DNA from: Methylobacterium oryzae
Lineage (GTDB): Bacteria; Pseudomonadota; Alphaproteobacteria; Rhizobiales; Beijerinckiaceae
Assembly (NCBI RefSeq): GCF_021398735.1
Contig: NZ_CP090349.1
Coordinates: 186,001 to 250,000 of the forward strand
Direction of reading: 5' to 3'
DNA length: 64,000 nt
In this document: piece after piece, positions 1-64,000 of the stretch
Layout of the letters: each line of letters begins with the position of its first letter
Position numbering within the stretch: the first letter of the stretch is position 1
Notes under the pieces: generated by a model
Database searches by the model: none
Told to the model about the DNA's origin: nothing
The model's input: the letters and a program-made list of their open reading frames with translations, nothing else
Made by a program: the position numbers and the translations under genes

Positions 1-1
1 A

Positions 2-295
2 GCCATCGCCGCGGACGCGCAACTGTTCGGTCAGCCTTCGGTGACGGTTGATGGCTGCGCGGTGATCCTGTCCGAGAAGGCTGCGGCGAAGCTCGTGAAG
101 GAAGCGGCCGCGGTGCAGTGGGTGATGGATGCCTTCGGCCACCTAAAAGCCATCGGCCACAACGCGGCCGCCAAGCCGCTACTCGACAAGGCGGGCGTCG
201 AGGTGGACGAGGGCGTGACAGACCTTGGTGGCTTCGTCGAGGCGACGAAGAAGCGCTACTGGGATCGTGAGCCGAAGGTCCGTACGCTGGCGTGA
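2..295 (+). CDS. katE: Catalase HPII/KatE, C-terminal end (partial)
   Basis: Open from the first bases of the window to a TGA at 293-295; the 5' part lies outside. The roughly 97 visible residues resemble the flavodoxin-like C-terminal domain found only in large-subunit heme catalases (KatE/HPII). Recognisable stretches are DAFGHLKAIGHNAAAKPLL and the following GVEVDEGV. The heme-binding core and catalytic His cannot be checked here. The full enzyme would convert hydrogen peroxide to water and oxygen in the cytoplasm. A 14-bp perfect hairpin follows the stop codon. The call rests on family memory of this C-terminal domain. Confidence 0.8.
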   Translation, partial: AIAADAQLFGQPSVTVDGCAVILSEKAAAKLVKEAAAVQWVMDAFGHLKAIGHNAAAKPLLDKAGVEVDEGVTDLGGFVEATKKRYWDREPKVRTLA

Positions 296-308
296 ACAAC
301 TGTTAGAA

Positions 309-344
309 ACGATCGCCACATGGTCAAAAGCATGTGGCGATCGT
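309..344 (+). terminator. Hairpin after the catalase gene
   Basis: A perfect 14-bp inverted repeat (309-322 with 331-344) around an 8-nt loop begins 13 bp after the catalase stop. It has no T-run, so it is a strong hairpin of probable terminator or mRNA-end function rather than a classical intrinsic terminator. Confidence 0.55.
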
Positions 345-451
345 CCACATCTGATACAAGTCGGATGCACGATCGATTATTAGCGCCAGTATAAGCCAGC
401 CGAGATCAGCCCGTCCGCTTCGGAGCAGATCCACCCAAGAAAGCAGATGGG
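345..451. other. Intergenic spacer before the IS1111-type element
   Basis: I see no gene between the catalase hairpin and the left inverted repeat of the IS1111-type element. The true left end of that element probably lies within the last few bases of this stretch. Confidence 0.4.
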
Positions 452-634
452 GTGGATGGCTCCCGCTCCGACTGACGGCATCTCGGTGCCAAGATGTGGT
501 CGCTGTCGAAGCAGCAGCCACGCTCATGCAGGAGCCATCCCCATGGAGATCACCACCGTCGGCATCGATCTGGCCAAAAGCATCTTTCAGGTTCACGCCG
601 TCGATGCAGCTGGGCACGTTGGACTTGCTACGGT

Positions 635-1510
635 CTAATGGAGAGCGGTTTGGTGGGTGAAGCCCCTCTCGAACTGGATAGGGCTGGTGTAGCCCAGCGC
701 CGAGTGACGGCGGCGGGGATTGTAGAAGCCATCGATGTAACGGGCCAGCGCGATGGTGGCCTCGGCTCGTGTCTGGAACGCGGTGCGCCAGACCAACTCG
801 CTCTTCAGCGTCTTGAAGAACGTCTCGACCATCGCGTTATCATAACAATTTCCCTTGCCAGACATCGAGATCACGATGCCATGTCCTCGTAGTTCCGCCT
901 GATACTCATTCGAACAGTACTGACTGCCGCGGTCTGAATGATGCAATAAACCTGGTCCGGTCCGTCGGACGACAAGGGCACGTCGCAGCGCGGTCAGCGC
1001 GAGTTCCTTGTGAAGACGGTCGCTCGCCGCCCAGCCCACGACCCGTCGAGAGTACAGGTCGAGGACCACCGCCAGGTACAGCCAACCCTCCCGCGTCCAG
1101 ATGTAGGAGATGTCGCTTCCCCACTTGCGATCGGGCCCGGCCGCCGTGAAGTCCTGGTCGAGGTGGTTGGGCGCGATCGGGAAGGCGTGGCCGCTGTCCG
1201 TCGTGCGCCGGAAGCGCCGCGGCTGGCGAGCCTTGAGCCCGTTCTCCCGCATCAGCCGGGCCACGCGTCTTCGGCCTGCCGCCAAACCCTGCTCGCGCAG
1301 CTCGTGGGTCATGCGCGGGCTGCCATACGTCTCGTGCGAGAGCGTGAAGGCGGAGCGGACGTGGGCAAGCAGCACGAGATCCTCGCGCTGCCGCGTCGAG
1401 GCCGGGCGGTTTTTCCAGGCGAAATAGCCGCTCGGACTGACGTCGAGGACCTTGCACAGGCGCGCGACCGGGAAGTCCTTCTTCGCCGCGTCGATGAGGC
1501 GGAACCTCAT
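635..1510 (-). CDS. IS3-family transposase OrfB
   Basis: This 291-aa protein has the IS3 OrfB layout. A HTH_21-like helical region at about residues 45-100 (TYGSPRMTHELRE) precedes an rve integrase core with the DDE triad: D in KWGSDISYIW, D in [10 protein letters not shown] in NAMVETFFKTLK. It performs strand cleavage and transfer, normally as an OrfAB fusion made by -1 frameshifting. It starts in the -1 frame relative to orfA with a 4-nt overlap (ATGA, 1507-1510), and AGGAGG lies just upstream of its own ATG, so separate translation by reinitiation is also possible. Confidence 0.93.
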   Translation of the reverse strand: MRFRLIDAAKKDFPVARLCKVLDVSPSGYFAWKNRPASTRQREDLVLLAHVRSAFTLSHETYGSPRMTHELREQGLAAGRRRVARLMRENGLKARQPRRFRRTTDSGHAFPIAPNHLDQDFTAAGPDRKWGSDISYIWTREGWLYLAVVLDLYSRRVVGWAASDRLHKELALTALRRALVVRRTGPGLLHHSDRGSQYCSNEYQAELRGHGIVISMSGKGNCYDNAMVETFFKTLKSELVWRTAFQTRAEATIALARYIDGFYNPRRRHSALGYTSPIQFERGFTHQTALH

Positions 1511-1803
1511 CGACTTCCCTCCTTGGCGAAAAAAGCCGTGGCCCGCTTCAGGATCTCCCGCTCCTGGCGTAGCACCTCGTTCTCGCGGCGCAGGCGCTTG
1601 AGCTCGGCGGCCATGTCCTCCTGCCGATCGGCTGGCGGATGGTCCATCTCCCGCTCGCGCCGGCCGTCGATCCAGTTGCGCAGCGTCGAGAGCCCGACGC
1701 CGAGATCGGCGGCGACCTCGCGGCGGGACCGCCCGCTCGTCTGCGCCAATCGCACCGCCTCTGCGCGAAACTCAGGGGTAAAGGTTTGCTTCCGGTCTGC
1801 CAT
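1507..1803 (-). CDS. IS3-family OrfA (HTH DNA-binding subunit)
   Basis: This 98-aa protein has a helix-turn-helix of the transposase_8 type (residues about 8-45, FTPEFRAEAVRLAQTSGRS) and a C-terminal leucine-zipper coiled coil (LKRLRRENEVLRQEREILKR). It binds the element ends and modulates transposition. Near its 3' end a T TTT TTC run (minus strand, 1534-1528) in frame with orfA could serve as a slippery site for -1 frameshifting into orfB. The start at 1803 is the ATG that begins MADRKQTFTPEF. Confidence 0.9.
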   Translation of the reverse strand: MADRKQTFTPEFRAEAVRLAQTSGRSRREVAADLGVGLSTLRNWIDGRREREMDHPPADRQEDMAAELKRLRRENEVLRQEREILKRATAFFAKEGSR

Positions 1804-2811
1804 CGGAACCCTCCTCCTCCAGGAAAAGAGCTCTCCACTTTTGCGGAGCAAGTCCACGTCGTCGTTCGGAAGGCGCTGCGGCGGGCGCAGGTCACGCCGT
1901 TCTTCGCCAAGCTGCCACGGTGCCTGATCGGCATGGAGGCGTGCGGCACAGCGCACCACTGGGCCCGGGAACTCATAAAGCTCGGCCATGACGTGCGGCT
2001 GATGCCGCCGGCTTACGTGAAGCCGTACGTCAAGCGCGGCAAGACCGATGCGAACGATGCCGCTGCCATCTGTGAGGCGGTGACGCGCCCGAGCATGCGC
2101 TTCGTGCCCGTGAAGGCGACCGAGCAGCAGGCGGCGCTGGCGCTGCACCGGACGCGCGACCTGCTGGTCAAGCAACGCACGCAGCTGGTGAACATGATCC
2201 GAGGCCTGCTCGCCGAGTTTGGGATCGAGATGGCGCGGGGCCTGCGGCACGCGCTCGAACTGGCGGCCCGGCTCTCGGCCGGAGACGCGGCCGAGGTGCC
2301 GCCGTTAGCCCAGCGCGTGGTGACCGGGTTGGCCGATCAGATCGGTGCCTTGCAGATTCAGCTCACCCGACTGGAGAAGGAGTTGCTCACCTGGCATCGA
2401 GACAGCGACCTGTCGCAGCGGCTTGCGACGATCCCGGGTGTCGGCATCGTGTCGGCAACCGCGCTGGCCGCCTCGGTGAGCGAGCCCGAGCGCTTCCGTT
2501 CCGGTCGGCAGTTCGCTGCCTCGTTGGGCCTGACACCGCTGCAGAACTGCAGTGGCGGCAAGGAGCGCCTGGGCCGGATCTCACGCATGGGCGACCGCTA
2601 CCTGCGCCGGCTGCTCGTGGTCGGCATGACGTCTCTGATCCGGCGCGCGAAGACGACACCGACCTCGGTCGACCCGCGGCTGCCGGCGCTGCTGCAGCGT
2701 AAGCCAGTGCGCGTGGTGACTGTGGCGGCGGCCAATCGCACGGCGCGGGTCGCCTGGGCGATCATGACCCGCGGCGGCACCTACCGCGCACCGGCGGCCA
2801 CGGCCGCCTGA

Positions 2812-3050
2812 CAGCACGTAGAGGAGACGTTTCCAGGTTGCGAGGACGATGAGAGTTGATGGCGAACCGGTCAGACCGGGAGCCGGGACACCCCGCCGGC
2901 TGTCCAGGGCGTCATAGCCCGCAAAGCAGAGTGGGACCCAGCTCACGGATACCATCAGGGCCAGCAGTCAACATGAACGACTGCATCAACAGGCCGGACA
3001 CAAGACTGCACCCGACCAACGCGTCAGAAGCTCAATTCGCCACTTGCAAT
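2812..3050 (+). ncRNA. Candidate guide (bridge/seek) RNA region of the IS1111-type element
   Basis: This stretch between the transposase stop and the right inverted repeat has no convincing gene. In IS1111-group elements the RNA guiding target choice is reported to be encoded downstream of the transposase, and this is the only non-coding interval long enough. I did not fold it or identify its guide loops; the assignment is by position only. Confidence 0.35.
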
Positions 3051-3155
3051 GCGGGAGCCATCCACACAAGATGGCCTTCTATCGACCCAACACTGCCATC
3101 CAGATGGTAGCCAGCACGCCCCGAAACCGGACGGTCATGGCCCTCGGTCGCAAAC

Positions 3156-5513
3156 TTAAGCCGACAAAGCCATCGGCACAGTGCTCTCCACCAATCGTTG
3201 CGGCCGTCCGACTAAGTAGCCCTGGATCGCGTCGCAACCGACCTCGCGCATGAGCGCGAGCTGCGATGGCGTCTCAACGCCTTCCGCCTGGAGCGCGACA
3301 TTCATCGCGCGCGCGATCTGCGTGATGCCTTTCAGCACAGCCAACGAATGGCGATCCGTCTCCGCCGTGGCCACGAACGAACGATCCACCTTGATGCGGT
3401 CGAGCGGCAAGTCGCGCAGATGGGCAAGCGACGAGTAACCCGTGCCAAAATCATCCATCGCCACCGTCACACCGAGGCGGCGGATGGCGCTCAGGACCTT
3501 GGCGATCTGAGGTCCATCCTCGACGATTGCTGTTTCCGTGAGCTCGATCTCCAGCCGTTTGGCTGGCAGTCCACTCTTGGCTAGAGCCTGCGTGAGATCG
3601 GACAGAAGCTGCGGCGAGCGCAGCTGGACAGGTGAAACGTTCACCGCGACGTAGACATCGCTTGGTAATTGCGCGGCCTGTCGGCAGGCCTCCAGCAACA
3701 CCCAAGCGCCGATCGGGATGATCTGTCCGGTCTCCTCGGCCAACGGAATGAAACGGGCTGGGGAAACAGCTCCGAGTGTCGGGTGATCCCAACGGATCAA
3801 TGCCTCATAGCCGATGATCCGATCGTCAACGAGTGAGATCACCGGCTGATAGGCCAGATGCATTTCCCCGCGTTCAATCGCGGTTCGCATGTCCGTTTCG
3901 AGCTGAACCCGATCGGCGACGGTCTTCAGCATGTCGCGCGTGTAGCAACTCGTTCTACCTCGACCCTGCCGTTTCGACTCGTATAGCGCGATGTCTGAGA
4001 ACTGCATGAGTTCGATCGCATCGCGCGCATCATCCGTGCAGCACATACCGATGCTGCAGCCGATCGACACTGTGAGGTCATTGATCACGTACGGGAGGGC
4101 GAGCGCCTCAATCACCTCGGTGGCGACAGCCATTGCCTGTGCCTGATCGCCATAGACCAGCACCGCCATCTCGTCGCCGCCAAGCCGGGCTACGAACCCG
4201 TCCGATCCCGCGATCGTCCTCAGCCTGTTGGCAACCTGTATCAAGAGCTGATCGCCAACGACGTGACCGTAGGTATCGTTAATCTGCTTGAAGCGATCGA
4301 GATCGATCAGCAGGAGCTTGACGACTTGCTTGGGTACAAAATCGCGATCCAACCGCGCATTCAAGGCGCGGCGATTGGCGAGCTTGGTCAGGGGATCGGA
4401 GAAGGCCAATTCCGCGATCCGGCGCTGTGCCGCGCGCTCTTTGGTGACGTCGTCGAAGGTAACGACGTTACCGCCTTCCTCGATCGGACGGATTTCGACC
4501 TGCAGAATGCGTCCGTCGTCAAGCGGATAGTCAATTTGCTTCGAGTTTTCGACGTTCCGCCATTCGTCGACCCGCTGGCGCGCCGCCACGCGCCGCTCTG
4601 CGGTCCAATGATGACGATCGCCGACAATGTCGATGATCTGGTCGATAGTTTTGCCCGTTAGGTCGACATCGAGAGGGATGCCATAGATTTCAGTGTAGCG
4701 CCGATTGTACAGGCGCACGCACTCGGACGCGTCCAGATACAGCAAACCGTTCGACATATTGTCGAGTGCGGTTCTCAGGACCGAAGAATGGGCGCGCTCC
4801 TGGGCGTCGAAACGTTGTGTTGCAATTATAGTCAGGAACGCCCCGAGGAACAGGACAGCAGCTCCCGCAGTGGTGAAAATGCTGAGCACGATATTCTCGT
4901 GCGGGAAGCTGCTATAATCCTGGGTGCGCGCTAGCGTCGTGCCGGCAATCGCGACGAAGTGAGTACCAGTAACGGCGAGGGTGAAAAGAGCGCAGACCAC
5001 CCGGGGGGGCGCCAAGCGTCGCGGCAGGCCACAAGCCAGCGCAAGGCTGCAGGCACCAATACCGGCAGCTAAAATGTTCATAAGCGGCGAATGTGTCTGT
5101 TGGCATCCCTCAATCGCCGCCATGCCGGCGTAGTGCATCCCACCGATACCAAGCCCGGCAATCGCACCGGCCACAGCACGGATCCGCCACGATGGAAAAA
5201 GCCGGGCCACGGCCAACGGCAGGCCCGCGACCAAAATAGCGATCAGCGCCGAGACAATAGTTTTCGTGTCGTCAAAGCTCAGCACCATGTCGGGCCGATA
5301 GCCCAGCATGGCGACGAAATGAGTCGTCCAGACGCCCAAGCCGGCCACAACCGCCGTGCCCGCGATCCAGCGGTATCGGTGAGCAGGATCGGCATTGCTG
5401 ACCGTACGCATCAAAGTAGCGACTAGCCATCCAGCCGCGAGGCAGATGACACCGGCAGTAAAAACAAAGCCGAGTGCGTGGTCGGCAGCTAGGCGGGCGG
5501 CACCGTAGATCAT
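3156..5513 (-). CDS. MHYT-PAS-GGDEF-EAL cyclic-di-GMP signalling protein
   Basis: This 785-aa membrane protein probably both makes and degrades cyclic-di-GMP. Residues 1-240 form about seven membrane segments with three MHYT-type motifs (TTHFVAML, GGMHYAGM, GTHFVAIAG), a domain proposed to bind copper and sense oxygen, CO or NO. A PAS domain follows (about 255-375). The diguanylate cyclase domain has the active-site variant GGDEM at about 442 in place of GGDEF. The EAL phosphodiesterase domain has YEALIRW near 567, ELTE, MDDFGTGYSSL, KVDRSFV and AEGVET, all consistent with activity. It is a single gene on the minus strand, and the 3' end comes within 100 bp of the IS1111 element. Confidence 0.93.
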   Translation of the reverse strand: MIYGAARLAADHALGFVFTAGVICLAAGWLVATLMRTVSNADPAHRYRWIAGTAVVAGLGVWTTHFVAMLGYRPDMVLSFDDTKTIVSALIAILVAGLPLAVARLFPSWRIRAVAGAIAGLGIGGMHYAGMAAIEGCQQTHSPLMNILAAGIGACSLALACGLPRRLAPPRVVCALFTLAVTGTHFVAIAGTTLARTQDYSSFPHENIVLSIFTTAGAAVLFLGAFLTIIATQRFDAQERAHSSVLRTALDNMSNGLLYLDASECVRLYNRRYTEIYGIPLDVDLTGKTIDQIIDIVGDRHHWTAERRVAARQRVDEWRNVENSKQIDYPLDDGRILQVEIRPIEEGGNVVTFDDVTKERAAQRRIAELAFSDPLTKLANRRALNARLDRDFVPKQVVKLLLIDLDRFKQINDTYGHVVGDQLLIQVANRLRTIAGSDGFVARLGGDEMAVLVYGDQAQAMAVATEVIEALALPYVINDLTVSIGCSIGMCCTDDARDAIELMQFSDIALYESKRQGRGRTSCYTRDMLKTVADRVQLETDMRTAIERGEMHLAYQPVISLVDDRIIGYEALIRWDHPTLGAVSPARFIPLAEETGQIIPIGAWVLLEACRQAAQLPSDVYVAVNVSPVQLRSPQLLSDLTQALAKSGLPAKRLEIELTETAIVEDGPQIAKVLSAIRRLGVTVAMDDFGTGYSSLAHLRDLPLDRIKVDRSFVATAETDRHSLAVLKGITQIARAMNVALQAEGVETPSQLALMREVGCDAIQGYLVGRPQRLVESTVPMALSA

Positions 5514-6236
5514 AGCCCGCCTATAAGGGCCAGCACCTAAAATTCGAATGAAGGGACACGATGAAGACGCGGTTCAGATTGAGGCGTTGGTGTAGCCTTA
5601 AAAGAAGACAAGTCCCTGCGTCGCAGTGCACTTTCCTTTTAAAAAGAAGCCCCTTTCTATAGGTGCGATTTCTCGAAAAAAATAGTTCCATGACCGCAAC
5701 TTTCGGTAGAGGGAATGACACGGTACCAAACCTCAGCCCGAAATATCACCTCAAATTGAGAGGAGAATAACCCGACAGGCTTCACGCCGCCCGCAAATCT
5801 TAAGGTTTCCAGGGCGGAGGATTGGCTGCTTGGCGGGCTACCTGTGAGGGCGGGCAGTCGGCCCAGGCTTACCTCTTCGTGCCCGTGCGGCTGCCCGATC
5901 CCCTGCGCTCTGGCAGGCGGTGACGCGCCGTGCGGGACGCCTCATCCAGGACCGGATCGCCGACGCATGGCGGCTTCAGTGTGGCGGCGACGGGTCGAGA
6001 TTGTCGAAACGGTGACCGAGCGCGCTAGCGAGGTGCGAGAGGAGATCGCTGACAACCGACCTGGTGCCCGCTTTCTCCATGTCTTTGCCCAAAACCGGAA
6101 CGGCAGAAATCCACTCAACCGAGCCGTGCGGAGGCGGCCACTTACGAGGCTTGAGCTGGCCGAAAGCAGCCCGGCAGCTTTCGGCAGGGACGGCAGGGAC
6201 GGCAGGAAGAGCGGATAGACGCCTACCATGCACAGA
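5514..6236. other. Intergenic region without a convincing gene
   Basis: These 720 bp separate two minus-strand genes. The first 200 bp (5520-5720) are relatively AT-rich and probably hold the promoter of the GGDEF-EAL gene. The rest is GC-rich with only short frames lacking family resemblance. A tandem repeat of the unit GGCAGGGAC occurs near 6182-6206. I found no RNA gene. Confidence 0.5.
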
Positions 6237-8000
6237 TCACACGGGATGAAGAGGCCAGACAAACGCAATTAGAGGAATACCGACCACGATCACGATGAGT
6301 GAGAGCGGTAGCCCGAGCCGCGCGTAGTCACCGAAACGGTAACCACCCGGGCCCATCACGAGCGTATTACACTGGTGGCCAATCGGCGTGAGGAAGTCAC
6401 AAGCGGCGCCCAGCGCTACCGCCATCAGGAAGGGATCCAAGCTGAGGCCCAGTCTGGTCGCAAGCTTCGCGGCGATTGGACCCATCACGAGAACCGTGGC
6501 GGCGTTGTTGAGAAACGGCGTGACCGCCATCGCTAGGATCAGGACGGCGCCGAGGGCTGTGATCGGTGAGAGACCCTGCACCAAGGCCGTGAGTTGGCCG
6601 GCAATCAGGTCGGCGCCGCCCGTGCTGCTGACGGTCTCGGAGATTGGGATCAAGGCACCCAGGAGGACGAGCACCGGCCATTCGACGGCTTGGTAAGCCT
6701 CCTGCGGCGTCAAGCTACGCAGAAGCAGCACGGCGACCACCGCACCGAAGAAGGAGACAGCGACGGGCACGACGTGAAGGGCGACGAGGCCCATGGCCAG
6801 GAACAGGATTGCGGCCGGCAGCCAACTCCGGTCGTTCCGGCCGAGGGCGATCTCCCGAGCGGCGAGGGGTAGCACCTTGAGCGTCCCGAGGGCCGATGCC
6901 AACGCCGCACTGTGCCCGCGCACCACGACGACGTCCCCGGCCCGGAAACGGACGGAGGACAGGCTCTGTTCGATGCGGCGGCCGCGCCGGCTGACGGCGA
7001 GGATCCCCAGACCGGAACTGTGCTCCAGATCGAGTTGAGCGGCCGTGCGCCCGACGAGTTCGGACTCCGCCGTCACCACGCCCTCCATCACCACGGCCTC
7101 CGCCGCGGGCGCGGCGCCGGCTAGGGCCAGTCCGGTGCGTGCCACGAAGCGCTCGAGGGCGTCCGGCTCGCCGTTGAGCAGGAGCACATCGTCGCCCCTA
7201 AGCCGGAAGTCCGGGCTGGCCGGGTAGCGCCGAAAATGCTCGCGCAGGATGGTGGCGACGCTGACATCCCCGTCACCCTGGGCCTCCAGGAAGGCCACCG
7301 TCCGGTCGACAGCCGGATGCTCCGGCGGGAGGCGCGCCTCCGTCGTATAGCGCTCCAGCGTGAACGCCGCCTCCATCGAGCGAGTGCCTCCATCCCGCCG
7401 GGGCAGCAGGCGCCATCCGAGGCAGAGAAAGACGAAGCCTGCCGCGGCCACGCACAGGCCCACGGGAGCGTAGTCGAACATGCCGAAGGGTTTACCGGTC
7501 AGGTCGGCGCGGACCTTTGAGACGATCACGTTCGGCGATGTGCCCACCAGCGTGACGATGCCGCCGATGAGCGAGGCCGAGGCCATCGGCATGAGCAGCG
7601 CCGAGGGTGTTGTCCCGCTGCGGCGGGCAACTTGCAGCGCGATCGGCATGAAGATGGCGAGCGCACCGACGTTCTTCGTCACCATCGATAGGAGGAGGAC
7701 CCCGGCCACGAGGATGGGCACTTGGCGGACCGGGCTGGTCATGTACGGCATGAGCGGACGCATTAGGGTCTCGACCGCGCCGGAGCGAGCAATGGCCACC
7801 GAGAGGACGAGGGCAGACCCGACGATGATCACGATGTCGTCGGAGAATCCCGAGAACGCCTTGTCGGCGGGCACGAGCCCCACCGCGATGCCGACGGCGA
7901 GGGCGGTCAGGGCCACGAGATCGTAGGGCAGGCGATCCCACACGAAAGCGGCTACCGTCACGCCGATCAGGCCGAAGGCGAGCACTTGATCGACGGTCAT
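6237..8000 (-). CDS. SLC13-type (divalent anion:Na+) permease with two TrkA-C domains
   Basis: This 587-aa inner-membrane protein has 10-12 hydrophobic segments in two blocks, split by a soluble segment of about 170 residues (roughly 205-375). The soluble segment contains two RCK_C/TrkA-C-like domains (GDDVLLLNGEPDALERF; AGDVVVVRGHSAALASAL). This layout is the ArsB/NhaD superfamily SLC13 permease seen in many bacteria. The motif VGTSPNVIVSKV in the first block and a second PIGHQCNTLVMGPGGYRFGDY block fit the SLC13 re-entrant loops. The likely substrate is sulfate or a dicarboxylate, but it cannot be read from sequence. The start was chosen at the ATG giving MTVDQVLAFG. Confidence 0.85.
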   Translation of the reverse strand: MTVDQVLAFGLIGVTVAAFVWDRLPYDLVALTALAVGIAVGLVPADKAFSGFSDDIVIIVGSALVLSVAIARSGAVETLMRPLMPYMTSPVRQVPILVAGVLLLSMVTKNVGALAIFMPIALQVARRSGTTPSALLMPMASASLIGGIVTLVGTSPNVIVSKVRADLTGKPFGMFDYAPVGLCVAAAGFVFLCLGWRLLPRRDGGTRSMEAAFTLERYTTEARLPPEHPAVDRTVAFLEAQGDGDVSVATILREHFRRYPASPDFRLRGDDVLLLNGEPDALERFVARTGLALAGAAPAAEAVVMEGVVTAESELVGRTAAQLDLEHSSGLGILAVSRRGRRIEQSLSSVRFRAGDVVVVRGHSAALASALGTLKVLPLAAREIALGRNDRSWLPAAILFLAMGLVALHVVPVAVSFFGAVVAVLLLRSLTPQEAYQAVEWPVLVLLGALIPISETVSSTGGADLIAGQLTALVQGLSPITALGAVLILAMAVTPFLNNAATVLVMGPIAAKLATRLGLSLDPFLMAVALGAACDFLTPIGHQCNTLVMGPGGYRFGDYARLGLPLSLIVIVVGIPLIAFVWPLHPV

Positions 8001-8172
8001 CCAGAGACACCTGTTCGGGACACCGTCGCAACGGCGGGGGCTGAGAGGGGTAGGCGTTGGAGCAGGCCGGGGAACGACGGGATCATCCGGCAGGGGACGG
8101 GGGAGCGGACGCGGTCGATCGCCGGCACCGCGCTATCCCCCCCGGCCGGCGGCAGATCCTCGAAGTGGTCGG

Positions 8173-8198
8173 GCAAAAAGTCATCCATGGCTTTTTGC
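8173..8198. repeat. 26-bp imperfect-centre palindrome
   Basis: GCAAAAAG (8173-8180) is the exact reverse complement of CTTTTTGC (8191-8198), around a 10-base centre containing CCATGG. It lies 20 bp upstream of a small plus-strand gene. It could be an operator or a dispersed palindromic repeat. I did not find a second copy in this window. Confidence 0.4.
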
Positions 8199-8218
8199 AG
8201 AACCGCCACCAGACCCTG

Positions 8219-8590
8219 ATGCCGTTGAGTGTCAATCTGGCGCGGCTTTCCGGCGCGGAGCGCACCGCCCTCGCTCGCTTCGCCGCCGTGGTGGCCCGGT
8301 CGAGCGGTTCAGCGCCGGTGCTCGATCCGATCCGGGCTTGGCTCGTCGCCTCGGGGGCCGACGCCGAGATCCTCGCGATGTTCGATGCCGCCCTTCGGAC
8401 GCCGCCGCCGCTCGACGAGGCGTTGGCGGGCCTGAGCGAGCCCGACACCGGCCTGATCGGCTTCATACTCTGCTTGATCGCCGCCCGGCACGCCGGGCCG
8501 CCGGGATGGGCCTTCGCGGACTACGTCGCCTTGCATCGCGGCCTGCCAACCACGGCCGTGCGCGCCGCAGAGCGCCGCTATCGCGTGTGA
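8219..8590 (+). CDS. Hypothetical protein, 123 aa
   Basis: I do not recognise this family. The protein is predicted soluble and helical (MPLSVNLARLSGAERTALARF...), rich in Ala, Leu and Arg, with no signal peptide. The ATG at 8219 is preferred because the upstream in-frame sequence back to 8057 looks non-protein-like and contains the palindrome. It ends exactly where the convergent CBS-domain gene ends (stop codons adjacent at 8590/8591). Confidence 0.5.
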   Translation: MPLSVNLARLSGAERTALARFAAVVARSSGSAPVLDPIRAWLVASGADAEILAMFDAALRTPPPLDEALAGLSEPDTGLIGFILCLIAARHAGPPGWAFADYVALHRGLPTTAVRAAERRYRV

Positions 8591-9046
8591 TCATACGTCC
8601 GTTGCCCCTTCCGTGAGCGCCTGCAGGGATACCTGCAAGGCATCGTCGCTCACGAGCAGGTGGCGCGAGATGTCGGCGAGGGTCAGCCAGCCCACCACCT
8701 TTCGAGTCCCATCGACCACCGGAAGGCGCCGAACGTAGTTCGACCCCATGATGTCGAGGGCCGCGCGGAGGGAATCGCCGGGATCGCAGGAGAGGACGGG
8801 ACGCGAGGCGACCTCCTGGACCGCCACGGAGGTGGGATCGCGCCCACGGGCGACGACCCGATAGAGCAGATCCCGATCCGTGATGATGCCGACCAGCTGA
8901 TCGGCCGAGCCGACCGGCAGCGCCCCCACCTCGATTTCGCCCATCAGGACCGCCGCAGCCTGCACGGTCGATTGCGGCTCTATGAACTCGACGTCGCGGG
9001 CCATCACGTCGGCGACGCGAAGGTGCTCGGCGGACAGTTTCGGCAT
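8591..9046 (-). CDS. CBS-pair domain protein
   Basis: This 151-aa protein consists of two CBS repeats and little else: residues 10-65 (VADVMARDVEFIEPQSTVQ ... GIITDRDLLYR) and 75-135 (VQEVASRPVLSCDPGDSLR ... VVGWLTLADISRHLL). CBS pairs bind adenosyl ligands (AMP, ATP, SAM) and serve as energy or redox sensors. There is no attached effector domain, so it probably regulates a partner in trans. It is monocistronic on the minus strand and convergent with the preceding small gene. Confidence 0.88.
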   Translation of the reverse strand: MPKLSAEHLRVADVMARDVEFIEPQSTVQAAAVLMGEIEVGALPVGSADQLVGIITDRDLLYRVVARGRDPTSVAVQEVASRPVLSCDPGDSLRAALDIMGSNYVRRLPVVDGTRKVVGWLTLADISRHLLVSDDALQVSLQALTEGATDV

Positions 9047-9115
9047 TGCGCCCTCTGCAAGGTGGGGGACCGGTGGGACAGCCGCCGTGATCGCCTCGGC
9101 GATGACGGCCGATCA

Positions 9116-9994
9116 TCACTTTCTCAAAGCCAGGACGACGCCTCCCAGCGTCAGCGCCATGGCCAGCATTTCCCGCGGCCCCAAAGGCTCGCCGAGGAAC
9201 AACGTCGCGGAGAGGATGCCGATGAGAGGGACGAGCAGCATACTCGTGGAAGCCGCTACGGGCGGCAACCGTCGAAGCGCTTCGAACCACGTGAGAAAGC
9301 AGGCAGCCATTGGGATCAGGGTGACGTAGACGAACGCCCATGCGCTCGCGCCGCTGAGCGCCATGACGGCCGGCCGTTCGAGCGTGATGCCGAGCATTAC
9401 CATCGGCAGACAGCCCAGTCCGACTTGCCACGCGGTGATCGCGAAGGGGGGCACCGGCAGAGCGCGGCTATTGAGGACCGCGCCGAGCGCGAACAGGACC
9501 GCAGCCGCGAGCGCGAATCCGATGCCGGGCAATTTCTCCTCGCCCAGGGCGCCTGCGCCAGCACCGAGCAGCACGCCGATCCCGGAGAGGCCGAGCACCA
9601 GCGCGAGTAAGCCCCGCAGCGTCGGGCGATGGCCGGACACCGCCCAGGCGAACAAGGTCGCCCAGACCGGCATCGAATAGACCAACAGGGCGGCCTCGCT
9701 GACGGTGATCCAGCGCAGGCTGAGCGACGAGAAACCCATCCACGCAAAGACGTTGGTGTACGCTGACATCGCCAGCCGGGCGCGAGCCCCCCGGGGCACG
9801 GCGAGACGTTCGCCGCGCATCAGCGCCACAAGGGCGAGCAGCATTGCTGCGATCAGGCCCGCCGCGCCCCGCCCGAACAGCGGGGGCCAGCTTTGCAGGA
9901 CGACCTTCATCGCCAGCCAGCCGAACCCCCACCCGAGCGCGGTCACGAGGAGCGCCGCAAAGCCGGTCGCGCGGTTCGTGTTTGCTGGTGACAT
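9116..9994 (-). CDS. EamA/DMT-superfamily exporter
   Basis: This 292-aa protein has ten predicted membrane helices in two EamA halves. The N-terminal half begins GFAALLVTALGWGFGWLAMK; the second half ends PLIGILSATLFLGEPLGPREM, the usual EamA signature near the end of the repeat. Members export amino acids, purines or other metabolites, and the substrate here is unknown. It has no operon partner: the CBS gene lies 69 bp downstream and the upstream region is non-coding. Confidence 0.88.
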   Translation of the reverse strand: MSPANTNRATGFAALLVTALGWGFGWLAMKVVLQSWPPLFGRGAAGLIAAMLLALVALMRGERLAVPRGARARLAMSAYTNVFAWMGFSSLSLRWITVSEAALLVYSMPVWATLFAWAVSGHRPTLRGLLALVLGLSGIGVLLGAGAGALGEEKLPGIGFALAAAVLFALGAVLNSRALPVPPFAITAWQVGLGCLPMVMLGITLERPAVMALSGASAWAFVYVTLIPMAACFLTWFEALRRLPPVAASTSMLLVPLIGILSATLFLGEPLGPREMLAMALTLGGVVLALRK

Positions 9995-10664
9995 GGTGGC
10001 TGGCGTAGCCGATCATGCTCCATTGTCGAGCTTCGCGATCGACGTATCTCAACGACTTTTGCGAGCCTGACTTGTCTCGGATTCGCGATCTCCGCATTCA
10101 GAAGTGTCGGCTCGGAAGCAGCCTTACTGCTTTCCACCCATCTGAGACGTTCGTCCGGGCGTTGGACGGCGGCAGATGTTGGCCGTAAGCAGAATGGCTG
10201 CTTCGAAGCTCAGGCGGCAATTAACCGGACCTTGACCCTGCGGCCTTGGCGTTTCGCTTAGACCCGAAATGGCGCACGACCAGACGGCCCAGCTACGCTG
10301 CTGATGCCAACGCGCGCCTCGCCGTGAACTCGGTAATTAATATTATAACCATCACCGCCCTGCTGATACTCGCCATAGTCGCGGTCGCTGTTGATGATGA
10401 CCGTGCCAATTATCAGTTTCGGGGCATCAAAATTCCGTATCGGATAAATTGAGCGTAGAGAAAAGGCTTTTGCTCCGTCAGCGGCCTCTTGCCTTCGTCT
10501 CCTAGCGATATCGGCTATTGCGGCGAAGTCCGGCCCAGGTCGATGCGAGGCGATCGCAGCCGCCGAGCAGCAGGTACGTGCGGGGCATAAGGGTGACATA
10601 TCCTGGGAACCGCGGGGCGCGGCAGCCAACTCGAAGGTCAGGCCGCCGCGTTCGTGATGGCCGC
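9995..10664. other. Intergenic region, possible 42-aa membrane peptide
   Basis: No convincing gene is seen. An AT-rich patch near 10324-10452 holds a GTG-started 42-codon plus-strand frame (10324-10452) with one hydrophobic stretch, NIITITALLILAIVAVAV. It lacks a clear ribosome-binding site, so I leave it as a weak possibility. The remainder shows only short frames. Confidence 0.35.
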
Positions 10665-10898
10665 TTACATGCGGTTCATCATCATCTTCCGCTTCATCAT
10701 CCGGCGCTTCATCATCTTCTTATGCATCATGCGCTTCTTCATCATCATGCGCTCGCTGCTGCTCATCCGAACCTGGCTGACGCCCGCCGGGGCGGCCTGA
10801 AGGCCGTTCGGGCCCATCGGGGCAGCCGAGGCGGCACTGGTTCCGAGCGCGAGGCCACCGAGGACCGAGGCCGCGAGCGCTAGGGTGGTGATCTTCAT
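10665..10898 (-). CDS. Exported methionine- and lysine/arginine-rich small protein
   Basis: This 77-aa protein starts with a clear signal peptide (MKITTLALAASVLGGLALG, probable cleavage after SAASAA). It ends in a 31-residue tail made almost only of Met, Lys, Arg and His, for example MMMKKRMMHKKMMKRRMM. The mature protein would be a periplasmic, very basic Met-rich peptide of about 50 residues. Met clusters bind Cu(I) or Ag(I) in copper-handling proteins such as CopA/CusF types, which suggests metal binding, but no family is recognised. The ATG at 10898 is chosen because it opens the signal peptide. Confidence 0.7.
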   Translation of the reverse strand: MKITTLALAASVLGGLALGTSAASAAPMGPNGLQAAPAGVSQVRMSSSERMMMKKRMMHKKMMKRRMMKRKMMMNRM

Positions 10899-11123
10899 TC
10901 GATGTCTCCTGTACGGGGAAGGAATCCCCTTCGCACAGTGATGCAAGATGAAGATCGCGTCGCAAGTTCCTGATTTCGTGAAAGAAATATCCTTGAGTGC
11001 TGGCGACCGCGCGCACTTTTTCGGGCGCCGGAGCAGGGCCCCGCGCCGCGCCCTGGCCGGGCGTATGCCGACCTGTACGGAGGCCCGTCCGGAAAGGTTT
11101 CAGCTCGGGCCGGGAAAGGCGCT

Positions 11124-11157
11124 CCCGCCGTCATGCCGACGGTGGCATGACAGCGGG
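11124..11157 (-). terminator. Hairpin overlapping the selB stop codon
   Basis: The inverted repeat pairs CCCGC (11124-11128) with GCGGG (11153-11157) and, inside one mismatch, 11130-11137 with 11144-11151 around a 6-nt loop. It overlaps the last codons of selB and could end the SBP-selB transcript. No T-run follows. Confidence 0.45.
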
Positions 11158-13116
11158 ATCCAGCCCCGACCCTCCATGCGCGGCGTCATGCCAGTTCGAG
11201 GGGGCCAGGACGCGCCAATCGGCGCGGATGCGCCGTCCCACCTCGATCCGCACCGTGAACCCCCGTCCATCGAAGAACTCCAGGAGCGGCATGGTCAGGT
11301 TGCGGCCGATGCCGGCCGTCTCGCGAAATCGCCCGACCGTCAGCAGGCCCTCGGGATGCTCCCGCGCCACCGCGTCCGCGATGCGCGCCAGTTCGGAGAC
11401 TGCCTCCGGCAGCGCGTAGTAGTTCTTTGAGACACGCACGAGCCAGCCGAGCCGGCCGACCTTGTCGAGGAGGCGGCGGAGTTCGTCGGGCTGGAGGCCC
11501 AGGCGCTCGGCGAGCACGGTGAGGCGGGGCTGGTCCAAGCCCGCCTCCTCCAGCACGGCGCGAACGGTATCGTAGACGACGGCGTCGGCCGGACGCAGGC
11601 GCGCCACGTGGCCGGGCAAGTGCAGGAGCGCGCCGCATCGCAGGAGCCGTTCCGTCCGGACGAGGACGTCGAGGGCGGCCGGGAGGGCCGGACGTTCCCC
11701 GGCCTCCACCGTCGATGCGATCTCGTCATGAGCGAGCCCGGGGTTGTCGAGCTGCGCCATGTGGGTCCGGGCGAGTTCGGACACCACGCGCGCGGCCAGC
11801 GCGGCGATTCGCGAACCCTGGAACGCGAGCCGCGGGCCATCCTCCGCGACGACCGCACCCTCCTCCGCGACGAGGGCGTCAAGCGTCGCCGCGGGCAAAT
11901 TGCGCAGGCGGGCGAGGCGGGCGAGGTCGACCCCGGGTCCGGAGGTGGCGAGGAGGCCTCGGAGGGCGCGACCGTCATCCACGGTATCGAGCGCCGCGAC
12001 GACCGCCCGGCGTTCTGGCGTCCAGGCGCCCCGGCGCGGCCCGTCCACGTCGAGCACCCGACCGCCCCCGAGCGTGCGCATCGCCGAGACGTCGCGCAGG
12101 ACGAAGTGGTCCCCGGCCAGGGCGCCGATCTCGCGGTCGAGCGTGATCACCGCCCGGGCGGTCGCGCCCGGTTCGACCGACCTAGCCTCGGGGAGCAACA
12201 ACCGTCCCGTCACCGCGGCCGCCCCGAGATGGAGATGCACCGAGGTACGGTGGCGCAGGGGCCGACCCTCGTGCGGCAGCACGCGCACGGAGACGTCGAG
12301 GCGGGTCGCCGGGCCGTGCAGGTCCGGCGCCAGGACCCACGTGCCCCGACCCACGTCGTCGAGGGACAACCGGGGACCGGCCAGGTTCAGGGCGCAGCGC
12401 TCCCCGGCGCGCGCGGTCTCGGCCACCGCGTCGTGGACGCGCACGCCGCGCACCCGGACCTCGCGCCCGCCAGGCGAGACGAGGAGCCGGTCGCCCACCC
12501 TCACCGTGCCCGCGTGCACTGCGCCGGTCACGACCAACCCGGCACCGGGCACGGTGAAGCGCCGGTCGACTGCGAGCCGGAAACCGCGATCCGCCCCTGC
12601 TGGGGCGTGGGAGGCCGCCGCGGCCTCCAGCAGGCGGGCGAGGTCGTCGATGCCCGATCCCGTCAGCGCCGAGCAGGCTACGACCGGTGCCTCCGCGAGC
12701 CCGGTGCCGGCGAGGAGGGCGTGGATCTCCGCGGTCACCGCCGCGATGCGGTCCGAATCGGCGCGGTCGGCCTTCGTCACCGCGACGACGCCCCGGTCGA
12801 CGCCGAGAAGGTCGAGGATGGCGACGTGCTCACGCGTCTGCGGCATCACCCCGTCGTCGGCGGCGACCACCAGGAGCGCGCAGGCCACGCCGGTGGCGCC
12901 CGCCACCATGGTGCGCACCAGGCGTTCGTGCCCCGGCACGTCGACGAAACCGAGCGGGACCCGCAGGCGACCGTTCCTTGGCGCGTAGGCGAAGCCGAGG
13001 TCGAGGGTGATGCCCCGGGCCTTCTCCTCGGGCAGACGGTCGGCATCGATGCCGGTGAGCGCCTTCACCAGCGCGGTCTTGCCGTGGTCGATATGGCCGG
13101 CAGTGGCGACGATCAT
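11131..13116 (-). CDS. selB: Selenocysteine-specific elongation factor SelB
   Basis: This 661-aa GTPase brings selenocysteyl-tRNA to ribosomes stalled at a UGA followed by a SECIS hairpin. The EF-Tu-like G domain shows G1 GHIDHGKT (residues 7-14), G3 DVPGHE (59-64) and G4 TKAD (114-117). Two or three beta-barrel domains follow, and then C-terminal winged-helix repeats that bind the SECIS (about 400-661; the last includes [26 protein letters not shown], whose family form is the SelB WH4). The start is the ATG giving [13 protein letters not shown]. It lies 57 bp after the UGA-containing SBP gene on the same strand, probably in one transcript. selA, selD and the Sec tRNA are not in the window. 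Confidence 0.96.
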
Positions 13117-13173
13117 GCGGCCTTCTCGTCCGCGAGAGGTGGCGGCGCGGGAGCCCCCGCGCCGCCTTCCGCC

Positions 13174-14661
13174 TCAACCCTTAATCCGGGTCTCGGCGAG
13201 CTCGGACATGCAGGTGTCGTAGGGCGTGAACTCCACCCGGTCCGACACCGCGAACAGCGTGAAGGGCGAGTACAGGAACAGGGCCTTGGCCTCGTCCTGC
13301 AGGTACCGCTCCACCTCGCGCACCACGCCCTCCGTCCCGGTCTCTGGCGTATGCAGGAGCTTGTCGTAGAGGGCGTCGAACCTCGGATCCTCCGGACCCC
13401 GGCGCAGGGTCGCGTCCTTCCCGAAGAACTCCCGGTGCACGCAGGCCACCGGATATTGCGGCGTCCAGTCGAAGTACCATTCGAGCTTGACGTCGAAATC
13501 CTCCGGCAGGTCGCCCCGGTCGCTGACGAAGCGGCAGCCAAGGCCGACCTTGGCAAGGCACTGGCCGATGGCTTCCACCACGCTCTTCCAGGCGGGCGAG
13601 GCGACGAAGACCAGTTCCCGTCCCCTAAGCCCCAGGCCGTCGAACGTGCGCTTGGCACCCTCGGGGTCGTGCGGCATCGGCCTCATGTCCGGGTCCGCGC
13701 CGTAGCGGCCGGGCTGGATGAAGGCCGGGATTACCTCGCCGTAGCCGTGCGCCCCGTGCTCCAGCACGAAGGCCTGGTCGATGGCGAGGTTGAGGGCCCG
13801 GCGGGCCTCCGGGTTGCGCCAAGGCGAGTCCGGACGGTTCTCGTTGAAGACGCCCGTCAGGATCGTCTTCGCCTTCTTCGTCTGGATCTTGCCCTTGTCG
13901 CTTGCCGGGAAGGCATGCGCCTCGTCCGGCGTCAGGTCGAACACCACGTCGACCCGGCCGTCACCGGCCGCCACCGACTTGATGCCCTCGGCCTTGCCGA
14001 TGACGTTGTCGTAGACGATCCGGACCGTCGGCCTACGGGCCGGGTTCCAGTACGTCGGGTTGGGCTCCATGACCACACGGTCGGAGCGGCTATCGATGAG
14101 CGAGACGCCCTCGGTAAGCACGAACGGGCCAGTCCCCCACGGACCAGGCGCGTCGATGACTCACCAATGACCTTCTGCCGAACCCGTCTTCGGGTCGACG
14201 AAGCCCCACTCGTTCCAGAACCGCGTCGACGGCAGGTGCATGCCGCGCAGCTTCATCAGCGCCGCGGAGTCCCCGCCGGGGAAGCGCATGCGGATGGTGC
14301 GGTCGTCCACCGCCTCGCAAGTCACGTCCCGGGCGAAGTTCAGGAAGGCGCCCGGCGGGTGCGGGTTGGTCCATTCCTGGACCTTGTCGAAGCCGAGCTT
14401 GAACATCGCCGCGTTGAAGGGCTCGCCGTCTTGGTAGACCGCGTCCCGCGTCTTCAGTTCGAGGGTCTCCTTGTCGAGCCAGCGCCAGCTCTCGGCGAGG
14501 CTCGGCTGGCCGATGCCGTCGTGGTCGACGCGGTTGGCCTCCTCCATGGTATTCCACGTGATGGAAAGCCAGTTCACCGGCGACGGGTCGACCACCGTCA
14601 CCGTGTTGTGGGATCCCCAGGCCTGGCCGCCCCCCGGATCCCCGGTCGCTTGCGCGTCCAT
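13174..14661 (-). CDS. Family-5 substrate-binding protein with in-frame UGA (predicted selenoprotein)
   Basis: Reading the single TGA at 14163-14161 as selenocysteine gives a continuous 495-aa protein with Sec167 in the context [18 protein letters not shown]. Both sides align to one solute-binding protein family 5 (oligopeptide/nickel type) fold: [19 protein letters not shown] before, and [35 protein letters not shown] and WTPQYP after. There is no frameshift or other stop. The start at 14661 follows a perfect AGGAGG. No signal peptide is visible from this start or from the in-frame upstream ATG at 14784, which is odd for an SBP. No ABC permease or ATPase is adjacent. selB follows by 57 bp. 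A SECIS-like hairpin sits just after the UGA. The alternative is a gene broken by one nonsense mutation. Confidence 0.82.
14128..14149 (-). promoter_or_regulatory. Predicted bacterial SECIS element
   Basis: On the minus strand, 11 nt after the UGA (14163-14161), the RNA can form an outer 3-bp arm GCC/GGC (14149-14147 with 14130-14128). One unpaired U (14146) and an inner 5-bp arm GGUCC/GGACU (14145-14141 with 14135-14131, including one G-U) follow, with a 5-nt loop GUGGG. Counting the U of UGA as 1, the bulged U is 18 and the loop GU is 24-25. In the E. coli fdhF element, as I recall it, these are U17, G23 and U24, with the same spacing between bulge and loop. Confidence 0.75.
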
Positions 14662-14854
14662 GTCTCCTCCTATGTTCGACCCGCATGGCGCGCGGGCATC
14701 GTCCGGCCCATCGCGAGCCGACAAGTTGGAGGGCGCCGGCAATGACGCATGGCCCTCGATAGATCCGCCCGGGTCGCCGGCCATCCCGCCGTCGAACCCA
14801 CGCAGGAAAAATTCGCCTCCGCAGGGAGCATCGCCGCCTGCACGCGGTGCATCC

Positions 14855-15325
14855 TCAGTCCGGGTTGTCGTCCCGGGCCATGCCCGTCGCAGCGACGCGG
14901 TCGGCGAGTTCCTTCAACTCCTGGCGCAGGTCGGCGAGGTCGCGGTCGCCTAGCCCGGTGCGGCAGACTACGGCCTGCTGAGCCTCCGAGACCCTGACCT
15001 CCAACGACCGGCCCGTCTCCGTCAGGGCGACGAGGACGACGCGCCGGTCATCGGCACGGGCGCGAGTGACGAAACCCGCAGCCTCCAGCCGGTCGACCAG
15101 GGGCGTGATCGCGCTGGACGTGAGTTGCAGCCGGGTGGCTAGGTCATGCACCGCCGTCACGCCGTCCTGCCAGAGCGCCAGCATGACGAGGTACTGCGGG
15201 TAGGTCAGCCCGAGCTCGCCCAGTAGCGGCCGGTAGGCGCGCACGACCGAGTTCGTCGCGGCGTAAAGGGCGAAGCAAAGTTGGTCGTCAAGCCTGAGCC
15301 CAGGCTGCTTGGTCGATGTCGCCAT
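14855..15325 (-). CDS. OhrR-type MarR family redox regulator
   Basis: This 156-aa winged-helix repressor resembles OhrR most closely. The N-terminus reads LDDQLCFALYAATNSVVRAYRPLL, with the sensing Cys at residue 17. The winged helix (LTSSAITPLVDRLEAAGFVTRARADDRRVVLVALT) spans about 68-101. A second Cys at 121 fits the two-cysteine OhrR class, in which organic peroxides drive a disulfide and release DNA. No ohr gene is nearby. The next gene on the same strand is the predicted selenoprotein, 193 bp downstream, so co-regulation is possible. A near-perfect 20-bp palindrome 25 bp upstream of its start is a likely autoregulatory operator. Confidence 0.9.
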   Translation of the reverse strand: MATSTKQPGLRLDDQLCFALYAATNSVVRAYRPLLGELGLTYPQYLVMLALWQDGVTAVHDLATRLQLTSSAITPLVDRLEAAGFVTRARADDRRVVLVALTETGRSLEVRVSEAQQAVVCRTGLGDRDLADLRQELKELADRVAATGMARDDNPD

Positions 15326-15350
15326 TGAGCGGCGCTCCGTTCAGACCTGA

Positions 15351-15370
15351 ATCATTCACGCGTGAACGAT
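15351..15370. promoter_or_regulatory. Candidate operator for the OhrR/MarR gene
   Basis: A 20-bp palindrome with one mismatched pair and the 12-bp perfect core TTCACGCGTGAA (15355-15366) lies 25 bp upstream of the regulator start. MarR-family repressors typically bind such palindromes in their own promoters. Its sequence differs from the AT-rich OhrR box known from Xanthomonas and Bacillus. Confidence 0.55.
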
Positions 15371-15706
15371 GCTGTCAACCCGTCGATTTCCCTGGCCGCA
15401 TCGGAGAACGACACCGGCGCGCAGGTCGCCCAAATGCGCGGCGATAGGGTCGGCAGGACCGGAAATGGTGAAATTTTGGCACGAGAGAGAAGGGGGGAGG
15501 ATTAAAGGCCGGCCTGATACGTTTACCTTGCCCCTGAACAGATGCGGCAATGTCGTTGCCGTCTTCTAGTCGGATCCCTTAGTCTAGCCGGCATCAGAAA
15601 ATGACTTGAAGCAGCTTTAGCTCGCGATGTGACTTGGATGGTACATCGGCGCGGTACGTTATCGTCTAACTTGCGGCGCGATTGGTGTCACGAACAAGAG
15701 ATTGCT
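15371..15706. other. Intergenic region between OhrR-like and outer-membrane protein genes
   Basis: This 336-bp divergent promoter region has no convincing gene. It should carry the promoters of both flanking genes. Apart from the palindrome noted separately I see no other clear regulatory signature. Confidence 0.45.
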
Positions 15707-16534
15707 GTGATTAAAAACCTGCTTGGTATTCTGGTTGCGAGCACTGCTCTGACCGGCGCCGCCTCGGCCGCCGACCTGCCGCGCCGCGCCGCCCCGCCGC
15801 CGGTGTTCACCCCCGTCCCGGTCTTCACCTGGACCGGTGCCTACTTCGGTATCAACGCCGGCTACGCCTACACCGAGTCGGACACGATCCGGACCGTCGG
15901 CATCGGAGCCCTGCAGAGCAACGTGAACAACCTGCTGCGCAGCCCGGCCGTCCGCCTGCCACAGGACGGTTTCTCTGCCGGTGGTCAGGTCGGGTACAAT
16001 TACCAGTTCACCCCCGGCTCCGGCATCGTCGTCGGTATCGAGGCTGACGCTCAGTACATGGATCTGCAGCGCACCGGCGTGCAGTCGATCTTCCGCCCGG
16101 CCTTCAACCCGAACGTCCTGACCAACACGTACCGGACGGACCTGAGCTTCCTCGGCACCGTCCGCGGCCGCGTCGGCTACGCCTTCGACCGGGTGTTCGT
16201 GTACGGCACCGGCGGCTTTGCCTACGGCGACGTGACCCAGCGCGTCGGCTTCCAGACCGCCGCGCCGCTGACCTATTTCGGCAGCCGCTCGCGGATGGAC
16301 ACCGGTTACGCCTACGGCGGCGGCATTGAGTACGCCCTGCCCACCGACTCGTTCCTGAACTTCTTCCGGTCGAACGCTGTGACGATCAAGGCCGAGTACC
16401 TCCGCTACGACCTCGGCAGCCACAACCTGCTGGTCGGCTCCGTCGGCGGCCCGGGGATCGGCTACATCTCCCGCTTCCGGACCGAGGGCGCCATCGCCCG
16501 CGCCGGCCTGAACTTCAAGTTCGGCTCATACTGA
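15707..16534 (+). CDS. Outer-membrane beta-barrel protein (Omp25/RopB-like)
   Basis: This 275-aa protein begins with a Sec signal peptide (after the GTG start, IKNLLGILVASTALTGAASA, followed by ADLPRRAAPPP). An eight-stranded barrel pattern follows with the usual signatures: FTWTGAYFGINAGYAY at the start of the barrel, GGQVGYNYQF, a FLGTVRGRVGYAFDRV strand, and a final ARAGLNFKFGSY ending in an aromatic residue pair, the BAM recognition type. Abundant alphaproteobacterial OMPs of this sort stabilise the envelope. The GTG at 15707 is preferred over the upstream ATG at 15629, which would put about 26 non-signal residues in front. A GC-rich hairpin follows the stop. Confidence 0.88.
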   Translation: MIKNLLGILVASTALTGAASAADLPRRAAPPPVFTPVPVFTWTGAYFGINAGYAYTESDTIRTVGIGALQSNVNNLLRSPAVRLPQDGFSAGGQVGYNYQFTPGSGIVVGIEADAQYMDLQRTGVQSIFRPAFNPNVLTNTYRTDLSFLGTVRGRVGYAFDRVFVYGTGGFAYGDVTQRVGFQTAAPLTYFGSRSRMDTGYAYGGGIEYALPTDSFLNFFRSNAVTIKAEYLRYDLGSHNLLVGSVGGPGIGYISRFRTEGAIARAGLNFKFGSY

Positions 16535-16548
16535 GATCCGTCGAGCTG

Positions 16549-16569
16549 CTCCCGGCCCTGTGCCGGGAG
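16549..16569 (+). terminator. Hairpin after the outer-membrane protein gene
   Basis: CTCCCGGC (16549-16556) pairs with GCCGGGAG (16562-16569) around a 5-nt loop, 15 bp after the stop. It has no T-run. Confidence 0.6.
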
Positions 16570-16684
16570 ATGCGACGGTGGGCGAGGGGTAGTTGGTCCT
16601 CCTCGTCGCCTTCCGCCGCACGAGAGCAGCCCTCCGGCGGACCTTCGTATCACCAGCCCGATCAAACTGGCCGCGAGGTCGGCT

Positions 16685-16718
16685 ACACCCTGGGGGCCCC
16701 CACTCCTGGGGTGTTTTT
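16685..16718 (+). terminator. Possible intrinsic terminator with T-run
   Basis: ACACCC (16685-16690) pairs with GGGTGT (16709-16714) and is followed directly by T5 (16714-16718). The long interior contains an additional GGGGGCCCCC self-complementary run. It could back up termination of the outer-membrane protein transcript. The rest of 16570-16963 shows no convincing gene. Confidence 0.5.
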
Positions 16719-16963
16719 ATACCACCACTACCAAGTCGGTGCCGCATATGCCGAACGAGTGCTCGGGAGCCGCTGCGAAGAGCTATGGCCGACCAGTCGC
16801 TGTTCGCCTGCTCCAGTTGATCCCGGAGCGTCCGCTTCGTCCGGGTCTGCGCCGGAGAGCGTCTCGGCCGTAAACCACCCTGAACGGCCATCTTGCTTCC
16901 GACCCTATTCAGTCGAAAAGCTCGATCCGCCCGTGCCGCGAAAGCAGACACCCCACGCCCAAG

Positions 16964-17638
16964 TCAGTGCCGACCTGCGGCCGCTAAGCTGGCACGGTCA
17001 ACGATCTCGATTGCGCCTCGACGAAGTTCGATCAGGCCCGTCTCTGCCCATTGCCCCAGAATGCGGCTGACTACCTCACGAACGCTGCCGACGTCGTCCG
17101 CGAGCTTCTGATGGGTCACCGCGGCGACACCCCGCGGATCGGCCTCGGCCAAGAGCCGTTGCGCGAGGCGCTGCTTCAGCGGCGCGAATGCGACCTCGTC
17201 GATCAGCGTGAACAGGCCGGACATCAGCCGCGTGTAGTCGTCCATGACGAAGTTGCGGAACGCGGCGCTCTCGCCCATCAGGTGCTGGAACGTGCCCACC
17301 GGCAGCGCCGCCAACTCGGTCTTCTCCTCGGCCACGCTCTGCGCCGGGAACGTGCCGCCGGACAGCAGGCACTGCGTGGTCAGGGCACAGGTGCCGCCGG
17401 GGCCGACCTTGTAGATCAGCACCTCGCGCCCGCCCTCGGACATCCGGAAGATGCGCGTGCGGCCTTCCAGGCACATCAGGTAGTTGGCGCACTCGCCATC
17501 GAGTTCGTAGGCGATGGCGCCGGCGTCCAGGATCGGGAAATGGACGGTTCCCCGGGCGATCTGCAGTTGCGCCGGGCTGAGCGCTTGAAGCAGCGGAAAC
17601 CGGTCGATCCAACGTTCGACCTTGTGGGCATCCGTCAT
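16964..17638 (-). CDS. Crp/Fnr family transcriptional regulator
   Basis: This 224-aa protein has an N-terminal cyclic-nucleotide-type sensor barrel (residues 15-130; FPLLQALSPAQLQIARG, then EGRTRIFRMSEGGREVLIYKVGPGG) and a C-terminal winged helix (VTHQKLADDVGSVREVVSRILGQW, about 172-195). No Fe-S cysteine cluster typical of FNR is present. It is transcribed away from the pentapeptide/thioredoxin/CcdA genes. A CRP-like site lies in the shared promoter region, so autoregulation and control of the divergent genes are likely. Confidence 0.9.
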   Translation of the reverse strand: MTDAHKVERWIDRFPLLQALSPAQLQIARGTVHFPILDAGAIAYELDGECANYLMCLEGRTRIFRMSEGGREVLIYKVGPGGTCALTTQCLLSGGTFPAQSVAEEKTELAALPVGTFQHLMGESAAFRNFVMDDYTRLMSGLFTLIDEVAFAPLKQRLAQRLLAEADPRGVAAVTHQKLADDVGSVREVVSRILGQWAETGLIELRRGAIEIVDRASLAAAGRH

Positions 17639-17717
17639 GGCGGCACAGTCCCCCGGCCATGACGACGGGCTGATCGTCCGGCTCGCGTTGCGTTTTTCTC
17701 CCGCCGCGCCGGACTTG

Positions 17718-17733
17718 TGTGACCTGGGTCACC
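17718..17733. promoter_or_regulatory. CRP/FNR-like binding site
   Basis: TGTGA-CCTGGG-TCACC closely matches the CRP consensus TGTGA-N6-TCACA, and the central GTGACC-TG-GGTCAC is perfectly symmetric. It lies 79 bp upstream of the Crp/Fnr gene start and 87 bp upstream of the pentapeptide gene, between the divergent genes. Confidence 0.6.
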
Positions 17734-17820
17734 GACCGGGTGCAGCGGGCCGGCATAGCATCGCGCCACAACGAACACGATAAGGCGCCCGCCATGTGTG
17801 GCGCCGCCGGGAGTGAACCG

Positions 17821-18621
17821 ATGCGCCGCCTCGCCCTCAGCTTCATGCTCGCCGCCCTCGCCGCCGGCCCCGCTGCGGCCGAGCAGGACCTGCTGCTCGG
17901 GGCGGACATGTCCTCGCCCGCCATGACCAAGGCCGAGATGAGCCGCGCCGACGTCGAGGCGATAATCAAGGCCGCGGACGGCAAGCCGATCGACCTGCAC
18001 GACAAGTCCCTCTCCGGGCTCGATCTCTCAGGGCTGAACCTCCGGGGGGTCAACTTACGGACGGCGCGCCTTAACAAGGTCAACCTCCGTGGCGCCGACC
18101 TCAGCGGCGCGAATCTCGAACAGGCGTGGTTCCTGAAGGCTGACCTGTCCGGTGCCAAGCTCGCGGACGCGAAGATGTTCGGGATCACCGCCCGGGACGC
18201 CAATCTAAGCGGTGCGGACCTCAGCCGGTCCATGCCGATCGGCGACTTCAAAGGCGCCAACATGAGCGGCGCGACACTGGTCGACCTCAAGGGCGGGGCC
18301 GACATCAAGAACCAGTCCATGGGTCTGATGCGTGCCGTGTTCACCTCGGTGAACCTCTCCGGCGCGAACCTGAAGGGAGCCAACCTCGGCCGGTCGCGCC
18401 TTCAGTATGCCAACCTCAAGGATGCCGACCTCACCGACGTGGTGCTGATGGGCTCGGACCTGTCAGGCGCCAACCTGACCGGGGCTACGGTCACGGGCGC
18501 GGACTTCAAGAACGTCGATGTCAGCGGAACCCGGCTCATTGGTCTCAAGGGTCAGTCCGAGGCCAAGGACTGGGCCGAGCGCCTGAACGTAGACCGTGCC
18601 GTCACCCAGGCAACTAATTGA
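17821..18621 (+). CDS. Exported pentapeptide-repeat protein
   Basis: This 266-aa protein has a signal peptide (MRRLALSFMLAALAAGPAAA, cleaved before EQD). From about residue 60 to the end there are tandem pentapeptide repeats of the A(D/N)LXX type, such as LSGLDLSGLNLRGVNLR, ADLSGANLEQAWFLKADLSG and ANLTGATVTG. Such repeats fold as a right-handed quadrilateral beta-helix, and the protein is likely periplasmic. Its role is unknown. The upstream in-frame ATG at 17719 is disfavoured because it would bury the signal peptide. It heads a probable operon with the thioredoxin-like and CcdA genes (gaps of 39 and 7 bp). Confidence 0.88.
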   Translation: MRRLALSFMLAALAAGPAAAEQDLLLGADMSSPAMTKAEMSRADVEAIIKAADGKPIDLHDKSLSGLDLSGLNLRGVNLRTARLNKVNLRGADLSGANLEQAWFLKADLSGAKLADAKMFGITARDANLSGADLSRSMPIGDFKGANMSGATLVDLKGGADIKNQSMGLMRAVFTSVNLSGANLKGANLGRSRLQYANLKDADLTDVVLMGSDLSGANLTGATVTGADFKNVDVSGTRLIGLKGQSEAKDWAERLNVDRAVTQATN

Positions 18622-18660
18622 GCCGCCCGTTCCGCCTCGACCCATCAAAGGAGATAGCCG

Positions 18661-19050
18661 ATGACCACCCGTCGCTTCCTGCTCGGCGCCCTGGCCGCCG
18701 CTCCCCTGATGTTCGGTACCGCTGCGAATGCAGCTGAGGCCGTCTTCACCCCTGACGCCTTCGAAGCGGCCCAGAAGGCGGGCAAGCCGATCCTCGTCCA
18801 CGTCACAGCGCCGTGGTGCACCGTCTGCGCGGCGCAAAAGCCGATCCTCGCCAAGCTGGAAGCCCAACCCCGGTTCAGGGATCTCCAAGTGTTCGACGTC
18901 GACTTCGACAGCCGCAAGGACGTGTTGAAGCGGTTCGGCGTGACGACGCAGAGCACCCTGATCACCTTCAAGGGCGATAAGGAGACGGGGCGCTCGGTCG
19001 GTGACACCCAGCCGGAGTGGATCGAGGGCGCCGTCGAGAAGGCGTTGTAG
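18661..19050 (+). CDS. Periplasmic thioredoxin-fold protein
   Basis: This 129-aa protein has an N-terminal export signal beginning MTTRRFLLGALAAAP (a twin-Arg-like start, possibly Tat) and a compact thioredoxin domain with the active site WCTVC (C53, C56). The cis-Pro seen in most thioredoxins appears replaced in TTQSTLITFKG. AAGGAGAT stands just before the ATG. Gene order places it directly before CcdA, which moves electrons from cytoplasmic thioredoxin across the membrane, so this protein is probably the recipient. Confidence 0.9.
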   Translation: MTTRRFLLGALAAAPLMFGTAANAAEAVFTPDAFEAAQKAGKPILVHVTAPWCTVCAAQKPILAKLEAQPRFRDLQVFDVDFDSRKDVLKRFGVTTQSTLITFKGDKETGRSVGDTQPEWIEGAVEKAL

Positions 19051-19057
19051 ATCGGCC

Positions 19058-19777
19058 ATGGCCACGACGTTCGGCCTCGCGTTCCTGGCCGGCATCCTCT
19101 CGGTGCTGTCCCCCTGCGTGTTGCCCTTGCTGCCGCTGGTGCTTGGTGCCGCGGCATCGGAGCACCGGCTCGGCCCCGCCGCCCTCGCCGCCGGCCTCGC
19201 GCTGTCCTTCGTGGCCATCGGGCTGGTCGTGGCGACCGTGGGCTTCGCCATCGGCCTCGACGTCGATGTCTTCCGCACCGTCGCGGCCATCATGCTGGTC
19301 CTGATCGGGCTTGTCCTGCTGGTTCCGGCCGCCCAGACCCGGCTCGCCGTCGCCGCAGGTCCGGTCAGCAATTGGACTGAGAGCCGTTTCGGCGGTTTCT
19401 CGACCGCCGGGCTTCTGGGACAGTTCGGCGTCGGGCTGCTGCTCGGCGCGGTCTGGAGCCCCTGCGTCGGGCCGACCCTGGGCGCCGCGTCCCTCCTCGC
19501 CTCGCAGGGGCGGGACCTGGGCACGGTGGCACTTACGATGCTCCTGTTCGGTCTCGGCGCCGCCCTGCCGCTCCTGCTCCTCGGAACGCTCTCGCGCGAG
19601 GTGCTGATGCGCTGGCGCGACCGGATGATGGGGCTCGGCAAGGGGCTCAAGGTCGCCCTGGGCGCCATCCTCGTGGCCACCGGCCTGATGATCGCCACGG
19701 GCTACGACAAGGCCGCGGAGACCGTCCTGGTCAACGCCTCGCCGGCCTGGCTTACGAACCTGACCACCCGGCTTTGA
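19058..19777 (+). CDS. ccdA: CcdA/DsbD-type membrane thiol-electron transporter
   Basis: This 239-aa protein has six predicted membrane helices. The two redox Cys characteristic of CcdA sit in LSPCVLPLLPL (C20) and VWSPCVGPTLG (C136), each in a helix followed by Pro. It carries reducing equivalents from cytoplasmic thioredoxin to periplasmic thiol proteins. It starts 7 bp after the thioredoxin-like gene; the ATG at 19058 is chosen because it opens the first helix. No cytochrome c maturation genes are visible, so the natural partner is the adjacent thioredoxin-like protein. Confidence 0.92.
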   Translation: MATTFGLAFLAGILSVLSPCVLPLLPLVLGAAASEHRLGPAALAAGLALSFVAIGLVVATVGFAIGLDVDVFRTVAAIMLVLIGLVLLVPAAQTRLAVAAGPVSNWTESRFGGFSTAGLLGQFGVGLLLGAVWSPCVGPTLGAASLLASQGRDLGTVALTMLLFGLGAALPLLLLGTLSREVLMRWRDRMMGLGKGLKVALGAILVATGLMIATGYDKAAETVLVNASPAWLTNLTTRL

Positions 19778-19996
19778 TGGCGGGCACGCCGTAGACACTC
19801 TTCGTCAAACCGTGCTTGGGCCGGCAAACGGCGAGCGGCGGTGAGAAGGGTATCGCGGCCGATGGCGGGCGCCGCGCGAACCCTTCTGACGGCTCGCACG
19901 TGTCCCTCCGGACGAAGCCATGCCATAGGTATATCCTGAACCGGCCGATGCGCCGGAGCCCGCCGGAATTCGCTTTCCCGCGGCAAGGGAGGAACC

Positions 19997-20554
19997 GTGC
20001 CGAACGTGGGGACTCCTGCAAACGCGGACCTCGCGCGGCTGATCGCGGCCGTGGCCACGGGCGACCGCCTAGCCCTGCGCGCGCTCTATGACGCCGCCGC
20101 CCCGAAACTTCTTGGGATCATACTCCGTATCCTGAGGGACAGGGGCGCGGCCGAGGATGCGTTGCAGGAGGTGTTCGTGCGCATATGGCAGCGTGCAGGC
20201 ACCTATGATCCGAGGACCGGGCCCGCGACCGCATGGCTCGGCGCCATCGCCCGGCACAAGGCCATCGACCGCCTTCGGCAGGATCAGGCCACCCGCCTGA
20301 CCCAGGCCGACGAGGACTGGTTCGAACGCCTCGCCGATACAAGCGACGGCGAGGCGGACCTCGCCCGCCGTGACGCCCTCGCGCATTGCCTCGAAGCCGT
20401 CGAGCCCGCCCAGCGCGACTGCCTCGTCCTCGCCTATTGCGAGGGCTGGTCACGCGAGGAATTGGCGGCACGGCACGACCGCCCCGTCAACACGGTCAAG
20501 ACGTGGCTGCGCCGCGGCCTCATGAGCCTGCGCGGCTGCCTGGAGGCGACATGA
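19997..20554 (+). CDS. ECF sigma factor (SigK/ECF19-like)
   Basis: This 185-aa sigma-70 factor has only regions 2 and 4. Region 2 is at residues 25-92 (AAEDALQEVFVRIWQRAGTYDP, TAWLGAIARHKAIDRLR). Region 4 is at 128-180 (AQRDCLVLAYCEGWSREELA, PVNTVKTWLRRGLMSLRG). A GTG start is used with GGGAGG just upstream. The stop overlaps the anti-sigma start by ATGA, and a fasciclin gene lies next door. This sigma, RskA-like anti-sigma and fasciclin arrangement is known for ECF19-type systems responding to envelope or oxidative stress. Confidence 0.93.
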   Translation: MPNVGTPANADLARLIAAVATGDRLALRALYDAAAPKLLGIILRILRDRGAAEDALQEVFVRIWQRAGTYDPRTGPATAWLGAIARHKAIDRLRQDQATRLTQADEDWFERLADTSDGEADLARRDALAHCLEAVEPAQRDCLVLAYCEGWSREELAARHDRPVNTVKTWLRRGLMSLRGCLEAT

Positions 20555-21285
20555 GCGGCGATGTTGGCACGGGCGCCGCGCCCTTCTGGGCGGAGGACCC
20601 CAGCGGCGCAGCTGGGGAGTACGTCCTCGGGACCTTAACCGCCGACGAGCGCGCCGCCTTCGCCTCGGCGATGGAGCGGGACGCTTCCCTTCGCGCGGCG
20701 GTGGCCGATTGGGAGGCGCGGCTCGCGCCGCTCACGGCGACGGCCCCATCGGTCAAGCCCGCGCCCGACGTATGGGATGCAATCGAGGCCAGGATCGGGA
20801 CGGCTCGCTCACCTGTGGTCGATGCCGGTGGCGCGACCGTCCGCAGGCTGGAGCGCGGGCTGCGGATCTGGCGGTTTGCCGCGGGGGCTGCGACCGCGCT
20901 CGCGGCCGGCCTCGCCCTCTGGCTCGCGGTCGGGCCGCGGCCTTCCGCCACCGACCATCAGTACCTCGCCGTGGTCGACCGCGGCGGCACCCTGCCGGCG
21001 CTGATCGTGCGCGTCGATCTCGACGGCGGCACCGTGCAGGTCCGCAGTCTCACGGCGGAGACGCCGCCGGACCGCAGCCTGGAGCTCTGGTTCGTGGGGG
21101 CGAATGCTGCGCCGCGCTCACTAGGTCTCGTCACTGACCCGGCGGCACGCCTGCCCGTGCCGGCCGCCCTCCGTGCCGGTGCGGAGGGTGCGACCCTTGC
21201 GGTGTCGGTTGAGCCGAAGGGCGGCTCGCCGACCGGTGCGCCGACAGGCCCGGTCGTCTATTCCGGAAAGCTCCTGCGCGAATGA
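20551..21285 (+). CDS. RskA-type anti-sigma factor
   Basis: This 244-aa protein has a cytoplasmic N-terminal sigma-binding region (EYVLGTLTADERAAFASAME, the RskA anti-sigma pattern), one membrane helix at about 109-128 (FAAGAATALAAGLALWLAV) and a periplasmic RskA C-terminal domain (about 140-244, with SLELWFVGANAAPRSLG and a SVEPKGGSPTGAPTGPV ending). It sequesters the adjacent ECF sigma factor and would release it on an envelope signal. It is translationally coupled to the sigma gene by the overlap at 20551-20554. Confidence 0.9.
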   Translation: MSGDVGTGAAPFWAEDPSGAAGEYVLGTLTADERAAFASAMERDASLRAAVADWEARLAPLTATAPSVKPAPDVWDAIEARIGTARSPVVDAGGATVRRLERGLRIWRFAAGAATALAAGLALWLAVGPRPSATDHQYLAVVDRGGTLPALIVRVDLDGGTVQVRSLTAETPPDRSLELWFVGANAAPRSLGLVTDPAARLPVPAALRAGAEGATLAVSVEPKGGSPTGAPTGPVVYSGKLLRE

Positions 21286-21322
21286 GGCGGGCTCCGGCCT
21301 CTGCCGGCGCCCGCCCCCGCGA

Positions 21323-21865
21323 TCAGGGCATCAGCACGCCGCTGACGACGTGGATGACGCCGTTCGACTGCATCACGTTCGGGATGGTCACCGGAACAGT
21401 GTTGCCCTTCACGTCGGTGACGTAGACTTTCTTGCCCCTTGCCGAGACGGCGAGCGGCTCGCCCTCGACGGTGGTGAGCTGGTTCTGCCCCTCAGGCTTC
21501 TTGGCGAGCGCCATCAGGTCCTTGGCGGTGTAGACGCCCGGAACCACGTGGTAAGTCAGGATCTTCGTCAGCGTCGCCTTGTTCTGCGGCTGCACGAGGT
21601 TTTCCACCGTGCCCGGCGGCAGCTTGGCGAAGGCGGCGTTGGTCGGCGCGAACACCGTGAACGGGCCCGGACCGTTCAGCGTGTCGACCAAGCCGGCTGC
21701 CTTCACGGCGGCGACCAGCGTGGTGTGATCCTTCGAGTTGACCGCGTTCTCCACGATGGTCTTCTGGGCGTACATCGGCGCGCCGCCGACCATCGGGTTC
21801 TTGGCGAGCGCCGGCGCAGCGACGAGGCTGAGGCCGAGAGCGAGACTTAGAAGGGTCTTGGACAT
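21323..21865 (-). CDS. Exported fasciclin (FAS1) domain protein
   Basis: This 180-aa protein has a signal peptide (MSKTLLSLALGLSLVAAPALA) and one FAS1 domain. The family motifs are present: FTVFAPTNAAFAKLPPGTVENL, KILTYHVVPGVYTA and a C-terminal NGVIHVVSGVLMP. FAS1 proteins act in adhesion or at the envelope. It converges on the anti-sigma gene, and its association with an ECF sigma/anti-sigma pair is recurrent, so it is probably a regulon member. The ATG at 21865 is preferred because it opens the signal peptide. Confidence 0.92.
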   Translation of the reverse strand: MSKTLLSLALGLSLVAAPALAKNPMVGGAPMYAQKTIVENAVNSKDHTTLVAAVKAAGLVDTLNGPGPFTVFAPTNAAFAKLPPGTVENLVQPQNKATLTKILTYHVVPGVYTAKDLMALAKKPEGQNQLTTVEGEPLAVSARGKKVYVTDVKGNTVPVTIPNVMQSNGVIHVVSGVLMP

Positions 21866-22026
21866 GGTGTCTCCCTGATACTGCGCCCCTCCAGGGGCGT
21901 CGCAGGGGCCTACGGGGCTCGGCGGGGGAAAAGTTTCAGGCCTGTCCGAAGCCACCGCAAATGCGTCCGAAACCGCAAGTGACCTCGTTTGCGGTGACCC
22001 GGTGGTATCGGTCAGCCGATGACCGC

Positions 22027-22581
22027 TCAGGCGGCGTCATCCGATGATGATTTCCGGCGCTTCGAGCCCGGTGGGCGGGGCGTCGTGTTCGTCCAGGGCA
22101 TCGTGCCGTCCGGCCGGCGCGGCATCGATCGAACCTTGCCCTTCAGGCCGCCCTTTCGTTCGGGGCGAGGCCCCTGGTACCTGCCATCGCGCCACACCCG
22201 GAACTTGCGACCGCAGATCCACTCCCTTCGATCGTGGTCGGCTCGCACGATCATGTCGGCGATCACCCGCTCGGCTTCTTCCTTGTCGAAGAGCGCCAAC
22301 TCGAGCAATCGGATCGCATGGCGTCGCAGGGCCTGTGGCTCCTTAAGGTCCGGTCGCCGGTGCAGGACCCGCAGCACCGCATGCAGCATCGCCCTACCCA
22401 CGTCGTCCCGCTTCGGCGTGCCGGTCCTCAGACGGTTCTCGCGACGCTCGCCCTCGGTCTCGGCATGGGCGTCGAGGCTGTGCTTCTGCCGCTTCGACAT
22501 GCCCTTGCGGGACTTCCGGGCCGCGGGTGTCCAGCCTGGACGCCTTGGGGTGGGTTCGGGGGTCTCGGTCTCGTCCGACAT
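22027..22581 (-). CDS. Hypothetical basic protein, 184 aa
   Basis: I do not recognise a family. The protein is soluble, strongly charged and basic at both ends (RRPGWTPAARKSRKGMSKRQ; RPPGSKRRKSSSDDAA), with a helical middle (AMLHAVLRVLHRRPDLKEPQALRRH). A nucleic-acid-binding role is plausible from composition only. The ATG at 22581 is chosen; an upstream in-frame extension to 22635 looks unlike coding sequence. It marks the start of the accessory region. Confidence 0.65.
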   Translation of the reverse strand: MSDETETPEPTPRRPGWTPAARKSRKGMSKRQKHSLDAHAETEGERRENRLRTGTPKRDDVGRAMLHAVLRVLHRRPDLKEPQALRRHAIRLLELALFDKEEAERVIADMIVRADHDRREWICGRKFRVWRDGRYQGPRPERKGGLKGKVRSMPRRPDGTMPWTNTTPRPPGSKRRKSSSDDAA

Positions 22582-22743
22582 GGGTGCGCCTCCGTATGAG
22601 AGGCCCCCTATCCATACCGGATCGACGCAAGACACAAACGGCCGAGCTACGGCAGGGCGTTGGCGTCCCCATCGGCTGATGCGGCCAGGTCATCTGATGA
22701 TGACGTGGGCGCCGTTGCGTGCGTCCAGCCAAATCGCGGCCGC

Positions 22744-23160
22744 TTAGCCAGGGAGGGGCAGCCGTCGGAGCGCCTCGTACACGGCGTGACACACGGCTAG
22801 ATCGTCCTCGGGCTCGCCACCCGACGAGCCGACGCCGCCCACGACCTCGTCGCCTACCAGCAGCGGCAATCCACCCGTCAGAGGTAGGCGATCTGGAAAG
22901 GCGAGAAGCGCCGCGTTCGCCTGTACCGCCCCTTGTAGATCCTGGGTCGACGTGCGCGTGATCGCGGCCGTCCGAGCCTTCAACCAAGCCGCCTCCGGCG
23001 TGTGGAGCCGCGCGCCGTCGAGGCGTTCCAGAGCGAGCAGCACGCCTGCCTCGTCGACCACCGCGAACGCCACCGGAAGGCTGCGCCGTTCAGCCTCTGC
23101 GCGTCCCGCAGCCATGAGGATGCGCACGTCGGACGCGTCGAGGCAGGTGCGCTGATGCAT
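22744..23160 (-). CDS. GlcG/HbpS family heme-binding-like protein
   Basis: This 138-aa single-domain protein has the GlcG/HbpS signatures: PVAFAVVDEAGVLLALERLDGA near the N-terminus, AAWLKARTAAITRTST, and a C-terminal GGLPLLVGDEVVGGVGSSGG. Members bind heme or act as small accessory proteins in glycolate and propanediol clusters. No signal peptide is seen. There is no related gene around it, so its role is open. Confidence 0.88.
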   Translation of the reverse strand: MHQRTCLDASDVRILMAAGRAEAERRSLPVAFAVVDEAGVLLALERLDGARLHTPEAAWLKARTAAITRTSTQDLQGAVQANAALLAFPDRLPLTGGLPLLVGDEVVGGVGSSGGEPEDDLAVCHAVYEALRRLPLPG

Positions 23161-23315
23161 GGGACACCGTCGGATTGCGGTCGTGTGAAGCTCGGAAACA
23201 GCCGCCACGGGGCGCTGGCTCCTCCTGCGGATCGTAGGTCCGGCCGTGCTGCGTGGCCATGGGCTCAAGATGGAGGTCGTCGGGGCCGGTGTCGAGGCAA
23301 GGTGGACCTCACCCT

Positions 23316-23534
23316 TTAACTTGGCAGCTTCGGAACCTTAGTCTGCCCGGAAATCGGTTGCTCAAAGTTGCCGATATCATCCGGTGTGGGGATGATCACT
23401 TCCGGCTCGTCGATCAAGGCATCGATTGCCGCACTCACCGCGATCTTCCATTCTTCCGGTGTCTGCACCTGGGATACGGCTGGAACGGCGTCCAGCAGGG
23501 CCCACAATTCACGGAAAGTATCGGCGTCGCTCAT
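23316..23534 (-). CDS. Small hypothetical acidic protein, 72 aa
   Basis: This is an unrecognised, acidic, soluble protein (MSDADTFRELWALLDAVPAV; later EPEVIIPTPDDIGN). The ATG at 23534 is preferred over one at 23606 because the extra N-terminal stretch looks non-coding. It is divergent from the next small gene. Confidence 0.5.
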   Translation of the reverse strand: MSDADTFRELWALLDAVPAVSQVQTPEEWKIAVSAAIDALIDEPEVIIPTPDDIGNFEQPISGQTKVPKLPS

Positions 23535-23616
23535 CCTTACTTGATAGCACGGGTACGCTGGCTGCGCGGCGCGGGTATCGAGGCGGACCTTCTGCATGAT
23601 CAGCACGTTGAGAGAG

Positions 23617-23856
23617 ATGAACGCTCATCAAGCACCTGCGCCGGACGTTGCCCGCCTCGCTCTGACCGAGTCAGCCCTCGCAGCCGCCGACAGCCTCTGG
23701 CGAGCCGAGATGCAACGGAACTATGGGCCGGACGGGGTGCTGATTTACGCCTTTTCGCCGGAAGGCCAGGGCGGACTCGGAACGACCCTTCGGCAGACCT
23801 ATGAGGCTCGGCGTGTCGCGGTCGCGATTTGGCGCCACGAGCGGCATCGCAGTTGA
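23617..23856 (+). CDS. Small hypothetical protein, 79 aa
   Basis: Unrecognised. It starts with ATG at 23617 after a purine-rich GAGAGAG. The mature sequence (VARLALTESALAAADSLWRAE ... YEARRVAVAIWRHE) looks helical and cytoplasmic. Confidence 0.45.
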   Translation: MNAHQAPAPDVARLALTESALAAADSLWRAEMQRNYGPDGVLIYAFSPEGQGGLGTTLRQTYEARRVAVAIWRHERHRS

Positions 23857-23904
23857 AGAACGCGTCGCATTGCGAGGCATGTACTGGGCCTTTACAGGCC
23901 GCCC

Positions 23905-24093
23905 ATGTCCGACAAGCTCGACGCCCTCCTCAATCGCCTCAAGGCGCACCAGCGCGATCTCATCTTCGCGATGGCCGATCACGATGGGATGCCGGCACAG
24001 AGTGCAATACGTCAGGTCGCTGAGCTGGAGAGCGTGATCGCGGCAGTTGAAGCCGTGGCTGCCGAGGAAGCAGATCGCGCTCGGCGAGGCTGA
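23905..24093 (+). CDS. Small helical hypothetical protein, 62 aa
   Basis: This protein is almost entirely helical, with a coiled-coil-like pattern (LDALLNRLKAHQRDLIFA; VAELESVIAAVEAVAAEEAD). No family is recognised. Codon composition fits the surrounding small genes. Confidence 0.5.
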   Translation: MSDKLDALLNRLKAHQRDLIFAMADHDGMPAQSAIRQVAELESVIAAVEAVAAEEADRARRG

Positions 24094-24124
24094 CAGCACC
24101 GTCTCCCCATGGCACTCGTGCACC

Positions 24125-24382
24125 ATGGCAATACCCGACAAGACCGGATGCGAGGTGCGGATCGACGGTACGTGGCAGCTCGTGCCGCTAGCTGAGGCAC
24201 ACGCCCACCACCGCGCCGCCGAGAAGCGCTGTCCGACCTGTCACGGCCAAGTGCGCACCCAAGGGCTCTACTCAGGGCAGGGAGGCGTGGCGATGATGCA
24301 TTACAGCGCCCACGATGGCTGCCCGAGGATGACGAAGCGGTACGCCGGCACGCCGAGGTCGCATCCCCAGCCCTTAGATTGA
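24125..24382 (+). CDS. Small zinc-ribbon-like hypothetical protein
   Basis: This 85-aa protein has a lead segment CEVRIDGTWQLVPLAEAHAH, then KRCPTCHGQV, and a distal MMHYSAHDGC. The CxxC plus later His/Cys suggests a zinc site. I have seen this type of small MGE-linked protein in Methylobacterium relatives. A shorter paralog at 45438-45623 shares both ends but lacks the MMHYSAHDGC block. Confidence 0.6.
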   Translation: MAIPDKTGCEVRIDGTWQLVPLAEAHAHHRAAEKRCPTCHGQVRTQGLYSGQGGVAMMHYSAHDGCPRMTKRYAGTPRSHPQPLD

Positions 24383-24693
24383 AACGCGCCGTCGGCGCGT
24401 CGTCGAGCCGTGGCCAGCCCTGTATGACACAGCAGGAGCGGTAGCGGACGGCAACAGTACGGCTGTGATTACAGCAAGAGTGAAGGCATTCCACCACACG
24501 CATTGAGGATGCAGGCTGCTCCTCTTGCGGGGCGGAGGTCCAGCTGTTCTGCTTGGCTCCCATTTCATCGGTGTCGAGGCCCCAGATATACTCCAGCTCA
24601 GGGTCGGCAAGAAAACGCTACCTGTAAGCTGGTGGCGCACAATTGTGCTTGTGCTGCCAGAGGCATCCGGCTACGAACTGCACCCCGGACAAG

Positions 24694-24717
24694 AAAAAGC
24701 CGCCCACAAGGAGCGGC
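24694..24717 (-). terminator. Intrinsic terminator, minus strand
   Basis: Read on the minus strand, GCCGC (24717-24713) pairs with GCGGC (24703-24699), followed by T5 (24698-24694). It could serve the small minus-strand membrane protein gene that ends at 24895. The stretch 24383-24894 otherwise holds no gene I can support. Confidence 0.55.
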
Positions 24718-24748
24718 CTGAAGTCTAGGGAGGAAACGCCCAAGAAGG

Positions 24749-24783
24749 GCTGCGGGACGGCGACGCCATCGCTGTCCCGCAGC
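24749..24783. terminator. Strong 10-bp hairpin
   Basis: GCTGCGGGAC (24749-24758) pairs perfectly with GTCCCGCAGC (24774-24783) around a 15-nt loop. It lies in non-coding DNA between convergent small genes and may be a terminator or an RNA element. No T-run follows on either strand. Confidence 0.4.
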
Positions 24784-24894
24784 GCCAAACTAGGCACTCG
24801 CGGCGCAGCACGCAACCGGTCAGGGCCGCAGCAGCCGCATAAGTCAGGCCGACGGATCCGCTTAGGTGCGCTCCCACACCATGGCCCGGCTAAC

Positions 24895-25098
24895 CTATTC
24901 GTCGGCTTTCAGCTTCAATTCGGCCGGCCGACGCTGCAGTCGAAGCGCTAGGACCAGCGCGCCAGGCCAGAACACGAGGCTGAGCAGGGCGATCGGGACG
25001 ATGGGTCGGCCCTTCCACCAAATGATGATGACCGGCAGGAGCAGGCCCGGGATCGCCACCGCGAGGAAAGCCCAGAACTCAAGGTCGGACAGGTCCAT
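24895..25098 (-). CDS. Small two-helix membrane protein, 67 aa
   Basis: Two hydrophobic segments (FWAFLAVAIPGLLLPVIIIWW and VPIALLSLVFWPGALVLAL) joined by KGRPI give a small inner-membrane hairpin protein with a polar tail (LKLKADE). No family is named with confidence. The ATG at 25098 is the only start that fits. Confidence 0.65.
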   Translation of the reverse strand: MDLSDLEFWAFLAVAIPGLLLPVIIIWWKGRPIVPIALLSLVFWPGALVLALRLQRRPAELKLKADE

Positions 25099-25163
25099 AT
25101 GCCATTCGTAGCAGCCTTCTGCCGCTACGCTTTCGCTCTGACCGGTGGCAGAGTGTCGCCACC

Positions 25164-25589
25164 ATGCCGATCCGGCCCGAGCACCGCTTCTTCTACCCCA
25201 TCGACTGGGCGCAGCTCTCGGCCGTAATCCGGTTCGGCCGGGCGAAAGGCTGCTGCGAGGGCTGCGGTCGTCCGCACGGACGGATGGTCTACCACCTGGG
25301 CGACGGGCGCTTGTGGGACGCGGACGCCGGCCGATGGCGTGATGGTTGGGGGCGTCGGATCCGGATCTCGATAGAGGCCGATATCCTAAGGCAGGCACGC
25401 CGGACTCGGGTCGTTCTGGCCGCCGCCCACCGGGACCACGACACCTCGAACAACGCGGACGCCAACCTCGCGGCCTTCTGCCAGCGATGTCACATGATCC
25501 ACGACCGGCCGGAGCATCAGCGACGGCGCTGGCGCACTCTGTTCCGCAGGAAGGCGCTCGGGGACCTATTCGGCGGTCCCTACGTGTGA
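25164..25589 (+). CDS. HNH-like nuclease-fold protein
   Basis: This 141-aa protein has a Cys pair CEGCGRPHGR at residues about 31-40 and a C-terminal AAHRDHDTSNN plus NLAAFCQRCHMIHDRP. This matches the treble-clef HNH layout (CxxC ... H(R)DH ... N ... CxxCH...H). Many mobile elements carry such HNH proteins. Nuclease activity is inferred from the motif only. It converges with the truncated flavoprotein gene. Confidence 0.75.
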   Translation: MPIRPEHRFFYPIDWAQLSAVIRFGRAKGCCEGCGRPHGRMVYHLGDGRLWDADAGRWRDGWGRRIRISIEADILRQARRTRVVLAAAHRDHDTSNNADANLAAFCQRCHMIHDRPEHQRRRWRTLFRRKALGDLFGGPYV

Positions 25590-25610
25590 TGGGAGGAACG
25601 AGCCGGGTCT

Positions 25611-26236
25611 TCAACCGCCAGCCAGCATCAAGGCCTGAACCACGGACGCTACAGCCTTCCATCCGCCTCGTGCTGCATAGGCTGCAGTACGGGCGACGCG
25701 GTTGCGCAGACGCCGAGCCCGCCAGACCGCACCGCTCTCGACGGCAAGGCTGCGGGCGTAGTGGCTGAGGCGCAGGCTCTCCGCATCGCAGGCCTTCTTG
25801 ACCGGATCGCCGTAGAAAGCCGCGATCTTGTCCCGGCTCATGCCTGGCGTAGCGAGCCAAGCCGGCACATGGACGTTGGCGAGCCGGTCGACATCGGTGA
25901 GGAGCTTGCCGACCCCGGTCCCAGGGATCGGGCAAGCGGTCTGGAAGGCGTCGCCGATCACCACCAACCCGTCGCGCTCTACTTCCTCGGTCCGAACGAG
26001 GTCGATAGGCCGGATCTCTAGGGGCCCGGCGACCGCGAGGTCGGGGCAGGCGGCGGGCAGGCGCGGCATCGTCGCCCGCAGGGTGGCCGCCGGATCCCGC
26101 CGCAGGTCAGCGACCCAGGCATCGCCGGGATCGCGGTAGCAGAACAGGTTAGCCCGCATGACGTGGCCGAGCGGGAATAGAGTCAGGTAGGCATCGCGGC
26201 CACCGAACCGCTCGGAGAAGTAGGTGAGCGCCGGGA
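25611..26236 (-). pseudogene. FAD-dependent monooxygenase, N-terminus removed
   Basis: The C-terminal 208 codons of a flavoprotein hydroxylase-like enzyme are present. They include the GD motif of the second FAD site (VVIGDAFQTACPIPGTGVG) and the following KLLTDVDRLANV. The frame is open back to 26236, where the IS3 element (copy 1) begins. The expected N-terminal Rossmann GxGxxG half is not found on the other side of the IS, and the IS has no matching target duplication, so DNA was deleted. A remnant starting at the internal ATG (26159) would lack the nucleotide-binding fold. Confidence 0.8.
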
Positions 26237-26298
26237 TGATCCTCCCTCGGCATCGCGGACACCTCTGATACGCTCATGCTGAGCGGGGAAGGTGTCGG

Positions 26299-26625
26299 AT
26301 GGCGAAGACGAGACGCGAGTTCACGCCCGAGTTCAAACGCGAAGCGGTCGCCCTGCTGGAGAGCAGCGGCCGGCCACAGATGCAGGTCGCGGCCGAGCTC
26401 GGGATCCAGCCCTCGATGCTGAGGCAGTGGCGCGCCACGCTGAACGGGGCCCTACCCCGGCCGCGGCCGGCCGGATCGACGGGGAGTGCGCCACCAAGCC
26501 CGGTCGCCTCGCCGTCCGATCAGGCCGCCGAGATCGCCCGCCTGCGGCGTGAGCTCGACCGTACGCGCATGGAGCGCGACGTGCTAAAAAAAGCCATCGG
26601 CATCTTCGCGGAGATGCCCAAGTGA
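26299..26625 (+). CDS. IS3-family OrfA, copy 1
   Basis: This 108-aa HTH protein (FTPEFKREAVALLESSGRPQ; AAELGIQPSMLRQW) has a C-terminal coiled coil (ARLRRELDRTRMERDVLKKA). At its 3' end a run of seven A (26586-26592) reads CTA AAA AAA G. A -1 slip there enters an open frame leading into orfB, so an OrfAB fusion by programmed frameshifting is likely. The product is identical to copy 2. Confidence 0.93.
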   Translation: MAKTRREFTPEFKREAVALLESSGRPQMQVAAELGIQPSMLRQWRATLNGALPRPRPAGSTGSAPPSPVASPSDQAAEIARLRRELDRTRMERDVLKKAIGIFAEMPK

Positions 26626-27482
26626 CTTTCGCCTTCATCGAGCAGCATGCGCGGACCTGGCCGGTGCGTCTCATGTGCCGCGTGCTCGGAGTCTCACCCA
26701 GCGGCTTCTACGGATGGCGGTCACGGCCTGAGAGCGCCAGCTCGGCCTCCAACCGCCAACTCCTGGACGACGTCCGGCGCATCCATGCCGCCCATCACCG
26801 GCGCTACGGCTCCCCGCGCGTGCATGCCGCCCTGCGGGCCGAGGGCCGGTCTGTCAGCCGCGGACGGGTGGAGCGCCTCATGCGCCGGCACGGCATCCGT
26901 GCTTTGGCGGGGCGTCGGTTCCGGCCCTGTACGACCGACAGCCGGCACGATCTTCCGATCGCCCCAAACCTCCTGAAGCAGGACTTCTCGGCCGCGCGGC
27001 CAAACACGGTCTGGCTGGCCGATATTACCTACCTGCCGACCGGCGAGGGCTGGCTGTATCTGGCCGCCGTCCTCGATCTGGCCACGCGCAAGATCGTCGG
27101 CTGGTCGATGCGCGATCACATGCGCGCTGAGCTGAGCGTAGCGGCATTGATGATGGCCGCCCAGCGGCAGCGGCCGGCCGCCGGGCTCATCTGCCACTCG
27201 GATCGCGGCAGCCAGTACGCGGCCGAGGCCTATCGGAAGCAGCTCGCCGCAATGGGGGCCAGGCCGTCCATGAGTCGGACCGCCTGTTGCTACGATAACG
27301 CCCCGATGGAGAGCTTCTTCCACACACTCAAGGTCGAGCTCGTCCATCAACGACGATGGGCGACCCGGGATGAAGCGCGGCGCGATCTGTTCGCCTACAT
27401 CGAGGGCTACTACAATCGGCAACGCATCCACTCGGCACTCGGCTATCTTACGCCCGAGCAAGCCGAGAGGACCACGAAATGA
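26622..27482 (+). CDS. IS3-family transposase OrfB, copy 1
   Basis: This 286-aa DDE transposase has its D in VWLADITYLP, D in CHSDRGSQY and E in NAPMESFFHTLK. HTH_21 precedes the core (RYGSPRVHAALRAEG). The GTG at 26622 overlaps the orfA stop by 4 nt (GTGA). No stop or frameshift is visible, so the enzyme is probably active. Confidence 0.94.
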   Translation: MTFAFIEQHARTWPVRLMCRVLGVSPSGFYGWRSRPESASSASNRQLLDDVRRIHAAHHRRYGSPRVHAALRAEGRSVSRGRVERLMRRHGIRALAGRRFRPCTTDSRHDLPIAPNLLKQDFSAARPNTVWLADITYLPTGEGWLYLAAVLDLATRKIVGWSMRDHMRAELSVAALMMAAQRQRPAAGLICHSDRGSQYAAEAYRKQLAAMGARPSMSRTACCYDNAPMESFFHTLKVELVHQRRWATRDEARRDLFAYIEGYYNRQRIHSALGYLTPEQAERTTK

Positions 27483-27515
27483 TCTCTCTGTGTCCGCGAC
27501 ACCGAGGGAGGATCA

Positions 27516-27955
27516 CTGTTCATCACGATAGATCTGCTTGGCACCATGACCGTCGTGACGCGTCATGTGACCGAGTCAGGCTATGCTACAGCCGGATTGT
27601 CCTTTTGTCTCGGCGACCTGCTCGGCTGATCCTGCGCGTGGAGAGGTGCCACCCGTCCCTGGCCGCCGCGGCACTAGAGTAAACGAACGGTTCACCAACT
27701 CGGCGCAATTGCTCGGATCGCCTCGCTCCTACCGCGATGTGACGACGTTCTACCGGCACACCCACCGGAGACACGCAGCCATGCTGATCCTCAATCCGCT
27801 CACCGGACAGATGGTTGAGGTGCGTGTTCCCCGGCCAGGGCCGAGGACCGCCTGATCTTCCTGGCAATGCGCGCCCACGCATAGCCATCCCTCCGGCCGC
27901 AAGCGTGCGACCGGGTACCAGCAGCCACAGCCCCGCGGCATAAGCCCCGCCCGCC
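27516..27955. other. Intergenic, with a possible 24-codon ORF
   Basis: This lies right of IS3 copy 1. There is no flavoprotein N-terminus and no convincing long gene. A 24-aa frame at 27781-27855 (MLILNPLTGQMVEVRVP...) reads like a genuine short protein but has no clear ribosome-binding site. I leave it as a weak candidate. Confidence 0.35.
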
Positions 27956-28201
27956 GTGAACCCCAGCGAACCGATGACCCTGGCCGACCTCGACAAGCCC
28001 GCCGAACTCACCGTGTGGCCAGGCCATACGCCGGCTCACGTCGCCGACGCTCGCAGCTTCTCGACCCTCCGCGCGGCGCTGGCTGCTGCGGCCGAGGCGA
28101 TCGACGCGGAGGACGCCAGGCCCTGGATCATCACGGAGGCCGGCGACATCCTGGCGCCCAACTGGATTAGGGCCAACACCGGCACATCCCGCCTGCAGTA
28201 A
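27956..28201 (+). CDS. Small hypothetical protein, 81 aa
   Basis: Unrecognised soluble protein with the sequence style of alphaproteobacterial mobile elements (FSTLRAALAAAAEAIDAEDA; PWIITEAGDILAPNWI). It uses a GTG start at 27956, with an alternative ATG at 27974. The 28202-28503 stretch after it shows only short, unlikely frames. Confidence 0.5.
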   Translation: MNPSEPMTLADLDKPAELTVWPGHTPAHVADARSFSTLRAALAAAAEAIDAEDARPWIITEAGDILAPNWIRANTGTSRLQ

Positions 28202-28503
28202 TAGGCCTTGAGCCGGCGCTCCGCGGTGTCCAGTTCCCCCGCATGCGCCGACCCTCACGCGACCGCCCGGCCGAGTCATCACGAACGGGATGCGAGGAAC
28301 TGGCCCGCACACCGCCTGTCGCCGCGTGTCCGCCCGCAACAGTGCCGTGTGGCGTCGCGAACGCCTCGGGCACATCAGCAGTGAGAAGCGTTGCTCTAGC
28401 AGCCCCGTTCTTCCCTGTCGCTGTGTCAGCCTGACTGGATGTCCCACGTCCTGGATAGCGGTCTCAATCGAAATCTCCTGAGCGGCGGCGACCCTTTGGG
28501 CGT

Positions 28504-28716
28504 TCAGATCCGAGTGCCGTCGTCCTTCGGTGGCTTGCCGCACCTGTACTGAGCTACCCGCCAGCGATCGTGCCCCGCCTGCCAAGCGGCCATGCTCGGC
28601 TGGGCGATCATTAGGCACTGCTGGGCAGTCGAGATTTCAGCGAAGTGTTGAACCCGCATTTCACAGTGGGCGGGGTTCATTGCGAGACAGGTTAGGAAGT
28701 ACAGCGGGTAGAGCAT
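28504..28716 (-). CDS. Small hypothetical cysteine-containing protein, 70 aa
   Basis: The N-terminus is hydrophobic (MLYPLYFLTCLAMNPAHC), possibly a signal or anchor. The C-terminal half (CLMIAQPSMAAWQAGHDRW, then VAQYRCGKPP) has two Cys and a WQAGHDRW block that looks like a small exported family common in rhizobial mobile DNA. The function is unknown. Confidence 0.55.
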   Translation of the reverse strand: MLYPLYFLTCLAMNPAHCEMRVQHFAEISTAQQCLMIAQPSMAAWQAGHDRWRVAQYRCGKPPKDDGTRI

Positions 28717-29069
28717 GATTGGCTCCAGCGGCGTGAGGCTTCCTCGACAGTTTCTTCCTTGGCCAAACCGGGAGTGGCAATTTGCGTGCCGACCAGCGTG
28801 TGAAGCTGCCGGAGAGTGAGGTCCCGATTTCTAAGAGTGTAGACCGGAGAACGATTTATTAGCCACTTGAGCAGGTCAGCGCCGACGCCGCCGTTCGCAT
28901 CCCCGCTGGGCTTGCTCAGAGGCTTCCGATACGGCTGTGCCCGCACCTCAGCGAAGAGCTCGCGGGCGAGCCGGTCGAGGGTCTTAAACGACAGCACCTG
29001 CTCGACGCCGGTCGGTTCGGCCCCGCCGCCTGATCCGATCACAGACGGCGGGGGAACCCCGGATCTCAC
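28692..29069 (-). CDS. Hypothetical protein, doubtful
   Basis: The middle part (SFKTLDRLARELFAEVRAQP; DLLKWLINRSPVYTLRNRDL) looks like coding sequence. The N-terminal 20 residues are low-complexity and the last residues overlap the next gene by 25 bp. The start is uncertain and this may be a gene remnant. Confidence 0.35.
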   Translation of the reverse strand: MRSGVPPPSVIGSGGGAEPTGVEQVLSFKTLDRLARELFAEVRAQPYRKPLSKPSGDANGGVGADLLKWLINRSPVYTLRNRDLTLRQLHTLVGTQIATPGLAKEETVEEASRRWSQSCSTRCTS

Positions 29070-29413
29070 CAGCGGCGAGCCTGACCGTTACGCGACGCGG
29101 CTCGACAGCATTATGCTGAAGGTGGGTTAGCGCGCCGTCAGTTGGGTCCGCGGGGCTTTGTGTCGGAATAGGCCGCGCAGAAGTCTGAAGGGTAGGCGCA
29201 CGAGCCTGTAGAGGGCATGGGCGGCCATCACGGTGAGGACAGCGAGAAGCGCCAGGATGGTGTTCAGCATGCGGTGCGCCCTCTGACGGAGAGATCAGCG
29301 GCCTGCCACCTCTCGGGCGCTCAGGAGGCGCGCCGAACACGGCGAGATCGTGAAGCACACCTGCAGTCCACAGGCCGGGCAGCCATTGAGGCTGTCCCGG
29401 CCGTCCGACACCG

Positions 29414-29644
29414 TTAGCGGGCGAGGGCGTCGGCGGGGCCACCGGCATGCTGACCCGAGTAGCGATAGGCCGGGGCAGGCCGGAAGTGGGTCACCGAGAG
29501 CTCTGGGAGGACCACAGAGGCGTTGCCGACGTAGCCCGAGTAGGCCGAAGCCGGATAGGGGCTGTGCTTGCTGTCGATGCCCTGGGCCAGGGCAGGCGTA
29601 GCAACGGCAACCAGGGCGGCAGCGGCGAGCAGATGCAGCTTCAT
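29414..29644 (-). CDS. Small exported protein, 76 aa
   Basis: It has a signal peptide (MKLHLLAAAALVAVATPALA, then QGIDSKHSPYP) and a mature part of about 56 residues rich in Ser, Tyr and Ala (YPASAYSGYVGNASVVLPEL). It probably resides in the periplasm. No family is recognised. The ATG at 29644 opens the signal peptide. Confidence 0.65.
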   Translation of the reverse strand: MKLHLLAAAALVAVATPALAQGIDSKHSPYPASAYSGYVGNASVVLPELSVTHFRPAPAYRYSGQHAGGPADALAR

Positions 29645-29907
29645 GACAATCTCCATGCGGGTTCGTTTGACTTCACGGGGAAGCCATCCGGTCAGTCGGG
29701 TCGCGTGAGGAAGATCGTCGGTTCGGCGGTCTTGATCGCGGCGGCTGTGCTTGGCCGGCTGTGACCTCTCAACGGCATACGCTACCGATCGTTCGCCAGG
29801 TTTTGTGCGGCGCCACACATCTTGGCCATCGGCAAGCGACTGCCGCTGTTGGACATTCTGGGATGCGAAGGTGAGGTTGTGGCCTCACTCCGCCGTCAAG
29901 CGCGGCC

Positions 29908-30012
29908 TTAACCGGCTATTTCATCGGTGGCTTGAATTTCCTGCGCCCATTCCTCGTAGAGCTCAAGGCAGATAATGAAAATGCCGCACGAGATAGCAAC
30001 GATTACTGCCAT
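29908..30012 (-). CDS. Possible 34-aa membrane peptide
   Basis: One hydrophobic segment (AVIVAISCGIFIICLEL) followed by an acidic tail (YEEWAQEIQATDEIAG) gives a typical single-pass microprotein. It has an ATG start but no strong Shine-Dalgarno. It is immediately preceded by a 6-codon frame (MLDTIF) ending at the TAG that abuts its ATG. The locus is AT-rich relative to its surroundings. Confidence 0.3.
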   Translation of the reverse strand: MAVIVAISCGIFIICLELYEEWAQEIQATDEIAG

Positions 30013-30254
30013 CTAGAAAATGGTGTCCAGCATGATTGCCTGCCGAGGTTTTAGCTCCTAACAATTTCTTAATGAAAATGATTAACAATCGCTTAAGATG
30101 CTCGAGCCACGTAGCTGAACTTACGCTTGGATAGGTTCTCTCGGATTACGGATACGGGTGTTGGCTTCTGCTCTCGAGCCCAAGCCATTCTGTCGCACAG
30201 CACAGAATTCATTCTCGGCTTGTTGAACCCAAAACGAACCGGGAGCCTCCTGCC

Positions 30255-30353
30255 TTGCCCCTATCTCTGATCATCATGCTCGTGGCAGCGGCTGGCGCCA
30301 TCGCCCTCACGATCGCGGCCCTACCTGCCCTCGATCGGTTCATCAAATGGTGA
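30255..30353 (+). CDS. Tandem membrane microprotein 1 (32 aa)
   Basis: TTG start with GGGAG 9 nt upstream. The product is almost entirely one hydrophobic helix (IIMLVAAAGAIALTIAALPA) ending in LDRFIKW. The same ending pattern, L-D-x-F-x-x-W, closes the next microprotein 65 bp downstream. No family is recognised. Confidence 0.45.
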   Translation: MPLSLIIMLVAAAGAIALTIAALPALDRFIKW

Positions 30354-30418
30354 GCGGTTCTGAGAAACTTCGCCGCCTTCAGATAGTTGATTGCCCACGA
30401 TCGTTTTGGAGGTGACAC

Positions 30419-30511
30419 GTGGGGTTCGTGGTGATGATCGCGGGGGCGGTCGGGGCATGCGCGACGCTCGCCTTCATGATGCCGAAGCTGGACTCATTCT
30501 TCTCCTGGTGA
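30419..30511 (+). CDS. Tandem membrane microprotein 2 (30 aa)
   Basis: GTG start with a strong GGAGG 6 nt upstream. The product is a single hydrophobic helix (GFVVMIAGAVGACATLAFMM) followed by PKLDSFFSW. Size, topology and the L-D-x-F-x-x-W end match microprotein 1, so the two look like a diverged duplication. The surrounding 29.9-31.0 kb is otherwise free of larger genes. Confidence 0.5.
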   Translation: MGFVVMIAGAVGACATLAFMMPKLDSFFSW

Positions 30512-30851
30512 CGATCTGACAGAGCCCACTACGGCGCACAGGTTTGGATGTGATCCCTAAGGATTAGCGACGCAGCGCCGACATAGCGGCCTCGTGATCC
30601 AGACGCACATTGGCTCGAACATGGCTAGTATCTGTAATCTCACGTGATCAGGATGGTCAGGCGCCGCGATTGCAGTTCAATCAGCACCATACCGGGCAGC
30701 GCAATCGATATTGTCTGCGCCATTGTGATTTTTAAATTGATAACGCGGCATTCAACCTCTGGGATAACACTCAATGTTGGTGTCGAATGAACTAAGCTGC
30801 GACTTAATTATTGTCTTATAACACGATTGGCGTCGCGTTTATCGGGATTTA
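30512..30851. other. AT-rich intergenic region
   Basis: Noticeably AT-rich against the GC-rich background, with no frame I can support. It may hold promoters for neighbouring small genes or be of foreign origin. Confidence 0.4.
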
Positions 30852-31040
30852 TTGAACCCAATATCAATTAGATTAAATATCAAAGATCTAATACGGCTCA
30901 GATGCGCGGAAACGGACCATCTATGGGTCCTATCTCTACGAGACCGCCGATTGCCTGCTGAAACCACGATGTGGGACCACATCGACCCGGACGGGCGCCA
31001 AAGCGTCAGGATCTTCGGGGCGGCGCTTCGGCATTTCTAA
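30852..31040 (+). CDS. Small hypothetical protein, doubtful
   Basis: A TTG-started 62-codon frame whose second half (LWVLSLRDRRLPAETTMWDH) looks protein-like, while its first half is AT-rich (NPISIRLNIKDLIRL). It overlaps the end of the IHF-like gene on the other strand by 4 bp. No family is recognised. Confidence 0.35.
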   Translation: MNPISIRLNIKDLIRLRCAETDHLWVLSLRDRRLPAETTMWDHIDPDGRQSVRIFGAALRHF

Positions 31041-31369
31041 GACGCCCGCAGCAAGCGCTTCACCTCCGCTTCAAGCTCAGGGTCGGCCCGCTTTAGGTTC
31101 AGCCGCGCCCGCATCGTTTTGCCCGGCCGGAACTGAACGTGCGCTCTAGCCGGAGTGGCCACCTGCTCGCCGGTTCGTGGGTTCCGGCTGGTACGGGCTT
31201 CGCGATCCCGGACGCTGAACGTGCCGAAGTCGCGCAGCTCGACCCGGTCGCCCGCCGCCAGCGCATCGCCGATCCGGTCGAGAGCGGCGCGCACAATGGC
31301 TTCGCCCTCCTCTCCCGTGAGGTGCGGGTTCTGCTGGACGATACGGGCGATGAGTTCGGACCGGATCAT
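31037..31369 (-). CDS. IHF-beta/HU-family DNA-bending protein
   Basis: This 110-aa protein begins MIRSELIARIVQQNPHLTGEE and carries the IHF arm region with RNPRTGEQV and the Pro-containing FRPGKTMRARLN. It resembles IHF beta (GDRVELRDFGTFSVRDREAR). It bends DNA for recombination, replication or transcription. The ATG at 31369 is chosen from the family start. A second, clearly diverged paralog sits at 34643-34942; the true chromosomal ihfB is presumably elsewhere. Confidence 0.9.
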   Translation of the reverse strand: MIRSELIARIVQQNPHLTGEEGEAIVRAALDRIGDALAAGDRVELRDFGTFSVRDREARTSRNPRTGEQVATPARAHVQFRPGKTMRARLNLKRADPELEAEVKRLLRAS

Positions 31370-31867
31370 GGCCGGACCACACGCCAGGACCGTGCCTGCC
31401 GGCAACCCGCCCGCATGAATGCTCCACGGACTGATGGTCGCGTTCGTCATATCGGCCGCGCGCAGACCGTCACCGCATGGCTTGGCCCGTCGTACCGCCC
31501 GCGAGAATTCTCACAGGATCGCTTCGGCCGAAGTCGACCGCTGCCCCTCGGCAGCCCTTCTTCGGTTCCGCATCCACAACCTGCCTCTGTGGATCTCCCC
31601 TATCCGTGGGGTGCACCGTTTTGCACCCTATGCTGCCCAAGAGCGCCGGGGCCGAAGACCGACCTCTCCGCCGGGGCTAAGCCAGCAATCCCCGACGGAT
31701 GATACGGGGCACCTTCCGGGCGGACTTTCAGCCCTGATGGCACCACTCCTGAATGGCCGGCTCACGACTCGCTGAGGCGAGCACGACCGTGACCGCCCAT
31801 GTCGGCCGGGCGACACCGTTAAGTCAACGTTAAGTGGTATGGCAGGCAGCAGACGCTACCGCTGCGC
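31370..31867. other. Intergenic region
   Basis: No convincing gene. A 7-bp inverted repeat GGGTGCA/TGCACCC (31609-31628) with a 6-base centre could be a binding site, but it is not close to any confident start. Confidence 0.4.
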
Positions 31868-32167
31868 CTACTCCGCGGCTGCTGCTCCGGATTGCCTACG
31901 GAGCTTCACCTGAACCCGCCGGGCCATCGCCTTGACCTGCTCGACCGACGCGTTTCGGTTGTAGCCACGTCCCTCGAGGCCACTGAAGAGCGCTCGGCTC
32001 AGCTCCATCACCTTGCCGTGGTCGACGGCCACGATGTCGAGGTAGACCCGCATCAGCTCGGCCGCGATGTCGTCGCGCTCGGGCGTCTTGGCCTCCTTTA
32101 GCCGCTCCCGGTAGCCCTGCTGGTACTCCCGCTGCTTCCGCTTCCGCCGCCGGTACTTCGTACGCAT
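31868..32167 (-). CDS. Hypothetical basic protein, 99 aa
   Basis: A very basic N-terminus (MRTKYRRRKRKQREYQQGYR) precedes a helical domain (LMRVYLDIVAVDHGKVMEL). Nucleic-acid binding is plausible from charge alone. It lies just outside the left end of the IS66 remnant. No family is recognised. Confidence 0.5.
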   Translation of the reverse strand: MRTKYRRRKRKQREYQQGYRERLKEAKTPERDDIAAELMRVYLDIVAVDHGKVMELSRALFSGLEGRGYNRNASVEQVKAMARRVQVKLRRQSGAAAAE

Positions 32168-32237
32168 CCGGCGAAGGCCGCCTTGTGAGCTGGCCCGTTG
32201 AGGCTGAGGTCATAGGAGTAATCCTAGGACCTTGAGC

Positions 32238-32627
32238 ATGACCCAGGCGGGTATCGAACTGGTGAGAGCCGAGCGGCGTCGACGCTGGACGCGGGCGGAG
32301 AAGGAGCGGTTGGTCGCCGCTTCCTTTGAACCGGGTGTGTCGACCTCGGATGTCGCCCGCCGGGCCGGTCTCCACGTCAGTCAGCTGTTCCGCTGGCGCA
32401 AGTTGCTGTGCGAGCGTGTCGGTGCTCCCACGCCAGCGCTGGTCCCCGTCGTGATCACTCCCACGTCCGCCGCGATGACGGTCGAGCCTGGTCGAGCGCA
32501 CAACCGCGGCCGTCGCCCCGGCGGAGTGATCGAGATCGATCTCGGCAGAGGCCGGCGCGTTCGGGTCGGCTCCGACGTCGATGCCGCGGCGCTTCGGCGG
32601 GTGCTCGACGCCCTGGAGGGCCGATGA
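32238..32627 (+). CDS. IS66 TnpA (HTH accessory protein)
   Basis: A 129-aa HTH protein: RAEKERLVAASFEPGVSTSD, then VARRAGLHVSQLFRWRK. In IS66 it is an accessory protein needed for transposition together with TnpB. The ATG at 32238 (MTQAGIELVR) is chosen over a TTG two codons earlier. Its stop overlaps tnpB by 4 nt. Confidence 0.88.
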   Translation: MTQAGIELVRAERRRRWTRAEKERLVAASFEPGVSTSDVARRAGLHVSQLFRWRKLLCERVGAPTPALVPVVITPTSAAMTVEPGRAHNRGRRPGGVIEIDLGRGRRVRVGSDVDAAALRRVLDALEGR

Positions 32628-32971
32628 TCCCGCTGCCGGCCAACGTGCGGGTGTGGCTGGCCACCGGCCACACCGACATGCGCAAGGGCTTTTCCAGTCT
32701 CGGCCTGATCGTCCAGGAGACGCTCAAGCGCGATCCCCATGGCGGGCATCTATTCGTGTTCCGCGGACGGCGCGGCGACCTGATCAAGGTGATCTGGCAC
32801 GATGGCCAGGGCGCGTGCCTCTACACGAAACGGCTCGACCGCGGCCGTTTCCTGTGGCCCTCGGTGGCGGATGGAGCCGTGACGATCTCCACGTCGCAAC
32901 TCGGCTACCTGCTCTCGGGGATCGACTGGCGGATGCCGCAGGAGAGCTGGCGTCCGAGCGCTCTCGGCTGA
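32624..32971 (+). CDS. IS66 TnpB (Orf2)
   Basis: This 115-aa protein is the well-conserved IS66 Orf2: VWLATGHTDMRKGFSSLGLI, HLFVFRGRRGDLIKVIWHD, RLDRGRFLWP. It has a normal length and is intact. It starts within the ATGA overlap with tnpA (32624-32627). Confidence 0.93.
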   Translation: MIPLPANVRVWLATGHTDMRKGFSSLGLIVQETLKRDPHGGHLFVFRGRRGDLIKVIWHDGQGACLYTKRLDRGRFLWPSVADGAVTISTSQLGYLLSGIDWRMPQESWRPSALG

Positions 32972-33016
32972 GGATAACGCGTTACAGCGCTTGAAGAATA
33001 TGCTCTTCTCTCAAGC

Positions 33017-33472
33017 GTGCCGAACGCGCCCCAGCCCCTACCGCTTCCCACCGATCTTGCCGCCGCCCATGCCATGATCCTGGCCGAGCGGGCGGCCAGG
33101 CTCGCCTCGGAGATCGCGGTCGAACGGCTGAAGCTGGAGGTCGCCCGGCTGCGGCGAGAACGGTTCGGGACCTCCTCGGAGCGCAGCGCCCGGATCGACC
33201 AGATCGAACTCGTCCTGGAGGATCTGGAGGAGACGCTGGCTGAGACCCAAGCGCGGGCGGCGGCCGAGCCCGAAGCGCTCTCCGGTGCGGCTTCCTCGCG
33301 GCGCAAGCCCGCCCGCCGGCCTCTGCCCGAGCACCTGCCACGCGAGCGCGTCGTCCATCCCGGCCCGACGACCTGCGCCTGTTGCGGCGGAGCGCGCCTT
33401 CGTCACCTCGGCGAGGACGTCACCGAGACCCTGGAGCGGATTCCCCATGCGATAACCACGCCCCCCCGATGA
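33017..33472 (+). pseudogene. IS66 transposase TnpC, truncated
   Basis: The first 150 residues include the coiled-coil and the zinc-binding segment (LERERFGTSSER-like, here LRRERFGTSSERSARID, and TCACCGGARLRHLGEDVTE). The frame then diverges after LERIPHAI to a TGA. The DDE catalytic core, which follows in intact TnpC, is lost. Confidence 0.88.
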
Positions 33473-33508
33473 TGGTTCTCGGCTGCCGAAGGGGCGATGC
33501 GCGCACGA

Positions 33509-33541
33509 AAAAGCCCGCGCCGGCGAACCGAGCGGGCTTTT
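33509..33541. terminator. Strong intrinsic terminator, both strands
   Basis: AAAAGCCCGC (33509-33518) pairs with GCGGGCTTTT (33532-33541), giving a GC stem with T-runs on both strands. It lies after the truncated tnpC and before the end of the convergent MucR-like gene (109 bp away). Confidence 0.85.
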
Positions 33542-33650
33542 CGCCAGAGGTCGTAGTGTCAACGCGGAGCCTCCAGCTTGGCGCCGGCTGTTGAGACGGG
33601 TGCCCAGGCAGAGGGATAGCACGCGGGCTATGAACGAATGCCAGCCACTC

Positions 33651-34214
33651 TCACTCCGCCGCTGCAGCCTTCGACTTGCGGGCGCGGGTGGGCTTCTTCG
33701 CTGACGCCCCGGCAGTCTCGGTCGCCTTTTTCCGGCCAGTGGCCTTGGGCACCTCCGCAACCGTCTCGTCGGCGGCGGCCTTCGGGGCTGCGTTCCGGCG
33801 CAGGTTGCCGAGGCCAGTGTTCTTCGCCAAGGCCGAGCGCATCTCGGAGTAGCTCGGGGCGGTCATCGGGTAGTCGACCGGCAGGCCCCACTTCGCCCGG
33901 TACTCGTCTGGGGTTAGGCCCACTCCTTTGAGGTGCCGCTTCAGGGTCTTGTACGGCCGGCCGTCTTCGAAGCTTATCAGCGCGTCGTGCGTGATCGACC
34001 TCCGGATCTGGGCCGGGGTGGCACGGTCGACCTTCGCCTCAACCGGAGCAGCAGGGCTGCTCAACCCGTTCAGCGCGCCGTGGATCGCGGACAGAAGCGC
34101 CGGCATCTCGGAGACAGGCACGGAATTATTCGAGACGTAAGCGGCCACGATGTCGGCCGTTAGCTCGATAAGGTTGCTTTGATCCGGAGCCGAGGTCGAT
34201 GTAGCGTCGTCCAA
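33651..34214 (-). CDS. MucR/Ros-family regulator lacking the zinc-finger cysteines
   Basis: This 187-aa protein has the Ros/MucR core: DALISFEDGRPYKTLKRHLK, then LTPDEYRAKWGLPVDYPMTA and SEMRSALAKNTGLG. Classical members read ICLEDG followed by a second His pair; here the Cys positions are Ile/Ser and the second ligands are absent. This resembles the zinc-independent MucR proteins of some rhizobia. The C-terminal 45 residues are Ala/Lys-rich (KKPTRARKSKAAAAE). The start is a TTG at 34214, five bases after AGGAGG; the ATG at 34259 lacks such a signal. Confidence 0.85.
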   Translation of the reverse strand: MDDATSTSAPDQSNLIELTADIVAAYVSNNSVPVSEMPALLSAIHGALNGLSSPAAPVEAKVDRATPAQIRRSITHDALISFEDGRPYKTLKRHLKGVGLTPDEYRAKWGLPVDYPMTAPSYSEMRSALAKNTGLGNLRRNAAPKAAADETVAEVPKATGRKKATETAGASAKKPTRARKSKAAAAE

Positions 34215-34642
34215 TGATGCCTCCTGCGTATGTGGCTGAGACCCACGCAGCAACATCAATGCCTAGTCAAGACGTATCTATGTGAAATTCACCGACAACA
34301 CTGGATATCTGGTAGCTTGGTAGCTAGTTGCTGCGCTGGTTTTCCCGCGCAGTCGAAGTGGGCGCGAGCAGCCAGCCAGGAGCTCGGAGATGACTAGGCT
34401 AAGAATGCGGGATCGCCGGACGCACAGCTGTCGCCGCTCTCGTTCGTGCCATCGCTGGCGGGAGCCGAAGACTGAGCAGACGCTATCGCTGGTCTGAACC
34501 GTCCGCGCGACCCCGCCCCTATCCGCTGTCAGGGCGGAGAAGCCACCGACCCCACCAGCGCGAGCCGATACGCAACTTGGCTCGGCCGGGACACTGCCGC
34601 GACGTGGTTGCGGTCCGGTGAACGAAGCGGCAACCTGCTGCC
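34215..34642. other. Divergent promoter region
   Basis: 428 bp between the MucR-like gene and the second IHF-like gene, with no gene I can support. Both promoters must lie here. Confidence 0.45.
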
Positions 34643-34942
34643 ATGATCCGATCGGCGCTCATCGCCCGCGTCGCCGAGCGGAACCCGCATCTTTACGCCA
34701 AAGACGTCGAGGCGGTTGTCAACGTGATCCTCAACACAATGGCCGAGGCCCTCGCCAGAGGTGACCGAGTAGAGTTGCGGGACTTCGGTGCCTTTTCAAC
34801 CAATGAGATGCATAGCCGAACAGCTCGCAACCCCAAAACCCAGGCGATCGTGGATGTCGCGGCCAAGCGAACCATCGCGTTCAAGCCGGGCAAGGCGATG
34901 CGGGCACGGCTCAATCGCGAGCAGGTCGGCCCCGAAGAGTAG
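34643..34942 (+). CDS. IHF-beta/HU-family DNA-bending protein, second paralog
   Basis: This 99-aa protein (MIRSALIARVAERNPHLYAK; GDRVELRDFGAFSTNEMHSR; FKPGKAMRARLNREQ) clearly shares family with the gene at 31037-31369. It differs at many positions, including RNPKTQAIVDVAAKR where the paralog has RNPRTGEQVATPARA. It may help excision, integration or silencing of the accessory region. Confidence 0.9.
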   Translation: MIRSALIARVAERNPHLYAKDVEAVVNVILNTMAEALARGDRVELRDFGAFSTNEMHSRTARNPKTQAIVDVAAKRTIAFKPGKAMRARLNREQVGPEE

Positions 34943-35156
34943 GCGGTGCGATTTCTGTGGGCTTCTTAGCAAGCCTAGCGGGTAGGCTCCGAAAGCGTGG
35001 GGCTACGCCACAACCATCTGTGTCTGCTTCACATTGTATGCATTGCTGAAACCCTTCAGTTTCATGGCCAAGGTTTAATGCAGCGCCTGCTCTCCTGCCA
35101 AGTTATAGGACAGCCGCAGCGAGTGTCTCGGCCACGGAATACAGAGGATATGACCA

Positions 35157-35471
35157 ATGAATATAATGAACACATTGGTAGCTGTAGCCGCGTTTGCGGC
35201 TCTGCCGATCGCTAACGCGAATGCGATGCCGGTTGCATCCGATCTGGGCATCACTGCGCCGATCATGCTGGTGGCAGGCGGATGCGGGCCGGGCGCTTGG
35301 CGCGGGCCTTGGGGGCACTGCCGGAACACCCCCTACTCCGGCCCTCTCCCCGGTGGCTGGTATCAAGTTCGCGCTGGGAACGGGTGCCCTCCGGGCTACT
35401 GGCGAGGCCCTTGGGGTCACTGCCGCAATACTGTGTACCACGGCCGGCTGCCAGGAGGTGGCTTCCAGTAA
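35157..35471 (+). CDS. Exported GCG_CRPN-type repeat protein
   Basis: A 104-aa protein with a signal peptide (NTLVAVAAFAALPIANANA) and two tandem repeats of about 32 residues: GCGPGAWRGPWGHCRNTPYS and GCPPGYWRGPWGHCRNTVYH, each ending in LPGG. This matches the GCG_CRPN prefix-to-repeats family of secreted Cys-rich proteins seen in Methylobacterium and Bradyrhizobium. The function is unknown. AGAGGA precedes the ATG. Confidence 0.8.
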   Translation: MNIMNTLVAVAAFAALPIANANAMPVASDLGITAPIMLVAGGCGPGAWRGPWGHCRNTPYSGPLPGGWYQVRAGNGCPPGYWRGPWGHCRNTVYHGRLPGGGFQ

Positions 35472-35692
35472 GCAGCAGCCCATCTACAAGCCACGGAGCC
35501 TCAAGAGGCTAACGTCAAGGTGGTGATGCCGAAGTAGGCAGTGATAGGAGCGAGCACCGTCCTGTTCGACGTCGTCTTCACGGACGGTAGCTGCGCCTCA
35601 TCGCTCGACTTGACGATGCAGCTGGTAACTACAACGCTGATACGACCGCTCCTAGACGGCACGCAGAGCCCTGGCCGTCGTGGCAGGTCTCT

Positions 35693-36181
35693 GTGAGCGA
35701 GCGCTACCTGTTTCGGTCCGATTGGCGCCCGTCGAGCCGCCGCATCCTGCTGGCCGGCCTGCTCGGGCACTATGCCGCCGCCTACTGCTTCTGCGCGACG
35801 ACGATGCTCGCCGGTTTCATCGACGATCTGCGGACGGGAGGCCTAGCGGTATTCGCAGGCACGACCTGGAGCCGGGCGTTTGAGGTCTTCTGGACGGCCC
35901 CAGTGGTGACCGGTCTCCTCGGGATGTGGGGTGCCATCCTTATCAGCCCAACGCTGCTGATCACATTGCCCGTGACGAGCTTGGCCGCACGCAAGCTCAA
36001 TGCAGGTGCGCGGTCGACCACGGCCATCGGTGTCCTGCCGGGTGTCCTGGCAGGCCTCACCGTGTTCGGATCCGCGCCCCAGACCGAAGTGAGCCTTATC
36101 CTCTGTTCCGCCGCGGGCGGTGCAGCCTTCGCGCTGGTCGTCTGGCTGCTCTGCATTCGACCGCGACGGCCTTACGGGTGA
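35693..36181 (+). CDS. Membrane protein, 162 aa
   Basis: Four likely membrane segments (ILLAGLLGHYAAAYCF; VVTGLLGMWGAILISPTLL; AIGVLPGVLAGLTVFG; LILCSAAGGAAFALVVWLL). No family is recognised. GTG start at 35693 with weak ribosome-binding sequence. Confidence 0.6.
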   Translation: MSERYLFRSDWRPSSRRILLAGLLGHYAAAYCFCATTMLAGFIDDLRTGGLAVFAGTTWSRAFEVFWTAPVVTGLLGMWGAILISPTLLITLPVTSLAARKLNAGARSTTAIGVLPGVLAGLTVFGSAPQTEVSLILCSAAGGAAFALVVWLLCIRPRRPYG

Positions 36182-36394
36182 GATCCGCGTGCGGTCGGTC
36201 ATGAACTGGCCGTCCTCACGGCGGCTCACTAGCCGGCACTGGATGCGCGAGCAGTATTCGGCAGGGTCAGCCCATTGGCCGACTCGCAGAAGAGCCACCA
36301 CTGCCGGAAGATCACGGTGCTGGCTTCGGCTGGCCTTCCACGCTCGTCTTGAGCTCGCCCCCAGGAGCCGGGGCGGGCGTGGATGCCGGATGGC

Positions 36395-36739
36395 TCAGCC
36401 GCGCGAAGGCCGGCCAGGTGGTGGAACAGCTGCTGCACGCTTCCTGACCTCATCCAGTGGTCGCAACGTCGCTCGCACCTTCTCGACCTCCGGCGGCTCC
36501 GGTATCCCGAGCAGAGCAGCTATCGCCTCGTGCGCCTTCAGCCAGCGTCGGGCGATCACAACCAGATTGGGACCGGCAGCGTCGAGGCCGTATCCAGCGA
36601 CGCGGCGGCGTGCTCCCTCAAGTTCGCGGTTCAGCCAGCGCACCCGCACCAGCATGATCAGAAGGCGGGCCGTATCAGGCCAGGACAGGCGCTGAGCAGC
36701 CGCGGCAGCCTTTGAACGGTCGGGCAGGATAGTCGGCAT
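36395..36739 (-). CDS. Hypothetical protein, 114 aa
   Basis: A helical protein without a recognised domain (ARLLIMLVRVRWLNRELEGA; VVIARRWLKAHEAIAALLGI). Its ATG overlaps the upstream gene's stop (36739-36741), indicating a coupled operon with the next gene. Confidence 0.55.
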   Translation of the reverse strand: MPTILPDRSKAAAAAQRLSWPDTARLLIMLVRVRWLNRELEGARRRVAGYGLDAAGPNLVVIARRWLKAHEAIAALLGIPEPPEVEKVRATLRPLDEVRKRAAAVPPPGRPSRG

Positions 36740-37149
36740 CAGCGTACTTTGGCGAGGTCAAGGAGCGCTACGCCCATGGCAGCCACGATGTTCCCACGAC
36801 CGGCCCAGCGCATGGGCGAGACACGGATGACGGTCGGATCGTCTGATACCTCCGGCACCAAGAACTCAGGCGTATTGACCTCGTGGTCCTGGTCGCCACC
36901 GCGCATGTAGACGACTTGGCTTCCCTCGCGGATCTCGGGAGCGGCCAGCGAGGGCTCAGCGTCGGCGCCGTCCTCGTGGTCCGTGTCTCCGTCCATGCGG
37001 TCGAGCACGGCGATGATGCGGTCCCCCGCGTCGAGGGCGGTCTGTGCCGCCTCCTCCAGGCTGGCCCGTAGATCGGCCCCGGCCAGCGGCGGAAGGGCCT
37101 CGGGAGCGGTCCGTTTCGGACGCGGGGTGAATTGTAGCACGTCGCCCAT
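36739..37149 (-). CDS. Hypothetical protein, 136 aa
   Basis: Unrecognised. It starts at 37149 (MGDVLQFTPRPKRTAPEA). It has a helical segment (SLEEAAQTALDAGDRIIAVL), an acidic middle (DGDTDHEDGADAEP) and a C-terminal part (GRGNIVAAMGVALLDLAKV). It ends in a 4-nt overlap with the next gene. Confidence 0.55.
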   Translation of the reverse strand: MGDVLQFTPRPKRTAPEALPPLAGADLRASLEEAAQTALDAGDRIIAVLDRMDGDTDHEDGADAEPSLAAPEIREGSQVVYMRGGDQDHEVNTPEFLVPEVSDDPTVIRVSPMRWAGRGNIVAAMGVALLDLAKVR

Positions 37150-37231
37150 GGGGTCAGGTCTCGGGTTGTGATGGTGAAACCCGGCGGGATCCGGCCGGGG
37201 CGGTACGCACGAAGGGGAAAGTAAGAGGGGC

Positions 37232-37927
37232 TTAGGCCCCGTCCCCCGTCTCGGCCTCGACAGCCGCCAGCAGCGCCAGGAAGGCGTCGCCGGAGAACTC
37301 CTGCCGCGCCTTGGCCTGCCAGTCGGGGCCGAAGGTGAGTTCCGCCTGGGAGGCCACGTAGCGGGCGAGAGCGGCCCGGCCCTCGGCGGTGCTCGGCACG
37401 ATGGCCCACACCGCCGCACGGGTGTCTCGTTGATCCCGCTCGATGGCGTCCTCTTGGGTCCGCTCGGCATCCGCCATCCGACGACCGGCGACAGACGCGG
37501 CAAAGGCCGTCATCGCAGCCTCGGCGCTCTCACTGGTGGCGATGGCCGCGAGGATAGGATCCGGCTTCGTCGCCGCGTCTGAGGCCCCGATCGTGCCGGC
37601 GTCGGCCAAGTCGAGACAGGCGTTGAGGAGCGCCACGAAGGCGTGGCCGTTGGACGTTGGCTCGACGGTGTTCTGACCGCCGGCATCTTCGTTGAGATAG
37701 TCGTCCATGTGCCGAGCGAGAGCGAACAGCCCGGCGATCGTCGTCGGCCGCGTGGCCTCGACCGCCTCTAGAGCCTCGATCCGGGCGTCATGCGCAGCCT
37801 CGAAGCCTTCCTTGTCCCTGCCGTCGTCAAGACCGATGGCGGCGGTACAAGCCGCCCGGTGAGCCTCAATCGCGGCGAAGATCGGATCCGGGGCACGAGG
37901 AGCCGGCGCGTCCTCGCGCGAGGCCAC
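37232..37927 (-). CDS. Hypothetical protein, 231 aa
   Basis: A soluble, Ala-rich, mostly helical protein (PIFAAIEAHRAACTAAIGLD; TTIAGLFALARHMDDYL; AAVWAIVPSTAEGRAALARY). I have seen this style of protein repeatedly on Methylobacterium mobile DNA but know no function. It probably leads the minus-strand operon with the two genes after it. Its 5' end abuts the antisense start region of the HTH gene split by IS21. Confidence 0.65.
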   Translation of the reverse strand: MASREDAPAPRAPDPIFAAIEAHRAACTAAIGLDDGRDKEGFEAAHDARIEALEAVEATRPTTIAGLFALARHMDDYLNEDAGGQNTVEPTSNGHAFVALLNACLDLADAGTIGASDAATKPDPILAAIATSESAEAAMTAFAASVAGRRMADAERTQEDAIERDQRDTRAAVWAIVPSTAEGRAALARYVASQAELTFGPDWQAKARQEFSGDAFLALLAAVEAETGDGA

Positions 37928-38174
37928 GGGGTATCCGCGGCTGCATTGCCGAGGCTCAGGAGCGTGACGGGCGGCAGCGGTTATGGTGGTCGGCGCAGGA
38001 TCTGGGCGACCTTCTGCGGCTCACGACAGACGAGCGGGAGCGGTTGCGGATCACACGCATTCGCCCGGCCGGCATGACGGCTCGGAAGTTCGCGACCTAT
38101 CAGCGGGCTCGGAAGGCCGTGTCAGGCGACACGGCAAACTGACCCCCTGACGCCATGAGGACCTGACCCCCTCG

Positions 38175-39488
38175 ATGAGCGAGGAGGTCGAGATGATCAG
38201 GAACGAAGATCAGGCTCTTGAGCGGACAGACGATCCGCGGAGGGCCGAGATGAAGACGCCGGACGACGTATCGGCGATGGTGCGGCTGAAGGCGCTGGGC
38301 TGGGGTGCCAAGCGGATCGCGACCGAGCTCGGCTGTTCGAAGAACACGGTCAAGCACTGGCTCCGTCAGGGTGATTGGCGCCCCTCTAAAACGCCTTCAC
38401 GATCGAAGCGGCTCGACGGCTTGACGGACTGGTTGGCCGAACGGTTCCGGCAGCATGCCGGCAACGCCGACGTCGTGCGCCAGGACCTCGCCAACGAGAA
38501 GGACATCCACGTCAGCCTGCGCACCGTGGAACGGGCTGTGGCGCCGTTGCGGCGGGACCTGGTGATCGCCGCGCGGGCGAGCGTGCGGTTCGAGACGCGG
38601 CCAGGCGAGCAGATGCAGATCGACTTCGGCGAGCGGCGGATCGAGATCGGCGGTGTGCCAACCCGGGTCTCGCTGTTCGTTGCGACGCTCGGTTACTCGC
38701 GTCGACTGCACGTGCGCGCCTTCGGCCACGAGCGGCAGGAGGACTGGTTCGCCGGATTGGAGAGCGCCTTCCAGGCCTTCGGCGGTGTGCCGCGTGAGGT
38801 GCTGCTCGACAATGCCCGCGCCCTGGTCCTGCACCATGACCCGATCAGCCGCGAGGTCATCCTGCATCCGCGGTTGCACGCCTTCTCCCGGCATTGGGGC
38901 TTCCGGGTGCGGGCCTGCGCCCCGTACCGGGCGCGCACGAAGGGCAAGGACGAGCGCGGCGTTGGCTACGTCAAAAGGAACGCTGTAGCCGGCCACCGCT
39001 TCGCGAGCTTTGCCGCCCTGGAGGCGCATCTCGATGCCTGGACGCGGGATGTGGCCGACCGGCGCGCGCACGGCACGACCGGTGAGGCGCCGGGCGCGCG
39101 GTTCGCCCGGGACGAGGCCCGGGCGCTGCAGCCCCTGGCGGGCGTGCCGCCGTTCTCCGCCGCACGCGATCTCGTGCGCCGGGTCGGGGCAGACTGCGCG
39201 GTCAGCGTCGACGGCAACGCCTACTCGGTGCCGTGGCGGCTGATCGGCGAGCGGGTTCGCGTCACCGTGAGCGGAGCGGTGGTGCGCGTCCACCACGGCG
39301 GACGTGAGGTCGCCGTGCACGCCGCGTTGAAGGGGCGCCACGGCCGTGTCGTCGACGATGCCCATCTGGCCGGGCTTGTGGGTAGCCGAGAGCGACCGGC
39401 TCACCGGCTCGACCCGTCGCCCATCATGCCGCCGGCGCTGTTGCGGCCGCTGGCCGAGTACGAGGCGGTCGCCGGGGGAGGCTTCTGA
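38175..39488 (+). CDS. istA: IS21 transposase IstA
   Basis: This 437-aa protein has an N-terminal HTH (LGWGAKRIATELGCSKNTVK), then a DDE core with D in MQIDFGER, D in LLDNARALV and E in KDERGVGYVK, followed by the C-terminal beta domain (CAVSVDGNAYSVPWRLIGE). It cuts and joins element ends and targets DNA with IstB. Its stop overlaps the istB ATG by 1 nt, so the two are translationally coupled. Confidence 0.96.
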   Translation: MSEEVEMIRNEDQALERTDDPRRAEMKTPDDVSAMVRLKALGWGAKRIATELGCSKNTVKHWLRQGDWRPSKTPSRSKRLDGLTDWLAERFRQHAGNADVVRQDLANEKDIHVSLRTVERAVAPLRRDLVIAARASVRFETRPGEQMQIDFGERRIEIGGVPTRVSLFVATLGYSRRLHVRAFGHERQEDWFAGLESAFQAFGGVPREVLLDNARALVLHHDPISREVILHPRLHAFSRHWGFRVRACAPYRARTKGKDERGVGYVKRNAVAGHRFASFAALEAHLDAWTRDVADRRAHGTTGEAPGARFARDEARALQPLAGVPPFSAARDLVRRVGADCAVSVDGNAYSVPWRLIGERVRVTVSGAVVRVHHGGREVAVHAALKGRHGRVVDDAHLAGLVGSRERPAHRLDPSPIMPPALLRPLAEYEAVAGGGF

Positions 39489-40270
39489 TGGACCATGACC
39501 ACCTCACCCTGCTGCTCGACCGCCTGAAGCTGACGGCCATGCGCGATCAGCTCGATAGCCTGATCGACGAGGCCGGCCGGGGCGAGCTGACGATCCGTGA
39601 GGCGCTGACCCTGTTCTGCGAGCGTGAGGTCGCTCGGCGTGACCAGCGCCGCATCGACATGGCCTTTGGTCTGGCTCGCTTCCCCTTCGTGCGGGACCTG
39701 ACCGGCTTCGACTTCGGCGCCCAACCCTCGCTGGACAAGGCGCAGATCCGTGAACTCGCCACCGGCCGCTTCATCGCCAATGGCGAGGCGGTGCTGTTCC
39801 TCGGGCCGCCCGGCGTGGGCAAGACGCACTTGGCGGTGGCGATCGGGCGCGCGGCGATTGTGGCCGGCTATGGCGTGCTGTTCACCCCGGCCACGACGCT
39901 CGTGGCGCAGCTGGCCAAGGCGCATGCTGAGGGTCGGTTGGAGGAGCGGCTGACGCACTACGCCAAGCCGAAACTGCTGATCATCGACGAGCTCGGCTAT
40001 CTGCCGTTCGAGCCGGATGCCGCGCATCTGTTCTTCCAGCTCGTCAGCCGCCGCTACGAGCGGGGCGCGATGCTGGTGACGTCGAACCGAGCGGTAGGCG
40101 AGTGGGGGAGCGTGTTCGGCGATGCGGTGGTGGCCACCGCGATCCTCGATCGGCTGCTGCACCACAGCCACGTCGTCACCATCCGCGGCGACAGCTACCG
40201 GCTTCGTGAGAAGCGTCGCAGCGGCCTCCTGCAAAAGGCGGCTGCGGTCCCCCAACCCACACCCGTCTAG
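39488..40270 (+). CDS. istB: IS21 helper ATPase IstB
   Basis: A 260-aa DnaC-like AAA+ protein. Walker A is FLGPPGVGKTHL (about 112-123), Walker B is LLIIDELGYLPF, and the sensor region is MLVTSNRAVGEW. It selects target DNA and activates IstA. Full length. Confidence 0.96.
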   Translation: MDHDHLTLLLDRLKLTAMRDQLDSLIDEAGRGELTIREALTLFCEREVARRDQRRIDMAFGLARFPFVRDLTGFDFGAQPSLDKAQIRELATGRFIANGEAVLFLGPPGVGKTHLAVAIGRAAIVAGYGVLFTPATTLVAQLAKAHAEGRLEERLTHYAKPKLLIIDELGYLPFEPDAAHLFFQLVSRRYERGAMLVTSNRAVGEWGSVFGDAVVATAILDRLLHHSHVVTIRGDSYRLREKRRSGLLQKAAAVPQPTPV

Positions 40271-41503
40271 GCGTGGGAAATTAGCATGGGGGTCAGATCC
40301 TCATGACGCGAAGAGGTCAGTTCCGGATGTCGCTTGATAGGCCGAACAGGCGAAGGCCCGCCGGATCGCTAAAGGGGCGATACCCCGGGAGCAATCGAAG
40401 GCTCAACTAGAGCCGTGGGTCGCGCTCAACATGAGCCGGGCGACCTATTTCCGGAAGCAGCAGGCCGGCACCCTCCCCGCCCAGATCCGGGACCGTGAGA
40501 CTGTTTCGTCGTCACCAGATACGAAGTATCTGCAGCGCGCGACGGGCCAGTCTCACGTCGCAGAACAGACCGCCCAGGGTCCAGCGAGGAAGCCCCGCCC
40601 GAGCCTGAGCGTCGGCGCTGTCGGGCATACGCCCGGAGCCAACGTAAAGGCGATCCCGCCCGGTCGTGCCGTCGCGCTGCCTCTGCCGGAAGAAGGGGTT
40701 TCTGAGCACCCGGACATGCTGGGAGGCGGCGAGTGGCGACAGGTCGGCGCTCCCCTCAGCGACTATGCCGGCGGTGTTCTGCCCGACGCCCTCGTGCGGG
40801 CCGTGCGTGATGCGCAGCGGGTGCGCCAGATGACACAGCAGGCCGTGGCCGATCAGATCGGCATCAGCCGTCCACAGCTCGCCAATGCGCTCCAGGGTCG
40901 GTTCGGCCTGAGCCGGAGTGCGGCCACCAACCTCTTAGAATGGCTAGCTGCCTAATTCTTCGATGATGCCGAGACGGCGTCAGCCGTCCGCCGTTAGGCG
41001 GGACCGATCCCTGCCGTAGGAGCCGCAGGTTGAGCGACGAGATCACCCCAAGCCGGAACAGCACCGTACCGATGGGTGCGGGCGCACAGGTTCTCCAGAA
41101 GGTTGGTGTGATCGGCGCCAAGGCGGCCTTGAGCACCATCCCGTGGGCCGCCCTGGTCTTCGACTTTGGGCAGGCGGCCATCGATTACGGAAATGCGCGG
41201 CTGACGGACCGTCTGCTCGGCGCACTCGGCGAACGCATCGATCGGATGGAAGCTCAGACCCGTGAGCGGCTCAAGGCGGACGAGGTCTACCAACTCTCTG
41301 CGCAGGCCGCGATCCGGCGGATGCTGACGGAGACGAACCCGCGCATGGCCGACGCCCTGGCGAGGGCGGTCTTGGAGTTAGGCACTTCTACCCTGCTACC
41401 GGCTGAGCGGCTGGAGATCGCCCGCGCGCTCGACGCTCTGACCGAACCGTCGCTGCACCTATTGCAGACCTGATCCTCCCTCGGTGTCGCGGACACAGAG
41501 AGA

Positions 41504-42364
41504 TCATTTCGTGGTCCTCTCGGCTTGCTCGGGCGTAAGATAGCCGAGTGCCGAGTGGATGCGTTGCCGATTGTAGTAGCCCTCGATGTAGGCGAACAGA
41601 TCGCGCCGCGCTTCATCCCGGGTCGCCCATCGTCGTTGATGGACGAGCTCGACCTTGAGTGTGTGGAAGAAGCTCTCCATCGGGGCGTTATCGTAGCAAC
41701 AGGCGGTCCGACTCATGGACGGCCTGGCCCCCATTGCGGCGAGCTGCTTCCGATAGGCCTCGGCCGCGTACTGGCTGCCGCGATCCGAGTGGCAGATGAG
41801 CCCGGCGGCCGGCCGCTGCCGCTGGGCGGCCATCATCAATGCCGCTACGCTCAGCTCAGCGCGCATGTGATCGCGCATCGACCAGCCGACGATCTTGCGC
41901 GTGGCCAGATCGAGGACGGCGGCCAGATACAGCCAGCCCTCGCCGGTCGGCAGGTAGGTAATATCGGCCAGCCAGACCGTGTTTGGCCGCGCGGCCGAGA
42001 AGTCCTGCTTCAGGAGGTTTGGGGCGATCGGAAGATCGTGCCGGCTGTCGGTCGTACAGGGCCGGAACCGACGCCCCGCCAAAGCACGGATGCCGTGCCG
42101 GCGCATGAGGCGCTCCACCCGTCCGCGGCTGACAGACCGGCCCTCGGCCCGCAGGGCGGCATGCACGCGCGGGGAGCCGTAGCGCCGGTGATGGGCGGCA
42201 TGGATGCGCCGGACGTCGTCCAGGAGTTGGCGGTTGGAGGCCGAGCTGGCGCTCTCAGGCCGTGACCGCCATCCGTAGAAGCCGCTGGGTGAGACTCCGA
42301 GCACGCGGCACATGAGACGCACCGGCCAGGTCCGCGCATGCTGCTCGATGAAGGCGAAAGTCAC
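41504..42364 (-). CDS. IS3-family transposase OrfB, copy 2
   Basis: This 286-aa DDE transposase is identical in predicted sequence to copy 1 (D in VWLADITYLP, D in [10 protein letters not shown] in NAPMESFFHTLK). GTG start in a 4-nt overlap with orfA. Confidence 0.94.
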   Translation of the reverse strand: MTFAFIEQHARTWPVRLMCRVLGVSPSGFYGWRSRPESASSASNRQLLDDVRRIHAAHHRRYGSPRVHAALRAEGRSVSRGRVERLMRRHGIRALAGRRFRPCTTDSRHDLPIAPNLLKQDFSAARPNTVWLADITYLPTGEGWLYLAAVLDLATRKIVGWSMRDHMRAELSVAALMMAAQRQRPAAGLICHSDRGSQYAAEAYRKQLAAMGARPSMSRTACCYDNAPMESFFHTLKVELVHQRRWATRDEARRDLFAYIEGYYNRQRIHSALGYLTPEQAERTTK

Positions 42365-42687
42365 TTGGGCATCTCCGCGAAGATGCCGATGGCTTTTTTT
42401 AGCACGTCGCGCTCCATGCGCGTACGGTCGAGCTCACGCCGCAGGCGGGCGATCTCGGCGGCCTGATCGGACGGCGAGGCGACCGGGCTTGGTGGCGCAC
42501 TCCCCGTCGATCCGGCCGGCCGCGGCCGGGGTAGGGCCCCGTTCAGCGTGGCGCGCCACTGCCTCAGCATCGAGGGCTGGATCCCGAGCTCGGCCGCGAC
42601 CTGCATCTGTGGCCGGCCGCTGCTCTCCAGCAGGGCGACCGCTTCGCGTTTGAACTCGGGCGTGAACTCGCGTCTCGTCTTCGCCAT
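42361..42687 (-). CDS. IS3-family OrfA, copy 2
   Basis: A 108-aa HTH/coiled-coil subunit identical to copy 1, including the A7 frameshift candidate just before its end. Confidence 0.93.
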   Translation of the reverse strand: MAKTRREFTPEFKREAVALLESSGRPQMQVAAELGIQPSMLRQWRATLNGALPRPRPAGSTGSAPPSPVASPSDQAAEIARLRRELDRTRMERDVLKKAIGIFAEMPK

Positions 42688-43096
42688 CCGACACCTTCCC
42701 CGCTCAGCATGAGCGTATCAGAGGTGTCCGCGATGCCGAGGGAGGATCAGACCATCTACCGGGCTCAGAACGACCGTCTCACCCCGCAGGAGCTGGGCTT
42801 GGTCGAGGACGACGTGCGCAAGACCTCCCACTTCACGAAGCTGATGTACGCCACGATGCCGCTCAGTTCCTGGATCGCCCCCGCCAACGAACTTGAGCGG
42901 GCTGGGATGGTCGTGGCCACGCTCGACGACGGCTGGTACGACCCGGCGGAACGGGCAGGCGAGGAGCCATTGGGCCTCGCCGTCCATCTGCGCGAGGTCT
43001 ACCCGCTGGGCGAGCGCGTCGTCAGGATGTGCTTCGACGATCCCGCGATCCCGGCGTTCGGTGTCTACGCGCCGGAGTAGATAGACCCCGACAGGC

Positions 43097-43882
43097 ATGG
43101 CGTTCGCTGCTAAGCTTGTCGGCGTGAGCCGCGCCCGCATTGATCCCAGCACCCTGTCGGACCTCGTCGTGTACGCCGACGAGAGCGGTGACCACGGCCT
43201 CGTCACGATCGACGCGGGCTACCCCATCTTCGCGCTCGCCTTCATCGTCATGACCCGTGACGAGTACGTGGGTGAGGTGACGCCTGCCCTCCAGCGGCTC
43301 AAGTTCGCCTACTGGGGTCACGATCAGGTCGTGTTTCACGAGCGCGACATCCGGAAGAAGATCGGTCCCTTCGCGATGCTGGCGGACCCAGCCACCAACG
43401 CCGACTTCATGGTCGACCTCACGGGGATGATCGGCGCGGCCCCATTCCGCCTCTGCGTCGGGACCATCGACAAGCTCAGGCTCAAGGCCAAGTATGCGAA
43501 CCCGTGGAGCCCCTACGAGATCGCGCTGCGCTTCTGCATGGAGCGTCTGCTCAACTGCCTCCAGCGTCACGAGCAGGAGGGGCGGCTCGTCCACGTCATC
43601 TTCGAGAGCCGGGGCAAGAACGAGGACGCCGACCTGGAGTTGGAATTTCGTCGGATCACCGCGAACCAAGCCAACTGGGGCTACCGTTCGCCCGACTTCT
43701 CCTACGCCCGGTTCGAGCCGGTGTTCGCACGCAAGGATGCGAACGCTGCCGGGCTACAGTTGGCGGATCTCGTCGCCCGCCCATGCGGATTGCGGGCTCT
43801 CCGACCTACTCAGCCGAACCGGGCGTTCGAGGTGCTCATCCCCAAGCTGACCGGCCATTCCGGGCTGAAGATGTTCCCCTGA
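43097..43882 (+). CDS. DUF3800 protein
   Basis: This 261-aa protein shows the DUF3800 hallmarks: VVYADESGDHGL near the N-terminus (residues about 24-35), HVIFESRGKNEDADLELEF in the middle, and a C-terminal LQLADLVARPCG. DUF3800 is thought to have an RNase H-like fold with acidic catalytic residues and is frequent on mobile elements and near defence genes. The biochemical role is unknown. The upstream partner is disrupted by IS3 copy 2, so promoter and coupling are probably altered. A strong hairpin follows the stop. Confidence 0.88.
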   Translation: MAFAAKLVGVSRARIDPSTLSDLVVYADESGDHGLVTIDAGYPIFALAFIVMTRDEYVGEVTPALQRLKFAYWGHDQVVFHERDIRKKIGPFAMLADPATNADFMVDLTGMIGAAPFRLCVGTIDKLRLKAKYANPWSPYEIALRFCMERLLNCLQRHEQEGRLVHVIFESRGKNEDADLELEFRRITANQANWGYRSPDFSYARFEPVFARKDANAAGLQLADLVARPCGLRALRPTQPNRAFEVLIPKLTGHSGLKMFP

Positions 43883-43888
43883 AAAAAC

Positions 43889-43919
43889 AAAGGGGTCCGG
43901 GCGAACCCGGAACCCCCTT
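43889..43919. terminator. Strong terminator hairpin after DUF3800
   Basis: AGGGGTCCGGG pairs with CCCGGAACCCCCT (one bulged A) around a CGAA tetraloop. An A-run before it (43882-43887) would act as a T-run on the minus strand. Confidence 0.75.
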
Positions 43920-43952
43920 GCCGACCGGGATATCCCCAATCCTAAGGACAAT

Positions 43953-44066
43953 ATGGGCCTCCTCGCCGCCGATGTCGATGCTCACGGTGACCGCAGCGTG
44001 CTGCTCTTGGCGATCGAGCCGAGCGTGGAGGACCTACTCCACCGTGCGCCACTTCACGGGCGGTAG
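43953..44066 (+). CDS. Possible 37-aa small protein
   Basis: AAGGA stands 6 nt before the ATG. The product (MGLLAADVDAHGDRSVLLLA, then IEPSVEDLLHR) has no family. It is a short but well-signalled ORF. The stretch from 44067 to 44414 shows no gene I can support. Confidence 0.35.
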   Translation: MGLLAADVDAHGDRSVLLLAIEPSVEDLLHRAPLHGR

Positions 44067-44414
44067 GGCCTCGCCGTCGCAGTCGCGCATTCCTAGCGTG
44101 GGCCGCTACTCTCGGACCTGACGCCGTGCACGAGGCTCGCCAGATAGATGGCGGATGCGATCACGGCGCAGGCCATGACGCCGAGGGCTTGAGCGGTTGG
44201 CAAGGTCATACCGGCGACCATGCCGTCCGGTTGTGGCGAGCATGTTGCCGGATATGGGCAGGGCATTCACGAGCTAGCGATATGGCGTGGTCAGCCCGTG
44301 AACAGATCGGGCGACGGGGCTGAGACGCAGGGCGGGCATGCGACCGAGCGCCGGATCTCTCCCACAATGTGACGTGTTCAAGCTCTGCCGCGCCCCGGCG
44401 GCCAGGAGTGTGCC

Positions 44415-44663
44415 GTGTACAATCCCTTCTTCTCGTCGCTGATGCTGGCCTTTGAGGCACAGCGGGTCATCGAGCTGCGGTTAGTTCGTCTGGCCTGGGG
44501 CGGCAGCGAGGGACTGGCTGAGGTACAGTCCATGGTGATTGAGAAGGTTCACGCCGCCGGCGAGGCGATGACGACACTGATGTTCGGCGGCTCGCCCGAA
44601 ACGGTCATCGCCCGCTATCGTGAGCACGTGGCTGCGAACACGAAGCGCCTCTCCGCTCCGTGA
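44415..44663 (+). CDS. Small conserved-type hypothetical protein, 82 aa
   Basis: GTG start (MYNPFFSSLMLAFEAQRVIE). It reads as a small soluble helical protein ending ETVIARYREHVAANTKRL. I recall similar proteins repeatedly in Methylobacterium genomes, without known function. Confidence 0.7.
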   Translation: MYNPFFSSLMLAFEAQRVIELRLVRLAWGGSEGLAEVQSMVIEKVHAAGEAMTTLMFGGSPETVIARYREHVAANTKRLSAP

Positions 44664-44711
44664 AGGCCGTGCGACTTCGCCATAGAAAACCTAGCTAGAA
44701 CGCTTCGCGCT

Positions 44712-45080
44712 CTAGCTGCCGCTACACTCGACCAAGCCACCAGACGTGCGCCAAGTGCCGCTGCCGCTGCCCTTCGCGGTCAGACTGCCGTCGATCGGCA
44801 CCTTGTTCGAGCCCTGGGTGATCGTGGCCTGCACAGTCCCACCAGCCGAGACACCGCCATCGATGTCGACCTCCTCTCCGGGGATCGAGGCGTCGCTGTC
44901 CTTGATCTGTACCTTGTAGCTCGTGCTGGCCGAGCAGGGTCCCTCGGCAGTGGTGGCCACGATGGTCCAGGAGCCGTCGAACTGGTTCGGTACCTGCACC
45001 TTCTTCGTCGCGGCACCCGCTGGAAGGAACGCGCCTGCCGTCAGGCCAGCCGCGAGGATCAAGGTAAGGGTACGTGCCAC
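44712..45080 (-). CDS. Exported hypothetical protein, 122 aa
   Basis: GTG start with CGGAG upstream. It has a signal peptide (ARTLTLILAAGLTAGAFLPAGA) and a mature beta-rich, lipocalin-like part (FDGSWTIVATTAEGPCSAST; VDIDGGVSAGGTVQATIT; GSGSGTWRTSGGLVECSGS). Two Cys may form a disulfide. No specific function is known. Confidence 0.7.
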   Translation of the reverse strand: MARTLTLILAAGLTAGAFLPAGAATKKVQVPNQFDGSWTIVATTAEGPCSASTSYKVQIKDSDASIPGEEVDIDGGVSAGGTVQATITQGSNKVPIDGSLTAKGSGSGTWRTSGGLVECSGS

Positions 45081-45437
45081 AGACTGCTCCGGAGATCGCG
45101 CCGCCGGAGACGGCTGCGCCACCGCAGAACGGATGTGTCGGCTCGATAGTTTCAGCGGCTGCGCAGACCCCTCTGCGGCTGAAAGCCAAGGTGCTTCGGC
45201 GGCTCTTCGGAGAGCGCCCCTTCCACGAGCAATTCGACCTTCGGCAATCTTCTGTTAACCATAACGGCCGAGGTAGCTATCAGCGACCGGCTGGGGGGCT
45301 GAGCGTCGGCAGAGCAGCACCGAGACCCGGATGTACGGTCTTGCGGTGCGGCCTCGTCGTCGCAGTCGCATCAAGCCCGCACCTGGAACACCAGGGCGGG
45401 CTTCTATCGTCATGTCAGGGGACGGGCCCTACTCACC

Positions 45438-45623
45438 TCAGGTGAGCGCCTGCGGATGCGGCGACGGCGTGCCGGTGTAGGTGCCCAGGATCATCACCCG
45501 GCCGTAACAGGCGAGGCAGCGCTTCAGCGCGGCAGAGTGGGCGACCGCGGCTTTGTTCAAGCTGACGGCTTGCCAGAACCCGTCGATCTTCACCTCGCAG
45601 GTAGGCGGCTCAGCCACCGGCAT
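45438..45623 (-). CDS. Small zinc-ribbon-like protein, shortened paralog
   Basis: A 61-aa protein matching the gene at 24125-24382: CEVKIDGFWQAVSLNKA corresponds to CEVRIDGTWQLVPLAEA, then KRCLACYGRV to KRCPTCHGQV, and the ends PSPHPQALT to PRSHPQPLD. The segment with the distal His/Cys ligands is missing, so the metal site is incomplete. It is probably a diverged or internally deleted copy. Confidence 0.55.
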   Translation of the reverse strand: MPVAEPPTCEVKIDGFWQAVSLNKAAVAHSAALKRCLACYGRVMILGTYTGTPSPHPQALT

Positions 45624-45634
45624 GCTCTACGCCG

Positions 45635-45814
45635 TTAGACCCGGACTTCTTCTGCGGACAGGCCGCCGGCCCGCAGGTGATCGGGGATGTCGCTGTGGTC
45701 GTAGTACCCGGCCTCGTGGGCCATAGCGTCGAGAGCGGAGATCGGATCGGACGCCGAGCCGGTCCAGAGGATTGCGCCCGTCGCGGCCTGACGGATCTGG
45801 AACACCTTCATCAT
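45635..45814 (-). CDS. Small hypothetical protein, 59 aa
   Basis: MMKVFQIRQAATGAILWTGS, then DPISALDAMAHEAGYYDHSD. It looks like a compact soluble protein. GAGGG lies 4-7 nt upstream of two adjacent ATGs; I take the first. Confidence 0.55.
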   Translation of the reverse strand: MMKVFQIRQAATGAILWTGSASDPISALDAMAHEAGYYDHSDIPDHLRAGGLSAEEVRV

Positions 45815-45957
45815 CGGACCCTCAAGCTTCGGCGTATGGTTAAGCGCCGTTGCTGCCGCCCGTTCCGAGGCGGCTTGCCGCACGAGAGTAAGCGGCGGTG
45901 CACACGATCCTCACGATCGCGTGGGCTGCCGCCAAAATCGCGCGCCATTGATCTAGG

Positions 45958-46311
45958 TTGCACGCAATCGATATGGATCATGATGCGGTCCGGCGAGGCA
46001 TCGAAGGGTCGCACGTGGATCGGCGCGTTTTTTCCAGAGCGGATGGTGATCGTGAGGGAGAGGGGCTTCCGGTCCCGACACCTGATGCCGTGACCGAGCT
46101 GATTGTCGCCTTGTCCATCTGCGCAACGTCACTCGACCAACTGGCGGATGAGGTGGTCCAGTGTGCTTCGCATTCGGACGATCCTATTGCGCGACACGAC
46201 CTGCTGACGGCCGCACGAGGCCAACGCATCCGGGTCCTTGAAGTGCAAGGCATGCTCGCTGTTCTGAGCGGCGCCTTCGTTAATCGATATGTCGCGGATA
46301 AGCAGCCGTGA
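45958..46311 (+). CDS. Hypothetical protein, start uncertain
   Basis: The C-terminal two thirds (VTELIVALSICATSLDQLAD, LEVQGMLAVLSGAFVNRY) look like a real helical protein. The N-terminal 40 residues are less convincing. No family is recognised. Confidence 0.45.
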   Translation: MHAIDMDHDAVRRGIEGSHVDRRVFSRADGDREGEGLPVPTPDAVTELIVALSICATSLDQLADEVVQCASHSDDPIARHDLLTAARGQRIRVLEVQGMLAVLSGAFVNRYVADKQP

Positions 46312-46381
46312 CGGACTGCGCTCGAAGGGTGGCTATAGCGGCGTCAGACGGGTGCTGTGTGCCTGTCTATGATGCCTGGTC

Positions 46382-46750
46382 TCAATGTAATCGCAGAGCC
46401 TGCAGCGCCCTACGCACCAGTCTTTCTCCACACGGCTTCGCAATGAAATGGGCGGCGTCAGGCAAAAGCGCCGCTTCCTCCCGAGTGCACCCTGAGCAGA
46501 CGATTATCTTCGTCTCCGGCCATCGCTTGCCAGCAGCATGGGCAAGATCACAGCCGTCCATCGCACCGGGCATGTTCACGTCGGTGTAGAGAAGGGCCAC
46601 ATCCGCATGCGCCTCCATGTGGTGGAGTGCGCCTTGAGCATGCTCTGCTTCGAGCACCTCAAAACCCATCACAGACAAAATGTCAGCCGTGACGAGACGG
46701 GTGAATTCGTCATCGTCGGCAAGCACGGCGAGGGGGCGCGATCCTGACAT
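46382..46750 (-). CDS. Single-domain response regulator (CheY-like)
   Basis: A 122-aa receiver domain only: acidic pocket ADDDE (residues 11-15), phospho-acceptor Asp in YTDVNMPGAMDG, Thr/Ser switch in VCSGC and Lys in IAKPCG. There is no output domain, so it acts through partners, typically a histidine kinase or phosphorelay. It stands alone in the accessory region. Confidence 0.9.
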   Translation of the reverse strand: MSGSRPLAVLADDDEFTRLVTADILSVMGFEVLEAEHAQGALHHMEAHADVALLYTDVNMPGAMDGCDLAHAAGKRWPETKIIVCSGCTREEAALLPDAAHFIAKPCGERLVRRALQALRLH

Positions 46751-46921
46751 AGATCGGGAATGCGCCCATTCGACGCGCGTTGCAGCTTAACCGCAGATTT
46801 ATTTGAGGCTGTCGCTGGGAACAGCGTCAGCGTCGTGAGCCCGGACATAGGCCGACACTGACGCCCCTTCTGAATTTTGTATGCGGCTTGGAATGCTGCG
46901 AAGGGCCATGCGTTATCAAGC

Positions 46922-47152
46922 ATGGCCATTCCCGATCGCTCCGCTCGCACCATTGCGACGCTGAAACAGCTCGCCCGAGAGCTCAACGTCCCGGTAGAGG
47001 CGTTCCTCCAAGCGCCAGCAGAGGGCGAGGCAGGAGACCTGCTGACCCTCGTGCGCCTTTGGTCCTCGATACCGGACACACAGGGGCGCCGCCGGGTCCT
47101 CAGCGTAGCGCGTCAGGAAGCGGAGCGGTTCGAGGGCAAGGAACGCGCCTGA
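46922..47152 (+). CDS. Short protein resembling the C-terminal part of an XRE regulator
   Basis: A 76-aa protein (TIATLKQLARELNVPVEAFL then LLTLVRLWSSIPDTQGRRRV). The first motif matches the last helix and following tail of XRE-type HTH repressors. The HTH itself is missing, so it is probably a remnant or an anti-repressor-like fragment. Confidence 0.5.
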   Translation: MAIPDRSARTIATLKQLARELNVPVEAFLQAPAEGEAGDLLTLVRLWSSIPDTQGRRRVLSVARQEAERFEGKERA

Positions 47153-47320
47153 TCCGTCCCATCCATGCTGGGCAACCCCGCTTCTGGCCACATGGTCTGA
47201 CGGCCACGCTTGCCGTAGCCCGTGGGATGGCTTCCAGTTTCGCACCCACCATGCTCCCCGACGCCGCCGCTGAATCGCCCCGGGATTTTCGGAGGCTCCA
47301 ACTCTTGAGAGACTGGAGCC

Positions 47321-48549
<1,229 letters not shown>

Positions 48550-48588
48550 GCCAAACCAAACGGCCTCCGGAAAACCCGGGGCGATTCA

Positions 48589-48821
48589 GTCCCAAGGCGC
48601 ACCGGCTAGGCTGGACGGCGCCTGAGCTGTTCGCGGTGCATCCGGAGCACGGCACCCTCCGCGTGGACTACTGCGGGGTCCTGATGGTGGTGAGCGAGCC
48701 TGCCCGCAGTGTCGAGGCGCAGCGGATCCTGTTCGAGCGGCTGACCGGCTACCGGAACAAGGTCGGCCAGGTCTGGGGCATTCCGATCTGGGAGTACGCC
48801 AAGAATGGCGCAGGCCGGTGA
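48589..48821 (+). pseudogene. 3' fragment of a mobile-element gene
   Basis: The frame is open from the IS end to a TGA at 48819-48821: RLGWTAPELFAVHPEHGTLR, then VDYCGVLMVVSEPARSVEAQ. The first part resembles a C-terminal segment seen in many Methylobacterium mobile-DNA genes (GW-x-LDLFGVHP type). I found no matching 5' part left of the IS, so the gene was cut and its other half lost. Confidence 0.6.
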
Positions 48822-48925
48822 GCTACCGACTTCTCGCGCAGATCGGCAGCACGGGCTCGCTGGTGGGCTTCACGATGCTGGTGACGATCCTTGCGGCCTG
48901 TGGGCTCGCGGGGCTGATGCCGTAG
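48818..48925 (+). CDS. 35-aa membrane microprotein overlapping the fragment
   Basis: The GTG overlaps the preceding stop (GTGA, 48818-48821). The product (SYRLLAQIGSTGSLVGFTML, then VTILAACGLAGLMP) has one hydrophobic segment. The overlap suggests translational coupling to the former upstream gene. Confidence 0.45.
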   Translation: MSYRLLAQIGSTGSLVGFTMLVTILAACGLAGLMP

Positions 48926-48958
48926 CGGAGCTGTTGGGGGACGGAAGAGCGACAGCCG

Positions 48959-49219
48959 TTAGTTCATCGCCTTAGGCCGATCGCCGACGAAGGGGCCGAT
49001 GCCAGTGGCCTCGACGGTCACGAGGAAGGCTGCGTGTGCATCCGCATCCGTAGCGAATGTGTCCTGCCACCGCGTACAGCCGGAGAAGTGGATTACCTCC
49101 ATCCGCCAGCGATCCTCCGTGCCGGCAAGGCGGTAGATCTCGACCTCTACCTCATGCCCATCGCGCGTGAAGACACCTGATAGGGGCGAACTCTCGAAGT
49201 CGCAGTCCTCGTCGTCCAT
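48959..49219 (-). CDS. Small hypothetical protein, 86 aa
   Basis: MDDEDCDFESSPLSGVFTRD, then VEVEIYRLAGTEDRWRMEVI and a C-terminal DAHAAFLVTVEATGIGPFV. It has a beta-rich style common among alphaproteobacterial small proteins. The function is unknown. The ATG at 49219 is chosen. Confidence 0.65.
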   Translation of the reverse strand: MDDEDCDFESSPLSGVFTRDGHEVEVEIYRLAGTEDRWRMEVIHFSGCTRWQDTFATDADAHAAFLVTVEATGIGPFVGDRPKAMN

Positions 49220-49396
49220 CCTGGTCGCTCCGTGCAGGCGAGCAGGCCGCTCGCTCGGTCTCATCCTGGGATGGATGCGTAGAGGATGCTCACACGATCC
49301 GGCAACTGAGGCTGGCCATCTAGGCATCCGGGCTGAGAAGAGTCGTAGGTCTACCTCGCTTCGAAAGCTTCGTCATCGTCTTCAACACATGCCAGC

Positions 49397-49594
49397 TCAG
49401 GCAGCGCGGATCTCATGACGGCTACAAAACTGGCCTTGCTCAGGCTTTGGATTATTTTTCACCCAGTACGCAAATTTAATATCTCTTCGGCATTCCTTAT
49501 CATTATAAACACCATTCGATGCCTCGGACAGCTTCGCATTCGCGGCATTGATTGACATTACCGCAATCGCAAATGCCAAAAAAATTGATCTCAT
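49397..49594 (-). CDS. Small exported protein, 65 aa
   Basis: Signal peptide MRSIFLAFAIAVMSINAANA followed by KLSEASNGVYNDKECRRDIK and YWVKNNPKPEQGQFCS, with two Cys. Base composition is AT-richer than the surroundings, which suggests transfer. Confidence 0.55.
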   Translation of the reverse strand: MRSIFLAFAIAVMSINAANAKLSEASNGVYNDKECRRDIKFAYWVKNNPKPEQGQFCSRHEIRAA

Positions 49595-49697
49595 AATAAA
49601 TACTCATCCACGCGCTGAATAGATGACAGTATCGCTAACCGCTATATATATCGTCATGGCTAGGATCAACAACGAAAGATACGCATGGAGCGAGTTA

Positions 49698-49928
49698 CTA
49701 TAGGCGATCCATGCAGTCTGGCTCACAAAAACGAACTGACCAAAGAGGGTGCTTCTGGTAGTCGTCGGCCTTTGCAGGCCTAAACTCATTCTGCCTCCGG
49801 ATCAGATCCCTCTCGACACTAAACGTCGGGTAATTGACTTCGAACGATATCGGCAGAACTCGAGCGGAAGAGGGAACCGCGCTGAGAGCTACAACGCTGA
49901 CCGCGACAGCGAAGGCCGTGAGTTTCAT
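49698..49928 (-). CDS. Small exported protein, 76 aa
   Basis: Signal peptide MKLTAFAVAVSVVALSAVPS, then ARVLPISFEVNYPTFSVERD and HPLWSVRFCEPDCMDRL with two Cys. It lies in an AT-richer stretch next to the other small exported gene on the same strand. Confidence 0.55.
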   Translation of the reverse strand: MKLTAFAVAVSVVALSAVPSSARVLPISFEVNYPTFSVERDLIRRQNEFRPAKADDYQKHPLWSVRFCEPDCMDRL

Positions 49929-50787
49929 GTCGATTTCATCCTTGCTCAGTTAATTGGTCAAATTCGAACCAATTATGCTTTTGTCTAGGCCGGTGCATTT
50001 GGCGGCGGCCTGATGATTGGATATCGCGCCTGGTCCGAGGATTAAGTGTGTAAAGACACCCTCGGCAAAATTCACACTCGTCGATCAGGCGTGTGGCGCA
50101 ACGACTGCCTGATCTTGATCCCGCTCAAAACCAAATGCGGCACGAGATATCGAATGGTCGCGTCGGTGAACCAGCCCATGCGAAGTTCCCAGACCTAAAA
50201 CCTGATGGATCAAGTAGAATAGCTATGCCGGGAAGCTGATAGGGCTTCAGCCCTCCTGCCTGTTTTCAGGAGCAGTAGCGCCGCCGCCTCGGATCAGAGC
50301 GCCACCAGCACATGGGGGCGGAAATCCGATCGCCTCAAGGCGACGGAGCTTCGGCCTGCACTTCGATCAATGGCGGTCGTTCAAACGAGATTGCGCCCCC
50401 TGCTGGTGCATCTCCCGTCATCTGTGTCTTTCAGCACTTCCATAAAACAGTTGATGCCGTACACGGATTTTGCCGGACATGGACGGCTTTGTCTTCGAGA
50501 CTTCACGGTATTTGCGAGAATGAAGCGAATGATCATCTTCTCCGTTGTGACCTTACTCGGTACATCATCCTTTGTGGCCCCTGCGCTCGCTTTTTGGGTG
50601 TAGCTTTCTGGCGCCGATAGACGCGGGCACGATAAGCGACGAGCGTACGCGACCCACGGCGGCTAATTCTGCCAACAATGCCCCGGCGCCCTCGCCGGGG
50701 TCAGCCACTTCAGCGGCCCTTGGCTGACAATACCTTGGTCGTCGTAGCCCGCGGCTCTCGCCGGGATGAGCGAGACGACGACATGGA
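49929..50787. other. Region without a confident gene
   Basis: Only short frames are seen. One (50520-50603, 27 codons) starts MKRMIIFSVVTLLGTSSFVA and looks like a bare signal or membrane peptide. I rate it weak. Confidence 0.4.
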
Positions 50788-51009
50788 TTAGCGACCGACG
50801 TTGCGATCCGAATGGCGCGCTGACCGCCTCGCCGCACGCAGCTTCACCAGCAACGCCTTGAAATCGATGATCTCCTGAGCGGGAACTTCCGGGACACGCC
50901 TACGTCCCCGAGTAAACTCAGGCGGGCATTCTATCCGTTTCTGCTGCTCTCGAAACCGGGCGATGTCCTCGGGATCAAACCGCTTGCGGATGCGCACAGC
51001 TCTCGCCAT
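50788..51009 (-). CDS. Small basic hypothetical protein, 73 aa
   Basis: MARAVRIRKRFDPEDIARFR, then PAQEIIDFKALLVKLRAARR, a very basic, helical protein. The start is uncertain (a GTG at 50997 is an alternative). Its 5' end overlaps the divergent exported gene by 20 bp, which lowers confidence. Confidence 0.4.
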   Translation of the reverse strand: MARAVRIRKRFDPEDIARFREQQKRIECPPEFTRGRRRVPEVPAQEIIDFKALLVKLRAARRSARHSDRNVGR

Positions 51010-51295
51010 CCTCGCTCTCATTGTCGCTGCCGGTAGTGCGGAGGCTGATGAATGCGAAGGAGTTATTAAGCTCCAGGGATACCTCACCCGAGCGCAATTC
51101 CAGTGTGGCTTGACTAAGAACGATCGCCTGACCGTGCCGCAAGCTGAAGAATGCGCAATTCGAATGAACGAGCGCAAGATGCAGCATATCCTCACTTCTG
51201 GGATGAGGATGTACGACAAGCAAGAGTCGGAATTCGGACGCGAAGCTACTTGCGCCGAGCCGTCGAAGCACTATCCAAGCATAATGGTCCGGTAG
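50990..51295 (+). CDS. Exported cysteine-containing protein, 101 aa
   Basis: Signal peptide MRTALAILALIVAAGSAEA followed by DECEGVIKLQGYLTRAQFQC and a Cys-containing tail (EECAIRMNERKM; EATCAEPSKHY). Four Cys may form two disulfides in the periplasm. No family is recognised. Confidence 0.65.
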   Translation: MRTALAILALIVAAGSAEADECEGVIKLQGYLTRAQFQCGLTKNDRLTVPQAEECAIRMNERKMQHILTSGMRMYDKQESEFGREATCAEPSKHYPSIMVR

Positions 51296-51346
51296 TCAGA
51301 CTTCCACATCTCTGAACACCACTGCGCTGGTTGATGTTAGGGACCG

Positions 51347-51400
51347 TCCGCCTTCGCCATCTGTCGCCCATGGCTCTGAACCACGTCGCGAAAGAGGTTC
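51347..51400 (-). repeat. 54-bp protein-like repeat, copy A
   Basis: This is one of three copies (with 52063-52116 and 52476-52529) of a sequence starting TCCGCCTTCGCCATCTG. On the minus strand it reads LFRDVVQSHGRQMAKA-like in a conserved frame. No host gene is intact around any copy. Confidence 0.65.
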
Positions 51401-51615
51401 CCGGCGGTCGAGGTCGTGACACGTCGAGCGGTTAAAACAGTATATTGCCGCGAAAGATGATTGCGATTACCGTTGTCATGCCAACCTACTTGTGCTCGAT
51501 CTGAGCAATATGCGTCCATAAGAGAGATAATTAGGCCGGATATGCGGTAAAACTTGGTATTTGCTTGTATTTATTATGCTCTAAAACTCTGCGCTCGTTC
51601 TATAGGAGGACACGC

Positions 51616-52026
51616 ATGTTAAGCAGGCGCATATTCACTGGATGCGCGATTTGCGCCGCCATCGGCTTGATGGCTGACGACGTGTCAGCACAGGCACCGA
51701 GCGGCATAAAGCGAGCGATTACTTCTCGGGTCGATGGTCCGATGGATGGCTACGAAACCCTACAGGTAGTGGTCGATCTTGAGCCGAACTTCGTCCTTGG
51801 TTGGCATACTCATCCCGGCACTGAGGCGGGCTACACGGTGGGCGGCGGCGGCGAGCTACGCGCGAAGGGTAAGGAGGCGCAGATGCTCAAGCCCGGCTCT
51901 TCCTGGGTAACCGCGGCTGAGACTCCGCACATGCTGCAGAACGGATCCGAGGCAACCAAGCTGTTCGTCACGTTCACAGTGCAGAAGGGGAAACCCCTGT
52001 CGTCACCGGCCCCAGCGCCAACATAG
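51616..52026 (+). CDS. Exported cupin-domain protein
   Basis: A 136-aa protein with an N-terminal signal (RIFTGCAICAAIGLMADDVSA) and one cupin barrel: LEPNFVLGWHTHPGTEAGY carries the HxH...E metal motif, and GSSWVTAAETPHMLQNGS the second motif with its His. It is probably a small periplasmic metal-dependent enzyme or sensor. AGGAGG precedes the ATG at 51616. Confidence 0.85.
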   Translation: MLSRRIFTGCAICAAIGLMADDVSAQAPSGIKRAITSRVDGPMDGYETLQVVVDLEPNFVLGWHTHPGTEAGYTVGGGGELRAKGKEAQMLKPGSSWVTAAETPHMLQNGSEATKLFVTFTVQKGKPLSSPAPAPT

Positions 52027-52062
52027 GCGCGCCCCTAGTAGATCGACGCCCATCAGGTTCAC

Positions 52063-52116
52063 TCCGCCTTCGCCATCTGGCGCCCGTGGCTTTGCACGAT
52101 GTCGCGGAAGAGGGCT
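52063..52116 (-). repeat. 54-bp protein-like repeat, copy B
   Basis: It shares about four fifths of positions with copy A, including the TCCGCCTTCGCCATCTG start and a GTCGCG-AAGAGG end. It lies 37 bp after the cupin gene. Confidence 0.65.
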
Positions 52117-52183
52117 GCCGTCTCGACAGCGCCGGGCCAAGGCCTATCCTGCTTTAAGATCCTGACGGCTCTGGGAGGTCTCG

Positions 52184-52387
52184 ATGGCTGATGAACAGAA
52201 CGGTGCCAAACCCCCTTCTATGGAAGAGGTCACTGTCCGCGAGAACGCCAGCAAGACACGACTTATCGAAGACGGAGGCCCGTCTGAGCAGTCGCACGTC
52301 GCAGACGCCGCGAGTGACGATCAGGCGGCCGACACCGTTCCCGAGGCGGAGGAGCCTGGCCTCGTCAACTCGGTAAGGGGGATGTAG
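52184..52387 (+). CDS. Small acidic hypothetical protein, 67 aa
   Basis: A hydrophilic, probably disordered acidic protein (MADEQNGAKPPSMEEVTVRE; ASDDQAADTVPEAEEPG). GGGAGG lies 8 nt before the ATG. No family is recognised. Confidence 0.55.
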   Translation: MADEQNGAKPPSMEEVTVRENASKTRLIEDGGPSEQSHVADAASDDQAADTVPEAEEPGLVNSVRGM

Positions 52388-52475
52388 GCGTTCAGCCCCC
52401 GCTCAGCCGGAGCCATCGTCCGCCCCCGACTGAGCACCACGACCTTGAACAGGTTGCCAGCGGCTGAGGCCCATT

Positions 52476-52529
52476 CCGCTTTTGCCATCTGCCGACCGTG
52501 GTTCTGAACCACGTCGCCGAAGAGATGAC
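52476..52529 (-). repeat. 54-bp protein-like repeat, copy C
   Basis: Third copy. The same minus-strand frame continues downstream into a degenerate fourth unit (NLFKVVVLSRGRTMAPAE, about 52400-52470), suggesting a decayed repeat-protein gene. Confidence 0.65.
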
Positions 52530-52553
52530 AAATGGAGTCGGATACCTGGGCTC

Positions 52554-54083
52554 TCACTGACAAGCCACGAGACCGCTGACAGCCTTCGCGGCGTCCGCGA
52601 GATCTGCCGGGTCGAGCTTCTGTCCGTTTATCGAGCCAGGAGTGATCGTCACCCCGTTGCTCTCAAGGAACGAGGCTAGGATCGCTCCCTTGATGGCGAA
52701 GTTGATATTTTGCGGGAAATCGCCGGACGCAATCGCGACCTTGAGGACGTTCAACTTCGACTGAACGACGCCTGCGACGTTGCCGAAGTTGTCGAGCACA
52801 GGGCCACCGGAGTTGCCGGACTGAACGGGCGCGGAGATCTGGTAAAAGCGCGAGTCGTCGTTCACTCCCGCCAGCGCAGTGACATTGCCGAGCGTGAAGT
52901 TGCCCGTGTTGGCGAGCATGTCGAGGTGCGGATAACCGAAGGTAGCGATGCCTTCACCGAGCCGAGCGCCGAGCCGCACGGGAGCGAATTTGTGCCCATC
53001 TGCGCCGATGACCTGAACCAAGGCCATGTCGTTGGCGGCATCGGTGGCCTTCACACTCGCCTTCCGGATCTGACCGTCCGGCGTCTTCACAACGACCTCC
53101 TTGCAGGTGTCGATGACGTGGTTGTTCGTGATGAACCGCCCCTGCCCGTCGACGAAGAAGCCGCTGCCTGTCGAGATCTTATCCTCCGGCTTGGCCTGCG
53201 CGACCGGCGGCGGTGCGATGAGGCTCGGTGCGGGCGCGAGCGGCTTTGGAGTTGGTGGGATCGCCGCAGGATCCGGCCGGCTCACCGGTACGACGGCTGG
53301 AGCCGCAGCGGCGCTCGCCGGCGCCTCCTCCAGGAAGCCAGGCGGCTCTACGAAGGGCCTCCCGTTCATCACCGAGCCAAGCGACGCCGACATCAGCACG
53401 GCAATGCGCTCGCCGTTCACGACGCCGTTGGCGTTGTTCCAGAACGCCACGAAGCCGAGGATACCTGACCCATCCTGATGATAGCGCAGATATTTATCCT
53501 CACCTGAAGCCGTCGTCGCCGAGATGACAAACCAGCCGTCCTTTAGTACGGAATAATGGACGAACGTACCGTCCATTTTCATCTTGTTCAGCGTGTCTGC
53601 ATAAACAAAATCGGCGGTGATGTCGGCGAAATAGTTATAGAGAACGCGGAAACGACCTTGTGAGTCTCGGTAGGAGAGACCATTTTTATTTTGATAGGGT
53701 CGCAGACCCATACCCTGCGGGATCCAGATCGGGCGCCCGCGTGTCGGATGGCCGATCTGGCGGAACTCCCACATGTTGAACATGGGCCGCGCTGCAGCCA
53801 GCAACCTATCCGAGGTCACCCGATCCAAGCTGCCCGATGGCGTGAGACCGTTCGCGATCTGAAAGTCGCGGGTCGCGTTGAAGGTATGCAGGGTGAAGCG
53901 CTCAGTCGGCACGGCGTTCTGATAGCCTGCCCCTATCAGCATGGTCTGAGCGATAACTCGCTCTCGCAGGTCGTAGCGCGAATTGAAGAAGTCCTCGGCG
54001 GGGTAGTAGGCAGGCGGCTTCGGCGCAGCGACGGCCGGAGAGACTGACAGAGCCAAGGCCAGCAAGGCCGATCCGCACCGCAT
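52554..54083 (-). CDS. Exported trypsin-like serine protease with N-terminal PG-binding-like domain
   Basis: A 509-aa protein: signal peptide (RCGSALLALALSVSPAVA), a peptidoglycan-binding-like helical region (about 20-110; FQIANGLTPSGSLDRVT), a middle domain, a Pro/Ala linker (PPTPKPLAPAPSLIAPPP), then a chymotrypsin-fold protease with His322 (TNNHVID), Asp352 (ANDMALV) and Ser425 (SGNSGGPV). The triad is complete and the fold HtrA-like, but there is no PDZ domain. It is probably periplasmic and may be tethered to the wall. The ATG at 54083 is chosen because it opens the signal peptide. Confidence 0.88.
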   Translation of the reverse strand: MRCGSALLALALSVSPAVAAPKPPAYYPAEDFFNSRYDLRERVIAQTMLIGAGYQNAVPTERFTLHTFNATRDFQIANGLTPSGSLDRVTSDRLLAAARPMFNMWEFRQIGHPTRGRPIWIPQGMGLRPYQNKNGLSYRDSQGRFRVLYNYFADITADFVYADTLNKMKMDGTFVHYSVLKDGWFVISATTASGEDKYLRYHQDGSGILGFVAFWNNANGVVNGERIAVLMSASLGSVMNGRPFVEPPGFLEEAPASAAAAPAVVPVSRPDPAAIPPTPKPLAPAPSLIAPPPVAQAKPEDKISTGSGFFVDGQGRFITNNHVIDTCKEVVVKTPDGQIRKASVKATDAANDMALVQVIGADGHKFAPVRLGARLGEGIATFGYPHLDMLANTGNFTLGNVTALAGVNDDSRFYQISAPVQSGNSGGPVLDNFGNVAGVVQSKLNVLKVAIASGDFPQNINFAIKGAILASFLESNGVTITPGSINGQKLDPADLADAAKAVSGLVACQ

Positions 54084-54512
54084 CTCTTCACCTTTGCCGC
54101 TCAGCCAAGAGCCACATTCTTGCCACAAAATCTTAAGTTGCAATAGCTCAGGTTGCGGAGGCTGATTGCTTGGTTACCCCCGACAGCGAAACAGCCCGCT
54201 ATCTGATAGGGCGCAGCATGGCTGAGTAGGCTGTCGGCGCAGATGGATCGCATTAATTTGTCGAGAGGATCAGAAGCACTCGTTGGGCTCAGTGATCCGG
54301 CCCAGCAGCGGGCGCGTTCGCTGCAAAAACATCAATCTCTGCGCCCTGGAATGCTGGACTTGCCCAATCGCGCCGCGGCCCAAGCGTCGACGCGCATACG
54401 TGGCCCCAGAATGACGAGACGTCCAATTGCGCGTGACTCTATGCCCCTGTAACTTGCGATAAGCGTCATTCTCGAAAGTTATGGTCGAGCGGCATGAAAG
54501 GGGCGGAATGAA
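54084..54512. other. Intergenic region
   Basis: No gene I can support. It must include the protease promoter. Confidence 0.45.
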
Positions 54513-54764
54513 ATGAAGCCTCAGCTATCTTCGCCCGCTGACGCGTTCGCGCCACTTCGCGATGCCGCGTCGAGCGCCGCCCGCAATCTCGGCCTGACCT
54601 GCGCGCCGTGGCAGCTCTCGCCCGAGCACTGGCAACGCGTGCTCAATGCCGTCGAGGCGCGAGCAAGGATGCGAGGGCTTGGACTGCCTTTCGGCTGGCG
54701 GGACGAATTGGCCGTCCAGATCGGCCGCACGGAAGCCGACGCCCACGCTGGGCCGGAAAGCTAG
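54513..54764 (+). CDS. Hypothetical protein, 83 aa
   Basis: A soluble helical protein (AASSAARNLGLTCAPWQLSP; VLNAVEARARMRGLGLPFGW). It has an ATG start and sits 2 bp before the next gene, which starts a compact group leading to the integrase. Confidence 0.55.
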   Translation: MKPQLSSPADAFAPLRDAASSAARNLGLTCAPWQLSPEHWQRVLNAVEARARMRGLGLPFGWRDELAVQIGRTEADAHAGPES

Positions 54765-54766
54765 CC

Positions 54767-55105
54767 ATGAGTAGTGGCTCGCTCGACCGCTCGCCTACCA
54801 TCGCCCTCATTGACGGTACGACCGGCGCTCGGCTGCCAACCAAGCCCGCTCACGGTAGCCCGTGCAACGGCTGCGGGCTGTGCTGCACTATGGAGCCTTG
54901 CGGCATAGCCCGTGAGTTCATCCCCGATCATCCAGAGGAGGGGCCGTGCCTCGCCCTCGAATGGGAGGCGGGCCGGTTCTCCTGCGGCATGATCCGTCGG
55001 CCCAGCCACTACATGCGGCTCCCGAACGATTGGGCGGATAGCGTACTCGGCGACATGATTGCGAACGCCCTTGGCGCCGGCCGAGGCTGCGATGCCGAGA
55101 TCTGA
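54767..55105 (+). CDS. Small CxxCxxCC metal-binding-type protein
   Basis: A 112-aa protein with the Cys cluster [15 protein letters not shown], the start of the YkgJ/CxxCxxCC family (Fe/Zn-chelating, unknown function), and a later SCGMIRRP. It overlaps the integrase start by 14 nt, indicating coupled translation. Confidence 0.7.
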
Positions 55106-56288
55106 CCAACAGCCTGCAAAGTTTTACGGAGAGGCCGCGAAACCCTTGGCCGAGGTTCTCCCCAGATCGGGGGAAAATCCTTCGGTTGAGGCTCTTGCGG
55201 TCCCCGGAAACAACCTACCGACCGAAGCCGCTGCGATAGTCCGCGCCTATCAACGTGCCAGTAAGGCCGATGCGACCGTACGCGCCTACACGTCGGATGC
55301 CCGAGTGTTTCAGGACTGGTGCGCCCAGTTCGGCTTCCAGTCCCTGCCGGCGAGCCCTGAGGCCGTAGCTGCCTTCATCGTCTCGGAAGCCGAGAATGGT
55401 CGTGCCGCCTCGACGCTCGGCCGGCGGCTCGCTGCAATCCGGTACGCGCACAAGCTGGCGAGAGCAGCCGACCCGACAGATGATGAAGGCGTGCGGGCCG
55501 CCATGAAGGGCGCCAGACGCAAGGTGGGCGTCGCGCCGACACAGAAGGCTGCCGCGACGGCTGAGATCCTGGCCGCACTCCTGATGCGGACGCCGGACAC
55601 GCTAACGGGCAAGCGCGATCGGGCCTTGCTCGCTCTCGGCTTCGCAGGAGCCTTCCGCCGATCCGAGCTGGTGGCGCTCGACGTCGAGGACCTGCGCGAC
55701 GATCCAGAAGGCCTGCGCGTCCTGGTCCGCCGAGGCAAGACGGACCAGGAGGGTAGCGGGTTCGAGAAGGCCATCCCGCACGGGCGCTTCATCCGCCCCG
55801 TCGCCCTGGTGCGCGAATGGCTGGACGCGGCTGGGATCACGTCGGGCCCGGTGTTCCGGCCAGTGTCTCGGTCGGGGAGGGTGCGCAAATCTGCGCAGGG
55901 GGGCAACGAGGGGGTGTTGAGCACCCACCCCTTTGGGGATGGGGTGCAGGTCCAGCACCCCGCAGAGGGTGAGGAATTCCCCCACCCTTTGCATCAATCC
56001 GATGCGAAGCCGTTGCGCTCCCCCGATCCGGGGACCGCAAATCCACCCCGGCTAACGACCCAGGCCGTGGCCGACATCATCAAGAAGTACACGGCCACCG
56101 CCGGCCTCGATGCGTCGACTTTCGGCGCGCATAGCCTGAGGGCTGGCTACATCACGACCGCGGCCGAGCACGGCGCCGATCTCGCGCGGATCATGGATCA
56201 GTCCGGCCATCGGGATCCCCGAACGGTCGTTGGCTACATCCGCCGCGCCAACGCGTTCAAGAGTCATAGCGGTTCGGGGTTTCTCTGA
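55092..56288 (+). CDS. Tyrosine recombinase (integrase) with an in-frame palindromic insertion
   Basis: A 398-aa protein. The N-terminal core-binding domain is [20 protein letters not shown]. The catalytic domain has Arg in [11 protein letters not shown] (about 189-190), HSLR (H347, R350), GHRDPRT and the nucleophile Y382 in VVGYIRR. Between about residues 262 and 320 there is an extra Gly/Pro/His-rich stretch ([18 protein letters not shown]) without counterpart in the family as I know it, encoded by DNA full of inverted repeats. It is probably the integrase of this accessory region. The ATG at 55092 is chosen. Confidence 0.85.
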
Positions 56289-56296
56289 GAGGCAAC

Positions 56297-56614
56297 ATGG
56301 ACGGTAAGCTCGACCCATCATTCCGGGGAAAGACGGACAGCCAGCACCTCGAAGACGGCATTGTGGTCACCTTCGATCACGCTCTTCCAGATAAGTGGGC
56401 GGACAAGACCACGGTCTATATCGATCACCCATCTGGGGCTGAGACCACACTCTGGAACGAAGAGCACGAGACGACGGACACTTTCAGCTTCAAGCCGTTC
56501 GATTGGGTGACCCTTCACGTCAACCTAATCAAGTTCGAAGCGACCAAGCTGAAGGTACAGATCGTGGGGGAAGACAAGAGACCTCACATCGATCTCGCTC
56601 CTCCCAAGGCTTGA
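56297..56614 (+). CDS. Hypothetical protein, 105 aa
   Basis: A soluble beta-rich protein (TVYIDHPSGAETTLWNEEHE; TFSFKPFDWVTLHVNLIKFE). No family is recognised. It starts 8 bp after the integrase stop. Confidence 0.6.
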   Translation: MDGKLDPSFRGKTDSQHLEDGIVVTFDHALPDKWADKTTVYIDHPSGAETTLWNEEHETTDTFSFKPFDWVTLHVNLIKFEATKLKVQIVGEDKRPHIDLAPPKA

Positions 56615-56635
56615 ACGCCGATTGAAATCGAGCCG

Positions 56636-56902
56636 ATGTCGAAGAGCAGCCCCAGGCAGTCCATTCCCTACGGCGCGTGGCCGATGGAGATGCGGGCCGA
56701 CATGGCCGCTGCTTTCTGTGACGAGCCGAGCGTCGAGGCGTTCAAAGCCAAGGTCGAGCGTGGGATCTACTCGCAGCCGGTCAGGCAGAAGGGTTGTCTC
56801 CCGAAATGGCACCGGGAGCGCCTGACCCACGACATCGCCCGACGGCACGGATTGCAGCACGAGCTACCGCTGCTCCGAAAGAACCTTGAGCATCTGATCT
56901 GA
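56636..56902 (+). CDS. Phage-type small DNA-binding-like protein, 88 aa
   Basis: MRADMAAAFCDEPSVEAFKA, then GCLPKWHRERLTHDIARRHG. The first half resembles the HTH of excisionase-like or phage regulatory proteins found near integrases. The assignment rests on resemblance only. Confidence 0.6.
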   Translation: MSKSSPRQSIPYGAWPMEMRADMAAAFCDEPSVEAFKAKVERGIYSQPVRQKGCLPKWHRERLTHDIARRHGLQHELPLLRKNLEHLI

Positions 56903-56914
56903 CCGGAGCGCCCT

Positions 56915-57703
56915 ATGAGCGACGACGAAGAGCAACCGCAACGCCCGAAGCCCGACGGCCGCCAGAAGGACGCCATGGACAGGGCCATGAAGCGCTACGA
57001 TGCGCGATCCGAGCCCTTGGCCTTCGCCGATCAGCCCGAGGGGACCAACAAGCTCAGCATCTCGGGCAAGCACAGTGACCGGGCCGGGCATGTGCTGCAT
57101 CTGCTCGACACGTTCGGCACGGCCTCGGCCGAGTTCGCGCAGAACAGCGTCGGGCAGGTGGCGGCCGTAATGCGAAGCCGCGGCGAGGCTCGACCCGATG
57201 ATACGTCACTGAACGCGGGCATCGGAGCCGTCAGCGGGATCGCGCCTGAGAACGAGATCGAGGCTATGCTCGCGGTGCAGATGGTCGGCACCCACGCGGT
57301 GGCGATGGAGATGCTGACGAAGGCCAAGCTGGCGAGCACGACCGACCAGCTAGAGCGGTACGGCGCCCTCGCGACCAAGCTGCTGCGCACCTACACGACG
57401 CAGATTGACGCCCTGTCCAAGCTCCGGCGCAAGGGCGAACAGACCGTGCGAGTCGAGCACGTCCACGTCTACGAAGGCGGTCAGGCGATCGTCGGCAACG
57501 TCACCCAAGGGGGGAGGGGTCACCTCGAAAATGGACATCAAGCCCATGCACCTACCGACCCGCGAGCCCTCGCAGTTGCGCCTGTCAGCCCGGTGCTGTG
57601 CCACGACCCGGCGCGGGACGTTCTGCCTGTCGCCAGCGGTGAGCGGGAAGGCCCGGTGCCGAATGCACGGCGGCGCCAAGGGAAGCGGCGCTCCGAAGGG
57701 TAG
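56915..57703 (+). CDS. Phage-associated hypothetical protein, 262 aa
   Basis: The middle part (MLAVQMVGTHAVAMEMLTKA; ATKLLRTYTTQIDALSKLRR) and EQTVRVEHVHVYEGGQAIVG match a small protein common in alphaproteobacterial prophages. After a GGGGGG run near 57509 the frame continues as a basic tail (REGPVPNARRRQGKRRSEG) that shares its DNA with the next gene in another frame. The tail may be native or the product of a frameshift. Confidence 0.65.
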   Translation: MSDDEEQPQRPKPDGRQKDAMDRAMKRYDARSEPLAFADQPEGTNKLSISGKHSDRAGHVLHLLDTFGTASAEFAQNSVGQVAAVMRSRGEARPDDTSLNAGIGAVSGIAPENEIEAMLAVQMVGTHAVAMEMLTKAKLASTTDQLERYGALATKLLRTYTTQIDALSKLRRKGEQTVRVEHVHVYEGGQAIVGNVTQGGRGHLENGHQAHAPTDPRALAVAPVSPVLCHDPARDVLPVASGEREGPVPNARRRQGKRRSEG

Positions 57704-57818
57704 TCAGAACGGCCGGTACCGGCACGGGATGCGAACTCAGGAAGCGCAGGCCGAGCGGCGTCAGGTTCGAGCGATCATTGCCGAATGGCGCGAGGTATCG
57801 AAGCTGCTCACAGTATGA
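57531..57818 (+). CDS. HGGxxGSGAPKG-motif phage protein, 95 aa
   Basis: The product (CRMHGGAKGSGAPKGSQNG, then MRTQEAQAERRQVRAIIAEW) is a well-known small prophage type with a Cys-containing, Gly-rich motif. It has its own GGAGGGG before the ATG. It overlaps the preceding gene by 173 bp in a different frame. Confidence 0.65.
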   Translation: MDIKPMHLPTREPSQLRLSARCCATTRRGTFCLSPAVSGKARCRMHGGAKGSGAPKGSQNGRYRHGMRTQEAQAERRQVRAIIAEWREVSKLLTV

Positions 57819-58190
57819 CGATCGGCCGTTTCGGGAGCAATACGCACGCACGCGCGCGCGAGGCTCGACGATGAGCTAAAATGAGCTAAGCGGATTGGCC
57901 GCGCGAGAGGGCCACAGAGTCCGCAAAGCGATTATCAATGAGCGGCTTAGCCCCGTTCATCCGTTAGCATGCTGAGCGTCCAAAATGGACAAGCGGGCTG
58001 TGCACCAACCAATGGAAATCAAAGGCAGCACGATAGGTTTGGTAGGCCGGGGCAGTTGGCCCGGGCAGCCTTAGTGGTGCAATTCCGACGCTTGGTCCCG
58101 CCGTGAGCGTCTCGTCTCGACCCGACGCAGACGTTCACGATCAACCCGGCTGACACTATAAGCGGACGTAGCAGAGCCCTGGAGGCCCGC
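57819..58190. other. Intergenic region with short repeats
   Basis: A CG-alternating tract (near 57850-57863) and a tandem ATGAGCTAA-A repeat (near 57871-57890) are visible. I see no gene. Confidence 0.45.
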
Positions 58191-58718
58191 ATGCTCGTCG
58201 TCCTCGGCGGACTACCCGGCACAGGCAAGACGACCCTGGGGAAGGCCCTCGCCGTCAGACGTTCGGCTGCCTACGTCCGCGTGGACGAGATCGAGCATGC
58301 GCTGACTCACCATGCGAAGCTCGGCCCCGAGATCGGTGCGGCAGGTTACATGGTAGCCTTCGCCGTTGCCGCATCGAACCTCAGGCTCGGCAGTCTCGTG
58401 ATCACTGACAGCGTCAATCCAGTCCCAGCGAGCCGGCAGGGGTGGCAGGACGTGGCGCGCGGAGAGGCCGCGCACCTCCTCGAGATCGAGGTCATCTGTA
58501 GCAATGTGGTGGAGCATCGACGCCGCGTCGAGACCAGAACCGCGGACATAGCCGGGTTCGAGCTTCCCTCTTGGTCGTCAGTCATGGGACGCGACTACGT
58601 GCCGTGGACATCGCCCAGGCTAGTAGTGGATACGGCTCTTCTCACGCGGGACGAGGCGGTCGCCGCGATCGAGGCCGCGATCAACGGATTATCCGGAGGG
58701 GTGCCCCCAACCTCCTGA
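58191..58718 (+). CDS. P-loop kinase-like protein
   Basis: A 175-aa protein with Walker A GGLPGTGKTTLGK at residues 6-18, an acidic DEIEHAL on the following strand and ITDSVNP near the position of Walker B. It resembles the AAA_33/zeta-toxin-like nucleoside or polynucleotide kinase group. No antitoxin gene is adjacent. The substrate is unknown. Confidence 0.8.
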   Translation: MLVVLGGLPGTGKTTLGKALAVRRSAAYVRVDEIEHALTHHAKLGPEIGAAGYMVAFAVAASNLRLGSLVITDSVNPVPASRQGWQDVARGEAAHLLEIEVICSNVVEHRRRVETRTADIAGFELPSWSSVMGRDYVPWTSPRLVVDTALLTRDEAVAAIEAAINGLSGGVPPTS

Positions 58719-59021
58719 GCGGCGGTCCACCTTCTCCCGATGCGGACGGGCCACTGCCGACCCGGCATGGTCATTCAACGCCTGCAGCCGGGATCCCCAA
58801 AGCAGACGAAGCCCACAACCGCTGGAAGGCGACTTTCGACCTTTGTTTCTTCTGGGATGCGCTCGTTGGGAGGGTGCCTCTGAGCTCCTTCGCTGCCGGC
58901 GAGACACATAGGCACGGGTTGAACCCAATCGCTTTCAATGCAATAGGCCCGGCAGGGTGCGCGGTCCGTCTAGTCGGGCCGGCAGGTCGAGCGCTGGTCG
59001 GGCCGCCAGCGCCGGAGACCC
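58719..59021. other. Intergenic region
   Basis: Boundary between the accessory region and the ion-transport group. I see no gene, tRNA or clear attachment site. Confidence 0.4.
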
Positions 59022-60227
59022 GTGCTCGTGCCGTCCCATTCCTACGCCGTTCCGCGGCGTCGCCGCCCCGTGTCGGCGCTTCGCGACATCCTAGTCAGCG
59101 AGGCTGGCGGCGGCCTCGTCCTGATGGCCAGTGCCGCGCTGGCGCTGGCGGTGGCCAACTCGCCTCTGTCGGACACCTACTTCGCCGCGCTCAAGGCCTA
59201 TCTCGGCCCGCTCTCGGTCCTGCACTGGGTGAACGACGCCCTGATGGCGGTGTTCTTCCTGCTCGTCGGGCTGGAGATCAAGCGCGAGGTGCTCGACGGG
59301 CGCCTGCGCACGTGGCCCGACCGGATCCTGCCGGGGCTGGCTGCGCTCGGCGGCATGGCCGCGCCGGCAATCGTCTACGCCGCGGTGAACTGGCACTCGC
59401 CTGACACGCTGCGGGGCTGGGCCATACCGGCCGCCACAGACATCGCCTTCGCGCTCGGCGTCCTGGCGCTGCTCGGATCCCGGGTGCCAGTCTCCCTCAA
59501 GATCTTCCTGACGGCGCTCGCCATCATCGACGACCTCGGCGCCGTGCTGATCATCGCCCTGTTCTACACCGCCGACCTGTCGCTCCCGATGCTGGGCGGG
59601 GCTGCCGCGACGCTCGCCGTGCTCTACGGGCTCAACAAGGCCGGCGTGGCGCGCCTGTGGCCCTACCTGCTGCTCGGCGTCGTGCTGTGGGTGTTCGTCC
59701 TCGCATCGGGCATTCACGCGACCATCGCCGGCGTGTTGCTGGCCCTGACGGTGCCCCTGCGCCTCAGCGTGGGTAAGCCGGACGATCCGACTTCGCCCCT
59801 GCACATCCTGGAACACGCGGTCCATCCCTGGTCTGCCTACCTCATCCTGCCGATCTTCGGCTTCGCCAACGCCGGCGTGTCGCTGGCGGGGATCACGCCG
59901 CACATGCTCCTCGACCCCGTGACGCTGGGGGTGGCGCTCGGCCTGTTCGTGGGCAAGCAGATCGGCGTGTTCGGCCTCGTCCTCGCCGCTGTGAAGCTCG
60001 GGCTGGCGCAGCGCCCGGCCCATGCCGGCTGGTGGCAGGTCTACGGCGTTTCGCTCCTGTGCGGCGTCGGCTTCACCATGAGCCTGTTCATCGGTCTGCT
60101 CGCCTTCGCAAACGCGCCTGAGCTTGAGGCCGAGACCAAAGTCGGCGTGCTGATCGGCTCGCTGGCCTGCATGGCCGCCGGAGCGCTGGTGCTGCGGTTC
60201 GCCCCGGCCCGCCCGTCCCACCGCTGA
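59022..60227 (+). CDS. nhaA: Na+/H+ antiporter NhaA
   Basis: A 401-aa inner-membrane protein with the NhaA fold. The ion-binding Asp pair is in [10 protein letters not shown] (D170, D171). [13 protein letters not shown] and [20 protein letters not shown] are present, and [14 protein letters not shown] marks the unwound helix region. It exports Na+ or Li+ in exchange for protons at alkaline pH. A GTG start is used, though a shorter start is possible. It heads a plus-strand group of ion-transport genes. Confidence 0.95.
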
Positions 60228-60296
60228 GCCGGGACCGGCCGCGCCCCGACCATGCGCGGCCGCCTCGATCGACCTCCCAGAACCAAGTGAAGCATC

Positions 60297-60473
60297 ATGC
60301 CTCGTCAGTTCCCGCGGCGTCGTCCCGGCGCCATCGAGGGCCGTCTCTCCGACCTCATCCTCGCCCTCACTGGGGTCCTGCTCCTCGGGATGGGGATGCT
60401 GATGCTGCTGTCGTGGCTATCGGGGGATGCCGAGGGCGCCATGGCCGGTTACGGCATGACATCGAACTCCTGA
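60297..60473 (+). CDS. Small membrane protein, 58 aa
   Basis: ATG start, a basic N-terminus (MPRQFPRRRPGAIEGRL), one Leu/Met-rich membrane helix (LILALTGVLLLGMGMLMLL) and a polar tail (SGDAEGAMAGYGMT). It lies between nhaA and the channel gene and may assist one of them; no family is recognised. Confidence 0.5.
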   Translation: MPRQFPRRRPGAIEGRLSDLILALTGVLLLGMGMLMLLSWLSGDAEGAMAGYGMTSNS

Positions 60474-60501
60474 GGTTCACTCCCTGCCGATCCGACGACC
60501 G

Positions 60502-61272
60502 ATGACGACGTTCACCGCGACGCTGCGCGAACTCTATGAGGAGGACACCGGACGCGCGCACCGCTTCCGCTACGCCCTGCTCGTGTTCGACGTGGCGACC
60601 ATCGCCTTCGTGGTCGTCACTTCGTTCCTGCCGCTGAGCCCATGGATCGTCGCCTGCGACGTAGCGGTGGGCCTGTGCGTGCTCCTCGACTTCGCCGGCC
60701 GCCTGCTCGTCAGCCGCGCGCCGCTGCGCGAGTTCCGTCACCTCAGCACCTGGGCGGACCTCGTGGCGGTGGCGTCGTTCCTCGCCCCATTGCTGGTCGA
60801 GGGCGTCGGCTTCCTGCGCATCCTGCGGACGCTGCGCATGCTGCGCACCTACCACCTGCTGGAGCGGCTGCGGCAGGACAGCGGCCTGTTCCGCCGCAAC
60901 GAGGACGCGATCCTGGCCGCGACCAACCTCGTGGTCTTCGTTTTCACGATGACCGGCATCGTCTACGCCACCCAGCACGACCACAACCCGGCTATCCAGA
61001 CGCCGGTCGACGCGCTGTACTTTACGGTCACCTCGCTGACGACGACGGGCTACGGCGACATCACCCTGCCGGGCCCGACAGGTCGGCTGCTGTCGGTGTT
61101 CGTGATGATCTGCGGTGTGACGCTGTTCTTCCGCCTCGCGCAGGTGGTGCTCCGACCCTACAAGGTGCGCTTTCCCTGCACCGCCTGCGGTCTGCAGCGG
61201 CACGAGCCGGATGCCGTGCACTGCAAGGCCTGTGGCAACATCCTGAACATCCCCGACGAGGGAGCCTACTAG
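60502..61272 (+). CDS. Voltage-gated-type potassium channel with C-terminal zinc ribbon
   Basis: A 256-aa six-helix channel. S4 carries regularly spaced Arg (LRILRTLRMLR, 105-115), the pore helix and filter read LTTTGYGDI (filter TGYGD), and S6 follows. After S6 comes PCTACGLQRHEPDAVHCKAC, a four-Cys zinc ribbon (C226, C229, C241, C244), an uncommon tail that may sense redox or bind metal. It shares its last 4 bp with the convergent DUF2254 gene (CTAG, 61269-61272). Confidence 0.9.
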   Translation: MTTFTATLRELYEEDTGRAHRFRYALLVFDVATIAFVVVTSFLPLSPWIVACDVAVGLCVLLDFAGRLLVSRAPLREFRHLSTWADLVAVASFLAPLLVEGVGFLRILRTLRMLRTYHLLERLRQDSGLFRRNEDAILAATNLVVFVFTMTGIVYATQHDHNPAIQTPVDALYFTVTSLTTTGYGDITLPGPTGRLLSVFVMICGVTLFFRLAQVVLRPYKVRFPCTACGLQRHEPDAVHCKACGNILNIPDEGAY

Positions 61273-62558
61273 CCGTCGGAGGCAATGTCGCGGAAGCGCC
61301 GGTAGCGGTCCTCCAGGTCGGCGAGGTCGGACGGGTCCGCCACGTCGCGGCGGGCCGCGGCGATAACGAGGCCGGCATGGCGAGAGAGTTCCGCCGCCCG
61401 GTCGGGCCGCCTCTCGACCTCGGCGACGCGGGCGAGCACGTCGAGCATCCGGCCGAGCACGTGCACCGAGCCGGCCGCGTTCTGCCGGATCATGTGGAAC
61501 ATGGCATCGCACAGCCCGTCGTAGTCCGTGACCGGATGGACGAGAACGGCTTGGCCGTCGCGCAACACCACGCCGGTCGGCAGGTGCCTCGGCGCGATCC
61601 GGCACAGGGCGTCGCCGAGGTGGTCGACGACGCTCCCGGCGGTGAACGGGTCGTTGATGCCGGGTGAGAGCGCCCGGACCGCGATCTCGACCAACTGCCG
61701 GACCGAGTATTCCGCATCCTGGAGCGCGGCGGGGCGGCGGCCCAGCGTCACCGCGTCGAGGACGGCGGCCTCGGCCCCATCGACTGGCGCGGACAGGAAC
61801 GCGACGGGAAAGCCGCTCGGCACATAGTCGCCGGGCCGCACCCGCAGGATGACCGTGACCCCGCGCTCCTGGGCCCAGTCTGCTAAGGCGTCCTCGTCGA
61901 GGGCCTGGATGTAGCCGCCGCCGGTCGCGGCCACGGCCCTTCCCGTTGGCGCGTCGCCGGGACGGGCGGCACCCGGCTCGTCACGGGTATGGGTCGCGAT
62001 GGCCCTGCAGAGATCCTGCTGGACGGCGTCGACCACGGTCTCGATGTTGATGCTCGTGGCGATGTGGTGGACGAACCAGACCAGCGTGCCGACCGCGACC
62101 AGCGCCAGGACGAGGGCGCCGGTGATCGCGATGTGCGGGACGAACGGGTCCTCCTCCACCGTCCGCACCGTGCGCAGGACCATGAGCGCGTAGGCGAAGG
62201 TGCCGAGGAAGATGCCGAGCACCGTCTGGTTGCGGCCGTCTCGGATGAAGTTGCGCAGGAGACGGGGACCCATCTGCCCGGAGGCCAGGGTCAGGGCGGC
62301 GATGGTGATGGAGAAGGTCGTGCCGGCGACCCCGATGTTCGAGGAGGCGATGGCGCTGAGCAGCGCCCGCGCGCCCTCGGCCCCGCCGGAATAACCCCAG
62401 TTCGTGTCCGGCGAGGAGGGGTCGAAGCCGGCGACGTGGGCCGTCTCCAGCCAGACCCCGAACTGAGCCAACAGGATGCAGCCGAGGACGACGAGGGCCG
62501 GCCGGAGCCAGAACATGTCGCCGAGGATTTCCAGCCAGGCTTTGACGCGCGCGCTCAT
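61269..62558 (-). CDS. DUF2254 membrane protein
   Basis: A 429-aa protein with four N-terminal membrane helices (ALVVLGCILLAQFGVWLETA; FLGTFAYALMVLRTV; GALVLALVAVGTLVWFVHHI) and a large soluble C-terminal domain. Family signatures include FSITIAALTLASGQMGPRLL and RALSPGINDPFTA. The function is unknown. The ATG at 62558 is chosen (MSARVKAWLEI). It diverges from the antiporter gene. Confidence 0.9.
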   Translation of the reverse strand: MSARVKAWLEILGDMFWLRPALVVLGCILLAQFGVWLETAHVAGFDPSSPDTNWGYSGGAEGARALLSAIASSNIGVAGTTFSITIAALTLASGQMGPRLLRNFIRDGRNQTVLGIFLGTFAYALMVLRTVRTVEEDPFVPHIAITGALVLALVAVGTLVWFVHHIATSINIETVVDAVQQDLCRAIATHTRDEPGAARPGDAPTGRAVAATGGGYIQALDEDALADWAQERGVTVILRVRPGDYVPSGFPVAFLSAPVDGAEAAVLDAVTLGRRPAALQDAEYSVRQLVEIAVRALSPGINDPFTAGSVVDHLGDALCRIAPRHLPTGVVLRDGQAVLVHPVTDYDGLCDAMFHMIRQNAAGSVHVLGRMLDVLARVAEVERRPDRAAELSRHAGLVIAAARRDVADPSDLADLEDRYRRFRDIASDG

Positions 62559-62641
62559 CGTTGCGGACCGATCCCTTCCGAGCCCGGCAACGACCGGCAC
62601 GATGGGGCGTTCCGGATGACCGCTGGCGGGAAGGACGGCCC

Positions 62642-63895
62642 TTGATCTCGATCTTCGACCTCGCGGCGATGCTGCTGACGCTGTCGGCGCTGTTCGGCTG
62701 GCTGAACCGCCGCTTCCTGCGCATGCCGCACAGCATCGGCTTGCTCGTGATGGGGCTCCTCGCCTCGCTCGCGCTTGTGCTCGTCGACGTCGCCTTCCCG
62801 GCTCAGCACCTCTACCAGGACCTCACCCGCGTCCTCGACCAGGTCGACTTCACCGGCGTTGTCATGAACGGCATGCTGGCCTTCCTGCTGTTCGCCGGGG
62901 CGATGAACCTCGACCTCCGGGCGCTCCGTGAGCGGGCCATGGCGGTGGCGACGCTCGCGTTGCTCGGGACCGTGATCTCGACCGCCTTGGTCGGCGGGGC
63001 GTTCTGGGCGGCGGGACAGGCGCTCGGAACCCCGGTACCGCTGGCCTGGGCGTTGGTGTTCGGCGCGCTGATCAGCCCGACCGACCCCGTCGCGGTGCTG
63101 GCCACCCTGAAGAACGTGGAGGTGCCGGAAGCCCTCGAAATCGAGATGCAGGGCGAGGCGCTGTTCAACGACGGCATCGGCATCGTGCTGTTCACGGTGC
63201 TCGTCGCCTTCGCGTCCGGCAAGGGCGGCGAGGCGACCAGCGCGGGCGGGGTGGCGACGCTGCTCGTGCACGAGGCCGGGGGCGGCGTGCTGCTCGGCGT
63301 CGTCACCGGCTACGTCGCCTACCGCGCGATGAAGGCCATCGACGACTTCCCCGTGGAGGTCTTGATCACCCTGGCCCTCGTGACCGGCACCTACGCCATC
63401 GCGCAGAAGCTCGGGGCGAGCGGGCCGCTCGCGGTGGTGGCCGCCGGGCTGCTGATCGGCGAGCGCGCGCCGCGCTACGCGATGAGCGACACAACCCAGA
63501 GGTACGTCTCCGCCCTGTGGACCCTGATCGACGAAGTGCTGAACTCGGTCCTGTTCCTCCTGATCGGCCTGGAGGTACTCGTCCTGCGCTTCCAGGTGGC
63601 CGGCCTGGCCCTGGCCGCCTGCGCCGCCCCCATCGTGCTGTTCGCCCGCCTCGTCGCGGTCTCGACACCGGTCCTGCTGTTCCGCTGGGGCGGCAACCTC
63701 TCGCTCGGCAACGTGCCGTTCCTGACCTGGGCGGGGGTGCGCGGCGGCATCTCGGTGGCGCTGGCACTCTCGATCCCGGAAAGCGATGCCAAGCCGGCCA
63801 TCCTGGCGGCGACCTATGCGGTGGTGCTGTTCACCATCGTCGTACAGGGCTCAACCCTCGGCCTCGTGGCGCGACGTACCCTTCGAGCGAACTAG
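62642..63895 (+). CDS. CPA1-type cation:proton antiporter
   Basis: A 417-aa protein with 11-12 membrane helices. Family motifs are present: LLFAGAMNLDLRAL, ISPTDPVAVLATLK (ion-binding Asp), GEALFNDGIGIVLF (ND pair) and WAGVRGGISVALALSIP. It exchanges Na+ or K+ for protons. A TTG start at 62642 with GGAAGGA upstream is preferred; an upstream ATG would overlap the region of the divergent gene start. Confidence 0.92.
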   Translation: MISIFDLAAMLLTLSALFGWLNRRFLRMPHSIGLLVMGLLASLALVLVDVAFPAQHLYQDLTRVLDQVDFTGVVMNGMLAFLLFAGAMNLDLRALRERAMAVATLALLGTVISTALVGGAFWAAGQALGTPVPLAWALVFGALISPTDPVAVLATLKNVEVPEALEIEMQGEALFNDGIGIVLFTVLVAFASGKGGEATSAGGVATLLVHEAGGGVLLGVVTGYVAYRAMKAIDDFPVEVLITLALVTGTYAIAQKLGASGPLAVVAAGLLIGERAPRYAMSDTTQRYVSALWTLIDEVLNSVLFLLIGLEVLVLRFQVAGLALAACAAPIVLFARLVAVSTPVLLFRWGGNLSLGNVPFLTWAGVRGGISVALALSIPESDAKPAILAATYAVVLFTIVVQGSTLGLVARRTLRAN

Positions 63896-64000
63896 ACGGT
63901 CGTCGGACGCCTCCCGGTGGATACGAGCCAGGAGACGGACCATCAATGGGCCCGTGGAGGGACGTAGGCGAGCGCATCGATACGTCCGCTCGGATGGGTC
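63896..64000. other. End of window, no gene seen
   Basis: The last 105 bp after the antiporter stop show no supported feature. Confidence 0.4.

Follow-up and report, generated by a model that had tools for sequence, protein, structure and literature searches.

A predicted selenoprotein family with a family-5 substrate-binding protein fold, linked to a second SelB lineage in Methylobacterium

The window, a 64,000-nucleotide stretch of Methylobacterium oryzae DNA, carries on its minus strand a predicted family-5 substrate-binding protein (SBP) gene lying between selB and the gene of a MarR-family regulator, which we take to be OhrR-like by motif (Table 1). Translation of the minus strand from 14661 to 13174 meets a single internal TGA; the plus strand over the same interval is not the SBP gene. 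The original prediction of a 495-codon frame with exactly one TGA, at codon 167, was therefore right and had left out only the strand, and its placement of selB 57 bases downstream on the same strand (spacer 13117-13173) also held, with the selB product scoring above the TIGR00475 cut-off. A 1045-codon open frame runs antisense to SBP and selB (11608-14745, plus strand) and is probably a by-product of high G+C.

Table 1. Features of the SBP locus and Rfam matches elsewhere in the window.
Feature	Position	Strand	Remarks
selB, SBP-linked lineage	11131..13116	-	TIGR00475 367.6-367.7 bits, cut-off 242.25; SelB-wing_3
Family-5 SBP selenoprotein gene, predicted	13174..14661	-	495 codons; UGA at codon 167; stop TGA 13176-13174
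SECIS-like hairpin	14119..14158	-	core stem GGUCC/GGACU; loop GUGGG, loop bases 14140-14136
In-frame UGA, codon 167, inferred Sec	14161..14163	-	TGA in homologues spanning the site
Shine-Dalgarno-like GGAGGAG	14664..14670	-	precedes ATG at 14661; read directly
MarR-family regulator	14855..15325	-	PF01047; upstream of SBP, same strand
suhB/mmgR small RNA (Rfam match)	24684-24757	-	
ALIL pseudoknot (Rfam match)	47602-47718	+	presumably an insertion-sequence frameshift element
nhaA-I riboswitch (Rfam match)	58955-59011	+	

Family-consistent sequence had been claimed for both sides of the TGA, and with that codon read as cysteine, Pfam SBP_bac_5 (PF00496) indeed gives one continuous match, residues 52-376, that runs through it (112.8 bits, cut-off 32.4). 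An AF2 model of the full-length protein (mean pLDDT 94.2) adopts an ordinary SBP fold; the solved folds closest to it include AapF, YliB, NikA, AccA and DppA, and AccA is the nearest solved structure by sequence. The residue at codon 167, written U in the surrounding motif GHWUVID, stands in a family-specific loop, GSAEGHWU, which lies immediately before the GTGPF strand and is missing from the typical family-5 SBP members that we aligned.

Among 29 loci compared, all 24 that span the site carry TGA there, at identities of 51% and above, and the 19-residue context around the UGA is of a similar type across them. These comprise the window's own gene (L001) and L006-L028, with one gene represented twice, as L006 and L023; the five others are a remnant ending at residue 85 (L029), a paralogue of 24% identity that lacks the TGA (L002) and three loci without a match at E 1e-10 (L003-L005). 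The ordinary sense codon that the original prediction proposed to look for at position 167 in close homologues was thus not the case in any spanning locus, and TGA-167 looks, from these alignments, to be functional and not a product of chance. Within the genus, 22 of 111 genomes possess the gene, and 22 of the 23 matches have one TGA; the 23rd is a remnant covering residues 1-85 that ends before the TGA site. Broader sampling recovered the gene from 3 of 199 genomes of the family (its own included, the other two belonging to other genera), from its own genome only among 385 genomes of the class and again among 398 of the phylum, and, among 395 genomes of the order of a Rhodospirillales metagenome-assembled genome (MAG), from that MAG only, as two copies that both have the TGA. 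The gene family is rare among sampled genomes.

Protein records reflect the internal codon. When the whole protein was the query, the best 120 of 444 matches (7999 candidates scored) were all 295-356 residues long, and of the best 120 of 208 matches to the N-terminal half, 118 have as their last residue the Trp that precedes the UGA; C-terminal database pieces mostly begin directly after the UGA or at a nearby downstream start codon. Copies whose annotation we inspected are fragments or unannotated; the original prediction had anticipated that ordinary gene callers would split the gene or call it broken. Judging by these fragment ends and starts, the UGA is probably also present in the most distant members, from Gemmatimonadales and other environmental sources, which are known only as proteins. 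Five distant environmental C-terminal pieces with 30-37% identity (P0133, P0134, P0142, P0149 and P0151) start exactly after the UGA position, and several of them have HWSRR or HWSRK near the C-terminus. The same tail occurs in two full-length homologues with Gln at the site (P0124 and P0125), so that there may be a second branch containing Sec as well as Gln forms.

Could the gene simply be a pseudogene with a premature stop? On an M. radiotolerans plasmid described below, MarR and selB are annotated, no feature lies under the SBP match, two locus tags are skipped and the gene table omits pseudogenes, a pattern suggesting that the copy was called as one. Nonetheless, the same stop recurs in every spanning locus down to 51% identity, and pN/pS values against ten relatives (0.06-0.71 before the UGA and 0.28-0.83 after it) indicate purifying selection on both sides. 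Moreover, truly broken copies (L029 and L028/G655) look different and are without an intact linked SelB. A premature stop is scarcely credible on these grounds. A conserved split gene, in which the UGA is a real stop and halves of 166 and ~315 residues are made separately and assemble, would fit the presence of both halves in databases as separate proteins and the occurrence of GTG, a possible start, as the codon after the UGA in 9 of 24 sequences. In the other 15, however, this codon is GTC, which is no start, and restart at codon 168 is excluded only in these sequences. The 13 codons after the UGA show 0-1 amino-acid changes in each of 10 comparisons, and in the window, where GTC follows the UGA and the first start codon is 181, restart could not reach this conserved stretch and would remove it from the product. 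The full-length AF2 model, an ordinary SBP, also argues against separate halves, and the frozen synonymous codons, SelB linkage and co-occurrence with selA and tRNA-Sec presented below would be left unexplained, making a split gene highly improbable. Given UGA conservation, selection, frozen codons and SelB linkage, both the pseudogene and the split gene were judged very unlikely.

A SECIS-like hairpin lies ~20 bases downstream of the UGA, where it would direct Sec insertion; the first G of its loop is nucleotide 24, counting the U of UGA as 1. Bacterial SECIS loops start, as a rule, with G/U, and in silico we find both a hairpin just downstream and G/U at the start of its loop. Folding the 49 bases from the UGA gives -21.5 kcal/mol compared to -16.4 for shuffles (z -2.06), with 6 of 200 shuffles as good. 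Inside the stem-loop, codons 173 (GGT), 174 (CCG) and 176 (GGG) are invariant in 24 of 24 sequences, even though GGT and GGG make up just 15% and 17% of Gly codons in SBP genes, and ACT, at 4% of Thr codons in these genes, is kept in 22 of 24. Across the same 24 sequences, 82 columns combine an unchanging amino acid with at least four synonymous codons; the codon itself is invariant in only 6 of them, and three of the six are codons 173, 174 and 176 (hypergeometric p 0.002 for clustering in the stem-loop, a value that ignores relatedness and uses stem columns chosen after the codons had been seen). Standard pairs occupy 93.8% of cells versus 25-50% when the stem is slid, and the position adjoining the core stem holds U or C. 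Covariation appears slight, consisting of one compensatory pair, C-G to U-A (L007 and L024; also L074), with four of five measures reached by 83-207 of 500 shuffles and the fifth by 15. Since these shuffle controls were mostly not exceeded, the case for the hairpin rests on the frozen codons and not on covariation.

The genome itself encodes selA, tRNA-Sec, selD and two SelBs over cut-off, so that an in-frame UGA in conserved coding sequence is found together with selA, selB, selC and selD. It also has a predicted Sec formate dehydrogenase (1412 bits, internal TGA) with a hairpin whose loop is GUU and whose loop G-U falls at 23-24 from the UGA, and the SECIS loop of E. coli fdhF likewise has its G-U at 23-24. 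At default settings the tRNA-Sec model matches all 111 genus genomes (110 over cut-off) and all 14 controls, and for this reason only a separate group of 47 genomes, scoring at least 73 bits, was counted; we set this threshold ourselves, and the next score below is 59.8. selA is likewise detected in 47 of 111 genomes, and all 22 genus genomes with the SBP gene have both selA and tRNA-Sec (Fisher p 1.6e-10 for selA, relatedness ignored).

We also considered that suppression of the UGA might insert Trp or Gln instead of Sec, with the neighboring selB being incidental. Among the matches listed, the nearest full-length sense-codon homologues have Gln (P0124 and P0125) or Gly (P0126) at the site, and the Gln forms are what speaks for suppression. 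The presence of selA and tRNA-Sec in all 22 genus genomes with the gene, a hairpin at SECIS distance and the lack of an intact linked SelB where the SBP is broken all speak against it, and we give suppression very little weight. The original prediction had looked for Sec or Cys in several homologues, mainly in selB-carrying genomes. Of these two, only Sec is predicted in the homologues: neither the protein database (residues 1-260, best 120 of 169 matches) nor whole-genome searches yielded a Cys orthologue at the Sec position. This absence and the slight hairpin covariation are the weak or negative results among our tests for Sec. Cys homologues are usual for bacterial selenoproteins and are not required.

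The linked SelB differs from the second SelB of the genome, which is encoded at C1:1690916 and scores 259.2 bits, over the cut-off. The selB model also matches EF-Tu, and 85 of 111 genus genomes match it, 48 of them over cut-off. Scores of at least 331 bits are confined to the 20 genomes whose SBP is intact and occur in none of the other 91; one further score in this range (G640:C21) comes from an SBP genome and belongs to a SelB that is not a member of the linked clade. Of the 21 full-length SBP copies in the genus, 19 are followed directly by selB on the same strand, ~60-90 bases from the last matched codon, and the remaining two (G619 and G672) have it in the same cluster on the other strand; for a second SBP copy in G102 (L008), the 6.6-kb contig (L049) contains no selB. 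In a midpoint-rooted tree of 32 SelB sequences that we sampled, in which L023 and L039 form long branches, the 21 linked sequences group in a single clade (100/99) that excludes the other 11. The adjacent SelB is, by this phylogeny, a separate second lineage that goes with the SBP, which strengthens the earlier proposal that the SBP is made together with its decoding factor. Neither of the two genus genomes with a broken SBP has an intact linked SelB: in L029 a remnant of SBP residues 1-85 sits beside a SelB remnant of residues 352-637, and in L028/G655 the SBP match ends at residue 190-203. The loss of intact linked SelB where the SBP is broken, and the joint remnants in L029, suggest that SBP and linked selB are gained and lost together.

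Together, the conserved UGA, the hairpin with its frozen codons, selection, linkage and co-loss, all read from the sequences themselves, make it very probable that the gene represents a family of SBP-fold selenoproteins in which UGA-167 is read as Sec and the adjacent selB, of a separate lineage, is passed on with the gene as a cassette. The claim that this UGA codes for Sec is thus supported, by the conserved UGA, the suppressed synonymous change in the hairpin, the presence of selA, selB, selC and selD, and co-occurrence. In this scheme, SelB would bring Sec-tRNA to UGA-167, and the linked selB and the SBP gene would descend together as a two-gene cassette, in addition to a resident SelB that presumably serves formate dehydrogenase. 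The linked SelB may prefer the SBP SECIS. More tentatively, and with somewhat less than even confidence, we propose that the pair forms a mobile recoding cassette, its SelB being devoted mainly to the cassette's own SECIS. If true, each cell would have two Sec-decoding channels sharing tRNA-Sec, SelA and SelD, one reserved for a cytosolic selenoprotein with the SBP fold and the other for formate dehydrogenase, and a SelB found with intact SBP and missing where SBP is broken makes the existence of two separate channels in bacteria testable.

Gene neighborhoods bear on mobility and regulation. A MarR-SBP-selB cassette is carried by an M. radiotolerans plasmid typed as mobilizable (L068, NZ_CP090580.1:274133-283614), near an IS3 transposase, from which we conclude that the cassette can probably move. 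The MarR-SBP order recurs in L009, L010, L011, L018, L026 and L030 as well as on this plasmid, and the MarR gene is not so placed in L012-L017 and L019-L022; the MarR-family protein is a possible regulator of the SBP, with the link holding in part of the clade only. A 45%-identical MarR relative adjoins selA in the own genome (L050:5671-6117), and another heads the Sec cluster of Methylorubrum (L047 and L053). In the Rhodospirillales MAG (L024), SBP, selB, tRNA-Sec and selA are consecutive. The two Methylorubrum genomes, G619 and G672, have the order MarR, a putative selenate-binding protein (TIGR04553, 341.9 bits in L053), PhnC-like and PhnE-like genes (both below curated cut-offs), selB, selA, tRNA-Sec and then SBP on the other strand; L047 additionally contains TlpA/ResA-like and DsbD-like genes and selD, which in G672 is on another contig. 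No Sec formate dehydrogenase was found in either genome, the best match scoring 197-198 bits without a stop against a cut-off of 814, whereas four other genomes compared have UGA-bearing formate dehydrogenases over cut-off. As their SelD also lacks an internal stop, the SBP is the only selenoprotein candidate in G619 and G672 once these two alternatives are considered, and it may be why they keep the 21st amino acid.

The protein in the window has no signal peptide, lipobox or hydrophobic N-terminus, and its nearest group is likewise without a signal peptide, so the Methylobacterium protein is probably not a periplasmic transport SBP. No cognate ABC permease or ATPase was found among the four other neighboring window genes scanned. 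By crude rules, a hydrophobic leader is present in 73 of 120 N-terminal database pieces (best 120 of 208), some of them twin-arginine or lipobox-like; 46 fail the leader rule, including six whose leaders of 40-41 residues lie on the cut-off or slightly below it and three with shortened N-termini, and one is without the anchor motif. G102 and G1031 each have one leaderless and one leader-bearing form. Any binding by Sec would take place in the cytosol in Methylobacterium and outside it in other lineages.

With regard to function, Met39, His101, Met136, Arg139, Met141, His142 and Trp149 are among the residues that never vary in Sec-family rows and are seldom found in 36 non-Sec relatives. No conserved Cys column exists in 80 Sec-family rows (44 covering the N-terminal half and 48 the C-terminal), the best reaching 29 of 48, and the lack of a conserved partner Cys favors binding by a single selenol over a Cys-Sec redox pair. 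We suggest, with confidence that is evenly balanced, that Sec binds a soft metal ion or reactive electrophile without cycling with cysteine, and this is the weakest part of our interpretation. A selenol redox enzyme reducing peroxide or disulfides, perhaps controlled by the MarR-type regulator, is in our view unlikely, though it has points in its favor: the MarR gene upstream of SBP in some loci, and the TlpA/ResA-like and DsbD-like genes adjoining the exported Methylorubrum form. One-selenol peroxidases exist. Against redox chemistry stand the missing partner Cys and the fold itself, SBP folds being normally binders. The portion of a 2026 review available to us does state that most uncharacterized selenoproteins are likely to have redox roles (PMC13188914).

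We found no description of a family-5 SBP selenoprotein, or of two SelB genes, in the portions of the literature searched (including PMC13188914, PMC12013277, PMC9312934, PMC5029168, PMC5322559 and PMC8124441). The review counts 119 selenoprotein families, and the part of its table available to us holds SaoB, SaoX and BtuF and no family-5 SBP with a GHWUVID-type motif (PMC13188914). NCBIfam of June 2026 has no model over cut-off for the SBP (5 matches at E 1e-3). The original prediction did not recall the family among listed selenoproteins, and in these table portions, literature and models it is indeed absent. A selenoprotein family with this fold is thus not described in the sources searched; it would add more than 100 database clusters (at least 118 N-terminal), held as two halves, and would place Sec in a binding rather than a catalytic fold, in a family where Cys is not conserved and our searches met no Cys form.

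Among known systems, NikA, AccA, AapF and DppA are family-5 SBPs with ordinary sense codons that are exported and have ABC partners; they are without the extra loop GSAEGHWU, and the SBP scores 65.8 bits with the NikA model TIGR02294, below its cut-off of 393. In the part of the review seen, SaoB and SaoX (NF040727 and NF040735) are also predicted selenoproteins named ABC substrate-binding proteins (PMC13188914), yet their models do not match the SBP at E 1e-3 and their motifs are CUxxT and UxP as opposed to GHWUVID. The cobalamin-binding BtuF selenoprotein is, according to the same portion, likewise a predicted selenoprotein of the binding-protein type, and differs in its domain (cd01144) and CxxU motif (PMC13188914). 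Finally, the Sec formate dehydrogenase FdhA of the same genome shares an internal TGA and a hairpin with the SBP gene, and is an unrelated protein presumably served by the other SelB lineage.
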